Below the pieces are notes generated by a model. That model was not told where the DNA came from. It saw only the letters and a list, made by a program, of their open reading frames with translations, and did no database searches. From Candidatus Tumulicola sp. (GTDB taxonomy: Bacteria; Vulcanimicrobiota; Vulcanimicrobiia; Vulcanimicrobiales; Vulcanimicrobiaceae), in assembly GCA_036490475.1 (NCBI GenBank), contig DASXDT010000005.1, forward strand, positions 62,001 to 126,000: a DNA stretch of 64,000 nucleotides. Reading direction: 5' to 3'. Made by a program: the position numbers and the translations under genes. Shown piece after piece: positions 1 to 64,000 of the stretch; the stretch's first letter is position 1, and the number at the start of each line of letters is the position of its first letter.

Positions 1-1
1 G

Positions 2-1072
2 AGCGGCGGAGCGCCACCAACAGAACCCATCCAGGCTGGAACCGCGGCTGCTGCAAACATATTGTCGAGTAAAGCGACGTTTCCGCCGGGAGATGGATTT
101 CTTTTTGTCGGTAACAACGATGGAAATAACAAGCTTGGAAGTGTCAGTGTTTATGACAGCACCGATGGTAAAATGCCAGCGAAGATCATCGAGAACGATA
201 TTTCTGACCCGGATAGTTTTGCCGTAGCTCAAAACGGAGACTTATACGTATCGAACAATGGAAACGTTAACTTCCCGGGTAGCATCGTTCAATATGCTGG
301 TCACTCTGGAAAGGTAGTCCGTACGATCACAAATGGTATTTCGCATCCTGACGGTCTAGCATTGGACACCTCGGGTAACGTGTACGCAGCAAACTTCGAG
401 GGCAACGCCATCACAGTGTATGGGAGCCAGGGCACTCAGCCCACAAAAACCATCACAGACGGTGTATCGATGCCAGAATCAATGTTGTTCGATGCAAAGG
501 GCGACCTCTTTGTCTCGAATTTTGCGGCGCTAGAAAAGGGTCACCAGAAACCAGGTTGGGTTTCTGAGTACGCGCCTAATACTTTGAAACTGCTTGCCAG
601 ATTTGCGAGCGGCCTCGAAACGCCGGGAGCGATTGCTCTTAACTCGTCGAACAGCCTGCTTGCGGTCGGCGATACTCACTCGAACCGGATTTTAGAATAC
701 GATGTCTCCGCGGTGAAACTCGTCAGAACGATCACCAAGGATATTGCGTATCCGGAAAGCGCCGCGTTTGACGCTAGCGACAATTTGTACGTGCTATCTG
801 ACGGATATGGGAAGTTCGGCACCGGTGCAGTGTTGGTGTTTCCGTCCGGGAGTTCGAAGCCAACAGCTAAGATCACGGAAGGTGTTCACTATCCAAGTTC
901 GATGAAACTTGATAGCGAAGGGGATGTCTACGTCTCGAATCTAAAAAAATGCTTGGTGCACGGGCCCTGCAATGATGGATCAGTGTCGATCTACACTGCG
1001 CAGTCGTTCAAGCTCGCCGAGCAGATTCAAAAGGGCCTTAACGGCGCCGCAACTCTGATGTTGGGTAAGTAA
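2..1072 (+). CDS. NHL/beta-propeller-like secreted protein, 5' end outside window
   Basis: The frame is open to the left edge, so the true start lies outside the window; the TTG at 62 is only an internal candidate. The visible protein is built of about six repeats of roughly 45-50 residues with the pattern (L/V)(Y/F)VSN followed by a V-x-(I/V)-Y strand, as in NHL or SMP-30-type propellers. Residues ahead of position 62 are rich in Gly, Ala, Pro and Thr, as in the linker after a lipobox. The lipoprotein at 32553-33518 has the same layout and shows what the lost N-terminus probably looks like. Function unknown; an extracytoplasmic binding protein is the likely class. Confidence 0.75.
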   Translation, partial: SGGAPPTEPIQAGTAAAANILSSKATFPPGDGFLFVGNNDGNNKLGSVSVYDSTDGKMPAKIIENDISDPDSFAVAQNGDLYVSNNGNVNFPGSIVQYAGHSGKVVRTITNGISHPDGLALDTSGNVYAANFEGNAITVYGSQGTQPTKTITDGVSMPESMLFDAKGDLFVSNFAALEKGHQKPGWVSEYAPNTLKLLARFASGLETPGAIALNSSNSLLAVGDTHSNRILEYDVSAVKLVRTITKDIAYPESAAFDASDNLYVLSDGYGKFGTGAVLVFPSGSSKPTAKITEGVHYPSSMKLDSEGDVYVSNLKKCLVHGPCNDGSVSIYTAQSFKLAEQIQKGLNGAATLMLGK

Positions 1073-1477
1073 TCTTGCGACTTTCACATAATCAGCACTT
1101 CTTAATTGAGGGCCTGGCCAGCCACTCAGCCGAGGTTCTGTCAATTACTAGTTAGCCGGAGATCGACCATCGTGAACACCGCTTAGATTTGCGACCGAAA
1201 ATATGCGTGCCAAACAGTCTTGCCTGGTCATGAGGACTTTGCCGATGAGTTCTTGTCGTAAACGAGGCTTCATGGCGCTCGCCTTGGACCACGACTCGAA
1301 CGCGGACTCACGCTTCGGCTCCGGTCGCGCGAAATAGCGGGTCTTGCCGATCGACTGCGATGCGGCGAGGCAGGCGTCGATGCAGGGCCGATCTCAGGCG
1401 CAGAAGGTAAACACAACCCCGCCGTGCCTGCGTTGATGCTCTACGGGTGCGTCGCTGCTACGGATTGTTACCGCCCG
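1073..1477. other. gene-free stretch holding one degenerate repeat copy
   Basis: No credible coding sequence or RNA gene is visible. A minus-strand frame is open from about 1395 down to a TAG near 1150, but it has no start with a ribosome binding site and no recognisable family. The only identifiable element is the repeat copy at 1343-1383. Confidence 0.5.
1343..1383 (-). repeat. degenerate intergenic repeat, copy D
   Basis: Read on the minus strand this copy runs from GCATCGACGCCTGCCTCGCC to CGATCGGCAAG. It matches copy A at 3813-3853 at most positions and is closely related to copies C (4035-4077) and B (4826-4867). The core shared by all is a C/T-rich GCC-GCCTCGCCGCAT block followed by CGATCGGC(A/G)AAG. 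Confidence 0.6.
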
Positions 1478-2269
1478 CTACCTTGTTATCTCACTTAATA
1501 TATGCCGAGCGTCTCCCGAATCACCCGAACACGGCACCGCGCTCGGAGTCGGGCTGGGAGCCGGGCTCGGATTGTTTGCGATCTCGATGCTGGTGATCTG
1601 CGCGGCTGGATTCAACTGTTGACCGCTGAACAGGGCTGTGTACGTGTTGTCCAAGCATTGCCACGTATTCAAAGTGGGTGACACGTATTGAGGTGGGTTG
1701 CCGCCCCCCGCGCCCATGGAGTCCAGGATGAGCAACTGATTCAGAGTGCTCGCTTGTGTAGTGAACGCATTGTAGGTCCAATTTCTGGCGAGGGGCTGCT
1801 GGCTCGGGTTATTCGCGATAGAAGTGAAAATATTGCGGTCGAAAATCAGGGTGAACTCCGAGCCAGCTCCGTTCTGGTTAAATAAGTATTGAAGTTGTTG
1901 CGGCGTCGTTATTATGTGAACAAACGCCGGTCGAGCATGCGGCTGCGAGGGATTTTTTACGAACTGATAAGCCGCCGCGTAGGTTGAGCCCCCGCTACCA
2001 GAAACTTCGATCCCCGACGAGTATCCGGCCCAGTTATTGAGAAACGGTTGCGTTGACGGCGTCTGGCCGTCTCCTGTTGTATCAAAAATAACCCAATATT
2101 GATAGGACGAAAAATTAAAAGGAGCTGCGACGTCGAAGGCCACCCCCATTTGACCAGGAAGTGTCCCGATCGGACCGACTCCGACGGGGTTCGGCGTTAC
2201 CTGGCGTCCGCACGCAGCAACAACTGCCGCTGTTAGCAATATGATTCCGAAACCAAGTCTGTGTATCAC
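1478..2269 (-). CDS. lipoprotein of unknown function
   Basis: 263 residues starting at a GTG preceded by an AGAGGG ribosome binding site. The N-terminus is a lipoprotein signal, a hydrophobic run ending in V-A-A-C with the lipidated Cys at position 20, so the protein should be membrane anchored outside the cytoplasm. The body is rich in Asn, Gln, Thr and aromatic residues, and the tail carries a Pro/Ser/Ala linker near residue 235. I recognise no family. It stands alone between two gaps. Confidence 0.75.
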   Translation of the reverse strand: MIHRLGFGIILLTAAVVAACGRQVTPNPVGVGPIGTLPGQMGVAFDVAAPFNFSSYQYWVIFDTTGDGQTPSTQPFLNNWAGYSSGIEVSGSGGSTYAAAYQFVKNPSQPHARPAFVHIITTPQQLQYLFNQNGAGSEFTLIFDRNIFTSIANNPSQQPLARNWTYNAFTTQASTLNQLLILDSMGAGGGNPPQYVSPTLNTWQCLDNTYTALFSGQQLNPAAQITSIEIANNPSPAPSPTPSAVPCSGDSGDARHILSEITR

Positions 2270-2607
2270 GCGTCCCTCTCAACGGCGTCTAGTCCGTTTT
2301 GACGAGCGTTTTAGAACTGTTATGAGGTTCCTGGGGAGTCGGCGCGATAGCGGCTCGCCTTCGACCCCCTGCTACGCTTCAGGAGGCCTAAAGCGGCATT
2401 GCGCACGTCCGCGAACGAACCGACTGCAGGCTCGGCTAAGTCCCCATTTGTGTGCGGGACCCAGTAGTGTCCATGGGTTTGCGTCCACGAGTGTGTCGCT
2501 CAACAAAGGTTCGTTTCCCCATGTTGTTCTTGCGTGGAACGTTGATTGCGAGCGGCAACCTGGGCACCTACTTCATAAGCGCGGAGCAACAAAGCGATAG
2601 ACTTCAT
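2270..2607. other. gap without a supportable gene
   Basis: Two plus-strand frames cross this stretch (2241-2600 and 2452-2787) but both run into flanking minus-strand genes, lack ribosome binding sites and have shadow-like Arg/Ser/Cys-rich composition. The region should contain the promoter of the leftward lipoprotein gene, but I cannot assign -35 and -10 boxes. Confidence 0.4.
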
Positions 2608-3312
2608 TCAGCACTTATCACCGTGGGCACCGGTGCGCAAGTTTACAAATTCCCCTGGAGCGTTAGTCACGATGCCGCGAAACTCGATCTTCGCACGTCC
2701 TGTTGGCTCGATGCCGCGCGTGGTGAACGCACAAGTCGGATACTTTATCGATTTTCCGTCCACGGAAACCCGAACTGGAGTCAGTGAAGCATAGAGAACA
2801 TCCCCAGCGCCATGGGCCTCGCCATTTAGTTGGATATATGGATTTGTGAGGTATAAATCGGAACGAGACCAACTTGCGGTCGCAATGTTATTCACGTACG
2901 CCTCAACGCGGGCAGAAGTGCCGCGCAGTTGCACTAGACACCCACGTTCGCAATTTGTATCCCGCTTTTGATAGTGTGCCGTAAGGTCGGGATATACAAC
3001 CAACGTGAAGGGTCTCGCCTGTCTGTTTGATTGTGGATCACTTGACAAACCGATCGATACGCTTTGTCCCGGCAACCGCGCTCCGATCAATAGAAGGCTT
3101 ATACTCGACCAAGAGCCGTTATGGATCCCTGGCTTTAATACGGCGCGGTACGCCACGTCAAAAGGTTTCGAAAACGCTCCGGCAAGGTAGACCGTCGCCT
3201 CCCCATCGGTAGAGGCGGACTGCACAGCCGCCGATACTACGTGGCTCAAGTCGGACAAGAATAGACACGTTAATGCTGCGGTTAAAATCATTAGCGGGCG
3301 AGTGCGGTTCAT
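2608..3312 (-). CDS. secreted protein of unknown function
   Basis: I start at the ATG at 3312, not the upstream GTG frame start at 3360, because a CAGGAGC Shine-Dalgarno lies about 6 bases ahead of it and the protein then opens with a clean signal peptide: MNRTRP, a hydrophobic core, and a probable cleavage after VVSA. This gives 234 residues. The mature part is beta-rich with a Cys pair (C-x3-C, near residues 120-124) and a C-terminal Cys. No family recognised; a secreted or periplasmic beta-sandwich is a reasonable guess. Neighbouring genes give no functional hint. Confidence 0.75.
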   Translation of the reverse strand: MNRTRPLMILTAALTCLFLSDLSHVVSAAVQSASTDGEATVYLAGAFSKPFDVAYRAVLKPGIHNGSWSSISLLLIGARLPGQSVSIGLSSDPQSNRQARPFTLVVYPDLTAHYQKRDTNCERGCLVQLRGTSARVEAYVNNIATASWSRSDLYLTNPYIQLNGEAHGAGDVLYASLTPVRVSVDGKSIKYPTCAFTTRGIEPTGRAKIEFRGIVTNAPGEFVNLRTGAHGDKC

Positions 3313-3440
3313 TTTTGCTCCTGACGGCGAGAACGTCTTCAGGGTTTCCGGTTGGTTCACGATATCTCAATAGAGCTCGGATCCGGCGGAAATGTTAGCG
3401 GGTTGGAGACAAACTAGCAAGAGTCTTCCGGTAGCGCTCA

Positions 3441-3804
3441 TTGCGGCGCAGTCTTTCAGCAGCGGACCTTAGAAGCGTGAGACTGGGAAACCCAGAGTGC
3501 GTCCGCGATTACGCGGACCGTAACTCCTTGCTAAAGGAACTTCGGAACAGATCCGTACGCGATCGCTGGGGTTTCGATGCACAGGTAAAGTTCTGTATTG
3601 GAACGCTTTTCGCGAACGCCGCGGGACTTCGCGTGTCGGAGAGTAAGCGCGAATTGTTCCCTATTCATGACGATGGCAACCCATTAGCAAATCCGGGTGC
3701 ACTCGAGTGGGTTCCTAACAAACCGCGTTAAGGTCATACTGGCTTCGATCCAAAGGGTTTGGCTGACGAGTTCGCGTTCGAGTTGTCGACACTGCTGGCT
3801 AGCT
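3441..3804 (+). pseudogene. possible decayed gene with in-frame stop
   Basis: A 96-codon frame (3441-3731) ends in TAA, but the same frame continues for another 24 codons with protein-like composition (GHTGFDPKGLADEF and on) to TAG-less sequence closed by TAA near 3804. No ribosome binding site is visible ahead of 3441. I do not recognise the product. The continuity across the stop suggests a broken gene, but chance is not excluded. Confidence 0.25.
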
Positions 3805-3812
3805 AAAGGATC

Positions 3813-3853
3813 GCATCCACGCCTGCCTCACCGCGTGCTGGCCGATCGGCAAG
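3813..3853 (+). repeat. degenerate intergenic repeat, copy A
   Basis: Begins GCATCCACGCCTGCCTCACC and ends CGATCGGCAAG. Similarity to copy B continues downstream for another 40-50 bases (CTCGATC-CCAAAGCCC against TTCGATC-GCCAAGCCG, then AAGTGTCTCGTCAC against AGGTGTCTCGTAT), so the full unit may be 90-150 bp. Confidence 0.6.
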
Positions 3854-4034
3854 GACGGCTACGCTACCCTAGCCAGCCTCGATCCCAAAGCCCGGAGCGT
3901 CTTGCCGCCGAGCGCACCCCGGATCGCCTTGCAGCTGAGCCACCGAGCCGGCAAAGTGTCTCGTCACCCGGCTCGCTCAGACCAGCCCAGCGGCAAAGCG
4001 ATCCCCGCGGCTAGGCTGGCAAGGCGCTAAGTTG

Positions 4035-4077
4035 CTTTGCCGATCGGACGGCTATGCGGCGAGGCCGGTGTAGATGT
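4035..4077 (-). repeat. degenerate intergenic repeat, copy C
   Basis: Minus-strand copy with the CCTCGCCGCAT core and CGATCGGCAAAG end. With copy A, about 180 bases away, it forms an inverted pair, a layout seen in non-autonomous palindromic elements. It is the most diverged of the four copies. Confidence 0.5.
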
Positions 4078-4188
4078 TGGGGCCTGCAACGAAACAGGCA
4101 CCGCGGATCGCGGAGCCGTGCATTCGGGAGGTTGATGCGAGCTAACTCGGTTTTGCCTATGGCCTGCCTTCAGTGATGCAAAGAACAC

Positions 4189-4217
4189 TTGACATATTGT
4201 AAAGCAGGCTTTACCAT
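4189..4217 (+). promoter_or_regulatory. promoter with overlapping palindromic operator
   Basis: A perfect -35 box TTGACA (4189-4194) is followed by a perfect palindrome GTAAAG-cagg-CTTTAC (4199-4214) that covers the spacer and reaches the -10 region (best candidate TACCAT, 4212-4217, 17-base spacer). Transcription would start near 4224, the A of the first ATG, so the message may be leaderless. The palindrome is a good operator for the XRE regulator encoded second in the operon. Confidence 0.7.
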
Positions 4218-4223
4218 CGCGGT

Positions 4224-4604
4224 ATGAAGCTTCGCGGCAAACGACGTACCCTTTTCTTCACGTGGTTCGCTATTTTCGCAATCGTCCTGACGATCGTAAC
4301 GAACGCCTTACCGCCGTACCGTCTAGATGGAGTTCACGTCGTAGTAGCCGTGTTGACATTGATACCCGTCGTAATGGTGTTCAGAGAATGCTACTTGTTC
4401 TTCCTTGAGATCGACGAGATGCAGCGACGCATACAAACGATCGCTCTACTAGTCACGCTTTTGGCTGCGCTCGCGATGGTCCTCGGGATTGGCCTGCTTC
4501 AATTTGTCGCAAAAGTGCCAACCTTTAATATTTTCTGGCTGTGGATTCCAATCAGCCTCTGCTATGCTACTGCTGTTTTCGCAGCGGAGCGGCAATACAT
4601 CTGA
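4224..4604 (+). CDS. four-helix membrane protein paired with XRE regulator
   Basis: 126 residues with a basic start (MKLRGKRR) and four predicted transmembrane segments (about residues 10-29, 36-53, 70-93 and 103-120), separated by a charged loop EIDEMQRR. No Shine-Dalgarno precedes the ATG, fitting a leaderless transcript. Its TGA overlaps the first codon of the downstream HTH gene. Small membrane proteins adjacent to YozG-type XRE repressors are a recurrent two-gene arrangement; the membrane partner has no firmly known biochemical role. A sensor or accessory role is inference. Confidence 0.8.
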   Translation: MKLRGKRRTLFFTWFAIFAIVLTIVTNALPPYRLDGVHVVVAVLTLIPVVMVFRECYLFFLEIDEMQRRIQTIALLVTLLAALAMVLGIGLLQFVAKVPTFNIFWLWIPISLCYATAVFAAERQYI

Positions 4605-4876
4605 AGAACACACTGCGTGTCTTGCGAGCTGAACGCGGCTGGTCTCAAGGCGAATTGGCCGGGCGCCTGAACGTCAGCCGCCAGACCGTGAATGCGTTGG
4701 AGGTCGGTAAATACGACCCCTCACTCCAGCTAGCATTTAGAATTTCTGAATTGTTCGAACGCTCGGTCCACGACATCTTTCTTAACGACAGCAATGTGCC
4801 GTTTAGCTCAACGAAAAAAGAAACAGCATCCACGCCCGCCCTGCCGCATGGCGGCCGATCGGCGAAGCCAGCGTAG
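4601..4876 (+). CDS. XRE/YozG-type HTH transcriptional regulator, CTG start likely
   Basis: The conserved domain starts KNTLRVLRAERGWSQ and carries the helix-turn-helix LAGRLNVSRQTVNALE with the family tail KYDPSLQLAF and a final DIF. Homologues usually begin MKN; here the matching codon at 4601 is CTG, overlapping the upstream TGA as CTGA, with GGAG 11 bases ahead. The ATG at 4541 lies deep in the membrane-protein gene and would add a non-conserved Cys-rich leader. It probably represses its own operon through the 4199-4214 palindrome. The C-terminal 15 or so codons run into repeat copy B, so the tail may be replaced by repeat sequence. Confidence 0.8.
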   Translation: MKNTLRVLRAERGWSQGELAGRLNVSRQTVNALEVGKYDPSLQLAFRISELFERSVHDIFLNDSNVPFSSTKKETASTPALPHGGRSAKPA

Positions 4877-4895
4877 CCAGCAACGCCTGGCTTCG
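4826..4895 (+). repeat. degenerate intergenic repeat, copy B, with hairpin
   Basis: The core 4826-4867 matches copies A and D. It is followed by an inverted repeat CGAAGCCAG (4863-4871) / CTGGCTTCG (4887-4895) extended by CGT/ACG, which would fold into a stable 12-pair hairpin. It overlaps the 3' end of the XRE gene and may serve as its terminator, although no T-run follows. From 4896 to 5040 nothing else is identifiable. Confidence 0.55.
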
Positions 4896-5040
4896 ATCGC
4901 CAAGCCGCTGGGCTGGCAGGTGTCTCGTATTTGAGCGCCTAGCTCGATCCCAGTGTAGCGCTAACCGAGTGATTCGGATCACGCATCACTTCTTGGCGCC
5001 GGTCGCGCTCATCTAGCTGCAATACGGACGCGAAGAAGAT

Positions 5041-5568
5041 CTATTGGCTATTGATAGCGGCGAGGGGTGCGACGTACGTTATTCCGTACTCGCTTCCGAG
5101 ACGCACAATTTCTGCCAAGTCTTTTGGCGGCGTTAAGCCGCGATCTGAGATCGTAAGAAACATGCGTTCGATGCCTGCCGGAACGACGGTCATAACCATC
5201 TCACCGGGGGTGCTGCCGACGTTGAGAAACTGATGCGCCTCATTCCGCGACAAATAAACAACCGTGCCGGGCGTCGCGTCGATGACGTGCGTTCCATGCC
5301 AGAATCGAAAGTGGCCGCGTGTGATAACGTAGGTTTCATCTTCACGCGTATGAATGTGCGCTGGAGGGCCTCCGCCTGGCGGAACCACCGTATCCAACGT
5401 CACGCTGGCCCCGTGCGTCTGCGCCGCCGTGACTGCGATCGTCATCGTGATACCGAGCATTTGGAACGATACAGGCGCTGTGCCGGCGCCCGCACCGAGC
5501 GCGAAGCAGAGGCCTACAATAGCCACCGTTTGCAATGTCGCCGGCGCGATTGGTGAGTTGCGCATCAT
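5041..5568 (-). CDS. secreted single-domain cupin
   Basis: 175 residues with a hydrophobic N-terminal segment (about 10-30) that is a signal peptide or anchor. Cupin motif 1 reads PPGGGPPAHIHTREDE with metal ligands H71, H73 and E78; motif 2 contains H112 in NEAHQF. All four usual metal-binding positions are present, so a metal-dependent fold is expected. Cupins of this size range from dioxygenases to isomerases and non-enzymatic binders; the substrate cannot be told from sequence. The gene is monocistronic, with the next minus-strand gene ending 57 bases upstream. Confidence 0.85.
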   Translation of the reverse strand: MMRNSPIAPATLQTVAIVGLCFALGAGAGTAPVSFQMLGITMTIAVTAAQTHGASVTLDTVVPPGGGPPAHIHTREDETYVITRGHFRFWHGTHVIDATPGTVVYLSRNEAHQFLNVGSTPGEMVMTVVPAGIERMFLTISDRGLTPPKDLAEIVRLGSEYGITYVAPLAAINSQ

Positions 5569-5624
5569 GAGCCCCCTTTGATCGGTTGCATCGTAGCATG
5601 CATCACCGAGGGGGCTAGTGCCTG

Positions 5625-6011
5625 CTAGCTCCTCGAGAAGGCCGTGGACGTGCCGTCGATAGGGTTCGCATCCTCGATGTCCATGCGCTCGATGAGGTCG
5701 TCAGCGACGGTGTAGACATGTCGCACTTCGGTGTCCGACAATATGTCGCCGTTTAACCCCTTGACCGACTGATGAACCTTGACTTCGATTGTGCCATCTT
5801 CGCGGTCGATCACCTCGAGCGGATCGACGTGCGGATTAAACTCAGCCCATTGCCGCGCCCAATACTCTCGAATGGCTCGTTTTCCGACGACTCGACCGCC
5901 TTCGGAGGCCTTTGGCCAACTCACGTTCTCGCTCATGAGCGCGAGCGTAGCGTCGACATCCCGACTATTAAACGCGGTGTAAATGCGAAATATCAACTCT
6001 TGTGAAGTCAT
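5625..6011 (-). CDS. SnoaL-like / NTF2-fold protein
   Basis: I start at the ATG at 6011, which overlaps the TGA of the upstream PfpI gene by one base (TGATG). The longer frame upstream is a shadow of that gene. The 128 residues begin MTSQELIFRIYTAFNSRDVD and contain the NTF2-like pattern of a helix, A-L-(M)-x-E-N-V-x-W, and a late beta strand with HVYTV, as in the SnoaL-like or DUF4440 families. Such proteins can be isomerases, hydrolases or binding proteins; the specific activity is unknown. Translational coupling suggests joint expression with the DJ-1-type gene. Confidence 0.8.
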   Translation of the reverse strand: MTSQELIFRIYTAFNSRDVDATLALMSENVSWPKASEGGRVVGKRAIREYWARQWAEFNPHVDPLEVIDREDGTIEVKVHQSVKGLNGDILSDTEVRHVYTVADDLIERMDIEDANPIDGTSTAFSRS

Positions 6012-6589
6012 CACGTCGTTGCTGAAGCCGCAGCCGCAGTTTGGGGTGTGAACAGCTCGATGATAGCCTTGTTGAATGCTGGTATGTCCTGTGGATTGCG
6101 CGCTGTTACTAGCAGCCCGTCGCGAACGGGAGCCTCGTCGACCCAGTTCCCGCCCGCGTTCCGAATATCGGTACGTAGCGATGGCCACGACGTCACGCGC
6201 TTACCACGCAGGAAATCGGTCTCGACCAACACCCACGGACCGTGGCAGATCGCCGCAATCGGCTTGTTGGCAACTTCAAATGCATGCACGAACAACATCG
6301 ACTTGTTATCCGAGCGCAGCTTGTCGGGACTGCCGACGCCACCGGGTACCAAGAGCGCGTCGAATTGCGCCGGATCGGCGTCGGAAACGTTGACATCTAC
6401 CGGAAACGCTTCGGCCGGAACTTCGTGCTGGGAACTCTGCACCTCACCCTTGCTCGGCGAAACGAGCTGCGTCACGGCGCCGGCTTTTTGGAGCGCCTCG
6501 CGGGGCTGCGTCATTTCGACTTGTTCGAATCCGTCGGCGACGAGGATCGCGACGCGTAGGTTCTGGAGCGGCAACGGTTGTGCGGTCAT
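6011..6589 (-). CDS. DJ-1/PfpI family protein (type 1 glutamine amidotransferase fold)
   Basis: 192 residues. The nucleophile elbow is AAICHGPW with Cys115 followed by His116, and the conserved acidic residue lies in DGFEQVE near position 22; both belong to the PfpI/YhbO group that includes deglycase and chaperone-like stress proteins. The fold pattern VAILVADGFE...LVPGG...AICHGPW is complete. First gene of a two-gene leftward operon with the SnoaL-like gene. It diverges from the VOC gene at 6663 with 73 bases between starts, so regulatory sites for both should sit there. Protease or deglycase activity cannot be decided from sequence. Confidence 0.9.
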   Translation of the reverse strand: MTAQPLPLQNLRVAILVADGFEQVEMTQPREALQKAGAVTQLVSPSKGEVQSSQHEVPAEAFPVDVNVSDADPAQFDALLVPGGVGSPDKLRSDNKSMLFVHAFEVANKPIAAICHGPWVLVETDFLRGKRVTSWPSLRTDIRNAGGNWVDEAPVRDGLLVTARNPQDIPAFNKAIIELFTPQTAAAASATT

Positions 6590-6662
6590 GGGCGCTTCCT
6601 ACCCGGCCGCCCCACGCGAGAAACGTCGGAGGATTTGCCTCGCCGGGTTCCAAGACCGAGGG

Positions 6663-7142
6663 ATGAGCGAGAAAATTGCACCCTGCTTATGGTTCGACGG
6701 TAACGCCGAGGACGCGGCCCAATTCTATGCGCAGACGTTTCCTGACAGCAGCGTCGACGCGGTGAATCGTGCACCCTCAGATTATCCAAGTGGCAAAGAG
6801 GGTGATGTACTCACGGTAGAGTTCACGGTCTTGGGCATGCCATTTCTCGGCCTGAACGGCGGGCCGCACTTTCGATTTAGCGAGGCAGTGTCGTTTCAGG
6901 TGTACACCGACGACCAAGCTGAAACCGACCGCTATTGGAACGCAATCGTCGCCGATGGTGGGGCCGAAAGCGAGTGTGGTTGGTGCAAGGATCGATTCGG
7001 ACTCTCTTGGCAGATCGTGCCGCGCGCGTTGCTGCATGCTCTGAAAAGCGACGATGGTGCGGCCGCGAAACGCGCGATGAACGCCATGATGCAGATGCAG
7101 AAGATCGACATCGCCGCGATCGAAGCCGCAGCGAAAGGCTGA
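6663..7142 (+). CDS. VOC family protein (PhnB / 3-demethylubiquinone-9 methyltransferase-like)
   Basis: 159 residues from the ATG at 6663; the much longer open frame upstream is antisense to the PfpI gene. The start KIAPCLWFDGNAEDAAQFYAQTFP, the central PFLGLNGGPHFRFSEAVSFQVY and the end CGWCKDRFGLSWQIVP are the PhnB-like signature. Despite the family name these proteins are not methyltransferases; they have the vicinal-oxygen-chelate fold, often of unknown function. It is followed after 8 bases by a real SAM methyltransferase gene, so the two are probably co-transcribed. Confidence 0.9.
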   Translation: MSEKIAPCLWFDGNAEDAAQFYAQTFPDSSVDAVNRAPSDYPSGKEGDVLTVEFTVLGMPFLGLNGGPHFRFSEAVSFQVYTDDQAETDRYWNAIVADGGAESECGWCKDRFGLSWQIVPRALLHALKSDDGAAAKRAMNAMMQMQKIDIAAIEAAAKG

Positions 7143-7150
7143 TTGAGAAA

Positions 7151-7975
7151 ATGAACGCGAACAAAGCACTGTGGGAGAAAGGCGATTTCACCCGTATCGC
7201 GGACACGATGCGCGAAAGCGGATCGGCGTTCGTCGACGGGCTCGGAATCAAACCCGGCATGAAGGTTCTCGACCTCGGCTGCGGCGACGGAACGACCGCC
7301 CTGCCGGCTGCGCGCCTCGGAGCCGATGTGCTGGGCGTGGATATCGCGAGCAATCTCGTCGAGCGAGGCAACGCGCGTGCGAAAGAAGCCGGCCTTGATA
7401 ACCTTCGATTTCAAGAGGGCGATGCGTGCGATCTGGCCGGCATACCGGACGCGTCGTTCGATCTTGTGGTCAGCGTGTTCGGCGCCATGTTCGCACCGAA
7501 GCCGTTCGACGTCGCGCGAGAGATGGTACGCGTGACGCGCCCGGGCGGACGCATCGTTATGGGCAACTGGATTCCCAACGACCCGACGCTGGTCGCGCAG
7601 ATCCTCAAGACCAGCGCGGCGTTCTCGCCCCCGCCTCCCGAGGGCTTCGTAAGCCCGATGTTGTGGGGCGTCGAAGCGAACGTCGTAGAGCGTTTTGGAG
7701 CGGCCGGCATCTCTCCGGAATCGATTACGTTCGAGCGCGAGACCTTTACGTTTAAGACTGCCGGCAAGCCGAGCGATCTGGTCGATCTGTTTCAGCACTA
7801 CTACGGTCCGACGATGAACGCATTCGATGCCGCCGAGAAAGCCGGACGCACCGATGAACTGCGCACGCAGCTCGTCGATTTATTCGAACGGCAAAACGCC
7901 GGCAAAGGCGCGGTTGCGATTCCCGCGACGTTCCTGAAGGTCACGGTCATGAGACCAAACAGTAGCGAGGTCTAG
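7151..7975 (+). CDS. class I SAM-dependent methyltransferase
   Basis: 274 residues from the ATG at 7151, matching the family start (ANKALWEKGDFTRIADTMRES). SAM-binding motif I is VLDLGCGDGTTAL (about residues 38-50), motif II contains the acidic GVDIA, and the post-motif (RVTRPGGRIVMGNW) is typical of methyltransferase domain 11/25 proteins related to UbiE. The substrate is not predictable; relatives act on small molecules. A hypothetical gene follows after 11 bases. Confidence 0.88.
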   Translation: MNANKALWEKGDFTRIADTMRESGSAFVDGLGIKPGMKVLDLGCGDGTTALPAARLGADVLGVDIASNLVERGNARAKEAGLDNLRFQEGDACDLAGIPDASFDLVVSVFGAMFAPKPFDVAREMVRVTRPGGRIVMGNWIPNDPTLVAQILKTSAAFSPPPPEGFVSPMLWGVEANVVERFGAAGISPESITFERETFTFKTAGKPSDLVDLFQHYYGPTMNAFDAAEKAGRTDELRTQLVDLFERQNAGKGAVAIPATFLKVTVMRPNSSEV

Positions 7976-7986
7976 CAGCAACGAGC

Positions 7987-8415
7987 TTGCTACCTGTACT
8001 TCGGGCTCCCGATGGGTCGTTGGCGACGTACGACGCGTCTCGTACTCGAGCCGCGTACGACGATCCGGCTATCGGCGACTATTGCGAGTGTCTTGGCTGT
8101 CGAAACTATCGAGCGGCTTGGAAACCGGAGTATTTCGAGTCGCAGCTTCTAGCTGCTTGCAGTAGCATAGGCATAAACCCGGCGAAGGCGTTCGAAACCG
8201 TAGACGTTGGCTCGACGGAGAGCGGGGTGTCTTACATCGGAGAGCTTCCCTTCTTCGGAGAGGTTGACGAAACGCGCCGCAAGCGTATCGAATCGTGTCA
8301 GTGGTGGTTCACACAGGTCGGATCTGGAACCGCCGCATTTGCACGCGGATTAGTCGCAATCAACTTCGAGCTCGAATTGCCTTGGGTCTTGCCCGAACCG
8401 AATCCCTACTTATAG
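7987..8415 (+). CDS. hypothetical protein with CxCxxC motif
   Basis: 142 residues from a TTG 11 bases after the methyltransferase stop. The codon pattern and amino-acid composition look coding. A CECLGC cluster at residues 33-38 followed by a second Cys near 58 could bind metal. The rest has mixed alpha/beta character and ends in an acidic, Pro-rich tail (LPWVLPEPNPYL). I recognise no family. A GC-rich hairpin lies just after the stop. Confidence 0.65.
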   Translation: MLPVLRAPDGSLATYDASRTRAAYDDPAIGDYCECLGCRNYRAAWKPEYFESQLLAACSSIGINPAKAFETVDVGSTESGVSYIGELPFFGEVDETRRKRIESCQWWFTQVGSGTAAFARGLVAINFELELPWVLPEPNPYL

Positions 8416-8418
8416 TGA

Positions 8419-8436
8419 GCCGGGGGCTGCCCCGGC
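8419..8436 (+). terminator. GC-rich hairpin between gene blocks
   Basis: Stem GCCGGGG / CCCCGGC with a short loop immediately after the stop at 8415 and 22 bases before aroC. No T-run follows, so termination is possible but not certain. Confidence 0.4.
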
Positions 8437-8457
8437 GGCGCCGAAGCTCAGCGATGC

Positions 8458-9639
8458 ATGTTTTCGTACCTTACAGCCGGCGAATCGCACGGCCCCGGGT
8501 TGGTCGGCATCCTCGACGGACTGCCCGCCCATTTACGCCTGGATGTCGAGCGCATCGACGAAACGCTTCGACGCCGTCAAGGCGGCTATGGCCGCGGCGC
8601 ACGCATGCAGATTGAGTCCGACGCGGTCGAGTTCTTGGCCGGCATTCGCGGCGGCGAAACGCTTGGATCCCCGATCGCAGTACTGGTGCGGAACCGAGAC
8701 TACCTCAATCCAAGCGTGCGGGCGCTCATGGATCCACTTACCGGGAGTGGACCGGCGCTTACCAATCCGCGTCCGGGCCACGCCGATTTTTCAGGCGCTC
8801 TCAAATACCGTCAGCGCGATCTGCGCAACGTGCTCGAGCGCGCCAGTGCGCGCGAAACGGCGATGCGCGTGTGTCTCGGCGCGATCTGCGCGCAGTTTCT
8901 CGAAGCGCTCGGCATCACAACGCACAGTTGCGTCGATTTGATTGGCGGCGTTGAAGCGCCATCGATCGATGACTGGAACCAAGACGACGTCGACGCTTCC
9001 GAAGTGCGCGCGCCCGATGTAGAAACCGCGCAACGCATGATGGCCGCCATCGACGCCGCACGCGAGGCGGGCGATACGCTCGGCGGGCGGTTCGTTATTC
9101 GCGTCGACGGCCTTACGGCCGGTATCGGCAGCAACCGACAACCCAATCAGCGGCTCGACGGCGTTCTGGCCGGCGCATTGATGGGCATGCAGACCGCACG
9201 CAGCGTCGAGATCGGTCTTGGTGCCGAATCGGCGCGCCGTTCTGGGTCGCAAGCGCACGACACGTTTCACCTCGAGGGCGACGCCGTCGGGCGTGGCAGC
9301 AATCGGGCCGGCGGCATCGAGGGCGGCATGAGCAACGGTCAGCCACTGGTATTGCGCGTATCGGTGAAGCCGATACCGACGTTGCGCAAGGCGCTGCCGT
9401 CGGTCAACCTCCACGAAAGAGCGCATGCGCCGGCTGGAGTGGTGCGCAGCGACGTCTGTGTTGTTTCAGCCGCGTCGCTGGTGGGAGAAGCCATGGTGCG
9501 CCTCGCCCTGACCGGTCCGATTCTAGAAAAATACGGCGGCGATTCGATGGACGAAACGCTCGACAACCTGCGCCGCAGTAACGAAGCCGCCGCCGCCCTG
9601 TTCGCACAACCTGCGTCGAAGTCAGCAAGCCTCGAGTGA
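8458..9639 (+). CDS. aroC: chorismate synthase
   Basis: 393 residues, normal length. AroC makes chorismate from 5-enolpyruvylshikimate-3-phosphate with reduced FMN, the last shikimate-pathway step. The signatures are complete: MFSYLTAGESHGPGLVGILDGLP at the start, RRQGGYGRG, RPGHADFSGALKY, ARETAMRVCLGA, and GGIEGGMSNGQPLVLRV near residue 285. The ATG at 8458 starts exactly at the conserved N-terminus. It is the first gene of a shikimate block with aroK and aroB; its TGA overlaps the GTG of the following unknown gene (GTGA). Confidence 0.97.
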   Translation: MFSYLTAGESHGPGLVGILDGLPAHLRLDVERIDETLRRRQGGYGRGARMQIESDAVEFLAGIRGGETLGSPIAVLVRNRDYLNPSVRALMDPLTGSGPALTNPRPGHADFSGALKYRQRDLRNVLERASARETAMRVCLGAICAQFLEALGITTHSCVDLIGGVEAPSIDDWNQDDVDASEVRAPDVETAQRMMAAIDAAREAGDTLGGRFVIRVDGLTAGIGSNRQPNQRLDGVLAGALMGMQTARSVEIGLGAESARRSGSQAHDTFHLEGDAVGRGSNRAGGIEGGMSNGQPLVLRVSVKPIPTLRKALPSVNLHERAHAPAGVVRSDVCVVSAASLVGEAMVRLALTGPILEKYGGDSMDETLDNLRRSNEAAAALFAQPASKSASLE

Positions 9640-10073
9640 ACTTACTTGCACGTCTGCATGACTCCAACGTGTACGTTCTCGACGAGCCATCGCTCGATCT
9701 GAACCGATTTACCATTGGAATGATCCACCCGTTCGACTTAGATGGCGAAGGCTTCCAGGCCCGCGTCTATCGTTTTTCGCCGCGTCGCGTAGAGTTCTCC
9801 CCGGCGGCTGAAGAGGCGACTCGAACAGGCTGGGGTATCGACGGAGTGGATATCACCGCTCGCGGTACCGTGACGTTGTCGAATGATGATGAACTATGGG
9901 TTCGAATCGATCTTTCTTTGCCGTGCGAAGTAGACGTAAAAAGCGTCATGCTTAAAGAGCATCCAGAAGAGGAAGGCTTGGCGTCTTACCTCGCCCTCCG
10001 CGGTCTTGAGGCAAATCGAGAGATAGCGTGGGAAACCACGCCGGTAGTTCGTTGCGAGCCCCACAGCTCGTGA
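9636..10073 (+). CDS. unknown protein embedded in the shikimate operon
   Basis: 145 residues from a GTG overlapping the aroC stop by four bases; its own TGA overlaps the next GTG the same way. This double GTGA coupling strongly supports translation. The protein is beta-rich and acidic (DLDGEGFQARVYRFSPRRVEFSP; LSNDDELWVRIDLSLPCEVDVKSV) with no signal peptide, membrane segment or motif that I recognise. The position between aroC and aroK suggests a link to the pathway or shared expression, but nothing in the sequence says which. Confidence 0.8.
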   Translation: MNLLARLHDSNVYVLDEPSLDLNRFTIGMIHPFDLDGEGFQARVYRFSPRRVEFSPAAEEATRTGWGIDGVDITARGTVTLSNDDELWVRIDLSLPCEVDVKSVMLKEHPEEEGLASYLALRGLEANREIAWETTPVVRCEPHSS

Positions 10074-10594
10074 AGCGTCACGTCGCACTGGTCGGATTCA
10101 TGACGTCCGGAAAGTCGAGCGTGGGACAGCGGCTGGCGCGTCGGCTAAACTGCGCGTTCTACGATACCGACGCATTGGTCGAGCGTAGTCGCGGAACCAT
10201 CGCCGAGATCTTCGCAAATGAAGGCGAAGCCGCATTCCGGCGCTACGAAATGGAAGCGCTCGCTAAAGCGCTCCAGCCTAAAACGCCGGCTGTCGTATCG
10301 CTAGGCGGCGGCACTCTGGGCGCTCCCGAAAATCGAGATCTATTAGAAGAGCACGCATATCGCGTATTCGTCCGTCTCTCGCCCAGGCGTGCGTACGAAC
10401 GCCTGCGCCGTAGTCGCGTATCGCGGCCGCTGCTCGGTGCGGCACCCACGTGGGAAAGCGTCGAAGAACTCTATGCGCGCCGTCTGCCGCATTATGCGGC
10501 TGCCGAGTACATCGTCGACGCCGATGACGTCGCGACCCCGCGCATCGTCGATATAATAGTGGAATGGATTCGCGAGCGCAAGATCGCGATTTAA
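10070..10594 (+). CDS. aroK: shikimate kinase
   Basis: Phosphorylates shikimate with ATP. I start at the GTG at 10070, which overlaps the upstream TGA and lies just before the conserved VALVGFMTSGKSSVG (P-loop GFMTSGKS). The GTG at 10028 would add 14 non-conserved residues. Other signatures: the shikimate-binding YDTDALVE, FRRYEMEAL, the SLGGGT loop, and the lid Arg in RSRVSRPLLG. The 174-residue length is normal. Its end overlaps aroB by 31 bases. Confidence 0.95.
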   Translation: MKRHVALVGFMTSGKSSVGQRLARRLNCAFYDTDALVERSRGTIAEIFANEGEAAFRRYEMEALAKALQPKTPAVVSLGGGTLGAPENRDLLEEHAYRVFVRLSPRRAYERLRRSRVSRPLLGAAPTWESVEELYARRLPHYAAAEYIVDADDVATPRIVDIIVEWIRERKIAI

Positions 10595-11664
10595 CCGCCA
10601 CCGTTCGCAACGAGACGCTCGACTATCCGGTGTTTATCGCCGACGATACCGAGTCCGAGTTGCGAGCGTTCGTCCGGGATCGTGGCGATACAGTCATCGT
10701 GTTATGTGACGCGGCCGTGCCGGTGCGGGCGATCGCAACGCGCGTTGCGGTGATGCTCGGCCGCGCGCGCGTACTGCCCGTGACGTTGGGTGAAGCGCAT
10801 AAACGTTGGTCGACCGTCGAGCGTGTGCTGGATGCGTTGGCCGAGCATGGAGTCGAACGTTCGAACTTGATAATCGGTGTCGGGGGTGGTGTCGCGGCCG
10901 ATCTGTTCGGCTTCGCGGCGGCTACGTATCTCCGCGGAGTTGCGTACGCACATGTTGCGACATCACTCGTCGCGATGGCCGACGCCGCGGTCGGCGGTAA
11001 GACCGGCGTAAACTTACGCGCCGGAAAGAACTTAGCCGGCGCGTTTTCCGACCCGGTCGCGGTGTTCTGCCCGATCCAAGCGCTCGACACCCTGCCGTTT
11101 CGCAACCTGCGCGACGGTTTGGCTGAAGTCCTCAAGTGCGGTGTCATTGCGGGTGGCGACCTCTTCGATGCGCTCGAGAACATCTCGCCGCATCCGTTCT
11201 GGCGATGGCCATGGGTCGAATGTGTTGCGGCGGCAGTAGCGGTCAAGACATCGATCGTCGCAGACGATTGTCGCGAATCGGGATCGCGAGCGTTATTGAA
11301 TCTAGGGCACACGTTCGGTCATGCTTTCGAACGTGCGTCGAGCTATCGTATTTCGCATGGTGCCGGCGTCGCGCTTGGCTTGCGGGCCGCTGGATTACTC
11401 GCGCTGCGGTCCGGGCGCTTCAACGAACGCGATCATTTGCGGGTCCTGACGTTATTAGCGCTACTCGGCCTGCCGATGCAAACGCGCCTCGCTCCCGAGG
11501 TAGTGTTGGCCGCAATGCAAAGCGATAAGAAGAAGCGCGCTGGAAAGCTGCGTTTTGTGTTGCCGCGCGCGATCGGCGATGTCGAGTACGGCGTCGAGTG
11601 TACGACCGCACAAGTGCGCGCCGTGCTCGATCGCATGCGCCGGCCCCCGGAGGACGAGGGATAA
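10564..11664 (+). CDS. aroB: 3-dehydroquinate synthase
   Basis: Converts DAHP to 3-dehydroquinate, an NAD and metal-dependent step early in the shikimate pathway. 366 residues. Signatures: IGVGGGVAADLFGFAAATYLRG (NAD binding), PTSL-like VATSLVAMADAAVGGKTGVN, KNLAGAF, AEVLKCGVI, and the metal-ligand segment LNLGHTFGHAFE. The glycine-rich loop and the His cluster are intact. It overlaps aroK and is followed directly by priA, so five genes from aroC to priA appear to be one transcript. Confidence 0.96.
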   Translation: MDSRAQDRDLTATVRNETLDYPVFIADDTESELRAFVRDRGDTVIVLCDAAVPVRAIATRVAVMLGRARVLPVTLGEAHKRWSTVERVLDALAEHGVERSNLIIGVGGGVAADLFGFAAATYLRGVAYAHVATSLVAMADAAVGGKTGVNLRAGKNLAGAFSDPVAVFCPIQALDTLPFRNLRDGLAEVLKCGVIAGGDLFDALENISPHPFWRWPWVECVAAAVAVKTSIVADDCRESGSRALLNLGHTFGHAFERASSYRISHGAGVALGLRAAGLLALRSGRFNERDHLRVLTLLALLGLPMQTRLAPEVVLAAMQSDKKKRAGKLRFVLPRAIGDVEYGVECTTAQVRAVLDRMRRPPEDEG

Positions 11665-14048
11665 TCCGCGTCGTCGAGGTCCTGGCGGCGTTGCGAACGT
11701 CGCGGTTCGATCTACCGCTCAGCTACGATGCCGGCGACCTGGGTCTAAGAGTCGGCGACGTGGTACGCGTGTCGTTGGGCAAGCGCGATGTCGTCGGTTA
11801 CATCGTCTCCGCGCCGCGCCAACAACTCTCCGGGGAGCGCCAACTTAAGCCGGTGCTCGAACATCTAGATGTGCCGCGCGCCTTCGACGAAGAGGCGCTA
11901 CATCTGGCGAAGTTCGTTGCCGATCGCTATATCTGCACGTTAGGTGAAGCGCTGGGCGCCGCTGTGTTAGCCGGCGCGGTGCCGCACGTTCGCGAGACAC
12001 TTCATCGATCGCCTGAGCCGCCCGACCCGGAGCGCTTCAGCGGCGTACCGCAACGCCTGATCGAGCTGATCTGGCGCGACTTGCCGCCGGAGACTCCGCT
12101 TCCGCAACTGCTGCGTCACCCGGAAGCGCGGCGGGCCGGCGATCGCGCCACGCTGCTTCGCGCCATTCAACAACTGGTGCGCGGCGGCGCATTACGACGC
12201 ACGCGCGAGTTCGTGAAACCTCGAACCAGCGAATATCGCGTGCGCACCCTGTCTCTCGGAAGCGCGGCGGCAACGGGCAAGAAAGCCCGCGCGTTGGCCG
12301 AGTTCGTCGCCGAAACTGGCTCGGTACCGCGCGCGGACGCGTTGCTTGCCGGCTTTTCGCAGGCGGTGATCCGGCGTGCCGTGACGCTCGGCGTTCTAAT
12401 CGAAGAAGAACTGGCGGTGCGACGCAGCGAGTCACCGCCGATCCAACTCCCCGATTTCGAATCGACCCCCGAGCAACGCGTCGCGATCGATCGCATCGCT
12501 GCCTCGCTCGACGCGCACACATACGACGAACTGCTCGTGCACGGCGTTACCGGCAGCGGCAAAACCTTCGTTTATATCGATGCGATCGCTCGCGTACTGC
12601 GAGGAGGCGGACGTGCGATCGTGCTCGTTCCAGAAATCTCGCTAACGCCGCAAACTGCGCAGCGCTTCGAATCCGCATTCGGCAATCGCGTCGCCGTACT
12701 GCATTCGGCGCTCTCGGAACGCGAACGCTTCGACGCCTGGCAGGCCTGCGTCGCCGGCGACATCGACGTCGTGGTGGGAGCTCGCAGCGCCGTCTTCGCC
12801 CCGCTCGAAAACGTCAAGCTGCTCGTAGTCGACGAATCCCACGAATCATCCTACAAGCAAGACACGGTGCCGCGCTACCACGCCGTGGCAGTCGCGCGCG
12901 AACGCATGCGCGCTACCGGAGGAGTGTTGGTACTAGGCAGCGCGACGCCGTCGGTTGAGAGCTATGCCGCAGCGCGCGCCGGACGCATCGCCTTGATCGA
13001 AATGCACGAACGCGCCACCCGGCTGCCGCTTCCCGCGGTCCGCATCGTCGATCTCGCCGAGGAGTTTGGGGCCGACCGCCATCGCGTGTTTTCGACCCCA
13101 CTGCTACAAGGGATCCGCGAACGGCTCGGGCGTCGCGAGAAAACGGTACTGTTCGTTAACCGGCGCGGCAGCGGCGCGTTTGTGTTGTGCCGTAGTTGCG
13201 GTGAAGTGCCGCGCTGTCCGAGGTGCACCGTCTCGCTCGCCGCCCACGGGGGCGAAAAGCTCCTGCGTTGCCACTACTGCGACTTTCAGATGCGCGTTCC
13301 CGAGGTCTGCACGAACTGCGGCGCGCCCGATCTGCACGAATATGGCGTGGGCACCGAGCGCGTGGTAGAAGAAGTGCGATCGCTGTTTCCGCAAGCGCAT
13401 GTCGTGCGCATGGATTCGGACACGACCACGCACGTCGGCGACCACGCGCGTATCCTAACGGAGTTCGCGGAACGCGGGGACGTGCTGGTCGGAACGCAGA
13501 TGGTCGCCAAGGGGTTAGATTTTCCGACCGTCACGTTGGCCGCCGTCGTCGCCGCCGATATCGGATTGAACGCGCCGGATTTTCGCGGATCGGAGCGCAG
13601 CTTTAGCGTCATCGCGCAACTGTGCGGACGCAGCGGCCGCGCTCGCGCCGGCGAAGCGATCGTGCAGACGTTTTCTCCCGAGCACCCCGCCATCGTGGCC
13701 GCAGCGGCGCACGACTACGAAGGCTTCGCGAATGCCGAACTGGAGCAACGAGCCGCGGCCGGTTTTCCGCCATCGCGGCGGCTCGTGTATCTCGGTGTCA
13801 TCTCCCGCGATCAGAAACTTGCGTTGTCTACGGCGCGAAAATACGCCGGGCTGCTCAACAGCATCGAAGGAACCGACGTGCTCGGTCCGGCCCCGTATCC
13901 GATCGCCCGCCTCAACCGCGAATGGCGTTACAGGCTAGCGATTCTAACCCTTAAACCGGCCCTGGTGCGCGCTGCGATTCGCGAACGCGTCATTCCAGTA
14001 GCGCATGCGGATACACACACACGTCTGGCAATCAACGTCGACCCGTAA
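11661..14048 (+). CDS. priA: primosomal replication-restart helicase PriA, non-ATG start
   Basis: Restarts stalled replication forks by loading the replicative helicase. In order: the 3' DNA-binding domain (starting VVEVLAALRTSRFDLPLSY), a winged-helix region, the helicase core with Walker A HGVTGSGKTFVY, VPEISLTPQ, a DESHE box, GSATPSVESY, and the eight-Cys zinc region (CRSCGEVPRCPRC ... CHYC ... CTNCG), then motifs GTQMVAKGLDFP and QLCGRSGRA. The N-terminal strand has no ATG, GTG or TTG beside it: GGAGG at 11649-11653 is ideally placed for ATA at 11661, which overlaps the aroB TAA. An ATG at 11598 would add 21 residues inside aroB; a TTG at 11691 would remove the first strand. Confidence 0.93.
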   Translation: MIRVVEVLAALRTSRFDLPLSYDAGDLGLRVGDVVRVSLGKRDVVGYIVSAPRQQLSGERQLKPVLEHLDVPRAFDEEALHLAKFVADRYICTLGEALGAAVLAGAVPHVRETLHRSPEPPDPERFSGVPQRLIELIWRDLPPETPLPQLLRHPEARRAGDRATLLRAIQQLVRGGALRRTREFVKPRTSEYRVRTLSLGSAAATGKKARALAEFVAETGSVPRADALLAGFSQAVIRRAVTLGVLIEEELAVRRSESPPIQLPDFESTPEQRVAIDRIAASLDAHTYDELLVHGVTGSGKTFVYIDAIARVLRGGGRAIVLVPEISLTPQTAQRFESAFGNRVAVLHSALSERERFDAWQACVAGDIDVVVGARSAVFAPLENVKLLVVDESHESSYKQDTVPRYHAVAVARERMRATGGVLVLGSATPSVESYAAARAGRIALIEMHERATRLPLPAVRIVDLAEEFGADRHRVFSTPLLQGIRERLGRREKTVLFVNRRGSGAFVLCRSCGEVPRCPRCTVSLAAHGGEKLLRCHYCDFQMRVPEVCTNCGAPDLHEYGVGTERVVEEVRSLFPQAHVVRMDSDTTTHVGDHARILTEFAERGDVLVGTQMVAKGLDFPTVTLAAVVAADIGLNAPDFRGSERSFSVIAQLCGRSGRARAGEAIVQTFSPEHPAIVAAAAHDYEGFANAELEQRAAAGFPPSRRLVYLGVISRDQKLALSTARKYAGLLNSIEGTDVLGPAPYPIARLNREWRYRLAILTLKPALVRAAIRERVIPVAHADTHTRLAINVDP

Positions 14049-14053
14049 ACGAA

Positions 14054-14081
14054 AAGGGCGAACGCTTTCGCGCCCGCCCTT
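14054..14081. terminator. bidirectional terminator between priA and S53 gene
   Basis: Stem AAGGGCG / CGCCCTT around a shorter inner stem, six bases after the priA stop and 26 bases beyond the stop of the convergent S53 gene. Read leftward it ends TTTTCGTTT, giving the T-run expected of an intrinsic terminator. A near-identical hairpin ends the second S53 gene. Confidence 0.75.
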
Positions 14082-14106
14082 AGCGAGGTTCGGGTTCGGT
14101 AGAACC

Positions 14107-15378
14107 TTAGAGCGCTTTCACGTTCTTCGGCGTTCCCCATCCGGTCGGACCGGAGTAGACGCCGAACTGACCCGTGCCGGCGGTGCACAGATAGCTGCCA
14201 CCGCAGCTGCCGTTGCTACCACCGCTGATCACGTGGAGGCGTTTCTTCATCTGCTTGGCGCTCATGCTCCAAACATAGTCGCCGGCGTTGAGCTTCGCAC
14301 CGTTGCCGGCAAGCGCAACCACGCCCGCGAGCAGCGGCGACGCGACGCTGGTACCGCACTCGTAGAACCAACCGCCGTACAGTCCCGAGTACATCGCGAC
14401 GCCCGGACTACAGCCGGCTTCGGCCGAGATGTCTGAATCGGTACGTCCCGAGCAGCCTGGGTCTTTTTGCCACGACGGCTTCGAAACCGCTGTTTCGCAG
14501 CCCGATCCGGCGTCGTTCCATGCGGTCTCGGTGAAGTTAGTACCGCTGGTCTCTAACTGCGTTCCGCCAACTGCGATAACGGTCGAGAGAACTGACGGTC
14601 CGCCGATTTCGTTGTACGCCTCGTCACCCGACGAAGCGAGGAACGTAATACCCGCGTTGTTAAACGAGTTGGGGAAATTCGAGTCGCCGCAGTCCCAGTT
14701 GCCGTAGCAGATCCAGCTGTTGCTGACGATCTTGGCGCCCAGTTTCACGGCCGCTTGGTTAGCCGCTTCGAAGCCGGCGATCGATCCGTCAGCTTCCATC
14801 AGGTCGATGGTGCACTTCGGACAGGTGGCTGACACCATGTCGAAGTCAAGCGCGGTCTCGACGCACCAACCAAAGTCTTGGCAGCTCTCGGGTAGACCGC
14901 TGGTTTGACCGTTCTGGTTGTAGCGCGTGATTTTCGCAGTTCCAAGCCCGTACTGCGTGCGGTAGGTTCCGATATCCGATGTTGCGTTCGCGTAGTCGCC
15001 GGCTTCAATAATCGCGACTTGCACGTTACTGCCCTTGCCGAGTTTCTTCGCCTTAAGCCCATAAGCGGCTTGAATCTGCGCGGGCGTGAAGCCGCAGCTC
15101 GATGACGGATTACAGCTGGCGGGCTGAATGCCGTTCTTGAGTCCGCGTAGCGCTAAGCACGTCGGCTTACCAATGACTTGCGGACACTCGGCACGCGCGA
15201 GACCCTTCACTTGCCATTGCGGCGCGGGACCCTTGATTTGCTGAACCGCCGCGAATGGCGTGGTCCCGCCGGACGAGCCGGTCGATGTCCCCGGCACGCT
15301 GCTCGAGGATCCGCCTGCGCTACAGGCGGCGATCGTCAGCGCCAACAGTGGCGCGACGATCTTGAATAGCTTGATCAT
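14107..15378 (-). CDS. S53 (sedolisin) family lipoprotein peptidase, copy 1
   Basis: A serine-carboxyl peptidase, a family usually active at acid pH. I start at the ATG at 15378, with GAGGAG ahead, giving 423 residues. The lipobox is LTIAAC with Cys19, so it should be lipid anchored outside the inner membrane. The catalytic set is complete: E174 and D178 in WCVETALDFD, D252 in ASSGD (oxyanion hole), and S344 in CGTSVASP. The C-terminal calcium-site Asp usual before TGxGTP is replaced (YSGPTGWGTP). It lacks the long N-terminal pro-domain of classical sedolisins. Many Cys residues suggest disulfides. Tandem paralogue at 15578. Confidence 0.9.
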   Translation of the reverse strand: MIKLFKIVAPLLALTIAACSAGGSSSSVPGTSTGSSGGTTPFAAVQQIKGPAPQWQVKGLARAECPQVIGKPTCLALRGLKNGIQPASCNPSSSCGFTPAQIQAAYGLKAKKLGKGSNVQVAIIEAGDYANATSDIGTYRTQYGLGTAKITRYNQNGQTSGLPESCQDFGWCVETALDFDMVSATCPKCTIDLMEADGSIAGFEAANQAAVKLGAKIVSNSWICYGNWDCGDSNFPNSFNNAGITFLASSGDEAYNEIGGPSVLSTVIAVGGTQLETSGTNFTETAWNDAGSGCETAVSKPSWQKDPGCSGRTDSDISAEAGCSPGVAMYSGLYGGWFYECGTSVASPLLAGVVALAGNGAKLNAGDYVWSMSAKQMKKRLHVISGGSNGSCGGSYLCTAGTGQFGVYSGPTGWGTPKNVKAL

Positions 15379-15424
15379 GGACAACTCCTCAGGTTGATTA
15401 GGTTCCGGTCGTGAGGAGGCAATA

Positions 15425-15438
15425 TTAGGAATCCCTAA
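15425..15438 (-). promoter_or_regulatory. conserved palindrome upstream of S53 copy 1
   Basis: Inverted repeat TTAGG-N4-CCTAA, about 46 bases upstream of the ATG at 15378, followed in the reading direction by TAATAT, a possible -10. The same palindrome and flanks occur ahead of S53 copy 2 (16884-16897). It may be an operator or part of the shared promoter. Confidence 0.5.
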
Positions 15439-15523
15439 GAGGAGGCCTGCGGAGCCAGTGCTTTACTTGCCAAGCGCGAAATTGTGAAGAAGAGTGGGCC
15501 GACGCTGTACGTGCGCAAATGAA

Positions 15524-15551
15524 AAGGGCGAGCGCATTTGCGCCCGCCCTT
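15524..15551 (-). terminator. intrinsic terminator of S53 copy 2
   Basis: Stem AAGGGCG / CGCCCTT with inner GCGC pairs; read leftward it is followed by TTTTCATTT. It lies 26 bases beyond the stop of the gene at 15578-16837 and is a near copy of the hairpin at 14054-14081. Confidence 0.75.
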
Positions 15552-15577
15552 CGCGGTAGTTTGGTTCGGTTAGAACC

Positions 15578-16837
15578 TTACAGCGCTTTCACGTTCTTCG
15601 GCGAGCCCCATCCGGCAGGAGCCGAATAGTTGCCGAACTGGCCGGTGCCGGCGGTGCACAGGTAGCTGCCACCGCAGGTGCCATTGTTACCGGTGAGAAC
15701 CGGATGCAGACGCGCCTTCATTTTTTTGGCGCTCATGCTCCACACATATTCGCCGCCATTCATTTTGGCCGCGTTGCCGGATAACGCGACGACGCCAGCC
15801 AGGAACGGCGAAGCCACACTCGTGCCGCACTCCGTGATCCAGCCGCCGTAGAGGCCGGAATACATCGCTACGCCCGGTCGGCAGCCGGATTCGGACGAAA
15901 TATCACCGTCGGTACGGCTGGTGCAGCCGGGATCTTTTTGCCACGACGGTTTGGGAACGTTTTCACCGACGACAGACGAGCTTCCGCAACCGGAGGACGC
16001 GTCGTTCCAAACGCTTTCGGTAAACTTCGTGCCGCTCGCTGCGAGTTGCGTGCCGCCCACGCCGATGACTGTCGGTAACACCGAGGGGCCGCCGATCGTG
16101 TTGTACGCGTAGTCGCCAGTGGAGGCCAAGTACGCAATGCCTTTGGTGCTAAAAGAATTCGGGAAGTTGGAATCGCCGCAATCCCAGTTATTGGGGCAGC
16201 TCCAGCTGTTGCTCAGAACCGTAGCGCCTAGCTTGACGGCTTCCTGCTCGCTCGCTTCGAGGTCGGCGATCGTGTCCTGGGCTTCCATAATATAGATCGT
16301 GCACTTCGGGCACGACGCCGAAACCATGTCCATATCGAGCGCGGTCTCGACGCACCAGCTGGCTTGTTGACAGCTCGGCGGGTAGTTGGATTGCTGGCCG
16401 GACGAGGTATAACGGGCCAGAGTACCAGTGCCGAGTCCGAACTCAGTCCGGTACGTCGCGAGATCGCTGGTGGCGGAAGCGTAATCGCCGACTTCGATAA
16501 GGGCTACCTTGACGTTAGCGCCCTTGCTGAGCTTCTTGGTGAGATTGTAGGCACTCTGAAGTTGTTGTGGGGTGAAACCGCAGCTGGAAGACGGATTACA
16601 CCCAGCTGGAACGACTCCGTTCTTGAGCACGCGGAGTGCTTGGCACACGGGCTTGCCGGGAACGTTCGGGCATTCGGCTTGCGCGAGATGCTGCGTCTGC
16701 CATGCTGGGGCACCAGCGTGCACCCCGTTCGGGACCTGCGCCATGCCGGAAACCGGCACGCTAGAAGAACCGCCCGAACTACAGGCGGCGATCGTCAGCG
16801 CCAATACTGGCGCGACAATCTTGAATAGCTTCATCAT
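15578..16837 (-). CDS. S53 (sedolisin) family lipoprotein peptidase, copy 2
   Basis: 419 residues from the ATG at 16837, chosen because GAGGAG sits at the same distance as in copy 1 and the frame start at 16933 would add a leader before the lipobox LTIAAC (Cys19). Catalytic residues E164 and D168 (WCVETALDMD), D242 (ASTGD) and S340 (CGTSVASP) are intact. It is alignable to copy 1 along the whole length, with a short insertion GSSSVVGENVPK near residue 285 and a different N-terminal linker. The tandem layout with conserved upstream and terminator sequences indicates a duplication of the whole transcription unit. Likely an extracytoplasmic, acid-active protease. Confidence 0.9.
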   Translation of the reverse strand: MMKLFKIVAPVLALTIAACSSGGSSSVPVSGMAQVPNGVHAGAPAWQTQHLAQAECPNVPGKPVCQALRVLKNGVVPAGCNPSSSCGFTPQQLQSAYNLTKKLSKGANVKVALIEVGDYASATSDLATYRTEFGLGTGTLARYTSSGQQSNYPPSCQQASWCVETALDMDMVSASCPKCTIYIMEAQDTIADLEASEQEAVKLGATVLSNSWSCPNNWDCGDSNFPNSFSTKGIAYLASTGDYAYNTIGGPSVLPTVIGVGGTQLAASGTKFTESVWNDASSGCGSSSVVGENVPKPSWQKDPGCTSRTDGDISSESGCRPGVAMYSGLYGGWITECGTSVASPFLAGVVALSGNAAKMNGGEYVWSMSAKKMKARLHPVLTGNNGTCGGSYLCTAGTGQFGNYSAPAGWGSPKNVKAL

Positions 16838-16883
16838 GGAGAACTCCTCAGATTGATTAGATTCCGGTCGTGAAAAAGCAATA

Positions 16884-16897
16884 TTAGGATTCCCTAA
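16884..16897 (-). promoter_or_regulatory. conserved palindrome upstream of S53 copy 2
   Basis: TTAGG-N4-CCTAA, 46 bases from the ATG at 16837, the same spacing as in copy 1. Flanking sequence is also conserved: AATATTG after it, and GCCTGCGGA and AAGCGCTTTA-like blocks before it. Confidence 0.5.
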
Positions 16898-16980
16898 AAA
16901 GACGCCTGCGGACACAAGCGCTTTATTTACCAAGCGCTAAAACTGAAAGGACTGCGCCGCGACGTGCGGCATGGAATTGC

Positions 16981-18321
16981 ATGGTGCAGACTCGTTTTTT
17001 TTCCGCATCTCTTGCAGCGCTGATTGCATGTTCCGCCTGCTCGCAATCGCCGTCCGCGCCCACTCTACCGCTGCGAGGCGGCGGCGTGCTGCAGTCGGTC
17101 GCCGCCACCGGCGCTGGAAAGATCAAGCACGTCGTGTGGGTCGTGCAAGAGAATCGGACCGTCGACAACCTGTTCCAGGGGTATCCCGGCGCCGATACGG
17201 TGTCGAGCGGGCAAGATTCGCACGGAAATACGATCCAGCTGCAGCCGGTTTCGCTGAAGAAGCGATACGAGATCGATCATTCCGCGTTTGCGATGTTCCA
17301 AGCGTGCAACGGTACCGGCAAACTGCCCGGCACGAAGTGCCGGATGAACGGCTTCAATCTTGAGGAAGAAGGCGGCGGACCGCAAAACGGCCAGTACGCT
17401 TACGTCCCCCAACGAGAGGCGCAGCCGTATTGGGACATGGCGCACGAGTGGGTTCTGGGCAACCGGATGTTCCCGTCGCAGCTTGACGAGAGCTTCGCGG
17501 CGCATCAATACATCATCGCCGGACAGGCGCAATCGAGCGTCGACGTTCCGTTTATGTTGTGGGGCTGCGGCGGCGGAGAATCCGATCAAGTGCAGACGCT
17601 GTTAAGCGACCGCACCTACGGCAACAATCAGCGACCGTGCTTCGATTACCAGACGCTCGGCGACGAGCTCGATGCGGCCGGCCTCAGCTGGCATTTTTAC
17701 ACCAGCTCGTACAAATACCCGACTAGTGGCTTCTGGTCGGGTTATCAGGCCGTGCGCCACATTTTTCGCGGGCCGGATTGGCACAAGGACGTGATCCATC
17801 CGCAAAAACGGTTTCTCGCCGACGTTGCCGCCGGTAAGCTCGCTAGTATGACGTGGATCACGCCGCTGTGTCGCGATTCCGATCATAGCTCGTGTGGCGG
17901 TGGCGGCGGGCCATCGTGGGTGTCGTCGATCGTGAACGCGGTCGGGCAAAGCAAATTCTGGGATTCCACCGCGATCTTCGTGATCTGGGATGATTGGGGC
18001 GGATTGTACGATCACGTGAAACCGCCGCACATGGATTACGACGGTTTAGGCTTTCGCGTGCCGCTGCTCGTCATTTCACCATACGCGAAGAAGAATTACG
18101 TCTCACACACGCAGTACGAAACCGCGAGCATGTTGCGATTTACCGAAGATATCTTCGGTCTGGCGCAACTCTCTGCGTCGGACTCACGCGCGACCTCGCC
18201 AGCCGCCGACTGCTTCGATTTCAACCAGAAGCCGCGCAAGTTCGTGCCGATCGCAGCGCCGCAAAAGGCGCAATATTTCATGAGCGAACCCGACGACGAT
18301 CGGATCCCCGACACCGAATAA
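16981..18321 (+). CDS. AcpA / phospholipase C-type phosphoesterase, lipoprotein
   Basis: 446 residues from the ATG at 16981. The signal ends CSAC with a probable lipidated Cys20. The family signatures of PF04185 phosphoesterases are present: [17 protein letters not shown] (metal-binding E57/N58), [18 protein letters not shown], a middle [10 protein letters not shown] with metal ligands, and [22 protein letters not shown]. These enzymes are acid phosphatases or phosphatidylcholine-type phospholipases C acting outside the cytoplasm. Substrate unknown. It diverges from the S53 pair; acid phosphatase and acid protease side by side suits macromolecule scavenging at low pH (inference). Confidence 0.9.
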
Positions 18322-18357
18322 GTGTGAACCGGGCCGTTCGGGGAACGGTTTGGTGGT

Positions 18358-19797
18358 ATGAAGATTCTGGTGACCGGAGCAACCGGATACATCGGCGGAC
18401 TGTTGGCGCCCCGCTTACTCGAAGCCGGTCACTCCATTCGTTGCCTATCGCGGAACGCCGAGCGCCTGGCCGGACGATTCCCCGGAGCCGAGATCGTCGA
18501 CGGCGACGTGTTAGACGTGAACAGCCTGCACACGGCGCTCGCGACTATCGACGTCGCGTATTACCTCGTGCATTCCATGAGCGATTCGCGGAGCTTCGGC
18601 GAACGCGATCGGGCCGCGGCCGAAACGTTCGGTCGAGTCGCCCGCGAGTGCGGCGTCCGGCGCATCGTCTATCTCGGAGGTTTGGGCGCCGACGATGCTG
18701 CGCTTTCACGCCATCTCGCGAGCCGCCACGAAGTCGGAGAGATTCTACGGCACAGCGGCGTCGAGACGATCGAGTTTCGCGCGGCGATGATCATCGGCGC
18801 CGGCAGTATCTCGTTCGAGATGCTACGCTATCTGACCGAACGGTTGCCGATGATGATCGCGCCGCGATGGGTCATGTCGCGCTGCCAACCGATCGCCGTA
18901 GCAGACGTCTTGCGCTACTTGCTGCTCGCTCTCGACTTGCCGCGCAGCGACTCGCGTATCTACGAAATCGGCGGCGCCGACGTCCTGACGTACCGCGACA
19001 TGATGTTGCGCTACGCGCGACTGCGCAATCTCAAGCGGAAGATTATTATCGTGCCGTTTTTCACGCCGCGCCTCTCGTCGTATTGGGTACATATCGTTAC
19101 GCCGATCTCCGCGCGCTTGGCACAACCCCTCATCTTAGGATTGAGCAACGAGGTGATCGTTCGCGATGATGCCGCGAAACGCGATTTCCCGCAAATCCAG
19201 CCGATCGGTTTCGATCCGGCGGTCTCGGACGCACTGGATCGCTACCGGACCAGCGGCCCGGAGACGACATGGTTCGACGCGTTCGATATTCGTAAGCTTC
19301 CGGCAACGTTTGCCGGCGCCCGCGAAGGCATGCTAATCGACCGCCGCGAGCGCATCGCCAACGCCACGCCGCGCAAGGTCGCATCGGTCTTTATGCGACT
19401 CGGTGGCGCGCAGGGCTGGCTGTATGGCGACGCGCTGTGGCGCGTGCGCGGCTGGCTCGACCGCTTCGTCGGTGGTGTCGGCTTGCGTCGCGGACGTCGC
19501 AGTGGAACGGATTTACGAGTTGGCGACGCGGTCGATTTCTGGCGCGTCGACGCGATTACGCCCGACCGTCTTCTACGACTGCGCGCGGAAATGAAGCTCC
19601 CCGGGAAAGCGTGGCTGGAGTTCGATGCAGAAGATATCGGCAGCGGCCGCACGCGTCTCACACAAACGGCGTTTTACGAGCCCCGGGGTTTGCCCGGTTT
19701 TCTTTATTGGTATCTCGTGTATCCATTCCACGGACTGATCTTCGGAAATATGGCGTCGCGAATCGCCGCCCTCGCGGAGCAGCAGAATTCAGCGTAA
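18358..19797 (+). CDS. NAD(P)-binding SDR with C-terminal DUF2867-like domain
   Basis: 479 residues. The N-terminal half is an atypical extended SDR: GATGYIGGLL dinucleotide motif, then YYLVHSM, RIVYLGGLG and a GGADVLTYRDMM block, similar to NmrA/complex-I-subunit-like SDRs that often lack dehydrogenase activity. The C-terminal 170 residues (from about ANATPRKVASVFMRLGG through DFWRVD, LRLRAEMKLPGKAWLEF and FYWYLVYPFHGLIF) match the DUF2867 pattern. The combined architecture is widespread and uncharacterised. It ends just past the convergent ThrE gene, overlapping by 9 bases. Confidence 0.85.
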   Translation: MKILVTGATGYIGGLLAPRLLEAGHSIRCLSRNAERLAGRFPGAEIVDGDVLDVNSLHTALATIDVAYYLVHSMSDSRSFGERDRAAAETFGRVARECGVRRIVYLGGLGADDAALSRHLASRHEVGEILRHSGVETIEFRAAMIIGAGSISFEMLRYLTERLPMMIAPRWVMSRCQPIAVADVLRYLLLALDLPRSDSRIYEIGGADVLTYRDMMLRYARLRNLKRKIIIVPFFTPRLSSYWVHIVTPISARLAQPLILGLSNEVIVRDDAAKRDFPQIQPIGFDPAVSDALDRYRTSGPETTWFDAFDIRKLPATFAGAREGMLIDRRERIANATPRKVASVFMRLGGAQGWLYGDALWRVRGWLDRFVGGVGLRRGRRSGTDLRVGDAVDFWRVDAITPDRLLRLRAEMKLPGKAWLEFDAEDIGSGRTRLTQTAFYEPRGLPGFLYWYLVYPFHGLIFGNMASRIAALAEQQNSA

Positions 19798-20991
19798 GCG
19801 GGTTGAGCCCGATTTCGAGCGCAGCGTCGACGTCGGCAGCACCAACTGCGAAAGAAGAAGACCCGCGACGATTTGAATCGCCGCGACCACTGCGTTACCG
19901 GCCAGGATCAACGCGTTGTCGATATTGTGGTTGAACGCGAACAGCACGCTCTCGTAACTCAAGCTGCCGGGAACCAGCACGATCAGCGCCGGCACCAGCA
20001 TGATCGCTTGCGGAACGCGTAGGAAGCGCGCGCCGAGATTTGCGACCACACCGCAGAAGAAGGCGGCTAAAAACGACGAAACCGCGTGCGCCGATGTCGC
20101 CGCCAAGACGTGCGTCATCAAGAGTGCAACGAAGCTCGACGCGAATACCCACACCACGTCGCGCAGACGAGCGTCCAGATTGACCGATATGCCGATTGCC
20201 ATCGCGATCGACGCAACGAACCACCACAGCGCCGGCACCGGATGCGTCGCCGCCGTTCCCATGCTCGCAATCCATGGCACGCACGCCAAACCTAAAAACG
20301 CGCCACAACCCAGCGCCAGCAACACCGATAGCACGCGCCCCAATCGAGCTACGCCGGCCACGAGGAAATCGTTCGCCAACTCGTGTAGCGCTAATGTTAA
20401 CGTGTAACCGGGCAGCAACACGACGATGCCCGCAATCAGCGAGACGAACATGTTGGTCGGCCCGAAAACCTTCGTATACAGGGCTACGATCAACGTCGCG
20501 GCAAACGCAGCAGCGACTGCAAACAATCGCGCTATCAGCGCATTGCGCGACGCAAGGCTGCTCAGGATGCCGGTGCAGATACCGATCGACGTCGCCACGA
20601 CGATCTCGTGGGGACCGCCGCCGAGAATCAACGCGACCGCCACCGCGATCAGTGCGAGCGCGGGGATTTCGAGCCACGCCGGCAGGCCCGGCCAACGCTC
20701 GTCGACCTCGGATAGCAACCGCGTCGCGCCGTCGTAATCGATGGCGCCGGCTCGAAGCGAATCGTAAATGTGCGTGAGCAGCGCGATCTTGCGTAAGCTG
20801 ACGCGCCCCGGCTCGAGGCGCATCATCAACGTTCGCTGCTGCCAGTTGGGTCCGATCGCGATCGTTATGTAGGTTGGTAGTGCGAAGATCTGCGCGTCCA
20901 ACCCGATCGACGCCGCCGTTTCGGTCAGCGTTTGTTCGATTGCGTCGGTGGCGATGCCGGCTCGGTGCAGTTCTCGACCCAGGGTCGACAA
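19789..20991 (-). CDS. ThrE-like threonine/serine exporter
   Basis: 400 residues from a TTG. The N-terminal cytoplasmic segment (LGRELHRAGIATDAIEQTLTETA, then IFALPTYITIAIG) and five helices form the DUF1212/ThrE half; five further helices form the DUF3815/ThrE_2 half, ending with LVPGSLSY. About ten membrane segments in all. Exports threonine or serine, or other small substrates, driven by the proton gradient in characterised homologues. The frame is open upstream to the rpsT stop without ATG or GTG, and upstream residues DPREVFL look family-like, so the real start may be a few codons earlier. Confidence 0.88.
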   Translation of the reverse strand: MSTLGRELHRAGIATDAIEQTLTETAASIGLDAQIFALPTYITIAIGPNWQQRTLMMRLEPGRVSLRKIALLTHIYDSLRAGAIDYDGATRLLSEVDERWPGLPAWLEIPALALIAVAVALILGGGPHEIVVATSIGICTGILSSLASRNALIARLFAVAAAFAATLIVALYTKVFGPTNMFVSLIAGIVVLLPGYTLTLALHELANDFLVAGVARLGRVLSVLLALGCGAFLGLACVPWIASMGTAATHPVPALWWFVASIAMAIGISVNLDARLRDVVWVFASSFVALLMTHVLAATSAHAVSSFLAAFFCGVVANLGARFLRVPQAIMLVPALIVLVPGSLSYESVLFAFNHNIDNALILAGNAVVAAIQIVAGLLLSQLVLPTSTLRSKSGSTRLR

Positions 20992-21011
20992 AAAGACTTC
21001 GCGCGGATCGG

Positions 21012-21028
21012 GAGCGCCAAAGGCGCTC
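21012..21028 (-). terminator. hairpin downstream of rpsT
   Basis: Stem GAGCGCC / GGCGCTC with a three-base loop between the rpsT stop and the ThrE start. No T-run follows, so it may only attenuate or stabilise the rpsT message. Confidence 0.4.
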
Positions 21029-21035
21029 GAAGAGC

Positions 21036-21347
21036 TTACTTCTTGGCGGTCTTGCGGCCGGTCTTCGATTTCGTGCTCTTCGCCTTCACCGGCTTCACCG
21101 GAGCGGCGGCAGCGCGCGTAATCGCCTTCGACAAGCGCGATTTCTTGCGCGCAGCCTTATTCGGGTGAATGATGCCCTTCGAGGCAGCCGAATCGAAGGC
21201 GCCTTCGACGGTCGCCGTCGTCTGCGCGTCCGCCGCGGTCACGGCCTTCTTGAAGAGGGTCTTCAAACGGCTGTTGGCATCACGATTGCGAATCGTGCGC
21301 GTCTCGGACTGGCGCATCCACTTCTCGGCGGCTTTGATATTGGGCAA
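21036..21347 (-). CDS. rpsT: 30S ribosomal protein S20
   Basis: 103 residues, basic, starting MPNIKAAEKWMRQSETRTIRN with the S20 helix NSRLKTLFKKAVTAAD and the HPNKAARKKSRLSKAI block. S20 binds the 5' domain of 16S rRNA early in 30S assembly. The Lys/Thr/Ala tail after residue 82 extends the usual length by about 15 residues. Probably its own transcription unit, with ThrE as possible read-through gene. Confidence 0.95.
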   Translation of the reverse strand: MPNIKAAEKWMRQSETRTIRNRDANSRLKTLFKKAVTAADAQTTATVEGAFDSAASKGIIHPNKAARKKSRLSKAITRAAAAPVKPVKAKSTKSKTGRKTAKK

Positions 21348-21429
21348 AATTTGGCTCTCTTTCGTGCGGTAACGACGGCGTGAAGTATACCAGCCGCGCG
21401 GTTTTGTGTCTAGGGAGCCCTGACGCGCT

Positions 21430-22362
21430 CTAGCGGTCTTCTTTAGCTAAGATGGCGCGGAAGCTCTCGTAGCGGCTCGCCGCGATCGCGCCGGCGTTTA
21501 CTGCCTCTCGAATAGCGCAGCCCGGCTCTTGCAGATGGCGGCAGTCGGTGAACCGGCAGTGCTGCTGCGGCTCGGCCATCTCGCGAAAGCCGAGCGCCAG
21601 CTCCCGTGGCTCCAGCGAACCCAGGCCAAATTCGTTCAGCCCGGGGCTGTCGATCAGAAATCCGCCCGGGGTGCGGTACAGGCGGGCGGCCGTCGTGGTC
21701 TGCCGGCCCATGCCGTAACGCGAAACGTTCCCGACCGTAGCCTCACCGCCCAAGGCGCTGAAGATCGTGCTTTTCCCCACGCCCGAGTTACCGGCCAGTA
21801 GAGCGCGCTTGCCCGCCATCAGCTCGCGCAGCGCGTCCACATTCTGGCCCTGCTTCGGATTGATTACCACGGTCGTGTAACCGAGCCGCCCGTATAACGC
21901 GGCCAATGTCTCGGCTTGGTCCGGGGGCGCGAGGTCCGGTTTTGTGAAGACGGCAGCGGCGTCGAGGTCTTGCAACTCTGCAAAGGCAAGCAGTTGGTCG
22001 AGCGTCGGAAGGCGCGGGGCCGGATTTGCCAGCGCCGTGACGGTGACCAGCAGGTCTAAGTTGGCGGCCATCGTCTTCGAGCGGCCTTCCGACGTCTGGC
22101 GTTGCAGCGTCATGGAGCGTTCTTCCATTCCGTCGACCACCACATCGCCGTCTTCCAGCGTCCGTACGTGGAGCACATCGCCCGGCACCGGCATCGACCG
22201 CTTGCCCGTCATGCGTTTCAGTTGCGCGATGCGTGGGGCGTCTTCGCCCTCGATCGAAACCCACGCCGAATTCTTGCCCGTCGATACGACGAGCGCGTTG
22301 CAGCGTTCGCCTACCCGCAAGATTGCAATGCGTTCGCGCCTAACGAAGCGGGTATCGTGCAA
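21430..22362 (-). CDS. rsgA: ribosome small subunit-dependent GTPase RsgA
   Basis: 310 residues. An OB-fold domain precedes a circularly permuted GTPase: the G4 motif TKPD comes before G1 GNSGVGKST and G3 DSPG, the order that defines the family. A zinc-binding tail follows (C-x5-C-x-H-x5-C, within HCRFTDCRHLQEPGCAI). RsgA matures 30S subunits. The TTG start at 22362 is 6 bases from the start of the divergent gene at 22369, so at least one real start is probably further inside. rpsT next door is also a 30S gene. Confidence 0.93.
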   Translation of the reverse strand: MHDTRFVRRERIAILRVGERCNALVVSTGKNSAWVSIEGEDAPRIAQLKRMTGKRSMPVPGDVLHVRTLEDGDVVVDGMEERSMTLQRQTSEGRSKTMAANLDLLVTVTALANPAPRLPTLDQLLAFAELQDLDAAAVFTKPDLAPPDQAETLAALYGRLGYTTVVINPKQGQNVDALRELMAGKRALLAGNSGVGKSTIFSALGGEATVGNVSRYGMGRQTTTAARLYRTPGGFLIDSPGLNEFGLGSLEPRELALGFREMAEPQQHCRFTDCRHLQEPGCAIREAVNAGAIAASRYESFRAILAKEDR

Positions 22363-22368
22363 TATCGC

Positions 22369-22896
22369 ATGCTGCGAGGCAATTCGCTCGACGTCGACCG
22401 GCGCGCCGCAATCGACGCGGGCATCGCCATGCGCGGCGGCATTGCGAACTGGCGTGTCTCGCCGGACGTCGACCGCGCGTATGCGCTGGTCGAGTTACCC
22501 GACGAAGGAGTTACGGCCGCAATCGCAACCGATGCGTCGTTCACCGAGAGCGCGCCCATCATTGCGTTGGCTGTTTACCCTACCGTTGCCGAAGCCTTGC
22601 CGTCCCTGATCGAGGTGCTGAACGGACCCGGGCGTCCGTCGGGGATCATTGGATGCAGTGCCTCGGGCGCGGCGGCCGTGCTCGAGTGGGACCTCGACCG
22701 AACGCCTGCTACCTTGGTGCTCGATCTGATCGACACCGAACTCGACCGCTTCCACAGCGGCCGCCGTACCGAGCTGCTCACGCCGCTCACCGAAACGTGG
22801 CTGGCCAAAATCGCGGCCGATGGGCTGCAATGTCCCGAGATCGCACCGGACCGAATTCTGGAGACGCTCGTAGCGAAGGCTGGACTCGATGTTTGA
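22369..22896 (+). CDS. unknown protein coupled to cdaA
   Basis: 175 residues from the ATG at 22369; the open frame upstream is antisense to rsgA. It overlaps cdaA by 8 bases (ATGTTTGA), so translation is coupled. The sequence is mostly alternating helix and strand (VDRAYALVELPDEGVTAAIATD; ASGAAAVLEWDLDRTPATLVLDLIDTEL) without signal peptide or membrane segment. I recognise no family. The position ahead of cdaA-cdaR-glmM makes a role in c-di-AMP or cell-wall precursor control possible, but that is only context. Confidence 0.75.
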   Translation: MLRGNSLDVDRRAAIDAGIAMRGGIANWRVSPDVDRAYALVELPDEGVTAAIATDASFTESAPIIALAVYPTVAEALPSLIEVLNGPGRPSGIIGCSASGAAAVLEWDLDRTPATLVLDLIDTELDRFHSGRRTELLTPLTETWLAKIAADGLQCPEIAPDRILETLVAKAGLDV

Positions 22897-23782
22897 GACG
22901 CTGCGATCGTACATCGGCATCACCGATCTGCTCGACATCGCCGTCACCGGCGTGCTGGTGTATTATTTGCTGCTGCTGATTCGCGGTACGCGAGCGGTGC
23001 AAATTCTCATGGGCATCATCGTGCTGTTAGCGATTCTCGGCATCGCTAACGTCTTGCACTTATATCTACTCGTTACGATTCTGCAGCTGGTGGTGGTCGG
23101 CGCCGCCGTCACGATTCCGATCGTCTTTCAACCCGAGTTGCGGCGCGCGCTCGAGCAGATCGGTCGCGGCGGCGTGTTTCGGATAGACGCCGACGATCCG
23201 CTGTCGCGCGTCGTTTCGCGCCCCGAAGATCGCGCGCTCGTCCTTCTCGCTCGTGCCGCGTTTCTGCTGTCGCGTAACAAGATCGGCGCGCTGATCGCGG
23301 TAGAACAGCACAGCGGCCTCAAAGAATTCTGCGAAACCGGAACGCAGCTCGACGCAGAGCTGACGGTCGAACTGCTGCTGACGATCTTCACGCCTCGTTC
23401 GCCGCTACACGACGGTGCGGTGATCGTGCACGACAACCGCATCGTCGCAGCCGGCTGCTTCTTGCCGTTAGCCGAACATTCGTTTACGGCGCGTGTCGGC
23501 ACGCGCCACCGCGCGGCGATCGGGTTGAGCGAGCAAACCGACGCCGTCGTCATCATCGTTTCCGAAGAGAGCGGCGGCGTATCCATCGCCCGCGACGGCA
23601 AATTAACGCGCCCGGTGGAAGAAGAACAGCGCCTGGCCAAAATGTTGATGGCCGTTACGCGGCCCGCACGTCGCGATCGGCGCTCGCCCAACGATCTCGT
23701 TTCGCATTTACGTTCGCGCCTGTCATCGCGCCGCGTGCGCGAGGCCCCACATGCAGATCATCCGCAAGAACTTCACTCTTAA
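22889..23782 (+). CDS. cdaA: membrane diadenylate cyclase CdaA
   Basis: Makes c-di-AMP from two ATP. 297 residues: three N-terminal membrane helices (about 15-33, 37-54, 58-79), then the DAC domain with the catalytic DGA motif at residues 175-177 (LHDGAVIV) and the RHR motif at 206-208 (GTRHRAAIG). The C-terminal Arg-rich tail is longer than usual. Operon order orf-cdaA-cdaR-glmM is the conserved arrangement known from Firmicutes, in which CdaR and GlmM modulate the cyclase. It overlaps cdaR by 32 bases. Confidence 0.96.
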   Translation: MFETLRSYIGITDLLDIAVTGVLVYYLLLLIRGTRAVQILMGIIVLLAILGIANVLHLYLLVTILQLVVVGAAVTIPIVFQPELRRALEQIGRGGVFRIDADDPLSRVVSRPEDRALVLLARAAFLLSRNKIGALIAVEQHSGLKEFCETGTQLDAELTVELLLTIFTPRSPLHDGAVIVHDNRIVAAGCFLPLAEHSFTARVGTRHRAAIGLSEQTDAVVIIVSEESGGVSIARDGKLTRPVEEEQRLAKMLMAVTRPARRDRRSPNDLVSHLRSRLSSRRVREAPHADHPQELHS

Positions 23783-24422
23783 AGTTCTGGCGCTGACGCT
23801 GGCGATCGTCGGCTGGGCGTACGTGCGATTCGCGACCAACCCGGTCGTGGCGACCGCACGTTTCGATCAGCAAATGTCGGTTCCGATCACGAGCGTTAAT
23901 CTCACCGCCGGGTACGTCGCGCACTTCACCGACCGCGCGGCCGTCGTCACGGTCGCATCCCGTCGTGGCGAAGCCGCGATCAAGCCCGAAGAAATTAAAG
24001 CCGTGCTGGATCTCGCCGGAAAAGGCGCCGGCGTCTACAACGTGCCGGTCGCATTGGTAGCGCCGCAGATCGTCGTGCAGAGTTTGAGCCCGGCGTCGGT
24101 GACGTTGACGATCGAAAAAATAGAGTCGCGCGACTTTCCGTTGGCCGTTCATTACGTCGGGGATCTCAAGAACGTCGTGGTTGCCGGGACGCAACTCAAG
24201 CCGTCGATCGTCGCGATACAGGGCACGACCACCGCGCTGGAACAAGTCGCCGCGGTGCACGCCGATATCACCCTGCCCGAACAAGCCCGATCCGTAGACG
24301 AGATGGTCCGGCCGGTTCCGATCAACGCGGCCGGAACCGAAGTGCTCGGTCTCCAGGTTGCCCCCGACCTGGTGCGCGTTCGGCTGCGGCTGACGCCCGG
24401 CACGGGACAAGCGCCTCGATGA
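23751..24422 (+). CDS. cdaR: YbbR-domain CdaA regulator CdaR
   Basis: 223 residues with one N-terminal membrane anchor (FTLKVLALTLAIVGWAYVRF) and an extracytoplasmic part of about two to three YbbR repeats, visible as recurring strand pairs ending in V-x-(L/V)-x-(L/V/I). In characterised systems CdaR binds and modulates CdaA from outside the membrane. The ATG at 23751 overlaps cdaA and the TGA overlaps the glmM ATG (ATGA), so the trio is tightly coupled. Confidence 0.9.
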   Translation: MQIIRKNFTLKVLALTLAIVGWAYVRFATNPVVATARFDQQMSVPITSVNLTAGYVAHFTDRAAVVTVASRRGEAAIKPEEIKAVLDLAGKGAGVYNVPVALVAPQIVVQSLSPASVTLTIEKIESRDFPLAVHYVGDLKNVVVAGTQLKPSIVAIQGTTTALEQVAAVHADITLPEQARSVDEMVRPVPINAAGTEVLGLQVAPDLVRVRLRLTPGTGQAPR

Positions 24423-25765
24423 GCCGCCTGTTCGGCACCGACGGCATCCGGGGCGTCGCCAATGAGGACCTGACGCCGGAGCTGGCCTTTGCCGTCGGTC
24501 GCGCCGCTGCTACCGTGCTGGTGGCCGAGGCCAACGGCCGCCCAATCGTCGTCGGTCGAGATACCCGCTGTTCGGGTACCATGCTCGAAGCCGCGATCGT
24601 GGCCGGCATCACGTCCGCCGGTTGTGATACGGTATCACTCGGCATCGTCCCCACGCCGGCCGTCGCGTGCGTCACTCGCCACGAAGGCGCCGCCGCAGGC
24701 GTCATGATCAGTGCGTCGCACAATCCGGTGCCGGACAACGGGATCAAATTCTTCGGTGCCGATGGGTTCAAACTGAGCGACGCGCTCGAAGACACGATCG
24801 AGGCGGCCATGACGGGCGGCTACGGCGCACGCCCAACCGGAACCGGCGTCGGCGTGGCACGAACGGCTGTCAACTTAGGTCGCTGGTACTACGCGCAGTT
24901 GTACGAAGGCGCGGCCGACCTGAGCGGAATGCGGGTGATCGTCGACGGCGCGTATGGCGCGGCGTATGCGATCGCGCCCTATGCGTTGCGCAAGCTCGGC
25001 GCCGACGTCACCGAACTGCATTGCGACAACGACGGTACGCGCATTAACGTCGACTGCGGTGCGACGCACATGGAATCGCTTGAGGGCGCCGTTCGCGAAC
25101 GAATCGCCGCAGGCGAGCAAAACGTGGTGGGCGTCGCGTTCGATGGCGACGCCGATCGTGCGTTGTTCGTCGACGAAGAAGGCTGTCGCTTAAGCGGCGA
25201 TCACGTGATGTACGCGCTCGCGACGGCATTGCACGATGCGGGAACGCTACCCGGCGACACGATCGTCGGAACGGTCATGAGCAACATCGGCTTCGAGCGT
25301 GCGTTGCAAGCGCGCGGCATCGCGCTCGAACGCACCGCCGTTGGCGACCGCTACGTGTTGGAGCGCATGCGCGAAGGCGGCTTCGTCTTAGGCGGCGAGC
25401 AGTCCGGACACATCATCGATTTGCTCACGAACACCACCGGCGACGGCCCGATGACGGCCGTCACGTTACTCGGCGTTGCGGCACGCGCGGGCGTCCGTTT
25501 GCACGATCTCGCGCGCGAAGTCGTGATCGCGCCACAGTTATTGGTGAACGTGAAGACGCGCTCCAAAGATGTGCTGCAGCGCGAACCCGTCCGCCGTGCG
25601 ATCGCAGAGGCCGAAGCGCGTTTGGGAAAAGACGGGCGCCTCTTGGTGCGTCCGTCCGGAACCGAGCCGCTGGTTCGAGTGATGGCCGAGGGTAGCGAGC
25701 GATCGCTGGTCGATGACGTCGTCGCGAGGGTCGTCGATGTGATTGAAAGGGAGATTAGAGACTAG
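24419..25765 (+). CDS. glmM: phosphoglucosamine mutase
   Basis: Interconverts glucosamine-6-phosphate and glucosamine-1-phosphate for UDP-GlcNAc synthesis. 448 residues, full length. Catalytic phosphoserine S100 in MISASHNP, the magnesium loop DGDADR, sugar-binding GGEQSGHI, and phosphate-binding RPSGTEPLVRVM are all present. It starts at the ATG overlapping cdaR. It uses the product of GlmS, encoded at 47951-49804 in another operon. In Firmicutes GlmM also inhibits CdaA directly; the shared operon makes that plausible here. Confidence 0.97.
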   Translation: MSRLFGTDGIRGVANEDLTPELAFAVGRAAATVLVAEANGRPIVVGRDTRCSGTMLEAAIVAGITSAGCDTVSLGIVPTPAVACVTRHEGAAAGVMISASHNPVPDNGIKFFGADGFKLSDALEDTIEAAMTGGYGARPTGTGVGVARTAVNLGRWYYAQLYEGAADLSGMRVIVDGAYGAAYAIAPYALRKLGADVTELHCDNDGTRINVDCGATHMESLEGAVRERIAAGEQNVVGVAFDGDADRALFVDEEGCRLSGDHVMYALATALHDAGTLPGDTIVGTVMSNIGFERALQARGIALERTAVGDRYVLERMREGGFVLGGEQSGHIIDLLTNTTGDGPMTAVTLLGVAARAGVRLHDLAREVVIAPQLLVNVKTRSKDVLQREPVRRAIAEAEARLGKDGRLLVRPSGTEPLVRVMAEGSERSLVDDVVARVVDVIEREIRD

Positions 25766-25835
25766 ACAGAAAGCCAACCAGCGTCATCGTCCGGCAAGTA
25801 ACAGCGCCGGTTCGAATGACGTTACGCCTGCACAA

Positions 25836-25956
25836 GATCACTGAATCGGGTCCCAGCGAGGATCCGAGCGGGGGACTCTCTGGTAGGGGTGAATGAGCCG
25901 GTCGGCTCTAGGGCGACTCTTTCCGTCCGAACCCGTCAACTAACCTCGCAAGTGTC
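25836..25956 (+). ncRNA. ydaO/yuaA-type c-di-AMP riboswitch
   Basis: The conserved blocks of the ydaO class occur in order: GATCCGAGCGGGGGACTC, then GGTAGGGGTGAAT, then CTAGGGCGACTC, then TCCGAACCCGTCAACTAACC, followed by CTCGCAAGTG. The ends can pair (CACT 25839-25842 with AGTG 25951-25954). It begins 71 bases after the glmM stop and ends just before the ribosome binding site of an NlpC/P60 hydrolase gene, a classic target of this riboswitch. The ligand c-di-AMP is made by CdaA two genes upstream. ydaO elements are usually OFF switches. No terminator hairpin is obvious, so control may act on translation. Confidence 0.9.
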
Positions 25957-25978
25957 GTCAAAGAGAGGTATCTATTTC

Positions 25979-26593
25979 TTGCGTCACGCGTTAGCTGCCG
26001 GAGCGTTCGCCCTTTCGATTGCCGCAACGGCCGGGTTCGCTCAAGCTCATACCCAGCAAAATTCTTCTACAATCGCGTTCAGTGCCCCGTCCGCGACGAC
26101 GAGCCAGCGTGCCGTTAGTCCAGACGTCGCCGAGTGGACCCAGCGCCTGGTGATTACTACACCAGCACGTCATTCGGCCAGCTTTGGCCGGTTCGCGGGT
26201 GGCATCTTAGCCCGCACCTCTAAGATCGCAACCCTGCTCACGCACAGCGCCCTGCGCTTTTTGGGAACGCCGTACGTCTTCGGCGGTACTACCGCGGCCG
26301 GTTTCGACTGCTCGGCGTTCGTGCAGCACGTGTTCGGCATGGCCGGGATCGCGTTGCCGCGCACGGCCGACGCGCAATACGACGTCGGCAAGCCGGCCGT
26401 CGGCGGACCGCGCCCGGGCGACCTCGTGTTCTTTCAAACCTACACCGAAGGCGTATCGCACGTCGGCATCTACCTTGGACACGGCAAGTTCGTGCACGCC
26501 AGCTCGAGCCACGGCGTCATGGTAAGCCAGCTTTCGGAATCGTATTGGTCCTCGCGCTATCTCGGCGCAAAGCGACTCGTCGCAACGCGTTAG
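25979..26593 (+). CDS. NlpC/P60 cell-wall hydrolase
   Basis: I start at the TTG at 25979, preceded by GAGAGG at about 10 bases, because the longer frame from GTG 25889 would begin inside the riboswitch aptamer. The 204-residue product opens with a signal peptide (RHALAAGAFALSIAATAGFAQA) and carries a C-terminal NlpC/P60 domain: YVFGGTTAAGFDCSAFVQ with the catalytic Cys, VSHVGIYLG with the catalytic His, and HASSSHGV for the third polar residue. Such enzymes cut the gamma-D-Glu to diamino-acid bond in stem peptides. Control by c-di-AMP links hydrolysis to turgor and wall precursor supply. Confidence 0.92.
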   Translation: MRHALAAGAFALSIAATAGFAQAHTQQNSSTIAFSAPSATTSQRAVSPDVAEWTQRLVITTPARHSASFGRFAGGILARTSKIATLLTHSALRFLGTPYVFGGTTAAGFDCSAFVQHVFGMAGIALPRTADAQYDVGKPAVGGPRPGDLVFFQTYTEGVSHVGIYLGHGKFVHASSSHGVMVSQLSESYWSSRYLGAKRLVATR

Positions 26594-26650
26594 AAGCCGC
26601 TCGGCTTCAAGGGGCTCCGTTCGGCCATCGCCAAATGGCGTTATTGCCGA

Positions 26651-26722
26651 TGGGGTGTAGCCAAGCGGTAAGGCAGTGGACTTTGACTCCGCCATGCGTT
26701 GGTTCGAATCCAGCCACCCCAG
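26651..26722 (+). tRNA. tRNA-Gln (anticodon TTG)
   Basis: Acceptor stem TGGGGTG / CACCCCA, D arm GCCAAGCGGTAAGGC, anticodon stem GTGGA / TCCGC with loop CTTTGAC, giving anticodon TTG, and a T arm GGTTCGAATCC. The discriminator is G at 26722, as expected for Gln. CCA is not encoded. An intrinsic terminator follows at 26734-26756. Confidence 0.95.
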
Positions 26723-26733
26723 TACTACGCTTT

Positions 26734-26756
26734 GCGCACGCGATGATCGCGTGCGC
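26734..26756 (+). terminator. intrinsic terminator of tRNA-Gln
   Basis: Near-perfect inverted repeat GCGCACGCGAT / ATCGCGTGCGC with one central base, followed by TTTGCTTTTGC. It lies 11 bases after the tRNA. Confidence 0.8.
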
Positions 26757-26813
26757 TTTGCTTTTGCGGCGCTTCGTGTTCCGGCGCAAGCGACCGACGT
26801 TCCCGGCCATCCG

Positions 26814-27455
26814 ATGACGCTCGACGGCGCGACGCTCGGCGGGCAGATCGGCGATTACATCGCGGCACATGGACAGCCGACGAAACAAACGGAGTGAATG
26901 CATCATCATCAAGAACAGCAGGATGGCAAGACGGCTTTCATCGTCTCGCTCGACGGCTCGATTGATTCGTGGCAACTCGCGAATGGCGGGCGCCTGGTTC
27001 TGACAGCAGACGGAAAGGGCCGTATCGTGATCGTCCACGTTCGAGCCGGACCGAAGGAAATACGCGACGTGCCGGTTCTCAGCGGAACGGCTCGATTCAA
27101 CGATGGCAACCACACGAATGTGCTACCGCCGCCACCGCTGACAGGTCGAGCTGATCTCAACAACTGCGGCGTCGTGCTTCACGGCTCGTCCTGCGCCGGC
27201 TTCGCGGTCTCCCCGAATGTAGAGCTCGTTATGAACTTCGGCGGCGACAACGGTACGGCTGACTGGAATTTGACGGACCTTGTGCTCGGCTACGTGCCCC
27301 CCTATTGGAAGTGGGCTTTCTGTAGGACGCATGAGAACCCACGCGCTAGGTCACACGGCGGACAGGCGCGCCGCAGAGCAGGCGCGAAGGCGCCCGGCCT
27401 TAGAGCGTTTTCCTACTTCCTAGAGTGCTGGAGGCTATGTCTCACGACGAACTGA
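26814..27455 (+). pseudogene. probably decayed secreted-protein gene
   Basis: One frame carries protein-like sequence from ATG 26814 (TLDGATLGGQIGDYIAAHGQP), is cut by TGA at 26895-26897, and resumes at once with ATG 26898 for 185 codons (SWQLANGGRLVLTADGKGRIVIV; LSGTARFNDGNH). After a C6 run near 27298 the composition turns Arg/Ala-rich and overlaps the STAS gene start, suggesting a second lesion by frameshift. No signal peptide or ribosome binding site is visible. An intact 185-residue gene from 26898 is the alternative. Family not recognised. Confidence 0.45.
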
Positions 27456-27811
27456 CGATTGACGTCAAATCTGAAAAACACGGCGAAGCGCTGGTATTCA
27501 AGCTGCGCGGCAGCTTGGATCTCGCGACCGCACCGACGGTGCGCGCCGCTTTAACCGATGCGGCCAGCGACGCCAACCGCCATCTTATCGTCGATCTGAC
27601 GCAGATCGAGTTCCTCGACTCGACCGGCTTGGGCGCGCTCATCGGAGCGCACCGCCGCGCGAGCGAACATAACGGTTCGTTGCGTTTGGTCGTAACCGAA
27701 GGCCCGATTTCCCGACTGCTCAACATCACGGGACTGTTGCGCGTGTTCTCGGTCTATCATGACCTCAAGGACGCGCTTGCCGATCAAGCGCGGGTTATCG
27801 CCGCTCCGTAA
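27437..27811 (+). CDS. STAS-domain anti-sigma factor antagonist
   Basis: 124 residues from the ATG at 27437. The GTG at 27425 is an alternative because GGAGG sits only two bases before the ATG. The STAS pattern is complete: FKLRGSLDLATAP, then HLIVDLTQIEFLDSTGLGALIGAHRRA with the phosphorylatable Ser in DSTGLG, then LRLVVTEGPISRLLNITGL. Such proteins (SpoIIAA/RsbV type) release a sigma factor by sequestering an anti-sigma kinase. No matching kinase or sigma gene lies adjacent. It converges on glcF with a 28-base overlap. Confidence 0.92.
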   Translation: MSHDELTIDVKSEKHGEALVFKLRGSLDLATAPTVRAALTDAASDANRHLIVDLTQIEFLDSTGLGALIGAHRRASEHNGSLRLVVTEGPISRLLNITGLLRVFSVYHDLKDALADQARVIAAP

Positions 27812-29088
27812 GCCGCATATGCGTCGTCGAGCAACTCGACGACATGCTTGACGTTGGCGGGAAGACCGGCCTCGCGCAGCCCCGCCACAACCTGCATCGC
27901 GCAACCTGGATTTGCCGTCGCCACCACATCGGCGCCGGTTGCCTCGACGTTATCGATTTTGCGCCGGCGTAAGCGCGCCGACATCGCCGGCCGTGTGAGG
28001 TTGTAGATTCCGGCGCTTCCGCAGCACAGATCGCTTTCGTTCATCTCGATCAGCTGCAGACCCGGAATGCGTAGCAACAACCGCCGGGGAGCGGCGCTGA
28101 CGCGCTGGGCGTGTACTAAGTGACACGGTTCTTGGTAGGTGACGCGAACGTTCAATTCGCCGATCGCCGGATCGAGTTCGCTGGCGTCGAGCACTTCGCA
28201 CACGTCGCGTACCCGTTGCGAAAAGCGGGTCGCCCGCTCCGCCCATTGCGGATCCGCCGCAAACAGCCTCCCGTATTCTTTGAGCGCCGAACCGCAGCCG
28301 GCCGCATCGGCCACGTAGACATCGGCCTTGCTGTCTTCGAACGCGACGATGTTGCGCTTTGCCAACTCGCGGCCGAACTCCATTTCTCCGGCATGCACGC
28401 CGATTGCCCCACAGCAACCTTGATCGCGCGGAATAACGACCGACAGACGGGCGCGCAACAGCATCCGAATCGTAGCATCGTGAACCTGCGGGAAAGCGAA
28501 CTGCATCACGCATCCGGCATGCAAAAACGCTACACCGACCGGATGTTCGGCGTCGATTCGGCGCTGCGGCGGTTCGAAGAAGCGTTCGGGCATCTCCGGC
28601 GCCAGTGCGATGGCATCGCGTAAACCGATCGCGGATGCAACGGACGTCAACCCGGTGCGCTGGGCGAATCGAAGAAGAGCCGCCATCGCGCGCATCAAAG
28701 CGAGGTTGCGGAACGGTGCTTTTACGAACAGACCGCGCGTCCAGCGTTGAACCGGCGATTCATGGGCAGCTTGCGCGGTGCGGATTTGTGCGCGCGCCGT
28801 TTCGACCAAGCGCCCGTACTCTACGCCCGACGGACACGCCGTCTCGCATGCGCGGCAATCCAAACACTCGTGCATCTGATTCACGAAACCCGGACTCAAT
28901 AGGTCGAGGCGGCCTTCGTCGACCGCCTTGATCAATCCAATCCGGCCTCGCGGTCCCGACGTTTCTATTAAGGTTTCTACGTATGTCGGACAGGTCGGAA
29001 GACAAAAGCCGCAACGAATGCAGCGATCGTAGACGTCGGCAGGCGGCCGATCCTCACCGGAAAAGCCCGATAGCGGCGGTTGGATCAT
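27784..29088 (-). CDS. glcF: glycolate oxidase iron-sulfur subunit (GlcF-like)
   Basis: 434 residues from the ATG at 29088, just ahead of the conserved start; the GTG at 29166 would add 26 residues overlapping the divergent gene. Two 4Fe-4S motifs (CIRCGFCLPTCP and CLDCRACETACP) are followed by two CCG domains (QGCCGAIGVHAGE, CHLVHAQR, DLCCGSAGIYN, NPGCAMQ). This is the electron-transfer subunit of glycolate oxidase or a related (D)-lactate/2-hydroxyacid dehydrogenase; the FAD subunits GlcD/GlcE are not in the window. Divergent from an LDH2-type 2-hydroxyacid dehydrogenase, supporting a 2-hydroxyacid theme. Confidence 0.9.
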   Translation of the reverse strand: MIQPPLSGFSGEDRPPADVYDRCIRCGFCLPTCPTYVETLIETSGPRGRIGLIKAVDEGRLDLLSPGFVNQMHECLDCRACETACPSGVEYGRLVETARAQIRTAQAAHESPVQRWTRGLFVKAPFRNLALMRAMAALLRFAQRTGLTSVASAIGLRDAIALAPEMPERFFEPPQRRIDAEHPVGVAFLHAGCVMQFAFPQVHDATIRMLLRARLSVVIPRDQGCCGAIGVHAGEMEFGRELAKRNIVAFEDSKADVYVADAAGCGSALKEYGRLFAADPQWAERATRFSQRVRDVCEVLDASELDPAIGELNVRVTYQEPCHLVHAQRVSAAPRRLLLRIPGLQLIEMNESDLCCGSAGIYNLTRPAMSARLRRRKIDNVEATGADVVATANPGCAMQVVAGLREAGLPANVKHVVELLDDAYAAYGAAITRA

Positions 29089-29159
29089 TGCTTGCGACGT
29101 TCGCCCTGCATGACCGCACGCTCCCCCACGCGAAGTATCGATTTGGAGGCTTTCTATCG

Positions 29160-30260
29160 TTGTCACATACCGTTACTAACGACTATAATCTCGCGTCGGA
29201 AGACCGCCTGCGGCGTTTCGTTACCGAAGCACTCGTTCGCTCCGGCGTTGCGCCGGAACAAGCGGCCGTGGTCGCCGACGTGCTCGTCACCGCCGACCTG
29301 CGCGGTATCGAATCGCACGGCGTGGCACGGCTCGAATCGTATTACGTGAGCCGCATTCGCAACGGCCATTTGAATCCCAAACCCAACTACGAAATCGTGC
29401 GCGAGACCGAAACGACGGTGCTGTACGACGCCGATAACGGCTTAGGGCACCCGGTCGGCAAGATGGCGATGGAAAAAGTACTGGAGAAGGCTGCTAAGCA
29501 CGGCTCGGCGTTCGGTGGAGTACGTAATTCGAATCATTTCGGAATCGCCGGCTACTACGCGATGATGGGCCTCGAGCGCGATATGATCGGCATGGCGTCG
29601 ACCAACTCGGTCAAGTACGGCGCGCCGACGTTCGGCCGCGACGTGTTGCTCGGCACCAATCCGCTGGCATTCGCGATTCCGGCCGGCAAAGAGCCTGCGT
29701 TCGTCCTTGATTTTGCGACGACGACCGTGCCGAAGGGCAAGCTGGAAGTGTACAAGCGCAAGAACCAGCCGTTGCTCGAGGGTTGGGCGATCGACAGCGA
29801 AGGTAATATGACGAACGATCCAGATGAAGCGCTGCGCGGCGCGTTGCTGCCCTTAGGCGGCTTCGGCACCGAAGGCGGCGGCCACAAAGGCTACGGCCTG
29901 GGATTGCTGGTCGACATTCTGTGCGGCGTGTTATCCGGTGGCGCGTTCGGCCCGACGCTGCCGGTGGTGACCGACGTCAGAGAAGGTGCGATATCGCATT
30001 GGTTCGGCGCGTTTCGCGTGGACGGTTTCCGCGACGTCGTCGCGTTTAAAGCCGATATGGACCGCGAGCTGCGGTACTTCAAGGAGAGTTCGCGCACGCC
30101 CGGCGCGGATCGCATTTACGTTGCCGGCGAACCGGAACACGAAAAGACTGCCCACCATCGCACTAATGGCGTTCCGGTGCATGAAGCGGTGTGGCGCGGA
30201 TTGCAGAAGTTGGGCGGTGAGTTGGATCTGCCGTTCGACATCGCGCATGGTAACGCGTGA
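29160..30260 (+). CDS. LDH2/malate dehydrogenase family oxidoreductase
   Basis: 366 residues from a TTG with GGAGG 10 bases upstream. NAD(P)-dependent 2-hydroxyacid dehydrogenase of the MDG1/YlbC fold: ADLRGIESHGVARLESYYV with the catalytic His, then GHPVGKMAMEKVLEKA, VRNSNHFGIAGYYAMM, GTNPLAFAIPAG, VLDFATTTVPKGKLEVY, and LGGFGTEGGGHKGYGLG. The substrate could be malate, ureidoglycolate, sulfolactate or lactate. A TTGTCA (29160) - 18 - TATAAT (29184) promoter-like pair overlaps the start, which raises doubt about the exact start. Its TGA overlaps the next gene's GTG. Confidence 0.9.
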   Translation: MSHTVTNDYNLASEDRLRRFVTEALVRSGVAPEQAAVVADVLVTADLRGIESHGVARLESYYVSRIRNGHLNPKPNYEIVRETETTVLYDADNGLGHPVGKMAMEKVLEKAAKHGSAFGGVRNSNHFGIAGYYAMMGLERDMIGMASTNSVKYGAPTFGRDVLLGTNPLAFAIPAGKEPAFVLDFATTTVPKGKLEVYKRKNQPLLEGWAIDSEGNMTNDPDEALRGALLPLGGFGTEGGGHKGYGLGLLVDILCGVLSGGAFGPTLPVVTDVREGAISHWFGAFRVDGFRDVVAFKADMDRELRYFKESSRTPGADRIYVAGEPEHEKTAHHRTNGVPVHEAVWRGLQKLGGELDLPFDIAHGNA

Positions 30261-30718
30261 GCTTTCGCGACGGTGACAACGAGCTCGAGTCGATCCACGT
30301 CAACGTCGCCTGCACCGCCGGCGCGCACACGATTGGAAGCTCGGCGTTCTTTCACTATATTCTCCGGTTAGTCGAACTCGAGTTACCGCTCGCGAGCCAG
30401 GATCAGGAAGCGGTCGAGATCCTAGCTGCCATCCCGCACGCCTTTGAAACCGGACGCGACGGTTCGCGTTCCTACGGCAGCGGATGGCGCGTCATTCCGG
30501 CCCACGGCGAACTCGACTGGGCGGTCCTCGAGGCCACGCCCGAACGCTTACACAGTGCGTTGGAACGTGCGCGCGGCATCTTGTGGCAGAACGCCGCCCA
30601 ATTTCACGTGAGCGCACGCGAGATAACCACCATCGAAGACGAACTCGAGGCGGTCTACGGGTTATTGATGCGGGCCAAAGCGGCCGGCGTGCCCGTCAAT
30701 GTTTCGTACGTCGCGTAG
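30257..30718 (+). CDS. hypothetical protein following the dehydrogenase
   Basis: 153 residues from a GTG in a GTGA overlap with the dehydrogenase stop, so translation is probably coupled. Mostly helical in the second half (ATPERLHSALERARGILWQNAAQFHVSAREITTIEDELEAVY) with an N-terminal strand region. No signal, membrane segment or recognised motif. The following glycosylase gene lies in the same frame after the TAG at 30716-30718; composition on both sides differs, so I treat them as separate genes. Confidence 0.7.
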   Translation: MSFRDGDNELESIHVNVACTAGAHTIGSSAFFHYILRLVELELPLASQDQEAVEILAAIPHAFETGRDGSRSYGSGWRVIPAHGELDWAVLEATPERLHSALERARGILWQNAAQFHVSAREITTIEDELEAVYGLLMRAKAAGVPVNVSYVA

Positions 30719-30745
30719 GGTTACACCGCGCCAAATGTAGCGACG

Positions 30746-31600
30746 TTGCCGCTGCGCGGGGCGGGCGGCGAACCGATCTCGTTCGCGCGGACCGTGCACT
30801 CGCACGGTGTCGCGCGCCTGCTGCCCGCCCGGATCGTCGAAGGTCCGCCCCTGGAGTACCGCCGGACGCTTCGAGTCGATGGCGCGCAGATCACCATCAC
30901 GTTGACGCAACGCGATGGTGATCTGCAAATCGATTCCAACCGTCGAGTCGGCCGCGTCGCCAAAAATGAAATCGAGCGCATCGTCGCGCGCATGTTCCGT
31001 TTCGACGACAACCTAGCGCCGTTTTATACCATGATTGTCAACGACGATCGCCTACGTTGGGCCGCCGCCGGCGCCGGACGTATGCTGGCTAGCCCGACGG
31101 TATTCGAAGACACGATCAAGACGATCTGCACCACTAACTGCGCGTGGTCGGCAACGATTCGGATGACGAACGCGCTGGCCGAACTCGGCGACGGCGCGTT
31201 TCCGGAGCCGGCGTTGATCGCTCGAACACCGGAAGCATGGTTCAAAGACGTCGCGCGAATGGGCTATCGAGGTGCCTACGTGCGTGCAATCGCTCGCGAC
31301 GTTGCCGATGGCTCGCTCGATTTGGAATCGTTTCTCTCGTCGGCCGGGCGAAGCGACGACGACGTCGAGGCTGCGCTGTTGGAACTGCCGGGCATTGGCC
31401 CATACGGCGCCGCCCACGTGATGCAACTGCTCGGGCGCCATCGCAATTTGGTCCTCGATTCGTGGACGCGTCCCACGTTTCTGAAGATCGAAAAGAAGAA
31501 ACAAGCGAAAGATTCAACCATCAGGCGGGTATATGCAAAATACGGCGATTACGCCGGACTCGCATTTTGGTTGATGCTCACGCACGCTTGGACCGACTGA
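30746..31600 (+). CDS. HhH-GPD DNA glycosylase (AlkA/OGG-like)
   Basis: 284 residues from a TTG. The N-terminal half is a TBP-like beta domain; the C-terminal half is the helix-hairpin-helix domain with SPTVFEDTIKTICTTNC at the family entry point, the hairpin LLELPGIGPYGAAHV (about 211-225) and the catalytic Asp238 in LVLDSW. No 4Fe-4S cysteines follow, so it belongs to the AlkA/OGG branch, removing alkylated or oxidised bases. The catalytic Lys of OGG1 is not apparent, favouring a monofunctional glycosylase. The exact start is unsure because the frame has no good ribosome site. Confidence 0.88.
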   Translation: MPLRGAGGEPISFARTVHSHGVARLLPARIVEGPPLEYRRTLRVDGAQITITLTQRDGDLQIDSNRRVGRVAKNEIERIVARMFRFDDNLAPFYTMIVNDDRLRWAAAGAGRMLASPTVFEDTIKTICTTNCAWSATIRMTNALAELGDGAFPEPALIARTPEAWFKDVARMGYRGAYVRAIARDVADGSLDLESFLSSAGRSDDDVEAALLELPGIGPYGAAHVMQLLGRHRNLVLDSWTRPTFLKIEKKKQAKDSTIRRVYAKYGDYAGLAFWLMLTHAWTD

Positions 31601-31681
31601 AGTCGCTACAAACATGCAAGGATATTCATACCAATCCGGGTATAAGTCGACGAACCGGACCCCAAAGAAAGATTTAGTAAT

Positions 31682-32566
31682 TTGAACGTCACCTTTAGGC
31701 GCTGGACAAACGGGGTCGGCATTGGTCTGATCCACATCGCCGCACTCGCCGTATTCTTACCGGGTATGACGCACTGGAGCTCGGTTGCCGTGGCCTTCGT
31801 CTTACTCTGGGTGACCGGCGGATTGGGCATCAACCTGTGCTACCACCGGGTGCTCACGCACCGGTCCGTGCGGCTTCTTAAGCCAGTCGAATACATACTC
31901 GCGACGATCGGGACGTTATCGCTGCAAGGCGATCCGGTCCGTTGGGTAGCCATCCACCGCAAACATCACGCGTACGCCGACCGCGAAGGCGACCCGCACG
32001 GCCGCAATCGCGGTTTCTTGTGGTCGCATATGGATTGGCTCTATAAGCCCAACGACGCGCTCGAGAACGAAGAAGAACTTGTCCGGTATGTCCCCGACAT
32101 GGCCAACGACCGTTTCTACCGGGCGCTTCCCTACCTACAATGGATCGCGCATTTCGCTCTCGCCGGATTATTGTTCGCGTTCGGCGGCTGGAGCTGGATC
32201 GTTTGGGGTATCTTTGTACGACTCGTCGTGAGCTATCACGTCACGTGGTTCGTAAACAGCGCCGCGCATTCGCTCGGCTATCGCACCTATGTGACGCGCG
32301 ACTTATCGACGAACTGCTGGTGGGTCGCGCTACTCGCCTGGGGCGAAGGCTGGCACAACAACCACCACGCTTTTCCGTATTCGGCTCGCCACGGACTGAA
32401 GTGGTTCGAGATCGATCCAACCTGGTGGAGCGTCCAGACGTTGAAGTTTCTGCGGCTCGCCGATTCGATCAAGCTTCCGCCGCGCGCCGCGCTCCAACGC
32501 AAACCGGTTCCCGTGCCGATTCCGGTTCCGGTGACTGCCACCCGACAGGCGTCTAGGGGTTACTGA
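31682..32566 (+). CDS. acyl-CoA / fatty acid desaturase
   Basis: 294 residues from a TTG with a purine-rich AAAGAAAGA upstream. The three His boxes of membrane di-iron desaturases are present: HRVLTH (55-60), HRKHH (92-96) and HNNHH (225-229). Four membrane helices in two pairs (around 15-50 and 155-190). The layout matches delta-9 acyl-CoA or acyl-lipid desaturases, which introduce a double bond to keep membranes fluid. The Pro/Val repeat near the C-terminus (KPVPVPIPVPV) is unusual and may be a flexible tail. Ends inside the convergent lipoprotein gene by 14 bases. Confidence 0.92.
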   Translation: MNVTFRRWTNGVGIGLIHIAALAVFLPGMTHWSSVAVAFVLLWVTGGLGINLCYHRVLTHRSVRLLKPVEYILATIGTLSLQGDPVRWVAIHRKHHAYADREGDPHGRNRGFLWSHMDWLYKPNDALENEEELVRYVPDMANDRFYRALPYLQWIAHFALAGLLFAFGGWSWIVWGIFVRLVVSYHVTWFVNSAAHSLGYRTYVTRDLSTNCWWVALLAWGEGWHNNHHAFPYSARHGLKWFEIDPTWWSVQTLKFLRLADSIKLPPRAALQRKPVPVPIPVPVTATRQASRGY

Positions 32567-33518
32567 CGACGGTTCCGAGCGGAACGTAGACGCCACGCAC
32601 GGTTTTTGTCGGTTTGCCGCCGGCGGGATACTTCCAGATCTCGACCGAGGCCGTGCCGGAATCCGGACCGATAATGCTCCCGCCCTGGATCCAGAACTGA
32701 AAGATTGCGACGGCGTTCTTTAACGCCGTCGCTTTTTGAAACGAACCCTTACCCGATGCGATCGCGAACCGGTCGACGACGTTATCAGCTTGATCGCCGA
32801 CCGCGAGATACTTGCCGTCCCACTGCACCGCACCGGGATTGCCGATTCCCGCATCGAGTGAAACGGGCGCGAGCGCTTTCTTTCCAGCCGGGAGTTCGTC
32901 TAAGGAGAAACCGCTGGCGCTGGTCAGACCGTCCGCAAACAAATTACCTTTATCGTCGTAACCGCAGAGCAAGAATTGCGGCGTGTTTGCGTCCGAATAA
33001 CCGCCCGTCGGCTTACCCTTCGCGTGCTTGTAGATCACGATGTTTCCCGCCATGCTCGAGATCGACGAAAAGTTCGTCACGGCGAGATTGCCGGTCGTCG
33101 GGTCGACCGCACAGCCGATGGGGAAATAGCCCGGGTCTTTGAGCGTCGCGATGGGCGCCGTTCCCGCGTGCGCGTACTCGATCACGTTACTTCCGCCGGT
33201 ATTGGTCACAAAAACGTTGCCCTTGGCATCCACGCACTCGCCACCGGGATCGGTGAGCCCGGTGAGCGTACCCGCGAGCGTTCCCTTCGGGTAGTTGAAC
33301 ACGTAGATGTCACCGCTTTCGGTGTCCGATACGTACAGCAACGCACCACTCTTGGCTCGGTTGCGCATCCAAGAAGGACCGCGATCGGGCTTGGCTTGCG
33401 CGGCTCGCTGTTGCGGTAGCAAGCCAGCCGATCCGGCAACTGTCGGGGTACTACTGGGCCCTCCGCAGGCGGCGAGACCGAAGGCGAGGATGAGGGCAAT
33501 ACGTGCGCTTGTCGGCAT
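32553..33518 (-). CDS. NHL/propeller-like lipoprotein
   Basis: 321 residues with a lipoprotein signal, GLAAC with Cys18. The mature part repeats a pattern of about 45 residues (LLYVSDTESGDIYVFNY; VFVTNTGGSNVIEYA; LAVTNFSSISSMAGNIVIY; KYLAVGDQADNVVDRF) typical of six-bladed NHL or SMP-30-like propellers. It resembles the truncated gene at the left edge. Such lipoproteins may bind carbohydrate or protein; activity is not predictable. Confidence 0.8.
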   Translation of the reverse strand: MPTSARIALILAFGLAACGGPSSTPTVAGSAGLLPQQRAAQAKPDRGPSWMRNRAKSGALLYVSDTESGDIYVFNYPKGTLAGTLTGLTDPGGECVDAKGNVFVTNTGGSNVIEYAHAGTAPIATLKDPGYFPIGCAVDPTTGNLAVTNFSSISSMAGNIVIYKHAKGKPTGGYSDANTPQFLLCGYDDKGNLFADGLTSASGFSLDELPAGKKALAPVSLDAGIGNPGAVQWDGKYLAVGDQADNVVDRFAIASGKGSFQKATALKNAVAIFQFWIQGGSIIGPDSGTASVEIWKYPAGGKPTKTVRGVYVPLGTVVSNP

Positions 33519-33612
33519 AATGCGAACAGTTCAGCGGCGGGCAAGCAAGGGCCCTCGCGGGACCGCTTGCTCTGCTGCCGAATAGGTAGCTAGCTCAGAG
33601 GGGGCATACATT

Positions 33613-34077
33613 GTGAACATCCGCAGAGGCCTGCACGCATTCCTCATTTGCGCAATCGTAACTGTTCTTTCGGCTTGCGGCGGATCGCAAACGACGACGC
33701 CGTCGAATCCGTTCTGTCCGGTCTCGAAACCGTTTGTCGAGTTACTGTATCCGATTCCCGGCACGACTGGCGTAGCGACGTCCGTTGGCCAAATGGTCTT
33801 CGCGTCGACCGGCGTCACGCGAATTCAGCTCGCCACCGGTTCTTATACCGGAGAAAAGGTGCGCACCAAGCCGGAGCCGCTACCTAATCCGCTACCTACA
33901 CCGATCGCAACGCCAGGCCCGTACGCGCAATATTTGACGACGACGTTTGCCGTCTCGTTTGTAACGCTACATCCAAATACGCACTATGACGTACGGTCGT
34001 GGGAGGTTCCAAATCCGTGTGCCCCCGAACCGTTCCCGCCCAGCTGGGCCAATCTCGGCTCTTTTACCACGCAGTAA
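33613..34077 (+). CDS. small lipoprotein, Ig-like fold suspected
   Basis: 154 residues from a GTG. Signal peptide ends VLSAC with a lipidated Cys22. The mature sequence (VELLYPIPGTTGVATSVGQMVFAST; YLTTTFAVSFVTLHPNTHYDVRSWE) reads like a bacterial Ig-like domain (Big_5 pattern: P-x-x-G-x-x-x-V). A Pro-rich insertion LPNPLPTPIATPGP lies in the middle. No partner gene is evident. Confidence 0.75.
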   Translation: MNIRRGLHAFLICAIVTVLSACGGSQTTTPSNPFCPVSKPFVELLYPIPGTTGVATSVGQMVFASTGVTRIQLATGSYTGEKVRTKPEPLPNPLPTPIATPGPYAQYLTTTFAVSFVTLHPNTHYDVRSWEVPNPCAPEPFPPSWANLGSFTTQ

Positions 34078-34116
34078 TTGGACTTATCCCATAATGAGGA
34101 GTAAGCTGAGCGCCTT

Positions 34117-34401
34117 ATGGTAGAAAAAACGCTCGGCTCCGACGAGCCCGTTTCTGTTGCGCAATTCTGGTCGAAGTTTCCGGAGTTTATGGAGCGCATC
34201 GCAACAAAAAAATACGAGTTACAGACGCAGCCCGGTGGAGTGTCGCTCACCCGTGCAGACGGCAAAGTAGCGTCACTGATTGCAACGCGTGAGGCATCCG
34301 GCAACGTCGTGATGTCTTGGCGCTCGTTCTCGGGCATCGAGGACACATATCGCAGCGGCGGCGCGTCGGTCGGAAACGTAATTTACAAGCTAGAAAGCTA
34401 A
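34117..34401 (+). CDS. small hypothetical protein
   Basis: 94 residues from an ATG 39 bases after the lipoprotein stop. Soluble, with no signal peptide. The first 35 residues are helical (PVSVAQFWSKFPEFMERIA), the rest strand-rich (YELQTQPGGVSLTRADGKVASLIATRE). Not recognised. Coding potential rests on composition and position only. Confidence 0.55.
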   Translation: MVEKTLGSDEPVSVAQFWSKFPEFMERIATKKYELQTQPGGVSLTRADGKVASLIATREASGNVVMSWRSFSGIEDTYRSGGASVGNVIYKLES

Positions 34402-34414
34402 CCTTTTCGCCGAT

Positions 34415-35029
34415 ATGATGCACGCGGCCGCGCCCCGGACATCTCCCGCATATCGAACGGCGGCGCCGGAACGCTCGCACGTAGGCGTAACGTTCGTTCC
34501 GTGTGGCTCTCGGGGTACGAATACCGTCTCGTTCATTACAATTCCGTCCGGAACGGTCGTGGCGAGTGCTGCATTGCAGCGACAGCCGACTGGAGTGAAA
34601 ACCTATTCCACGACGGTGAACCCCGGTTATTACACGATTGTGGCCGGCGTGTTGCCGTGCTCGGCGACGCACGAACTCGTTGTGTTGCCCGGCAAGAATC
34701 GATCGATCGTGCTTCGCGGACAAGACCAGTTGTTAATGCGAGCAGGTCCGGGAGCCTTGGCCGGATCGTTTCCGGAAAACGGAGTTCGCATCATTGCCAA
34801 CTGCGCGGAGCTGAATCAGGGCATCGTCAGGTATACCGCAATCGTCCAAGACGGCGCCTATTACTTCGATTCAATAAGAAGCCCGGCAAAATGCGATCTC
34901 ACCGTGCTCTCCGGGGAGAGCGACGAGAGACCGCTGTACTCGTTGCACGACATCGCCGTCCCACCACATGCGATCGTGCGCCACGATATCGATTGGGAAG
35001 ATTTGGCTAGGGGCGCATCGCCTCGCTAA
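34415..35029 (+). CDS. hypothetical beta-sandwich protein related to the Vgb-like gene
   Basis: 204 residues. The segment from PGYYTIVAGVLPC through RSIVLRG, ALAGSFPENGVRI, VQDGAYYFDSI and CDLTVLSG follows, in the same order, PGNYEIYASALGC, TSIVLGG, GLAGTIPVANARM, VEDGAFYVDSL and WILRIWTG in the N-terminal part of the protein at 52453-54138. A shared carboxypeptidase-regulatory-like or Ig-like domain pair is likely. No signal peptide is visible from this start, so either the start is upstream or the leader has been lost. Its 3' end overlaps the TlpA-like relic. Confidence 0.6.
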   Translation: MMHAAAPRTSPAYRTAAPERSHVGVTFVPCGSRGTNTVSFITIPSGTVVASAALQRQPTGVKTYSTTVNPGYYTIVAGVLPCSATHELVVLPGKNRSIVLRGQDQLLMRAGPGALAGSFPENGVRIIANCAELNQGIVRYTAIVQDGAYYFDSIRSPAKCDLTVLSGESDERPLYSLHDIAVPPHAIVRHDIDWEDLARGASPR

Positions 35030-35531
35030 TTGCAGCATCGATTTCTGAAACAGCCGATGCGTTTGTGCCGACGAAGGCCTTGAACGATTTACCGCTAGCG
35101 TCGATCATATAGACTGCCGGAATGTCGAGACCAGTCGCGCCTCGCTACTCGTCCGTGACCGCCGCCCCATCGAACGCGGGTGCCGTTAGTATCCCGACTG
35201 GAAACGTGACGCCGTATTCGGCGACTAGGGCTCGAGCGTTGGCCGGACTCTCGAGCTCGTCGATTCCCACGAAACGAGCGCGGCTGTTTCGGGCGAGGCG
35301 CTCGATCGCCGGCAGATTCTTGCGGCACGGGTCGCACCAGGCGGCGAATACCACGAGCACCGTCACCCGGCCGTCCGAGTCGCGTAGCGGCAGCGTTCCG
35401 CCCGCGATATTCGGCAACGTTATCGGGGGAACGGTCACTCCCGGCTGACGCAGCGCGGCAATGTCCGAAGGAGCGGCGCCCGTCGCAAAACCCACCGCCG
35501 CAGCAAGCGCCATTAGAATCGACGTAATCAT
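35007..35531 (-). pseudogene. TlpA/thioredoxin-like gene interrupted by an amber codon
   Basis: From the ATG at 35531: a signal peptide, then a TlpA-type fold with the redox motif FAAWCDPCRKN, ending VTDE-TAG at 35145. The same frame continues after TAG with the missing thioredoxin C-terminus (GLDIPAVYMIDASGKSFKAFVG, including the conserved cis-Pro strand) to a second TAG at 35007-35009. Full length would be about 174 residues, normal for the family. A single TAC-to-TAG type change would explain it. A 128-residue product lacks the cis-Pro and should not fold properly. Readthrough or sequence error are alternatives. Confidence 0.85.
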
Positions 35532-35640
35532 GTCGATAGTATGCGCTTTCCCCGATAAAAAAGTCCTAAATCAAATCCTCAAAGTTTTCAAAAGCGCGTT
35601 GTGATCGAGACAATTTGAAGACGCGGTGAACGAGGCTGGT

Positions 35641-35646
35641 TATAAT
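35641..35646 (+). promoter_or_regulatory. consensus -10 box before the GNAT gene
   Basis: Perfect TATAAT, 9 bases before the GTG at 35656, so transcription would start almost at the start codon and the message would be nearly leaderless. A TTGAAG at 35615-35620 is the best -35, with a rather long 20-base spacer. Confidence 0.5.
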
Positions 35647-35655
35647 CGGCGTATC

Positions 35656-36156
35656 GTGTACCTTGAGACCGACCGTTTGACACTTCGGCCGTTCACGTCG
35701 CGGGACGTGTCCGAGGCTGTCGCGATCTACGCGAATCCCGAAAACATGCGCTTCATACCTGGGGGCATATGGACCGAGCAGCTGACGCGCGACCTCATCG
35801 AGCGCTTCTCCACGCACGCGCAGGAACGTGGCTTCGGTCTTTTTGCCGTTCGAGAACAACGCTCTTTGCAGCTCATCGGACACTGTGGGCTCAGTACCAT
35901 CGCCGACACGGCGGAAATCGAAGTCGCCTACCTTATCGACCGGCCGTTTTGGGGACGAGGCTTTGCGACCGAAGCGGCCGCCGCGGTCGTGGCTGACGGA
36001 TTCACTCGCGCCGGCCTGGGACGAGTCATCGGTCTGACGATGCCGGAGAACATCGCTTCGCGCCGCGTGCTCGGAAAGCTCAGCATGGCGGAAATTGGAG
36101 AGGCAGAGTATTTTCGCACGAGAATGATCGTGCATGAGTTGTTCGCTACTTCCTAA
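35656..36156 (+). CDS. GNAT N-acetyltransferase, RimJ/RimL type
   Basis: 166 residues from the GTG at 35656, which begins the conserved YLETDRLTLRPFTSRDV. The acetyl-CoA loop is RPFWGRGFATEAAAAVV and the C-terminal block NIASRRVLGKLSM is typical of Acetyltransf_3 proteins that modify ribosomal-protein N-termini, amino sugars or other amines. Substrate unknown. It overlaps the next gene by 23 bases. Confidence 0.9.
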   Translation: MYLETDRLTLRPFTSRDVSEAVAIYANPENMRFIPGGIWTEQLTRDLIERFSTHAQERGFGLFAVREQRSLQLIGHCGLSTIADTAEIEVAYLIDRPFWGRGFATEAAAAVVADGFTRAGLGRVIGLTMPENIASRRVLGKLSMAEIGEAEYFRTRMIVHELFATS

Positions 36157-37045
36157 AGCAACAAAACGGACGCTCGCTTTGTGCGCGGTTTGCTTTGCCG
36201 TTCTTGTCCCTGCCTCTGCGCGCAGCGCGATCGCCGGCGCGACGACTTCCAACCCGACGCTAACGCCGGCTTCGATTCTCCAGCGCGCTCTCGCGCGACT
36301 CGCGACATATCCAACGCCGCAGTACGCAATCTATACCACGTTTTGGGATATTCGAACGAACCAGCCCGATCTTCCGAGCAGCCAACTCGAATGGCGCTAC
36401 GCGGTTAGGCAGTCGGATAACGCAGAGAACGCGACGTGCAGGGTAGATCAAACGTGGCTACCGCAAGCTCAGGTTGAGAAAGACACGTTCCCTTTGCTGG
36501 CCTCATCGATCCTAAGCGCTCCGTCGCTAACAACCGCCGTCGATAACTACCGCGTTGAGTTGACGGCGGATAGCGCCGGCGGCGCATCGCAACCGTATCA
36601 TCTTCGTTTCATACCGATCGCGCAAGCATCCACGAACAACGTGCGAGATCTTTGGATCGACCGCCGCACATTCGACGTGCAAGGCGTTCGGTACGTCGCA
36701 AAAGGTAACGGAACGACAGTAACCGCGCAGTTCGGATCCGCTTCGAATTATAGAACTGCGACGCACCTTCGTTGGATCTCCACGGGCGTCAACGGAAATC
36801 GCTCGTACGATGTGACGCTGGTACGGACGGCATTCCCACAAACGCTACCGGCCTGGTTGTTCGATCAATCCGCCTACGACCAAAAACAGCGCGCCGGAAC
36901 GAACGACGTGCTAAACGTGACGCTGGCCCAAGTAGGAGAAGATGTTGCCGACGCTCCTCGCACGCCGCATGCAAATGCCGCATTTACGAGATACACCGAC
37001 CGGACGACCGTCGTGCGCTTCCCAGTCTGCAATCTGGCGAACTAA
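36134..37045 (+). CDS. secreted protein, paralogue of 40234-41133
   Basis: 303 residues with an N-terminal signal segment (RTLALCAVCFAVLVPASARSA). After it comes ILQRALARLATYPTPQYAIYTTFWDIR and later VRDLWIDRRTFDVQGVRYV. The protein at 40234 has the same landmarks (YARAQAYWLSQRYPQLLAYRVVVRI and LRDLWVDENDYAVWRLRV), so they appear homologous. The layout (helix, long beta sheet) resembles LolA/LolB-like outer-membrane lipoprotein-sorting folds, but this is tentative. Function unknown. Confidence 0.7.
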   Translation: MSCSLLPKATKRTLALCAVCFAVLVPASARSAIAGATTSNPTLTPASILQRALARLATYPTPQYAIYTTFWDIRTNQPDLPSSQLEWRYAVRQSDNAENATCRVDQTWLPQAQVEKDTFPLLASSILSAPSLTTAVDNYRVELTADSAGGASQPYHLRFIPIAQASTNNVRDLWIDRRTFDVQGVRYVAKGNGTTVTAQFGSASNYRTATHLRWISTGVNGNRSYDVTLVRTAFPQTLPAWLFDQSAYDQKQRAGTNDVLNVTLAQVGEDVADAPRTPHANAAFTRYTDRTTVVRFPVCNLAN

Positions 37046-37103
37046 ACTGGAGTGACAATGCAAACGGCTGAACAGGCGGCTGCTCTACCATTGCAAATAG
37101 CCT

Positions 37104-38309
37104 TCAATGAAGTACCCACAACCATAGAACAGTGACTGCAAGGCACGCCGGAACCACGGCTAGCCCGAGCTTGGCGTACTGAACCAAGCTGACACGCACG
37201 CCGTGCCGCCGCAGCACATCTAAGCAAAGCAGTGTTGCGATCGAGCCGCCAAACGTGAGGTTCGGTCCGAGATCGACGCCGGCGATCAGCGGATATGCGA
37301 CGTGGCCCGTAGGATCGTGCGCTACGGCATACGCACCGGCAATTGCCACCGGCAAATTGTTGAATAGGTTGGACAGCAACGCCGCCGCCCCGGCGGAAGA
37401 AGCGGCTACCGCGAGATCGAACGGGTGCCGATCGAGCGCTTGGATCGCTCCGTTGGCCGCATTACTCCGAACGACGGCGTCGAGCAGCACGAACAATCCG
37501 CACAACATCAGCAGCGTCGTCCAACCCATACGACGCACGACTCTTACCGGCGACACTCCGCCTAGCACGAGAAGAAGGAGCGCGGCGATTGCGGCGACAG
37601 GTCCGAGCGGATAGTGCACGATCAGCGCGACGATGTACGCGACCGTCACGAACATCAATCCGGCACCGACGCGTAGTGCCTTCGGATGTTCGACTGGTGC
37701 AGCCGGCACCGCATACGCACCGTTGAGCTGACGGCGGAACATCCACAAGAATATACCGAGATTGATTGCGATCGCCGCCAACTCGGGAACACCCAAGTGC
37801 AGCAAATACGGCCATATGCTCGGATGCGGCAAGATGACGACGTTGGCCGGATTCGAAAACGGTAACCCGAACGACGCGGTATCGGCCACGAACAGCCCGG
37901 CAAGCACGTACGGCATTGGGTCGATACCAAGTTCGCTGACCGCATCGTAGATGATCGGCGTGAGGATGACGGCCGTCGCATCGTTCGATAGCAACGCCGT
38001 CATGGCGGCGCCACCCAAGAACGTCCACACAAAAAGCCGCCTGCGCTCGCCGCGGCCATAACGTAAAAGTTTCCCGGCAATCGACCTGAATACGCCGGCC
38101 TCGGACGCAACAGCGCCGAGCCCCATCAACCCCCCGATAAAGAGCAGTACGTTCCATTGCCGCTCGATGGCATGGCCCGCTATCGATGCCGGCTCGAACC
38201 CGAACACCACGACGATGAGCGCGCCGGCAGCCGGCCAAATCCACGACCGTATTCCGAACGGACGAAGCGTTAGGAGCGCGACCGAAATGGCCGCGACGGC
38301 TAATGCCAT
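37104..38309 (-). CDS. ArsB/NhaD-type ion transporter
   Basis: 401 residues with about eleven membrane helices. The pattern of two pseudo-repeats, FGGAAMTALLSNDATAVILTPIIY and AALLSNLFNNLPVAIAGAYAV, carries the SND and SNLFNNLP hairpin motifs characteristic of the ArsB/NhaD (ion transporter) superfamily, and GVDLGPNLTFGGSIATLL matches the ArsB C-terminal motif. It could export arsenite or exchange Na+/H+. No arsR or arsC is adjacent, so arsenite is not assured. Followed by a hypothetical gene in the same direction (stop-to-start contact at 38309/38310). Confidence 0.88.
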   Translation of the reverse strand: MALAVAAISVALLTLRPFGIRSWIWPAAGALIVVVFGFEPASIAGHAIERQWNVLLFIGGLMGLGAVASEAGVFRSIAGKLLRYGRGERRRLFVWTFLGGAAMTALLSNDATAVILTPIIYDAVSELGIDPMPYVLAGLFVADTASFGLPFSNPANVVILPHPSIWPYLLHLGVPELAAIAINLGIFLWMFRRQLNGAYAVPAAPVEHPKALRVGAGLMFVTVAYIVALIVHYPLGPVAAIAALLLLVLGGVSPVRVVRRMGWTTLLMLCGLFVLLDAVVRSNAANGAIQALDRHPFDLAVAASSAGAAALLSNLFNNLPVAIAGAYAVAHDPTGHVAYPLIAGVDLGPNLTFGGSIATLLCLDVLRRHGVRVSLVQYAKLGLAVVPACLAVTVLWLWVLH

Positions 38310-39221
38310 CTACACCGCGAGCGCGCCGAAGCCGTCGTACGAACCACTCGACGCCTTGGCGATCCGCTGCAACTCTCGCACGACCGTACGAACGCTCGGA
38401 TAATTGAGTGGCGAACGAATGCGCGCGCGAATTTCGGTCGGACTGAAGAGGCCGGATTTCGGTAACACGAATGCCTCGACGTCCGGCCGCAGTAACTCGG
38501 CAAGCGCGGCGGTAGCGTCCTTGGCGTTCCGAAAGCTCAACGTGTGATCGAAGACGAGTTCGTCGACGCCGGTCGTCACTTGCTCGCGCAGAATGGCGAT
38601 AATGAAACGCGATTTATTCATTTGCTCGAGCGTCGGTAAATCTGGTAACTCGATGTCAAAGCCGACATTCAGGCTTAGTGCCACTTCGAACGTCGTGGCG
38701 TCTTGCGGAACGACCGACGGTGCGTCGCGAAACTCCGGCGTATCGTCCGAATCGATCATCGCGCGAATGAACAGCGTTTCCGGATCGTACTCGGCGAGTA
38801 CGCGCCTGCCGCCCTTCGCAACCGCCTTGAATCGGGGCAACGTCGCCACATCGATGTCCTTCGCGAGGGCCAAGCCCGGTGGCGCCGGCATCTTGAGGTA
38901 TGTGCCGTCTCGAAGGCCGATCGTATCGGCGACCCAGCTCGACCAGCCCTCGGGACGCCACGCCATCAGGTCGGCACGGTCTACGCGGCCCAGCGCCGGC
39001 CCGAACGTCGTTACGAGCATGCGCTCGGGCGTCAAGCGCCCAATCGTCGCGATTACGAAGCCCGGCTCCGGTAATAGGATCGCGATCGTGTCGCCGGTGG
39101 CAAACTGGTCGCCGTACGTCGGGTCGAGGTCGAAGCCGCCGTCAGGGTTGGGATCCATCGGGTTGAAATATCGGGAGAGGCTACCCGCCCCCTTGCCGCA
39201 GCAGGGTCGTTCTTCATCCAC
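38310..39221 (-). CDS. hypothetical protein upstream of the ArsB-like gene
   Basis: 303 residues, directly abutting the transporter gene. Soluble, no signal peptide; begins with a Cys-containing PCCGKG segment. A central region (IAILLPEPGFVIATIGRLTPERMLVTTFGP) is strand-rich, and the C-terminus (YPSVRTVVRELQRIAKAS) is helical. I do not recognise it. Translational coupling suggests a function with the transporter, perhaps in sensing or assembly, but that is only proximity. Confidence 0.7.
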   Translation of the reverse strand: MDEERPCCGKGAGSLSRYFNPMDPNPDGGFDLDPTYGDQFATGDTIAILLPEPGFVIATIGRLTPERMLVTTFGPALGRVDRADLMAWRPEGWSSWVADTIGLRDGTYLKMPAPPGLALAKDIDVATLPRFKAVAKGGRRVLAEYDPETLFIRAMIDSDDTPEFRDAPSVVPQDATTFEVALSLNVGFDIELPDLPTLEQMNKSRFIIAILREQVTTGVDELVFDHTLSFRNAKDATAALAELLRPDVEAFVLPKSGLFSPTEIRARIRSPLNYPSVRTVVRELQRIAKASSGSYDGFGALAV

Positions 39222-39280
39222 TCGAATGCAGTAAAACTGTTATTATGTTTCCTTGGTAGTGAGCGGGAGAGGAGGCTCCA

Positions 39281-40237
39281 GTGGCAGCTCGGACCCGGCG
39301 AGGCACCCCGGTGGTCGATCCGATCATCCTGGATCTGATGGCGTACCTGCGGCTCGAACGGAATCGTAGCCAGCTAACGGTCGAAGCGTACGCGCGCGAC
39401 CTGCACGAGTTCGGGGCGTACCTGACGCAGTTAGCCGCCGACGAATCGCCGATGGGGCGCGAGTATCCGCAACTGCGCACCGCCACCACCTCGGAGGTGC
39501 GCCGGTACGTGATGCATATTTCGGGCGACAAAGGCTATGACATGCGCACCGTGCGCCGCAAGCTGTCGTCCCTAAAAGCGTTGTACAAATTCCTCAAGTT
39601 GACGGCGGTCCGTGACGACGACCCGGCGTCCATCGTGGCCGGCCCGAAGCTCGAACGCAAGCTCCCCGAGCACCTCGACCAAGACGAGGTTCGCGGACTC
39701 TTGAATACTCAGGCCATCGCGGGTCGCACCGAAGACCGCAAGCGCCGCGACATCGCCATCCTCGAGCTGTTATACGCGGCCGGTATCCGCCGTGCCGAAG
39801 TCACCACCATCGATCTCGGTGACGTCGATCTAAAGAACCGCGAGGTCCGCATTCACGGCAAGGGCAGCAAGGAACGTATGGTGCTGATCAACCGTTCGGC
39901 GGCCGAGGCGATCGCCGCCTATCTGGCCGTTCGCCCGCGTAGCCGAGACGAGGCGCTATTCCTTGGACGCGGCGGCAAACGGCTGTCACCGATGCACGTG
40001 TGGCGTATATTCCGTGAAGTGTATAAAGTAAGCGGAGTACAACGCCATGCGAGCCCACACACGCTTCGGCATTCGTTCGCCACGCATCTCGCCGAGAACG
40101 ACGTCGACCTCGAGACGATCCGCGAGTTTCTGGGCCATGAAAGCCTCGCGACGACCGGCATCTATCTAAAGATGTCGATGCAACACAAGAAACGCGCGTA
40201 CGATCGCGCCCACCCGCGCGACAAGATGGACGAATGA
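39281..40237 (+). CDS. xerD: tyrosine recombinase XerC/XerD-like
   Basis: 318 residues from a GTG with GGAGG 7 bases ahead. An N-terminal SAM-like core-binding domain (LDLMAYLRLERNRSQLTVEAY) precedes the catalytic domain with the full RKHRHY set: R170 (YAAGIRRAE), K194 (GKGSKER), H260 and R263 (HTLRHSF), H286 (LGHESL) and Y295 (TTGIYLK). Xer recombinases resolve chromosome dimers at dif with FtsK. No repeats or cargo suggest a phage integrase. Its TGA overlaps the next ATG (ATGA). Confidence 0.92.
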   Translation: MAARTRRGTPVVDPIILDLMAYLRLERNRSQLTVEAYARDLHEFGAYLTQLAADESPMGREYPQLRTATTSEVRRYVMHISGDKGYDMRTVRRKLSSLKALYKFLKLTAVRDDDPASIVAGPKLERKLPEHLDQDEVRGLLNTQAIAGRTEDRKRRDIAILELLYAAGIRRAEVTTIDLGDVDLKNREVRIHGKGSKERMVLINRSAAEAIAAYLAVRPRSRDEALFLGRGGKRLSPMHVWRIFREVYKVSGVQRHASPHTLRHSFATHLAENDVDLETIREFLGHESLATTGIYLKMSMQHKKRAYDRAHPRDKMDE

Positions 40238-41133
40238 TTCCCCCGATCGACCCGTACGCGATCTACGCCCGCGCGCAAGCCTATTGGCTCTCGCAACGGT
40301 ACCCGCAATTGCTAGCGTATCGCGTCGTCGTCCGGATCGTGGAGGGCGGCAAGGAACGAGTCGAGCGCTACGAAACGCGCTTCGACGCTGCCGGCGATGC
40401 AATTTCGGTTGATCCGATCAGCGATTTCGAAAAAGATCATCCGGTCCGGCCTCCCGGTGGCTTGAACGTTTCGCTGTTCGGTTTTTACCGTATCGGAAAA
40501 CCGGAACCGCCAGTCGACTTCCTTGGCGTTCCGCTTCTGGCTCCCACCTACTCGTTCGGCATGGCGCCGTTCGTGCCGGCGCCCGAACCAACGCCGTTCA
40601 ACTCTGCCGCTCTCGTTGCGGAAATTCGCAAAGAATATCACGACCCCGATCCGCGCGTGACGCCAACGCCGACGCCGTCCCCCGAGCTACCAGTTATCGC
40701 CGTCGTCGTCGCAGCGCACCGGAACTATGTGATGCTCTATGCCGGTCAGGAAACGGTCGACGGACATCTCTGCTATCACGTGACGCTCCGTGCCCTACAC
40801 GACCCCGGGAAATATCGATTGCGCGATTTGTGGGTTGATGAGAACGATTACGCGGTTTGGCGCCTGCGCGTCAGCATCAACTTCTTAGACGGACCCGGAA
40901 CCAAGATCCCCTGGACGGTCGACTTTATCGATATCGACGGCGAGCATTATATCGACCGCGAGGTCGCCGGCGCTCCGATGGCCGTGGCCGGTGAAATCTA
41001 CACGCAGACGACGATCGAGTTCGAAAACGTCGGCGCGCCTGGCGACGAAGCGTCGCCGATGCCGCTACAGTTACCCTTGCGAAATACCCTGGAAGAACCG
41101 AGCCCGGTGCCGGCGGCTAGCTCGAGCAGGTAA
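40234..41133 (+). CDS. hypothetical protein coupled to the Xer gene
   Basis: 299 residues from an ATG overlapping the Xer stop by four bases. Shares landmarks with the secreted protein at 36134 (see that entry), but here no signal peptide is visible from the chosen start. Pro/Thr-rich linkers (PAPEPTP, PRVTPTPTPSPE) split an N-terminal region from a beta-rich C-terminal region (NYVMLYAGQETVDGHLCYHVTLRAL; TVDFIDIDGEHYIDREV). Not recognised. The 3' end overlaps the convergent GH114-like gene by 17 bases. Confidence 0.75.
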   Translation: MIPPIDPYAIYARAQAYWLSQRYPQLLAYRVVVRIVEGGKERVERYETRFDAAGDAISVDPISDFEKDHPVRPPGGLNVSLFGFYRIGKPEPPVDFLGVPLLAPTYSFGMAPFVPAPEPTPFNSAALVAEIRKEYHDPDPRVTPTPTPSPELPVIAVVVAAHRNYVMLYAGQETVDGHLCYHVTLRALHDPGKYRLRDLWVDENDYAVWRLRVSINFLDGPGTKIPWTVDFIDIDGEHYIDREVAGAPMAVAGEIYTQTTIEFENVGAPGDEASPMPLQLPLRNTLEEPSPVPAASSSR

Positions 41134-41965
41134 TCTCCCAGGCGTTCAGGTTCAGATGCTTGCGCAACGCCGTTTCCTTGTATGCCGCCTCTGCGGGACA
41201 GACGTCGTTGATGAACTGCGATTTCGATCCCTTGTATTCGATATCGACGACGAGCGCGTTATCGTCGGTATACGGCGTAAACTGCTGGCAATATTTCTGC
41301 TGATAACATTGCTCTAACACCGCAAAGTCGAAATACGGACGCAAGTCTTTGACTTGGTCGTTATCATTTTTCTGATCGATCGACATGTTGAGCGAATGGA
41401 CTTCGGCCGCTAACCATTCATCGTAGGCAAGCTGGTCCTGCGACGTAATCTTAAAGCCCGTCTTGTTCTCGTAGCCGTCGATGTTATCCGGATCGACTGC
41501 GTCGAAGCCCTTTTGCGCGCACATCTGAAAACGCGCCGCCATGATCGGCTCGAGGATCGAGAGTTGGCGCACGTCGAGCCAACGTTCGCCTTTCCAATGA
41601 CCGTCGGGATTTCCAAGCACGCTCTTCGGGAACTGTTTGGCATCCGGGCGCCAATTCTCCCAAGTGCCGGCCGAGATGTAACACACGGCGTGACGGTTGT
41701 CCTGATGCAGTTGGCTCACGGTGTCTGCTTTGGTATCGAATCCATCGAGATCGTAGGTGTCGGCGTCGATGCTCAAGTCGAGCTTTCCATCGTATTGAAT
41801 CGCGAACGTCGATTGCGCGGGCGGAATCCAGACGGCGGCATGTCGGACCGTCGCTGCGCGGGCCTCCGCAGTAATCGGTACGCTCGAGCCGGTTTGCCCT
41901 CCGGAACAGGCGCTCAGGACGAGCGCAGCGAGAGCGAAAATGGACGTGCGAGCCGAACGATGCAT
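41117..41965 (-). CDS. GH114-like lipoprotein (endo-alpha-1,4-polygalactosaminidase family)
   Basis: 282 residues with a lipobox VLSAC (Cys20). The TIM-barrel pattern of the GH114/TM1410 family is visible: WIPPAQSTFAIQYDGKLDLSI, YDLDGFDT, HAVCYISAGTWENWRPD, WLDVRQLSIL, QKGFDAVDPDNIDGYENKTGF, MSIDQKND, and FAVLEQC. Acidic residues in DPDNID and around strand 4 are likely catalytic. Family members hydrolyse galactosaminogalactan-type exopolysaccharide. The ATG at 41965 lies five bases from the divergent gene's ATG at 41970. Confidence 0.88.
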   Translation of the reverse strand: MHRSARTSIFALAALVLSACSGGQTGSSVPITAEARAATVRHAAVWIPPAQSTFAIQYDGKLDLSIDADTYDLDGFDTKADTVSQLHQDNRHAVCYISAGTWENWRPDAKQFPKSVLGNPDGHWKGERWLDVRQLSILEPIMAARFQMCAQKGFDAVDPDNIDGYENKTGFKITSQDQLAYDEWLAAEVHSLNMSIDQKNDNDQVKDLRPYFDFAVLEQCYQQKYCQQFTPYTDDNALVVDIEYKGSKSQFINDVCPAEAAYKETALRKHLNLNAWEITCSS

Positions 41966-41969
41966 AACG

Positions 41970-42704
41970 ATGAAGTCTCCTTTGAGAGTCCGTTCGACGC
42001 CGCTTCTTCTTCTCGTGCTGGCGATCGTGGGATGTTCCGATCAGGCACCATATGTAACGACCGTCGGCTTGCTTAATCCGGGCGCAACGATGTTGATCCG
42101 CTCCGTGGGCGGCACGGTCAGCGCCTTCGCCCCCGCCGCGGGACAGCCACGCAATCGCTTTACGATCAGCGCTACGGCGGAAAAGGGGAAGACCCAGACG
42201 GCCCCGCCGAAGCTGCGCGGCGGCCGCGACGGCTTGACGGTCGGCGTGCCGCAGCCGGTCGGATCGTTGTTGGTGCGCGTGCCCGATGGCGTGGCACTCG
42301 AGATCGACTCGAAGAACGGCGACGTGCACGTTACCAATATCACCGGCAGCGTTCGCGTGCGCGCCGACAAGGGCGACGTGCAAATCATGGTACGGTCGTA
42401 CGCGCAAGCATCGGTCGGCGACGGGAATCTTTCATCGACGATGGGCTCGATCGATTGGCCGGGAACGTTGCACTACTCGATCGGTCATGGCGACGCCGAA
42501 GTATGGGTCAACGAGAACGCCAAGTTCCACGTACGCCTGCATACCGACAACGGAATGCTGTTTACAGACTTCAATCTTCGAGGCACGTCGCAAGGACGCT
42601 CGGAAACGATCGATGGAGACGTGAACGGTGGTGGCACGCGTTCGATCGATATCGAAACGCAAGCCGGCGCGATCCGTCTGTTAAAACTCCACCCGCAAGC
42701 GTAG
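41970..42704 (+). CDS. DUF4097-like adhesin-type lipoprotein
   Basis: 244 residues from the ATG at 41970, chosen because it gives a clean lipoprotein signal ending AIVGC (Cys22); the frame start at 41940 lies inside the divergent gene. The mature part repeats short strands (VALEIDSKNGDVHVTNITGSVRVRADKGDVQIMV), the DUF4097 pattern of a right-handed beta-helix or beta-roll with G-D-V turns. Function unknown; these are commonly envelope proteins. Divergent from the GH114-like gene with almost no space between the two starts. Confidence 0.82.
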   Translation: MKSPLRVRSTPLLLLVLAIVGCSDQAPYVTTVGLLNPGATMLIRSVGGTVSAFAPAAGQPRNRFTISATAEKGKTQTAPPKLRGGRDGLTVGVPQPVGSLLVRVPDGVALEIDSKNGDVHVTNITGSVRVRADKGDVQIMVRSYAQASVGDGNLSSTMGSIDWPGTLHYSIGHGDAEVWVNENAKFHVRLHTDNGMLFTDFNLRGTSQGRSETIDGDVNGGGTRSIDIETQAGAIRLLKLHPQA

Positions 42705-42793
42705 GGTACGCTTTGCTCCCGACGCCGCGTATCGCGCTGATTTCTCTCCTCGACGCGGTGCTCGCCGCCGTCAACGCCCGGATCCCTCGATAA

Positions 42794-43726
42794 CTAGAGC
42801 CGCGCGCGAGACAATACCGACTCTCGTGCTTTGATTAGTCGCACGATCGTTTCGTTCACCGGCGTGGGCGTGTCGCTGCGGCGTCCGTAGGCGACGACCG
42901 CGCCGTTGATGTGATCGATTTCGCTCGGATGCCCCGACTCTAAGTCGAACGCCATCGAACTCTTCGCGTCGGCGCCCAACGCGATCACTTCTTTCACATA
43001 ATCCCAGGCGTTCGAAAACGGCAACGCGATTTTTTGCGCCGCGGCGACGGCTGCCGCTTCGGATGCTAACGCGTGCGCGACTTGCGCGGCGTTGCGATCG
43101 CGTGGAATCGCTCCGGATTCACAATCGAGGAGCGCCGACAGCGCATTGATCGCGCAGTTCGCGACCAGCTTGCCCCACAGATGGGGCCGGATGTCGTACA
43201 CCACCGAGGCTTGTAGCCCGCTCTTGAGCAGCAAGTCGGCCACCGAACGAAGCGTCGCTTGGGACGTCGCATTCGAACCTAAAATGGAGTTGCCGCCGTG
43301 CGATGCATGTACGCGTCCCGGCGCGATCGTAAGCGAAGATTCAGTAGTGATCCCGAGAATTACGGGCACGGATCCGCCGAGCGCGGTTTTGATCGCCGTT
43401 TCGTTGCCAATGCCGTTCTGCAACGACACGACCGGCGATGCCGGATCGAGCTCGCCGGCGAACGGTCGCAATGCGCGTAGCGTATCGACGGCTTTAACGA
43501 ATAAGAATAATACGCTCGAGCCGTACAAGTCGCGCGCCTCGGCGGCCACCGATACCGCTCGCGGCGCACGATCGTCGATCTGTAAACCGTCGCGCTGGAT
43601 CGCCTGGCTGACCGCCGTATTTTGATCGAGCATCGTGACGTCGCACGAAGCGGCCAAATGATAGCCAAACAGCGTGCCCATCGCACCCGCGCCGATGATT
43701 CCGACTCGAGGACGGACGCGATCCAT
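42794..43726 (-). CDS. panE: 2-dehydropantoate 2-reductase (ApbA/PanE)
   Basis: Reduces ketopantoate to pantoate with NADPH for pantothenate and CoA synthesis. 310 residues. The N-terminal Rossmann motif is VGIIGAGAMGTLFGYHLA; FLFVKAVDT, VSLQNGIGNET with the conserved Asn, and a C-terminal domain with the catalytic Lys (LWGKLVANCAINALSAL) and SSMAFDLESGHPSEIDHINGAVV complete the family signature. Last gene of the Mla operon, starting 3 bases after the mlaD stop. Confidence 0.92.
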   Translation of the reverse strand: MDRVRPRVGIIGAGAMGTLFGYHLAASCDVTMLDQNTAVSQAIQRDGLQIDDRAPRAVSVAAEARDLYGSSVLFLFVKAVDTLRALRPFAGELDPASPVVSLQNGIGNETAIKTALGGSVPVILGITTESSLTIAPGRVHASHGGNSILGSNATSQATLRSVADLLLKSGLQASVVYDIRPHLWGKLVANCAINALSALLDCESGAIPRDRNAAQVAHALASEAAAVAAAQKIALPFSNAWDYVKEVIALGADAKSSMAFDLESGHPSEIDHINGAVVAYGRRSDTPTPVNETIVRLIKARESVLSRARL

Positions 43727-43729
43727 TAG

Positions 43730-45292
43730 CTAGAACGTGTATTGAAAGCCGGCCGTATTGCGCCGGCTGGCGTGCGTCATATCGCGTTGGCCGAAGAACA
43801 GCTCGCCATTCTTCAGTACGTGTATGTTGCCGTAGAGATCGATCATCGGGTACGTAAGATCGTACACGCGCGTCTCCAGACCAAAGCCCTTGATCACGTT
43901 GGCACGGCCCATCACCCCAATTTGCGAGTACAGCACGCCGCCGCCGAAGGTGAAATTCGAACTGTTGCCTTTGAGCAGCACCGCGTTCCATGTCGTGTTG
44001 TTGCCAATCGAGTTGGCGCCGACCATCAAACTGGTCGAGGCGTGCGGCAAGATGATCGCATTGATGTCGCCGAGCGGTCCCTGGCTCCTGGTCATCACCG
44101 GATTCAAGCCCGGGTTCTGTTGCACCGACAGTCCGCTCAGGCGCAGCTGGAGTGCGACCAGACTGTGCGATAAGGTGGAAAGCTGATTGGCGATTTTGGC
44201 GTGCGCGGCCGACGTCGGCGCCGGGGCAGGCGCGGCACCGCTCGGCGTCACCGGATAGGGCGACGCGCCCGGAACGGTCGGCGGATACGGCGTAGCATTG
44301 GGATCCACGCCCGGAACGCTACTCTGGCCACCCAGTTCGCCCAGCAACGAGTTGGCTCGCTGCATCGTCGCGTCGAGATTGGCAACCGTATCGCGTAACT
44401 GCTGTTGCGTCTTTGGATCGCCAGTGACGTTGTGTAGATCCTTGGTAAGCGCTGCCAGGTTGGCCGTCGTAGTCGCGATGTTTTGCGTGGTCGCCAACAC
44501 GTTGGCCTTGAGCTGCGGATCCGTCGCCATACCCTCGAGCGCCGTCATCGACTTGTTGAGCGACAGCGACGTCGTGTTCAACTGATCGAGTAACGCGGAG
44601 ACCTTGGTCGAATCGGTGGTCGCGGCGCCGTTGAGCGTTTGCGTGAGTTGCGCCACATTGTTGCTGGCGGCGCTCAGCCCGGTCTCCAAACTCGCACTCA
44701 ACGCGAGCAATCGTTGCGATAGCACTTGCATCGACGACTTCGTCGAAACCGCCAACTCATTGGCGCTATCGATCGTCGACTGCAGCGAGCTCAGCAGTTT
44801 GGGCGTACGCGCTTGCAGCTCCGACATCAGCTGATCGAACTTCTTCACTTCGCCTTGACCCGCATCGAGCAGGTCGGCGACGGTAGCGCTATTGGTGCCT
44901 TGCGGCTGTAGTGCGACGGGAAGTACGCTCCGTTCGAGCGTGGCGAAGGGCGGGCGTAAACCGACCGGCGGCACGATCAAGACGTTGGGCGAACCCGTCA
45001 GCGGCGCTTGGATCAGGAAGCGCGACGATTGCGGGATGTCGACGTCGTGGCTGATGGACAGGATGACGTCCACGGAATTGTCGTCGAGCAGCTTGATGTC
45101 GTCGACCGAGCCGATCTCGACGCCGCTAAAATAGACCAGCGAGCCGCGCGTCACGCCGGCAGCCGAGCGGAAATGCACGCCCATCTGGTAGCCCGTGCTG
45201 CGCGTTCCGAAATCGGTGATGACGTAGAACACGCCGAACAAAAAGAGGAGGGCGACGAGCGTAAACGCGCCTACCTGCGCCTGCCTGGTCAT
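43730..45292 (-). CDS. mlaD: long MlaD (MCE domain) with C-terminal barrel-like segment
   Basis: 520 residues from the ATG at 45292; about three times E. coli MlaD. One membrane anchor (AQVGAFTLVALLFLFGVFYVITDFG), an MCE domain (GYQMGVHFRSAAGVTRGSLVYFSGVEIGSVDDIKLL through LTGSPNVLIV), then about 200 residues of heptad-like coiled coil (LMSELQARTPKLLSSLQSTIDSANEL and on), a Pro/Ala/Thr linker near 350-375, and a strand-rich C-terminus (about 415-520) ending YTF with alternating hydrophobic strands, as in outer-membrane barrels. This matches the transenvelope MlaD described in diderm Terrabacteria. It would bridge inner and outer membranes for phospholipid transport. Confidence 0.9.
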   Translation of the reverse strand: MTRQAQVGAFTLVALLFLFGVFYVITDFGTRSTGYQMGVHFRSAAGVTRGSLVYFSGVEIGSVDDIKLLDDNSVDVILSISHDVDIPQSSRFLIQAPLTGSPNVLIVPPVGLRPPFATLERSVLPVALQPQGTNSATVADLLDAGQGEVKKFDQLMSELQARTPKLLSSLQSTIDSANELAVSTKSSMQVLSQRLLALSASLETGLSAASNNVAQLTQTLNGAATTDSTKVSALLDQLNTTSLSLNKSMTALEGMATDPQLKANVLATTQNIATTTANLAALTKDLHNVTGDPKTQQQLRDTVANLDATMQRANSLLGELGGQSSVPGVDPNATPYPPTVPGASPYPVTPSGAAPAPAPTSAAHAKIANQLSTLSHSLVALQLRLSGLSVQQNPGLNPVMTRSQGPLGDINAIILPHASTSLMVGANSIGNNTTWNAVLLKGNSSNFTFGGGVLYSQIGVMGRANVIKGFGLETRVYDLTYPMIDLYGNIHVLKNGELFFGQRDMTHASRRNTAGFQYTF

Positions 45293-45343
45293 AGCTTTTG
45301 CGTATTTGCCCTCCGCTTCCAAGTGCCTCGTTGCATAGCCCGG

Positions 45344-46111
45344 CTAGATGGGGATGGGCCCCACCTGCGAGCCCGTAATAAACTGTTGTACGATAGGATT
45401 AATCGAGTTCTTGATACCCTCGACCGTGTCGCAGGCGATCACGGCGCCCTCGAACAGCATCGCCACGTAATCGGCCATGGCGTAGATGGAATCCATGTCG
45501 TGCGAGATAACGACCGCCGTCCCGTTCAGCTTGCCGCGCAACTTTTTGATGGTATTTGTAATGAGCCCGGTCACGACCGGGTCCAATCCGGTTGTCGGCT
45601 CGTCGTAGAGCACCAGATCCGGCGTGGTAACGATGGCGCGCGCAAACCCGGCGCGTTTGAGCATGCCGCCCGAAAGCTCGCTCGGAAGGTTATCGAAGGT
45701 GTGCTCCAATCCGACGCTGTCGAGCGAATCCATCACCGTCTGGCGGATTTGAGCGTCGTTCATGCCTCCCCGCTCCTGGAGCGGAAGGGCAACGTTTTCG
45801 CCGACGGTCAGACTATCCAATAATGCCGCGAACTGAAAGGCGAGGCTGATCTTTCGCCGGGCCGGGATGAGTTGCTCCTCGGTCATATGGCAGATGTCTT
45901 TGCCGCGCAGGTACACGTGCCCGGAGCTCGGACGAATAAGCCCGTCGAGAAGGCGCAAGATCGTCGACTTGCCGGCACCCGACAAACCGACGATGCACGT
46001 AATCGCGCCCTCGACGATGTCGAGGTTGCAGTTCTTCAACACGATGCGATCGCCGAACGACAGCGACACGTCGTCGAGGCGGGCTATAACGTTCGATGCG
46101 GGCTTTGGCAT
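45344..46111 (-). CDS. mlaF: phospholipid ABC transporter ATPase MlaF
   Basis: 255 residues. Walker A GLSGAGKST, Q-loop in AFQFAALLDSLTV, the signature LSGGMLKRAG, Walker B LVLYDEP and the switch His in VISHDMDS are all intact. The LSGGM signature with FQ-x-x-ALLDSLTV is characteristic of MlaF/TtgA-type ATPases. Powers MlaE. It sits between mlaE and mlaD in the same direction. Confidence 0.94.
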   Translation of the reverse strand: MPKPASNVIARLDDVSLSFGDRIVLKNCNLDIVEGAITCIVGLSGAGKSTILRLLDGLIRPSSGHVYLRGKDICHMTEEQLIPARRKISLAFQFAALLDSLTVGENVALPLQERGGMNDAQIRQTVMDSLDSVGLEHTFDNLPSELSGGMLKRAGFARAIVTTPDLVLYDEPTTGLDPVVTGLITNTIKKLRGKLNGTAVVISHDMDSIYAMADYVAMLFEGAVIACDTVEGIKNSINPIVQQFITGSQVGPIPI

Positions 46112-46119
46112 GCCGTTCG

Positions 46120-46896
46120 TTACCCTCCGAACAGCAAGAATGAGAGCGTGAAGTTCGAGATAAAGATCATGATGATCGCCAGCACAACGGCACCGGTCGT
46201 CGAAACGCCGACGCCCGCGGCGCCCCCCTTGGTCGTCAAACCCTGATAGGCACCGATCATCGCGATGATGATCGCGAAGACGAACGTTTTGACCAGACCC
46301 TTGAGCACGTCGCTGATACCGATCGTCTGGCGGACCGAAGCGATGAACGTGTCGACCGATATATGTGCGTAGGTTTGCGCGATCCAGCCGCCGCCGACGA
46401 TCGAAATCACATCGGCAAAAATCGTTAAGAGCGGCAGCATCAACAACAACGCGAGGAGCCGCGGCACTACCAAATAACGCGCCGGCTCGATGCCCATCGA
46501 GCGCAGAGCCTCGATTTGTTCGGTCACCACCATCGAGCCGATCTCGGCCGCAATCGCAGCACCGACCCGTCCGGCGACGACCACCGCCGTCAGCATCGGT
46601 CCCAGCTCGCGAACCGACCCGTACGCGACCGCGCCGCCGACCAAATTGCCGACGCCGTACTGCACGGCCTGTTGGGCCGATTCGAGCGAAATCACCATGC
46701 CGGTAAAGAGCGACGTCAGTAATACGATGATCGTCGATTGAACGCCCAACAGATATGCCTGTGCGATCGTTTCATTGAAGCGCACGCGCAGCCGAACGAT
46801 GAATCCGGCCGACTCGACCGACAGCAACGTCAGGCCGCCGGCGTACTCGAAGAAGTTGATGGTGGCTCGACCCACGCGGTCGAGCATGCGCATCAT
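46120..46896 (-). CDS. mlaE: phospholipid ABC transporter permease MlaE
   Basis: 258 residues with five or six membrane helices. Family landmarks: YLLGVQSTIIVLLTSLFTGMVISLESAQQ, VRELGPMLTAVVVAGRVGAAIAAEIGSMVVTEQIEALRSMGIEP, and KTFVFAIIIAMIGAYQGL. The E-IGSM-V-EQIDAL motif is the MlaE/TtgD coupling region. Multiple Met codons at the start (MMRM) leave the start uncertain by a few residues. Overlaps the upstream small gene by four bases. Confidence 0.94.
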   Translation of the reverse strand: MMRMLDRVGRATINFFEYAGGLTLLSVESAGFIVRLRVRFNETIAQAYLLGVQSTIIVLLTSLFTGMVISLESAQQAVQYGVGNLVGGAVAYGSVRELGPMLTAVVVAGRVGAAIAAEIGSMVVTEQIEALRSMGIEPARYLVVPRLLALLLMLPLLTIFADVISIVGGGWIAQTYAHISVDTFIASVRQTIGISDVLKGLVKTFVFAIIIAMIGAYQGLTTKGGAAGVGVSTTGAVVLAIIMIFISNFTLSFLLFGG

Positions 46897-47234
46897 GCCG
46901 GCTGCTCCAGCAACAGTACGGCTTGCCCGAGGACGCCTTCGGCCCCCTCGATACGTTTGATCGCAACTGCGCGTTCGGCCGTCAGATTGAACTGCACTTG
47001 ATTGAGATCTACCAGCCGGCGATCGACATCGCGCAGATGCCCGCGTGCCTCACGCGCGAAGCCGTCGAAGTACTGTCGCACCGCTTGCAAGTAGCGTGAC
47101 GACGCGTCGGCGCTCGCATCGCCGCTCGCAAGCACGCGCTCGAAATCGTCTTGGGCGCGCCGCATAGCACGATCCGTGATATGAAACTCGCCGACCCTCG
47201 CGGCCAACGCCGCGATGCGTCCGTCAGCCGCCAT
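46893..47234 (-). CDS. small helical/coiled-coil protein between rph and mlaE
   Basis: 113 residues from the ATG at 47234, overlapping the rph stop by 11 bases; the end overlaps mlaE by 4. The whole sequence is predicted helical ([59 protein letters not shown]), with charged heptads. FliJ-like proteins have a similar composition, but no flagellar genes are near. The tight coupling to mlaE suggests a function with the Mla complex or only co-expression. Confidence 0.65.
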
Positions 47235-47949
47235 CGCCGACCGCTTGCGATTGCAGTGCAAACAGCTGGCGTATGCCGCCCTCGGCCAAATCCAACATGC
47301 CGTCGAACTGACGGCGATCGAACGGTTCGGCTTCGGCCGTACCCTGAATCTCTACGAAGCGCCCGGCTTGCGTCATGAACACGTTCATGTCGACTTCGGC
47401 CCGGCTGTCCTCCTCATAGGCCAGATCCAAGAGCGTACGTCCGCCGACCATCCCGACGCTGACCGCAGCCACCGCGCTCGATAACGGCCAACGCACGCGG
47501 TCCGTGCGGTCGAACATCGTTTGCAAGGCGAGATGGAGAGCCACGTAGGCGCCGGTAACGGCCGCGGTGCGCGTACCGCCGTCGGCCTGAATCACGTCGC
47601 AGTCGATCCACAAGGTGCGCTCGCCGAGCTTACTCATATCGGTGATGGCGCGTAGCGCGCGACCGATGATGCGCTGAATCTCGTGGGTGCGTCCGCCAAT
47701 GCGGCCCTTTGACGATTCGCGTTGCGTGCGGTCTTGCGTAGCACGCGGCAACATCGCATATTCGGCCGTCACCCAGCCGGTGCCGCGGCCCTTCATCCAA
47801 GGTGGTACGCGATCTTCCAGCGTCGCGGCGCACAGCACGCGAGTGTTACCGAAGCTCACCAACGCGCTGCCTTCGGCATACTTCAGGAATCCCGGCACGA
47901 TGTCGACCGGCCGGAGTTCGTCGGGCTTCCGCCCGTCGGCGCGCTGCAC
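47224..47949 (-). CDS. rph: ribonuclease PH
   Basis: Trims tRNA 3' ends phosphorolytically. 241 residues from a GTG at 47949, the conserved [13 protein letters not shown] start; the longer open frame upstream is antisense to glmS. Signatures: [82 protein letters not shown] and [10 protein letters not shown] with the catalytic Asp. Its GTG starts one base after the glmS stop. Confidence 0.95.
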
Positions 47950-47950
47950 G

Positions 47951-49804
47951 CTATTCGACGGTAACGGTTTTTGCGAGATTGCGGGGCTGGTCGACGTCCT
48001 TGCCTTCAATGTCGGCGATGTGATACGCCAGCAGCTGCAGCGGAATGACGTTGACGATCGGCGACAACAGTTCGTCGACCTTCGGCACCCAGAAGACGTG
48101 GTCGGCGATTGCGGCCGCATCCTCGTCGCCGTAGTTTGCGACCACGATGATGGGCGCTTCTCGTGCCTTTGACTCCATCAGGTTCGACAGCATCTTCTCC
48201 CGCACGCGATCCTCGGTCATGATGCCGACAACCGGCACCGTGGAGTCGAGCAACGCAATTGGGCCGTGCTTCATTTCACCGGCCGGATAGCCCTCGGCGT
48301 GGATGTACGAAATTTCCTTGAGTTTGAGCGCGCCTTCCAGCGCGGTCGGGAAGTTGACGAATCGTCCGAGGAACAACACGCTGCGCGACTTCCGAATCGA
48401 TTTCGCGACCTTACGGATTTGCGGCGAGGTGTCGAGCACGACGTCGACCGCCGCGGGCAGCAACTTCGTACCTTCCGCGATTTCCCGCAGCCGCTCGATC
48501 GGAGTCGTGCCGCGCAGGCGCGCCAAATACAGTGCCAACAGCGTCATCGCGGTCACTTGCGAGGCGTAGGTCTTGGACGCTGCCACGCCGATTTCGGGTC
48601 CGCCGCGGGTGTACAGCGTTCCGTCGGCCAGACGGCTCAGATGCGATCCCAGCACGTTACAGATGCCGAGCACGGCGCTGCCCTTTTGTTTGGCAATACG
48701 AACCGCTTCGATCGTGTCGGCCGTTTCGCCGGATTGCGACATCGCGATTACCAGTGCGCTCGGATCGATGACCGGATCGCCGTAGCGAAACTCGCTGGCG
48801 AGTTCGGGCTCGATCGGTAGGCCCACCAGCGAACGCAACAGGTACATACCGACCAGACCGGCGTGATAGGCCGTGCCGCAGCCGGTAACGGCGATCTTGC
48901 TGATGCTGCGCAGATAGTCTTCGCTGATGCTCCCGAGCTCGCGCCCGAGATGCACGTCGCCGGCACTATCGATGCGACCGGCCAGCGTCTCGTGAATGAC
49001 CGACGGCTGCTCGAACACTTCTTTGAGCATGAAGTGTTTGTAACCGCTCTTTTCGGCCGACGATGCGTCCCACGTCACGGTGATCGGGTCGCGATGGATC
49101 GGCCGTCCGTCATAGGCAGTGAGGGTGTAGCCGTCGCTGCCGACGACCGCAATCTCGCCTTCTTGGAGAATGATCTCTTTTCGCGTGTACGGCAGAATAG
49201 CCGGCGTATCGGACGCGACGAACATCTCGCCTTCGCCGATGCCGATTACCAGCGGGCTGGCGCCGTTGCGTGCGAATACCAGATGCTCGGGGTCGTCGCT
49301 CGAGATGACGCCCAGCGCGTACGCTCCACGCACGTCTCCCAACGTGCGGCGCACCGCGCCGACCAATCCGGCGCCGGGATCGTCGCGCAGATGCGTTTCG
49401 ATGAGGTGCGCCAGAACTTCGGTGTCGGTCTCGCTATTGAACTTGTGGCCGGCCTCGAGCAGGCGCGCCCGCAACGGCGAGTAATTCTCGATGATGCCGT
49501 TGTGCACGACGGCGATCGCCGCACTGCAATCCAAATGAGGATGCGCGTTGGCATCCGACGGACGGCCGTGCGTCGCCCAGCGCGTGTGTCCGATGCCGAC
49601 GCTGCCTTGCAGCGACTCCCCATTGCTCAGACGCTCGGCTAAACGCGACAGCTTGCCCTCGGCCTTCGAGCCGGCAAGTTTGCCGTCGGCGTCGATGACC
49701 GCTATGCCCGCGCTATCGTAGCCGCGATATTCGAGGCGTCCGAGCGCGTCGAGAATGATCGGGACGCTGTCCTTCGGGCCGATGTACCCGACGATGCCGC
49801 ACAT
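47951..49804 (-). CDS. glmS: glutamine-fructose-6-phosphate aminotransferase
   Basis: Makes glucosamine-6-phosphate, the substrate of GlmM. 617 residues, normal length. N-terminal glutaminase with the nucleophile Cys at position 2 (MCGIVGYIG), [16 protein letters not shown] and HNGIIENY; C-terminal isomerase SIS domains with [18 protein letters not shown], and the tail [15 protein letters not shown]. No glmS ribozyme is visible in the 20-base gap to rpoZ. Gmk-rpoZ-glmS-rph-mla run as one probable transcript. Confidence 0.97.
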
Positions 49805-49823
49805 GTGTTTGCTCTCCCGGGGT

Positions 49824-50096
49824 TTACTTGATGCCTTCGCGCGTGCGATGGTATGCGATCTTGCCTTCGGCGATTTCGTCGAGCGCGATCGAAACGGCCT
49901 TGTTCGGGTTGATCGAGTCTTTGTCTACCAATGGCTCGCTGGCGAAATACTCGCGCCGCTCGGTCGTCGGCAACTGCTGGACGCGGATCCAATTATTTAA
50001 CTGACGTGCACGTTTGGTCGCGATATTGACTAAGCTGAACTTCGAGTCGGCGTGGACCAGCAGCGAATCGAGATCGCCGAAGGCTGATTTTTTCAT
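49824..50096 (-). CDS. rpoZ: RNA polymerase omega subunit
   Basis: 90 residues. Omega motifs: DSLLVHADSKFSLVNIATKRARQLN and the C-terminal NPNKAVSIALDEIAEGKI. It helps assemble RNA polymerase and, in many bacteria, ppGpp response. It lies 46 bases downstream of gmk, the conserved gmk-rpoZ neighbourhood. Confidence 0.9.
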   Translation of the reverse strand: MKKSAFGDLDSLLVHADSKFSLVNIATKRARQLNNWIRVQQLPTTERREYFASEPLVDKDSINPNKAVSIALDEIAEGKIAYHRTREGIK

Positions 50097-50142
50097 GATG
50101 GTAAGGGTTACCTTATTCCGTTCGGTGTGCGCGCCCGGCGCG

Positions 50143-50763
50143 CTAGGAGCGTCGCACCTGATTCAGCGAGTCATCGCTGTACCGGTGGATGCGAAAGCGT
50201 TCGGCTCGGAGGATCGCCTCCAAATCGTACTCCGCATCGTTCTGGCGGTCTTGTTCGTTGACCACGATGTAGTCGAATCGCCGGATCGACTCCATCTCTC
50301 GGTGCGCGATTGCCAGACGGCTCGCGATCTCGTCGTTCGTTTCCGTTCGCCGCGCGAGCAACCGTTCGCGCAAATGCGAGAAACGGCTCGGAACGAGAAA
50401 GATCAGCACTGCGTCCGGATATGCTGCCTTGATGGCGAGCGCACCGTTGACCTCGGGCTTGATAATGACGTCGTCACCCATCGCCACCGTCTGCTCGATG
50501 TAATCGCGCGGGGTGCCGTAAAGGTTGCCGTTATACTCGCGCGTCTCGAGCATCGCTCCGCCGTCGCGGCGCCGTTCGAACTCTTCCATCGTAACGAAGA
50601 AATAGTGTTCCCCGTCGCGTTCGCCCGGGCGCGGAGCCCGAGTGGTGGCTGAAATCGAATAGCGAAGCCGCGGCAACTTGCTCAGGAGCGCTTCGACGAG
50701 CGTGTCCTTACCGGCACCCGAAGGGCCGGACACCACAAACAGTAGCCCCGGCCCGACGATCAC
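50143..50763 (-). CDS. gmk: guanylate kinase
   Basis: Phosphorylates GMP or dGMP. 206 residues. Variant P-loop GPSGAGKDT (usually GKST or GKGT), GMP-binding SISATTRAPRPGERDGEHYFF, and the EYNGNLYGTPRDYI motif. The C-terminal 15 residues after EAILRAERFRIHRY are slightly longer than usual. First gene of the leftward gmk-rpoZ-glmS-rph-mla run and divergent from rqcH; the 84-base gap should carry both promoters. Confidence 0.95.
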   Translation of the reverse strand: MIVGPGLLFVVSGPSGAGKDTLVEALLSKLPRLRYSISATTRAPRPGERDGEHYFFVTMEEFERRRDGGAMLETREYNGNLYGTPRDYIEQTVAMGDDVIIKPEVNGALAIKAAYPDAVLIFLVPSRFSHLRERLLARRTETNDEIASRLAIAHREMESIRRFDYIVVNEQDRQNDAEYDLEAILRAERFRIHRYSDDSLNQVRRS

Positions 50764-50847
50764 GCACGCTCCCTAGTCAAGGTCAGCCCGTTCGATTCAT
50801 GAATTCCGGCCCGGAAACCTGCCGGCGCGGCACGAACCAACTGCGCC

Positions 50848-52368
50848 GTGGTTACCGATTGGCTGCTGGTCCGACGTCTCGGACGCGAGCTCGAAGCCCG
50901 ACTGCGCGGCGGAAAAGTAACGGATGCCGGTTTGCTGCCGGATGGCCGGACGGCAATCGTGCTTCGTCGTGGCCCGAACGCTCGATTGCTCGTCTTCGAT
51001 CCGTTCGGTTCGCCGCCGGCGGTCACGATCGAAGACGGCGAGCTGGGCATTCTGGCCGAGCCCGGGTTCGTGCGGGCGTTGGCGACGTCGCTGCGCGGCA
51101 CCGTACTCACAGCTGTGAAGGCGCGCCACGGAGATCGCGTGCTTCGCTGCACCTTCTCCTCGCGGTCGCGCTTCGGCGTCGGCGACGAGTTCGACGTGTA
51201 CGCCGAATTAGTGCCGCGATTCGGCAACATTATTATGACGAAAGGCGAGAAGGTCGTCGCCGCCGCCAAGGAATTTTCACCGGCAGAAAACACCCGGCGT
51301 AGCGTACAGGCCGGCCTGCCGTACGAGTTGCCGCCACTCCCGCCCAACGCCGGATCGATGCCGCGGACACTGAGCGCGGCCGGCGTTACCGGCGAAACCT
51401 TCGAACGAGCCGTCGCCGAACCGGACAACGGCGACCTCTACGTATACCGCGAGGATGGAGCGCTGGTGCAAGCCCACATCGTACCGCTGCCGTCGCTTGC
51501 CGGCGCGAACTGCTCTCGTGAATCGTCCTTGCTCGACGTGCTGGCCGAATGGCGCCGCGAGCGCGCGGCCGGCGGAACGCGTCAAACGGAGTCTCGCCGC
51601 CGCGCCGCGCTGATCAAACGTTTGCGCGAACGCGCCGCAAAACTAGAGGGCGAACTCGGGTCGCTGGATTCCAAGCGGCGCCAATCCGGCGAACGTGATG
51701 TGCTCCGAACCGAAGGCGACACGATTTACGGCACGTTATACGAACTCGCGCCGGAACTGCACGACGAGGCAAAAGATCGCGCGGCCAACCTCTTCGCGCG
51801 CTATAAGAAGCTCGGCGCGGCATTGCCGCATATCGAACGGCGTGAAACAGACGTGCGCGCCGCATTGGAAGCCGTCGACGCGCTGGCATGGGAAGCCGAA
51901 CGCGCCGCTCCCGAGGACGTTCCCGATGTCGAAGCCGCTGCTGCCCAGCTCGACGGACGCAACGTGCGGAAAAACGCCGCACCTCCGGCGCGCAAACGGA
52001 AACGAGCACTGCTCGAGTTTCGCACGGAGGCCGGTTCGCGCATCGTGGTCGGCCGTTCGCCAACCGAAAACGCCGACGTAACGTTTCGCATCGCGCGTCC
52101 GAACGATCTCTGGTTCCATACGCGCGGCATACCGGGCGCGCACGTCGTGCTCGCTCGTGACGACCGAGAGGAGCCGTCGAGCGACGACGTGCAGGCCGCG
52201 GCGTCGTTAGCCGCATTCTATTCGAAAGCGAAAAATAGCGGTAGCGTTGCGGTCGACTACACGTTGCGCAAACACGTCCGTAAACAACAGAACGGAGCGC
52301 CTGGACTCGTCTGGTACACGCACGCGTCCACGGTTACCGTGGCGCCGATGGATTCGTTGCACCGCTGA
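50848..52368 (+). CDS. rqcH: NFACT protein RqcH-like (ribosome-associated quality control)
   Basis: 506 residues from a GTG. N-terminal NFACT-N domain (VTDWLLVRRLGRELEARLRGGKVTDAGLLPDGR; NIIM in YAELVPRFGNIIMT), HhH-like middle, a coiled coil (RRAALIKRLRERAAKLEGELGSLD) and the C-terminal NFACT-R/DUF814 domain with ARPNDLWFHTRGIPGAHVVL. RqcH adds C-terminal alanine tails to nascent chains on obstructed 50S subunits in bacteria. The sequence retains the layout; the FbpA fibronectin-binding name is a historical alternative. Confidence 0.92.
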   Translation: MVTDWLLVRRLGRELEARLRGGKVTDAGLLPDGRTAIVLRRGPNARLLVFDPFGSPPAVTIEDGELGILAEPGFVRALATSLRGTVLTAVKARHGDRVLRCTFSSRSRFGVGDEFDVYAELVPRFGNIIMTKGEKVVAAAKEFSPAENTRRSVQAGLPYELPPLPPNAGSMPRTLSAAGVTGETFERAVAEPDNGDLYVYREDGALVQAHIVPLPSLAGANCSRESSLLDVLAEWRRERAAGGTRQTESRRRAALIKRLRERAAKLEGELGSLDSKRRQSGERDVLRTEGDTIYGTLYELAPELHDEAKDRAANLFARYKKLGAALPHIERRETDVRAALEAVDALAWEAERAAPEDVPDVEAAAAQLDGRNVRKNAAPPARKRKRALLEFRTEAGSRIVVGRSPTENADVTFRIARPNDLWFHTRGIPGAHVVLARDDREEPSSDDVQAAASLAAFYSKAKNSGSVAVDYTLRKHVRKQQNGAPGLVWYTHASTVTVAPMDSLHR

Positions 52369-52452
52369 GGGCAAGGTCCTCAAGAGTCTGTGCGTAGGCT
52401 CCGACATTGCCGGACACGTCGCGCCCGAGAATGCGATTTCTTTATCTTTATA

Positions 52453-54138
52453 TTATGGGTTTATTATAAGATGCGGTGTGGCGCCCGGGTTGCCGAGGCT
52501 TATCTCTGAAAATTTACCGCCTTTTAGGTAGGCTATTCGGTTGACGCCATGTTCGGGCAACCACACGCTCCCGTCGGCCGCGACGGCGATTCTACCTGGA
52601 TACGCCGAGGGGTCAGGCAAGGGATATCGTGTCACAGCATCGCTCTGGGAAATATGATAGAGTCGCGTTGCATCGTCGCCTAAAAACCATAAGCCGCCGC
52701 TGCCGTCGCTCACGGCGAACTCCGGACAGCCAAACTCGTTGAACAATGCACCGTGTAGGTGACTATTTAAATGTTCGATACTGCCGGCGAAACACTGCGT
52801 CAACCATACGTTTCCAAAAATATCCGATATAACTTGCTCGCTGTCATCGAACCGGTCGTATTGCCCATGATTTGCCATTAGGCGCGCAGAACGGTTTGGT
52901 GGCTGATCGATCAGGTAGAAAGCGCTATTCACGCGCGTTATCTCTGGCGAGAGTTTCACTGGAGTGGCGGCTACGGTGGTCATTCGGGCGGCGTCGACGC
53001 GGGCCAGATCGTTCTCGTCTCGCATGTTGAACCAGCGCGTTCCATCAGGCTCCGCCCCCGACCGTTCGAGCTCGACCGCATCGGGAACGGGTATGGCCGA
53101 TAGCACAAGCTGCGCGCTTACCCGTACCATCCGTCGTGGTTTCTGAAACACCACGAGGAGCGAGCCGTCCTCGTCAAGCAGCAGCGATCTGCTAGAGTCA
53201 CGTCCATCCGCAGAACCGCTCGCGCCTGGGTCAATGCTGCTCACCTTTCCAACAGAATCGACGTGCCAAATACGACCGTCGCCGCGACTGAACCAGGCAC
53301 CGGCTGCATCATCCGGCATAATAGCGTATGGTTCGCCCGAGCCCGGGAGCGAGTACTCGACGTGCGTGCCGTCGGTGCGCGCGAAGCCGACCGTAGAGCG
53401 TCCGGAATTCGTATACCATGCTCCCCCACCGGTCGGCGCTACGTTGCCGGGATCGCTAAACATCGGGCCGCCGTACCCTACACGCGATCGGACGTCGCTT
53501 GCACGTAGCGAAACCGTCACGTAGTCGCCGGGCCGAACGCCCGAAAGATCGATTGGGAAATCGGCGTGCATGTCGCGACCCGTCCAGATTCGCAGTATCC
53601 ATCTTCGACGTTGCAAGCTGTCCACGTAGAACGCTCCGTCCTCGACGTCGATGAACGGGGATCCGTACGATCCCTGTGTATCCAACACTTCCATCCGAGC
53701 ATTTGCAACTGGTATGGTTCCGGCTAATCCGGCGTGATCGTGGTCGAAAAGCATCGTCATAAAGCCACCCAAGACGATGGACGTCGAGCGAGTCCTGGAT
53801 GGAAGCACGATAGCCATCACCTGTCCGCCCCAACACCCCAGGGCGGAGGCATAAATCTCGTAGTTTCCCGGCGCTAGGTGAAGCGTAAATTTGTGCAAGC
53901 CGGGCGCAAGACGATATCCCGTCTGGCTTACCGTGCGTTCCAAACCCGTGCGACCGTGTAGCGCACCGTGAGGAAGCGCGGGATCGTTCATGCGCAGGTA
54001 ACTGATCCGCGGTTGTGCGTGTAGATTCTCAAGGCAGTTGACCGTGGTGACGACAACCGTTCCCGGGGCGCTTCTTTCGGCCGTCGAGCCAATGAGCAGC
54101 AGCGCTCCGGCGATGACGCTCAACGCCCAACGCAGCAT
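52453..54138 (-). CDS. Vgb-like propeller protein with N-terminal Ig-like region
   Basis: 561 residues with a signal peptide (ALSVIAGALLLIG). Residues 30-215 form an extracytoplasmic region with two carboxypeptidase-regulatory-like modules (HKFTLHLAPGNYEIYASALGCWGG; GAFYVDSLQRRRWILRI), similar to the protein at 34415. The rest is a propeller of Vgb/NHL character (GGAWYTNSGRSTVGFARTDGTHVEYSLP; GSVWLPEHGVNRIAYLKGGKFSEISL) like virginiamycin B lyase. Antibiotic lyase activity is not implied. Its ATG overlaps the upstream stop by one base (TAATG). Confidence 0.8.
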   Translation of the reverse strand: MLRWALSVIAGALLLIGSTAERSAPGTVVVTTVNCLENLHAQPRISYLRMNDPALPHGALHGRTGLERTVSQTGYRLAPGLHKFTLHLAPGNYEIYASALGCWGGQVMAIVLPSRTRSTSIVLGGFMTMLFDHDHAGLAGTIPVANARMEVLDTQGSYGSPFIDVEDGAFYVDSLQRRRWILRIWTGRDMHADFPIDLSGVRPGDYVTVSLRASDVRSRVGYGGPMFSDPGNVAPTGGGAWYTNSGRSTVGFARTDGTHVEYSLPGSGEPYAIMPDDAAGAWFSRGDGRIWHVDSVGKVSSIDPGASGSADGRDSSRSLLLDEDGSLLVVFQKPRRMVRVSAQLVLSAIPVPDAVELERSGAEPDGTRWFNMRDENDLARVDAARMTTVAATPVKLSPEITRVNSAFYLIDQPPNRSARLMANHGQYDRFDDSEQVISDIFGNVWLTQCFAGSIEHLNSHLHGALFNEFGCPEFAVSDGSGGLWFLGDDATRLYHISQSDAVTRYPLPDPSAYPGRIAVAADGSVWLPEHGVNRIAYLKGGKFSEISLGNPGATPHLIINP

Positions 54139-55565
54139 TAATGCAACATCTCAACGGGACGAAATGCGATGGGCGTTCGTATCAATCGGCCATCCGGCGT
54201 TATGTGATACAGCGCAAAATCCTTACGAATCAAAAACCAAACGTTGCCATTTGAATCCGCGACGAGCTCGTCTATCGGACTCATATTTGTTTCCGAGTCT
54301 CGATGCGCTTCGGGGATGTGATAACGCGTGACTTCCCCGCTCGGTGAAACGGCGGCAATCGCATATGTCGCACTATCGACGAACCATAGGCGATCGTTGG
54401 CCGCTATCAGGTTAAATGCGTAAAGCGGTGGGGTCAACGATATGCTGCGTTGCGCACCGTCGGATGCGATGCCGATGAGGGAGGAGCCTCTACGGTCGAT
54501 AAGCCACACGAGGCCGCCTAATTGCGCGGCGAAGGAAACCGAACCGTCGGTGTTCGCATGTACCGCAAGCGGCGTTGCTCGCATGTCCTTCGCATCCACG
54601 ACCCCGGCGCCAAACGTTCCGCTCCAGCACGAGAACACGAGTTTATCCCCCCATTCTTGAACCCAATTCGGACCACACTTCCACGGGAGAACAATCCGCG
54701 TCGTCGCGTCCCCAGAAAATCGGACGATGCTGTTTGTGGCAAGACTCGTATACCAAGCGACATTACCGTTCGTGACGCTTAGGCGGGCATTTTCTTCTCC
54801 CGGGCTTGCCGGCGGCAACTCGAAGGTATGCATTTGGCGGGTCATTGGGCTGTAACGCGTGACCGTCGACCCTTGCATGCTCCAAGTCCAAATCGATCCG
54901 TCTGGAGCGGTCACGAACTCGTCGATTCTCTTCGGGAGTGTCGCCACGATTTCGAGTTCGCCCTTGTGCGTGATACGCTCGAGGTTTTTACCGTCCGCAA
55001 ACCAGAGGCTACCATCGCTGCGGGGAGTAAGGGATGATACCGGACTATTGACGGGTAACACCGGCAATGCGAATTCATGGAGGTGGCCATCGACGTCCAA
55101 GTGTGCGATGCGCGCGAACGGACCTAGATATTCCACGAACCATTTACTGCCGTCGCGTGCGATCGTGAGATTCGTTAAGCTCGAGCGTGCAAGCTCCGCG
55201 GCGAACGTCTCTTCGTAGTAGCGGGACATATCGATCTGCACCCTTGTCACATGCCCGGCTCGTATCGACGCAGATTGCGTGAATCCGCAACAGTTGGCGA
55301 AGTGTACGATAAGGGTGTAGCTCCCCTGTAGCAAATTGTCCGCGCTGAAATCTCGGCCGTTCGTGGATACCCACATTCCTTTTTGCGCTGAACCGGCCGC
55401 CGGCTTAATGTAGATACGTAGTCCCGGCACGGGCATCACTCCGCGCAATGAACCCCGAGATTCTGCGCCGGATGCCGAACGCGACGACATCAAGCAGATC
55501 GCCACAAACAGTGCGCTCAACGTACGAAATGCCGCAGACTGCTTGCGGCCCGCATCCACCACCAT
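54138..55565 (-). CDS. Vgb-like propeller protein, upstream partner
   Basis: 475 residues with a signal peptide (RTLSALFVAICLMSSRSASG). A first beta module (PGLRIYIKPAAGSAQKGMWVSTNGRDFSADNLLQGSYTLIVHFANCCG) precedes a propeller with blades such as NLTIARDGSKWFVEYLGPFARIAHLD, PRSDGSLWFADGKNLERI and DSNGNVWFLIRKDFALYHI, the W(F/Y)(A/L/V) pattern of Vgb-like propellers. It is a paralogue of the downstream gene; the two are coupled by TAATG. Probably a secreted binding pair. Confidence 0.8.
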   Translation of the reverse strand: MVVDAGRKQSAAFRTLSALFVAICLMSSRSASGAESRGSLRGVMPVPGLRIYIKPAAGSAQKGMWVSTNGRDFSADNLLQGSYTLIVHFANCCGFTQSASIRAGHVTRVQIDMSRYYEETFAAELARSSLTNLTIARDGSKWFVEYLGPFARIAHLDVDGHLHEFALPVLPVNSPVSSLTPRSDGSLWFADGKNLERITHKGELEIVATLPKRIDEFVTAPDGSIWTWSMQGSTVTRYSPMTRQMHTFELPPASPGEENARLSVTNGNVAWYTSLATNSIVRFSGDATTRIVLPWKCGPNWVQEWGDKLVFSCWSGTFGAGVVDAKDMRATPLAVHANTDGSVSFAAQLGGLVWLIDRRGSSLIGIASDGAQRSISLTPPLYAFNLIAANDRLWFVDSATYAIAAVSPSGEVTRYHIPEAHRDSETNMSPIDELVADSNGNVWFLIRKDFALYHITPDGRLIRTPIAFRPVEMLH

Positions 55566-55706
55566 CAGTTCAAGTCGTAAGGGGCGAATTGTTTTTCATT
55601 TGGGGACGATTACCAACCTCTGCAACTTTCCAGGGCTCCTCCAAGTCGTCGAGCTGACTCGACCGCCGTTTATCTCAGAGCACGAGGCGGATAAGTAGTT
55701 TCTTCT

Positions 55707-55900
55707 TCAGACTTCGAGGCCATTCCGGCGAACGAGCATTGCGTCGCCGAACGAGAAAAAGCGATACCGTTTCCGGACCGCTTCTTCGTATGCACGGAGC
55801 GCGCCCCCGCGTTCGATGGTTCGTCCACCGTGCTCGGGCGCAGTCGCGATCGCTTTCGCCACAGCTACGGAATCTTGTAGTGCTCACGGTCACGGTTTCG
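55707..55900 (-). pseudogene. queA relic with internal deletion
   Basis: Minus-strand sequence encodes EHYKIP, then after a one-base shift AVAKAIATAPEHGGR, and, after loss of about 70 codons, LRAYEEAVRKRYRFFSFGDAM with a short new tail ending in TGA at 55709-55707. The intact queA at 57716 has EHYEIP...AIATARAGGGR and LHAYEEAVRERYRFFSFGDAM in the same order. It is therefore a decayed second queA. About 55566-55706 shows nothing recognisable. Confidence 0.8.
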
Positions 55901-55914
55901 CCTGCAGATACGAT

Positions 55915-57204
55915 CTAGCCGACTGACAGTTCCGCGCGGCGTAGAAGCATCGAGCGTTCCCGCGCGTTGCGCGTCAGGCCGGCAGCGAGTTCGAAGACGG
56001 TGCGGGCTTCGACTCTCCGCCCGAGCTTAAAGAGCAGATCGGCGCGCGCGCTGTGCACGAAGGGATAATCGCGCAACGCGGGCTTGGCCATGAGTGCTTC
56101 GACGATCTCGAGTGCGGCAAGCGGACCGTACGCCATACCGATCGCCATCGCGCGATTGAGTTCGACGACGGGTGACGGCGCCAGCTGTGCGAGCGCATCG
56201 TACAGAGCGACGATTCCCACCCAGTCGGTCTCTTGTGCCGTTTTTGCGCGAGCATGACAAGCCGCGATCGACGCTTGCAGTGCATACGGCCCGAGCGCGG
56301 TGCTGGATCGTTCGGCCCGAGCGAGTGCCGCGACGCCGCGCCCGATCAGCAAGCGATCCCATTTCGAGCGGTCCTGATCCAATAATAAAATAGGATCGCC
56401 GGAAGCCGTCGTGCGAGCTCGGATTCGTGAGGCTTGAATCTCCATCAGGGCCACGAGCCCGTGCACTTCCGGTTCGTCTCCGACCAGCGTTGCAAGAATT
56501 CGGCCGAGACGCATCGCATCTTCACAGAGTGCCGGCCGCATCCACTCGTCACCCGCGGTCGACGCGTAGCCCTCGTTGTAGATCAAATATACGACCTCGA
56601 GCACGGAAGCGAGCCTCGCGCGGCGTTCGCTCGCGCCTGGAACTTCGAACGGGACGCGTGCGGCGGCCAGCGTGCGTTTCGCACGCACGATGCGCTGCGC
56701 GACCGTCGCTTCCGGTATGAGAAAGGCGCGCGCGATCTCGTCCGTCGTCAAGCCGCCAAGAAGTCGCAGCGTAAGCGCGACGCGCGCTTCGGTCGAAAGG
56801 ATCGGATGGCACGCAATGAAGATCAGACGCAACAGATCGTCGTCGATCCGGCCGCCGTTGCGCTCCGCATCGATCGCTTCGAGTGCGGCATCGAGTTCGG
56901 AATCCTGTTCGCCGGAAGGCTTCGCTGGATCGCTATCGAGCTCGCGATATTTACGGTCGCGTCGCACGTCGCGGCGAATTCGATCGATCGCGCGGCGCTT
57001 CGCTGCGGTCATGAGCCACGCGGCCGGATTCTGCGGTATGCCCGCCCGCGGCCATCGCTCGAGCGCTGCGACGAACGCGTCCTGCGCCAGTTCCTCGGCC
57101 AACCCAACATCGCGAACGAACCGCGTAAGGCCGGCAATCAGCTTGGCCGATTCGATCCGGCAAACGGCTTCTATCGTGCGGCGGGTCTGCTCCGCGTCGA
57201 TCAC
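55915..57204 (-). CDS. ECF sigma factor, ECF42 type with C-terminal extension
   Basis: 429 residues. Sigma region 2 (ESAKLIAGLTRFVRDVGLAEELAQDAFVAALERWP; NPAAWLMTAAKRRAIDRIRR) and region 4 (LLGGLTTDEIARAFLIPEATVAQRIVRAKRTL) are followed by about 210 residues of helical TPR-like extension (RRARLASVLEVVYLIYNEGYASTAGD; YDALAQLAPSPVVELNRAMAIGMAYG; FELAAGLTRNARERSMLLRRAEL), the SnoaL-less DUF6596 layout of ECF42. No anti-sigma gene is present; the DGPF-domain gene just upstream is its usual partner. Confidence 0.93.
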   Translation of the reverse strand: MIDAEQTRRTIEAVCRIESAKLIAGLTRFVRDVGLAEELAQDAFVAALERWPRAGIPQNPAAWLMTAAKRRAIDRIRRDVRRDRKYRELDSDPAKPSGEQDSELDAALEAIDAERNGGRIDDDLLRLIFIACHPILSTEARVALTLRLLGGLTTDEIARAFLIPEATVAQRIVRAKRTLAAARVPFEVPGASERRARLASVLEVVYLIYNEGYASTAGDEWMRPALCEDAMRLGRILATLVGDEPEVHGLVALMEIQASRIRARTTASGDPILLLDQDRSKWDRLLIGRGVAALARAERSSTALGPYALQASIAACHARAKTAQETDWVGIVALYDALAQLAPSPVVELNRAMAIGMAYGPLAALEIVEALMAKPALRDYPFVHSARADLLFKLGRRVEARTVFELAAGLTRNARERSMLLRRAELSVG

Positions 57205-57220
57205 AGCAACCCCGTCGGCG

Positions 57221-57646
57221 TCAGTTGTTCGGGGGCAGCTGCTCGCGCCGTTTCACCCAGCTGTCCTTCGTTTCAGGCGTCAGTACCGGTCCGAAGTCGT
57301 CCAGTTCGAAAATTTGGCGGATCTCGACCTCGTCGCCGTCTTCGAACGGTGCGCGTTGCATCCACGCCACGACCTCGTCCTTCGACTTGGCCTGAAGGAT
57401 CCAGAAGCCGCCGACCAGCTCCTTGGTTTCGGTGAACGGGCCGTCGGTGACGACCGGGGCCTTCGACCCTTGATAGCGGATGCGCGCCGCCTTTGAGGTC
57501 GGCTGCAGGCCGTCGAGCGCTAAAATCATGCCGGCCTTGGTCATCTCGTCGTTAAAGCGTCCCATCGCGTCCAGGTCTGCGGCGGTCGGTAGCGCGCCCT
57601 CCTCGTAGTCGCGGCGGCCCGGTTTTACTAGCACCATGAATCGCAT
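57221..57646 (-). CDS. DGPF/YCII-domain protein
   Basis: 141 residues. Starts MRFMVLVKPGR, contains VTDGPFTETKELVGGFWILQ, the DGPF motif, and MQRAPF, as in YCII-related proteins. DGPF proteins are encoded next to ECF42 sigma factors and are their main regulon targets in characterised cases; they lack a clear enzymatic role. Here the gene is 16 bases upstream of the sigma gene, same strand, so both are probably one operon under its own control. Confidence 0.93.
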   Translation of the reverse strand: MRFMVLVKPGRRDYEEGALPTAADLDAMGRFNDEMTKAGMILALDGLQPTSKAARIRYQGSKAPVVTDGPFTETKELVGGFWILQAKSKDEVVAWMQRAPFEDGDEVEIRQIFELDDFGPVLTPETKDSWVKRREQLPPNN

Positions 57647-57715
57647 TGTCTCTCCTTCGTTTGGCGGTTAACTATCTACACGTCGAACGAGCACCGGTGA
57701 ATTCGACACAGCGCG

Positions 57716-58810
57716 TCACAATTTCTTACGTTCCGAATCCCTAAAGACAAACATCGCGTCGCCGAACGAGAAAAACCTGTAGCGCTCGCGTACTGCCTCT
57801 TCGTACGCATGCAACACCCGCTCGCGTCCGGCAAATGCGCCAACGAGCACCAATAAGCTCGACTGCGGCAAATGGAAATTGGTGATCAGGGCGTCGACCG
57901 CACGAAAGCGATATCCCGGGGTGATAAACAGGCTGGTTCTTCCGACGCCCGGCGCGATGGCTCCGTCCTCATCGGCAGCGCTTTCCAGCGCCCTCACAAC
58001 GGTCGTCCCGGCCGCAACAACCCGACCGCCGCCGGCGCGCGCCGTCGCGATCGCTCGAGACGCAGCCGCCGGAATCTCGTAGTGCTCGGCGTGCATTTCG
58101 TGATCGTCGATTCGTTCGGCGGTCATCGGGCGGAACGTCCCGAGTCCGACATCGAGAACGATGCGTACGATCGAGACGCCGAGCGCTTCGATCTCGCCCA
58201 ACAACTCGTCCGTAAAATGCAACGAGGCGGTCGGTGCGGCGACGCTGCCCGGCACTCGCGCGAACACGGTTTGATAACGACGCTCGTTTTCATGAGAATC
58301 GTCGTGCACGTAAGGCGGCAGCGGCAACCGGCCGGCTCGCTCCAGAAACGCTTCGAACGGTTCTAGCAATTCGAACTCGACCTCGCGCGCACCGTCGGAG
58401 AGTTCGGCGGTAACGCGTGCGCTACCGGAGGCATCGAAACGGATGCGATCGCCGGTATGCAACCGGCGGGCCGGGCGTGCAAGCGCGACCCAACGCGAAG
58501 CGTTCGGATCGAACCGGCCGCCACCGGCCGGATGCAGCAGCAGCAACTCGACCCGGCCGCCGCTCGGCTCGCGCGAACCGAACAATCGTGCGGCGATCAC
58601 TCGCGTCTCGTTCAGCACCAGCACGTCGCGGGGACGCAGATACTGTGGTAAGTCGGCAAAATGCGCGTGTTCGATCGCATCGCCCTCGAGCACCATCAAA
58701 CGACTCGCGTCGCGCCGTCCGGCGGGGTGCTGGGCGATGAGATCCGGCGGCAGCTCGTAGCGATATGCGTCGCTACGACGGTCGTCAGACGTTGCCGATC
58801 GACGTTCCAG
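57716..58810 (-). CDS. queA: tRNA preQ1(34) S-adenosylmethionine ribosyltransferase-isomerase, start unresolved
   Basis: Makes epoxyqueuosine in tRNA. From the TTG at 58699 the product is 327 residues, but the conserved QueA N-terminus (YELPPDLIAQHPAGRRDASRL) is encoded upstream in the same frame with no ATG, GTG or TTG before a TAG near 58831. CTG at 58810 is the best of the non-standard codons and would give 364 residues; it overlaps spoIID by 26 bases. Core signatures VLNETRVIAARL, VALARPARRLHTGD, GRLPLPPYV, ERYQTVFA-like RRYQTVFAR, ASLHFT, VGLGTFRP and RFFSFGDAM are complete. A relic copy lies at 55707-55900. Confidence 0.88.
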   Translation of the reverse strand: MERRSATSDDRRSDAYRYELPPDLIAQHPAGRRDASRLMVLEGDAIEHAHFADLPQYLRPRDVLVLNETRVIAARLFGSREPSGGRVELLLLHPAGGGRFDPNASRWVALARPARRLHTGDRIRFDASGSARVTAELSDGAREVEFELLEPFEAFLERAGRLPLPPYVHDDSHENERRYQTVFARVPGSVAAPTASLHFTDELLGEIEALGVSIVRIVLDVGLGTFRPMTAERIDDHEMHAEHYEIPAAASRAIATARAGGGRVVAAGTTVVRALESAADEDGAIAPGVGRTSLFITPGYRFRAVDALITNFHLPQSSLLVLVGAFAGRERVLHAYEEAVRERYRFFSFGDAMFVFRDSERKKL

Positions 58811-59786
58811 GAAAATACCACGCTATGATATCGGCGGCCGAACGGCCCAACTGGGCGAGCCCTCGGGCGCCCCACTGGCACAACCCGACGCCATGGCCCG
58901 AGCCGTCGCCCTCGAACCACAGCGATGGCGGTGACGGCGCTTGACGAACGCTCGTTACGAGCAGGCTGCGTAAAACGTGGCTCCCTACCAGTAATCGAAA
59001 CGTCTCGCCTTTGATCGTTACCGTCCCACGCTCGCAGGTGAGATCGAACCCGCGCGCACGTCCGCTGGCATCGATGGACGACACACGAAGGTTTTGCAAC
59101 GCCCCCGTTGCGTCGAGCCGCCGGCCGCACGCACGAGTCACGTCGTCGAGTGTGATCGTCGTCTGCCACCGGTAGTACGGCGAAGACGAGCAGTACGTGC
59201 AGGGCACGCCGCCGAGGTACGGCAGCACCGCGCCGCCGCTCCATGCCTCGGACGACGATTCGGTGTGGCCGCCACAGCACGACGAGTACGCAATTTGCGC
59301 GTACGCGTTGTTAAACTTCACCACTTGTCCGGCCGTCGCATCGACCGCAGCGCGTCCGGCCGGCGTTTCGCTCGAAAGACCGCTGTAGACTTGATCGGCT
59401 TCGGAGGGAACCAGATCGTACGCTCGCTGTGGATTGCTACGCTGCAGCACGTACGTGCGCGCGCACAACGCCTGCGCTTGTAACGCCGAGGCCGGCCACG
59501 ACGGCGGCATTTCGCGCGGCACGACCGAGTATAAATATTGTTCGACGTCGACGAGATTGACGATCTCGCCGCTCGGTAGGCGTTGGAACGATCCTCGATA
59601 CGCGCGTCCCGCAAACACGAATCCGCCGCCGGAGGCAGGTTCTGCATCGCCCGCTCCGAGCAACACGCGCAACGCCGGGCGGGCGCTGTTACTTGCTGGA
59701 TCCACGTCGTCCTGGGCTTTCACACGCAACGGCAGCGCACACGTCGCAGCCACCAATCCGAGAAAGCGCGCGCGACGCAGCGTCAT
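58785..59786 (-). CDS. spoIID: SpoIID/LytB-domain lytic transglycosylase
   Basis: 333 residues. A twin-Arg leader-like signal (MTLRRARFLGLVAATCALPLRVKA) suggests export. The SpoIID domain has VDVEQYLYSVVPREMPPSWPASALQAQALCARTYVL with the catalytic-type Glu in PREM, the Cys/His segment SSCCGGHTESSSEAW, and the C-terminal GSGHGVGLCQWGARGLAQLG. SpoIID cuts glycan strands. No sporulation genes are in the window; SpoIID-like proteins also occur in non-sporulating lineages. Coupled to ruvB by ATGA. Confidence 0.9.
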   Translation of the reverse strand: MTLRRARFLGLVAATCALPLRVKAQDDVDPASNSARPALRVLLGAGDAEPASGGGFVFAGRAYRGSFQRLPSGEIVNLVDVEQYLYSVVPREMPPSWPASALQAQALCARTYVLQRSNPQRAYDLVPSEADQVYSGLSSETPAGRAAVDATAGQVVKFNNAYAQIAYSSCCGGHTESSSEAWSGGAVLPYLGGVPCTYCSSSPYYRWQTTITLDDVTRACGRRLDATGALQNLRVSSIDASGRARGFDLTCERGTVTIKGETFRLLVGSHVLRSLLVTSVRQAPSPPSLWFEGDGSGHGVGLCQWGARGLAQLGRSAADIIAWYFPGTSIGNV

Positions 59787-60844
59787 AGCAATCGCTCCTG
59801 TATCGAGGGCGGCAACGCGACGCCTAAATGTTTGCGCGCCACGTCGGTCGCGCGACGTCCGGATGCGGTGCGGATAACGAACCCTTGTTTGAGGAGGTAC
59901 GGTTCCACGACGTCTTCGAGCGTCTCGGCATCCTCGGTCAAGGTCGCTGCGATCGCGCCGATTCCGACCGGACCTCCGCCGTATTGCTCGAGGATCGTGC
60001 GCAGAAAGCCGCGATCCAAACGGTCGAGCCCCAACTCGTCGACGCCTTCGCGCGCCAACGCCTCCCGCGCAACCTCGGCATCGATTCTACCCTCGGCTCG
60101 AACTTCGGCGTAATCCCGCACGCGGCGCAGAAGCCGGTTGGCGACGCGCGGCGTGCCGCGGCTCCGTGCGGCGATCGTGCGCGCGCCCTCGACGTCGATC
60201 TCGACGCCAAGAACGGCCGCCGACCGGCGCAAGATACGTTCCAGTTGTTCGGGCGCGTAGTAATCGAAGTGATGGACGATTCCGAACCGCTCGCGTAGCG
60301 GCGCCGTGAGCATACCGGCCCGCGTGGTCGCTCCCACCAGGGTGAAACGCTTGAGCGGTAGTTTCAGCGTCTTTGCGTACGCGCCGCGGTCGACCAAGAA
60401 GTCGATCTGAAAATCTTCCATCGCCGGATACAGAAACTCTTCGACGACGCGTCCGAGCCGGTGAATCTCGTCGATGAAGAACACGTCGCCGTCTTCCAAC
60501 GACGTGAGAATGCCGACCAGATCTTTGGGTTTCTCCAATGTCGGTCCGCTGGTCGGGCGGAAGTTCGCGCCCATTTCGCGCGCCAACAATCCCGCCAACG
60601 TCGTCTTTCCCAGACCCGGCGGACCGTACAGCAGAACGTGTTCGAGCGGCTCTGCGCGGCGTTTCGCGGCGTCGAGGGAGATGCGCAAGTTCTCGACCAC
60701 CAAATCTTGACCGACGTAATCGTCGAACGAACGCGGACGCAAACTCGCGCCGTAGACTTCGTCCTCGAGCGTGTCCTGCGGGTCGACGACGCGCTCTGCA
60801 TCGTCGGGACCGAGCAGCCTGTGGCGCGCGTCGCCTTCGGTCAT
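59783..60844 (-). CDS. ruvB: Holliday junction branch-migration ATPase RuvB
   Basis: 353 residues from the ATG at 60844, which overlaps the ruvA TGA (ATGA); the longer upstream frame is antisense shadow. Walker A GPPGLGKTT (74-82), Walker B VFFIDEIH with D125/E126, the sensor VGATTRAGMLTAPLRERFGI, and the winged-helix C-terminus with RTASGRRAT. A 25-residue acidic N-terminal extension precedes the conserved LRPRSFDDYVGQ. Works as hexamers on RuvA. Confidence 0.96.
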   Translation of the reverse strand: MTEGDARHRLLGPDDAERVVDPQDTLEDEVYGASLRPRSFDDYVGQDLVVENLRISLDAAKRRAEPLEHVLLYGPPGLGKTTLAGLLAREMGANFRPTSGPTLEKPKDLVGILTSLEDGDVFFIDEIHRLGRVVEEFLYPAMEDFQIDFLVDRGAYAKTLKLPLKRFTLVGATTRAGMLTAPLRERFGIVHHFDYYAPEQLERILRRSAAVLGVEIDVEGARTIAARSRGTPRVANRLLRRVRDYAEVRAEGRIDAEVAREALAREGVDELGLDRLDRGFLRTILEQYGGGPVGIGAIAATLTEDAETLEDVVEPYLLKQGFVIRTASGRRATDVARKHLGVALPPSIQERLL

Positions 60845-61467
60845 GCCGGCGACTTCGACGACTTCCGATTGTATATCTCCGCCAATAGACGCTCGGAGTC
60901 GTCGATCGACGGATCGGCTTCGAGCGTCTCGCGAATCATCGTTTCGGCTTCGACGCGCTTGTATTCGAGTTGCAGCAGCACCGCGAGTGCTTCGCTCGCG
61001 AAGTCGGGCATGGGCGGCGGCGGCGTCTGCGGCGCGTCTTGAATCAACAAGAACTTTGCGACCTTGCCTTGCAGCTTTGCCACGATGTCGCGCGCCTTTT
61101 GCTGTCCGATCCCCGGCAGCGTTTTCAGAAAGGCATGATCGCCGCGATCGATGGCCCGCGCGATCACCGACATCGGCTGCGAAAACGCGCGCGCAGCCGA
61201 GCGCGGACCGATCGAAGCGACGCTCAACAGCGATTCGAAAAACGCGCGCTCGATCGGATTGGTGAACCCATAATAGGTAAAGCGGCCGCTGTTGCCGTCC
61301 ATGTTGAGAACCGCAAAAATGTCCAGCGTTACCCGTTCGCCAGGCTTGCTCGGAATTTTTTCGGCGATGCATGGCGGAAGCAGAATTTCATAACCCAAGC
61401 CGCCGGCGCCCACCACCGCGCCTTCGTGCGTGCGTTCGATCAGGGGTCCGTCGATGCGCGTAAACAT
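60841..61467 (-). CDS. ruvA: Holliday junction-binding protein RuvA
   Basis: 208 residues from the ATG at 61467, overlapping the ruvC stop (TGATG). OB-fold N-terminus (MFTRIDGPLIERTHEGAVVGAGGLGYEILLP), HhH motifs SVASIGPRSAARAF and TLPGIGQQKARDIVAKL, and a C-terminal domain that contacts RuvB. The upstream open frame is shadow of ruvC. Tetramer that binds four-way junctions. Confidence 0.95.
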   Translation of the reverse strand: MFTRIDGPLIERTHEGAVVGAGGLGYEILLPPCIAEKIPSKPGERVTLDIFAVLNMDGNSGRFTYYGFTNPIERAFFESLLSVASIGPRSAARAFSQPMSVIARAIDRGDHAFLKTLPGIGQQKARDIVAKLQGKVAKFLLIQDAPQTPPPPMPDFASEALAVLLQLEYKRVEAETMIRETLEADPSIDDSERLLAEIYNRKSSKSPA

Positions 61468-61970
61468 CAGCCGTGCACGCGGCCGAGCCGTTGGAGCACC
61501 GGCGACATGTTGACGAAGGCCAGCGCTAACGCTAGCGCGTCGGAAACGTCTTCCGGCTCCGGAGCACGCCGCAACCCGAGTAGTTGCGTGACCATTGCGT
61601 TCACTTGATCCTTGCGCGCGCTGCCCGAGCCGACCAGCGCGCGCTTGACGTGCGAGTGGCCGATCGAATGCACCGTGAGGCCCGCCTGCGCGGCCGCCAA
61701 ACATAACACGCCGCGCGCGTGGGCCATGAGAATTGCCGTCCCTGGGTTACGGTACGTTGTATATAATTCTTCGATTACTACCGATTCGGGTTGCGTCTGC
61801 GAGATCACGTCGGTAATACCGGCGTGCAGTTCGCGCAAACGCCGTTCGAGCGTGTCACTCGCGCGCGGGCGCACCACGCCGGCTTCGATCAGCCGCATGC
61901 GGACGTGCGTTCCCTCGACGACGCCGTATCCGGTGGTTCGCAACGCCGGATCGATGCCTAATACGCGCAT
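61467..61970 (-). CDS. ruvC: crossover junction endodeoxyribonuclease RuvC
   Basis: Resolves Holliday junctions. 167 residues. The catalytic acidic residues fit the family: D7 (LGIDPALRTTGYG), E67/E68 (VVIEELY), and D141/D144 (EPEDVSDALALAL). ruvC-ruvA-ruvB is in the canonical order with one-base and four-base overlaps. It starts 10 bases after pknB. Confidence 0.95.
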   Translation of the reverse strand: MRVLGIDPALRTTGYGVVEGTHVRMRLIEAGVVRPRASDTLERRLRELHAGITDVISQTQPESVVIEELYTTYRNPGTAILMAHARGVLCLAAAQAGLTVHSIGHSHVKRALVGSGSARKDQVNAMVTQLLGLRRAPEPEDVSDALALALAFVNMSPVLQRLGRVHG

Positions 61971-61980
61971 GTGAAACGAA

Positions 61981-64000
61981 CTATTGCGGGCCGGTGCCGT
62001 TGACGATCAACGTCACGCTCGACCCGGGTGGAAGGCTCGTTCCGACGGCCGGATCGGTACCCACGGCACGGCCGCCCGCGCCGGCGTTGTTGGTGTACTG
62101 TATGTGCTGCACCGAATAGCCGTAACTCGCCAACGTCGACTTGGCCTGCTCAACCCCCATGCCTTCGGTGTCGGGGACTTCGCCGGATACGGCAAATGTC
62201 AACGTTACCGGCGAGCCTTGCGAGAGCGGCGTGGACGCCGACGGATCTTGCGCGACGACTGCAATCGGCCGGTTCTGCGGGAGATTTACTTGCACTTGAA
62301 ACTGCATGCGCGCGCTAAAACCGGCGCCGGTAATCGCGCTAACGGCTTCCTGATAGGTGCGCCCGACCACGCCGGGAACGGCGGTCGTCGCCCCGCTGGT
62401 CGGTTGCGCGGGAACATCTTGTTCGCCGGTGCTCACGATTGCCGCGACGGCTTGTCCCGCTCCCAGCTGTTGACCCGCGGTCACGTTTTGCGATGCGATC
62501 GTATCGGCCGGAACGCCGGTCACGGCTTGCTGCGTTAAGGTGAGCGTGATGCCGAGCTTCGCCGCCAACGCTTGTGCTTTGTCGGATGTCAAACCGACGA
62601 ACTTCGGGACGTCGATGGGCTTGGGACCATCCGAAACGATCAGCGTGATGCGACTCGCTTGCGGTACTTGCGTTCCGGCCTTCGGCTTTTGATCGATAAC
62701 CGTGTCTTTGAGCGTATTATCGAATTGGCGCACGACGGTCACGGCAAATCCGAGATGTTGCAGAATGCGCTGCGCGTCGACGCCCGTAAATCCGCGCGCG
62801 TCCATCAATCCGACCGTCGGCTTTCCGTTGCTCACCACCAGCTCGACCAGCGAATTCGGATCGACTTTGGTACCCGCCGGCGGATTTTGGCGGATGACGT
62901 GATTCATCGCTACCGTGTCGCTCGGGCTCTTGACGAAGCGAACGCGCAAACCGCCGTTCACTGCAGTTTGCTGGGCCTGAGCGTCGCTCATATTGGTGAA
63001 GTCCGCGACGGCGATCGAGGTCTTCAGCGACGGTAGCGGACGCCCGAAAAAATAATAGCCGGCGCCGGTTGCAGCCGCTAAGAACGCGAGCAACAGCACG
63101 ATCGTTCCGGTGTAATTTCGGCCTTCGCGTTCGTCGGCGACCGTGCGGTCGGGCATTGGGGTCCGGCGCGGCGGCAACGGGCGTGCTGCGTTCATCGCCT
63201 GCGTCGGCGCGTCGTCGGAGATGCGATAACCGGCAACGCTGGGGCGCTCGCGCGCTTCGCGTAACGCGGTTGCCAACTCGGCGGCCGACGTAAAACGATT
63301 CTCAGGACGCTTCTGCAGCAGCCGGTTGACGATCGCTGCCAACGCCGGACTCACACCCAGCCGTCCGGCGGGAACGGTCGGCACCGGATCGCCGATGTGT
63401 TTGAGCGCCACCGTCACCGGCGACTCGCCCGAATACGGCAGGTCGCCGGTCAGCATCTGGTACAGCACGACGCCCAAACTGTATAAGTCGGACGTTTCGT
63501 GCAGGTCGTGGCCTTGCGCTTGTTCGGGCGAAATGTAATAGACGCTGCCCATCACCAAGCCCGGCTTGGTGAGGGCCATGGTTTGTGTCGAGACGGCCCG
63601 CGCAATCCCGAAGTCCGACAACTTCACGACGTCATCTTTGGTGACCAGAATATTGGCCGGCTTGATATCGCGGTGCAACAGGCCGCTGCGATGCGCGTAC
63701 GCCAAACCGCTGGCGATTTGGATACCGTAGTCCAATGCCACCGGTTCGGGCAGCTTGCCGTCGGCCGCGATGATATCGGCCAGCGAAGGACCGTCGACCA
63801 ATTCCATGACGATGTAGTACGCGTCGCCTTCATGGCCCACGTCATATGTATTGACGATATTGGGATGCGAAAGCCGCGCGGCCGATTCGGCCTCTTGGTA
63901 GAAGCGGCGGACAAACTCTTGATCGGCGGCGTACTGTTCGCGCAATACCTTGATTGCGACGCGACGGCGGAGCACCGTATCGATACCGCCGAAGACGGTC
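61981..64000 (-). CDS. pknB: PASTA-domain Ser/Thr protein kinase, 5' end outside window
   Basis: The frame stays open to the right edge (residues GGIDTVLRRRVAIKVL match the kinase start), so the first few dozen residues are missing; the GTG at 63975 is internal. Kinase motifs: VAIKVLREQYAA with the ATP-site Lys, HRDIKPANIL, LSDFGIARA, and SVYYISPEQ. A juxtamembrane region, one membrane helix (TGTIVLLLAFLAAATGAGYYFF) and about five extracellular PASTA repeats follow. PASTA domains bind muropeptides. It leads the ruv-spoIID-queA operon. Confidence 0.95.
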   Translation of the reverse strand, partial: TVFGGIDTVLRRRVAIKVLREQYAADQEFVRRFYQEAESAARLSHPNIVNTYDVGHEGDAYYIVMELVDGPSLADIIAADGKLPEPVALDYGIQIASGLAYAHRSGLLHRDIKPANILVTKDDVVKLSDFGIARAVSTQTMALTKPGLVMGSVYYISPEQAQGHDLHETSDLYSLGVVLYQMLTGDLPYSGESPVTVALKHIGDPVPTVPAGRLGVSPALAAIVNRLLQKRPENRFTSAAELATALREARERPSVAGYRISDDAPTQAMNAARPLPPRRTPMPDRTVADEREGRNYTGTIVLLLAFLAAATGAGYYFFGRPLPSLKTSIAVADFTNMSDAQAQQTAVNGGLRVRFVKSPSDTVAMNHVIRQNPPAGTKVDPNSLVELVVSNGKPTVGLMDARGFTGVDAQRILQHLGFAVTVVRQFDNTLKDTVIDQKPKAGTQVPQASRITLIVSDGPKPIDVPKFVGLTSDKAQALAAKLGITLTLTQQAVTGVPADTIASQNVTAGQQLGAGQAVAAIVSTGEQDVPAQPTSGATTAVPGVVGRTYQEAVSAITGAGFSARMQFQVQVNLPQNRPIAVVAQDPSASTPLSQGSPVTLTFAVSGEVPDTEGMGVEQAKSTLASYGYSVQHIQYTNNAGAGGRAVGTDPAVGTSLPPGSSVTLIVNGTGPQ

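Follow-up and report, generated by a model that had tools for sequence, protein, structure and literature searches.

Gene arrangement at the cyclase locus

The window, meaning the whole 64,000-nt stretch of Candidatus Tumulicola DNA that was analysed, contains on its forward strand the gene order cdaA-cdaR-glmM-[aptamer]-nlpC/P60. The features, with their supporting matches, are:

22889-23782, + strand: cdaA, membrane diadenylate cyclase; TIGR00159 equivalog, 232.8 bits (cut-off 188.8), with PF02457 and CdaA_N
23751-24422, + strand: cdaR (YbbR), presumed CdaA regulator; PF07949, 27.5 bits (cut-off 22.3)
24419-25765, + strand: glmM, phosphoglucosamine mutase; TIGR01455 equivalog, 522.2 bits (cut-off 447.55)
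25781-25822, + strand: hairpin between glmM and the aptamer; segment energy -19.2 kcal/mol
25829-25970, + strand: c-di-AMP (ydaO) riboswitch, Rfam extent; RF00379, 88.9 bits, and covariation
25979-26593, + strand: nlpC/P60 peptidoglycan hydrolase gene, TTG start; PF00877, 116.1 bits; signal-peptide-like N-terminus

The CdaA equivalog, the YbbR protein and the GlmM equivalog, encoded in sequence, constitute a cyclase module in which cdaR overlaps both of its neighbors. CdaA, in which the DGA and RHR motifs can be read, is the only match to PF02457 (DAC) in the genome. Likewise, the hydrolase behind the aptamer is the only PF00877 match genome-wide; its best solved relative is the LytE endopeptidase domain (8i2f, E 1.9e-30). 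The initial annotation had located cdaA two genes upstream of the aptamer and described ligand synthesis, regulators and RNA sensor as joined within about 4 kb. This description holds, with cdaR and glmM lying in between and a measured extent of 3.7 kb (22889-26593).

Elsewhere in the genome, a DHH-DHHA1 protein resembling NrnA/DhhP scores below its NCBIfam cut-off and may, tentatively, be a c-di-AMP phosphodiesterase. The genome also contains an Omp85 gene, in agreement with a diderm cell envelope. A tRNA gene follows nlpC at 26651-26722, with the anticodon UUG (Gln) as judged by eye.

The hairpin at 25781-25822 was ruled out as an intrinsic terminator as it lacks a U-run. Within the window's own family, its position before the aptamer is kept but its sequence is not (mean z -1.77 over 56 genomes, with -0.33 in a control taken from glmM coding sequence). 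A promoter scan between glmM and the aptamer, addressing the sigma-70-like type, returned no match.

Identity and pairing of the aptamer

Scanning the whole window against Rfam 15 with cmscan yielded two matches, one tRNA and RF00379 (c-di-AMP, ydaO/yuaA). The latter extends from 25829 to 25970 on the + strand and over model positions 1-134 of 134, with 88.9 bits (E 1.9e-19) against a gathering score of 38 bits, and it is the single RF00379 copy in this genome. The following elements were assigned within and directly downstream of the aptamer:

25839-25842 pairing with 25951-25954, + strand: P1 of the ydaO aptamer; Rfam pairing
25917-25922, + strand: pseudoknot 5' strand CUCUUU in a hairpin loop; complementary to 25960-25965
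25960-25965, + strand: pseudoknot 3' strand AAAGAG; shares one base with the Shine-Dalgarno sequence
25965-25969, + strand: Shine-Dalgarno sequence GAGGU; 9 nt 5' of the start codon

For a covariation test, 63 of the 78 aptamers collected from 98 Vulcanimicrobiota genomes were aligned with MAFFT. Standard pairs occupy 95.0% of the pair cells in these 63 sequences if the Rfam pairing and the pseudoknot are considered together, and two-sided changes occur at 15 pairs. Such changes were detected in six of the seven helices, P1 and the pseudoknot included. Sliding the partners by a single column lowers pairing to about 57%, and none of 500 shuffles matched the real alignment on any pairing measure. 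The nested minimum-energy fold of the aptamer region is the ydaO fold; the fold energy is unremarkable compared with shuffles (z 0.44) and energy alone is uninformative as evidence.

The ydaO blocks that the initial annotation had recognized between glmM and the NlpC/P60 gene are thus recovered over the full model length, the proposed Infernal check with the ydaO-yuaA model gives a score well above gathering, and the blocks do form the ydaO pairing. The extent proposed there, 25836-25956, covers the aptamer but omits the pseudoknot tail. Based on the covariance model match and the compensating changes, the element is a genuine ydaO-class riboswitch in the leader of the NlpC/P60 gene. The ligand of this class was reportedly identified in a paper of 2013.

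The pseudoknot, the Shine-Dalgarno sequence and the level of control

For 65 distinct loop-tail pairs, pairing was best in the native combination: tails were exchanged between sequences, and 0 of 2000 swaps reached an equal value. In the MAFFT alignment the pseudoknot, helix 7, is 78% paired, with poorly kept outer pairs and two-sided changes at three of its six pairs. Most homologs use GAAAGA for this pseudoknot, which reaches just the first one or two bases of the Shine-Dalgarno sequence; occlusion of the latter may therefore come about sterically and not through base pairing.

The distance from the pseudoknot to the start codon is 13 nt and that from the end of the Rfam match to the TTG is 8 nt, so that pseudoknot, Shine-Dalgarno sequence and start codon all lie within ~20 nt. 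No terminator-like site was predicted near the aptamer, and the 13-nt gap leaves no room for one. This compact arrangement lacking a terminator favors translational control. The same riboswitch could instead act on transcription, through intrinsic or Rho-dependent termination or through pausing. There are precedents, both described in PMC9960051: termination underlies the B. subtilis ydaO/kimA switch, and the S. coelicolor riboswitch gave terminated transcripts in vitro. We consider this unlikely here, though, as no terminator-like site was predicted near the aptamer, the start codon follows the end of the Rfam match after only 8 nt, and the would-be terminator tail is the Shine-Dalgarno sequence itself in nearly all homologs.

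Conservation of the arrangement in Vulcanimicrobiota

The phylum Vulcanimicrobiota is equivalent to Ca. Eremiobacterota, and its families f1 (to which the window belongs), f2 and f3 make up the class considered here. We identified ydaO elements in 70 of the 98 genomes of the phylum, 78 aptamers in total, of which 65 have nlpC downstream by homology. In 56 genomes from f1-f3, a single contig carries cdaA, glmM and nlpC in this order. Family f1 has 48 aptamers within the full cdaA-glmM-nlpC order and five further ones with glmM and nlpC on sequence stretches that end before cdaA. The aptamer lies at a median distance of 133 nt after the aligned glmM end, with 1.7-2.1 kb in four genomes (G004, G008, G038, G070), while in G017 glmM is near the aptamer and cdaA-cdaR lie about 1 kb further off. 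Because the full order also occurs in the remaining families of this class, the presence of the aptamer is likely ancestral, and the cdaA-cdaR-glmM-aptamer-nlpC arrangement, found across three families, is likely old.

In three genomes (G011, G021, G031), aptamer and nlpC lie together with no glmM upstream; in G011, the contig also carries an intact cdaA-cdaR-glmM cluster at a distance of ~14 kb. As the two stay together in these genomes, the aptamer belongs to nlpC. This bears on the idea that the element is not an nlpC leader but a 3' feedback element acting on cdaA-cdaR-glmM via mRNA stability or readthrough. The short median distance from glmM, the lack of a sigma-70-like promoter in between and the hairpin preceding the aptamer would suit such a role. 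However, the split loci keep the aptamer with nlpC and not with glmM, and extra copies precede unrelated genes (kdpA, alanine racemase, SLT transglycosylase), which leaves the idea with a very small probability.

For 13 of the 78 aptamers, nlpC was not matched downstream; one of these (G072) is cut by a contig end. The remaining 12 lie before genes for glycosyltransferases, secreted PF04185 phosphoesterases, a Laminin_G_3 protein, KdpA, an alanine racemase, an SLT transglycosylase and further proteins that look secreted. The kinds of targets known for this class, wall enzymes and ion transport, are represented by NlpC/P60 here and by kdpA and SLT in relatives.

Some further details of these loci were recorded. 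In f3, extra ydaO elements (L064, L065, L060, L035, L066, L044, L095) lie before genes for secreted or lipoprotein-like proteins, among them three PF04185 phosphoesterases and one Laminin_G_3 protein; to our knowledge, such targets are not familiar from the ydaO literature. Elsewhere in the phylum, ydaO elements lie before kdpA and before the genes of an alanine racemase and an SLT transglycosylase (L032, L059, L081). Two f1 genomes have a second ydaO before a glycosyltransferase gene, assigned by Pfam in L074 and by N-terminus similarity in L070. The f3 hydrolases (L043, L062, L237, L239, L240) show, by eye, a LysM-like stretch, e.g. VVSGDSLWTIAQRYDVS, before the NlpC/P60 domain, which is absent from the window's hydrolase.

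Joint absence of cyclase and aptamer

Five genomes of the class are without any DAC-domain match (G065, G066, G067, G075, G078), four of which are 96-97% complete, and none of the five has the aptamer (0/5). In G065, G066, G075 and G078, glmM and nlpC are still neighbors, while cdaA and cdaR are gone and no aptamer lies between the two genes; G067 has its glmM at the end of a contig. A search with filters off found no aptamer remnants above noise in the cyclase-less species. The joint absence of cyclase and aptamer points to c-di-AMP as the ligand. Since G066 is placed apart from the other four genomes in the GlmM tree (node support 0.966 and 0.725, from a single protein), there may have been two independent losses of cyclase and aptamer.

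Conversely, seven class genomes possess a DAC domain with no Rfam ydaO match, and contig ends account for six of them. In five (G002, G015, G057, G063, G077) the contig stops before the expected place of the aptamer, and G052 has an aptamer truncated where its contig stops, with a 34.6-bit partial match. Contig ends do not account for G023 (L214), a member of the same family, in which cdaA-cdaR-glmM is followed by ~1.4 kb without aptamer or nlpC. In one genome (G036) the aptamer is present without a DAC match; the sequence stretch in question ends in cdaR and the cdaA position is not covered. In the other families of the phylum a DAC domain without ydaO is common, and the dependence is therefore one-way, with the cyclase not requiring a ydaO sensor.

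A real aptamer fold with a ligand other than c-di-AMP, for instance ATP, which was once proposed as the ydaO ligand, is a similarly slight and marginally weaker prospect than the 3' feedback element. Variants could in principle shift specificity, and the ligand assignment here is derived from sequence. Against another ligand stand the conserved blocks, which fit the c-di-AMP model over its full length, and the five cyclase-less genomes without aptamer, in four of which the target gene is still at its usual position.

Cyclase loci of other lineages

We scanned 80 cdaA loci from named genomes with a model built from the 63 phylum aptamers and detected the aptamer in 28, once incompletely (L117), all belonging to Eremiobacterota/Vulcanimicrobiota or to a bacterium close to them. 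As our own model was possibly biased, Rfam itself was also run on L150-L190 and L147-L148, and no ydaO was found in these loci. All but one (L172) of the 41 loci L150-L190 come from other lineages, nearly all from Bacillota, and an aptamer flanking cdaA was detected in 0 of these 40 in flanks of up to 6 kb, although 10 of 20 of these other-lineage genomes have ydaO elsewhere, including Propionispora, a Negativicute. Among the lineages sampled, adjacency is thus a trait of this one.

The initial annotation had considered a ydaO element notable in a diderm. Given ydaO in 70 of 98 genomes of the phylum and in Propionispora, with the Negativicutes being diderm as well, mere presence has precedent and is less unusual than was assumed; the notable feature, judged from the genomes compared, is the conserved adjacency of the cyclase operon and its predicted sensor.

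A different RNA was found in 13 of the other-lineage loci (L150, L153, L154, L155, L158, L164, L165, L166, L170, L177, L178, L186, L188), namely the glmS ribozyme, which senses glucosamine-6-phosphate and belongs to glmS. It lies 3' of cdaA in 11 of the 13, mostly ~3.2 kb after the cdaA start, and on the other side in L154 and L158. The ~3.2 kb slot is where glmM would end, an expected position, as glmM was not annotated one by one.

Start codon of the hydrolase gene

Start codons were compared for the aptamers followed by an nlpC homolog, and 64 of these 65 could be scored. In 62 of the 64, the gene starts with TTG behind a Shine-Dalgarno sequence and encodes a signal-peptide-like N-terminus, and in 59 of the 64 there is an in-frame stop inside the aptamer. 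The GTG at 25889 therefore lies inside the RNA and is a wrong start, as had been proposed when the start was moved to the TTG at 25979. That the conserved blocks are coding sequence of a longer hydrolase starting at GTG 25889, a frame that is indeed open in the window, was rejected on the homolog stops and the conserved TTG start, and the changes in this region preserve RNA pairs, which makes this possibility negligible.

Proposed mechanism

We propose, with a probability of about 0.86, a c-di-AMP riboswitch behind cdaA-cdaR-glmM that switches nlpC/P60 off at translation. The proposal builds on the observed aptamer identity, pairing, Shine-Dalgarno position, synteny and joint loss with the cyclase. 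That c-di-AMP binds, that it turns the gene off, that it does so at translation, and any tie to the CdaA inhibition by GlmM or CdaR known from Bacillota are inferences. Control of a wall hydrolase, predicted in the initial annotation, gains support from the model match, the conserved blocks, the pseudoknot, the Shine-Dalgarno position and the joint loss.

Direction and level of control were deduced from the nlpC case of C. glutamicum together with the anatomy found here. The C. glutamicum nlpC gene (cg2402) is preceded by RSnlpC, a c-di-AMP OFF switch that lowers the protein but not the transcript and most likely acts translationally; a pseudoknot onto the ribosome-binding site was suggested in that study (PMC9960051). 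The window has the same translational OFF anatomy, with no terminator and with GAGGU directly at the pseudoknot, and a translational OFF switch is the likeliest mechanism on these grounds.

In the proposed sequence of events, CdaA would produce c-di-AMP, and at high levels the aptamer would be bound and P1 and the pseudoknot CUCUUU/AAAGAG stabilized. The stabilized pseudoknot would pin the Shine-Dalgarno GAGGU stretch, prevent ribosomes from starting at TTG 25979 and so keep the hydrolase off. At low c-di-AMP, the tail would be released and the hydrolase translated. In Bacillota, CdaR and GlmM restrain CdaA, according to literature cited in PMC12974146. If this restraint holds here, the wall-precursor module would set the c-di-AMP level and c-di-AMP would decide on hydrolase synthesis.

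More tentatively, and with the odds somewhat against it, cdaA-cdaR-glmM, the riboswitch and the sole NlpC/P60 gene could share one mRNA, in which the sensor would gate the translation of the last gene only, perhaps aided by the hairpin. If true, this would be a self-contained circuit of synthase, two regulators, RNA sensor and the only NlpC/P60 hydrolase.

Relation to known systems

The riboswitch class, the pseudoknot and NlpC/P60 as a target are already known. New, as far as the genomes compared indicate, are the conserved genomic place beside the cyclase operon, in 56 genomes of three families, and the joint loss. A literature search that covered few subscription papers found no published report of cyclase-aptamer synteny or co-loss, nor, with the same coverage, a publication joining Eremiobacterota with a riboswitch or c-di-AMP. 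The arrangement would connect c-di-AMP with wall hydrolysis in a phylum that is largely uncultured, and sensor and synthase have stayed adjacent in several families. The cyclase-less species that retain glmM-nlpC and have no aptamer can be viewed as natural deletion controls, which speak for c-di-AMP as the ligand.

The ydaO/kimA switch of B. subtilis and the kdpFABC switch of B. thuringiensis belong to the same aptamer class but control potassium uptake at the transcriptional level, in contrast to a wall hydrolase with no terminator here (PMC9960051, PMC6488665). In the ydaO crystal construct 4QLM/4QLN (PMC5393176), the loop CUCCUUCG and the tail CGAAGGAG can form the same pseudoknot as CUCUUU/AAAGAG; its sequence differs from the one here by compensating changes. 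The glmS ribozyme near cdaA in Bacillota (RF00234) is likewise a metabolite-sensing RNA at the expected post-glmM position, whereas the RNA class found here senses the product of CdaA and leads the hydrolase gene. The post-glmM slot may thus have been used repeatedly for the control of wall metabolism by RNA. The ydaO switch of S. coelicolor rpfA has, as described in PMC9960051, a wall-related target and no canonical terminator, as here; the enzyme family and the genomic place are different. Closest is RSnlpC, which shares with the present element the Rfam class, an NlpC/P60 wall peptidase as target, the lack of a canonical terminator and a proposed pseudoknot at the ribosome-binding site (PMC9960051). 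In C. glutamicum, however, the cyclase is DisA, encoded in an operon with radA, whereas here, in another phylum, the sensor lies two genes after CdaA.
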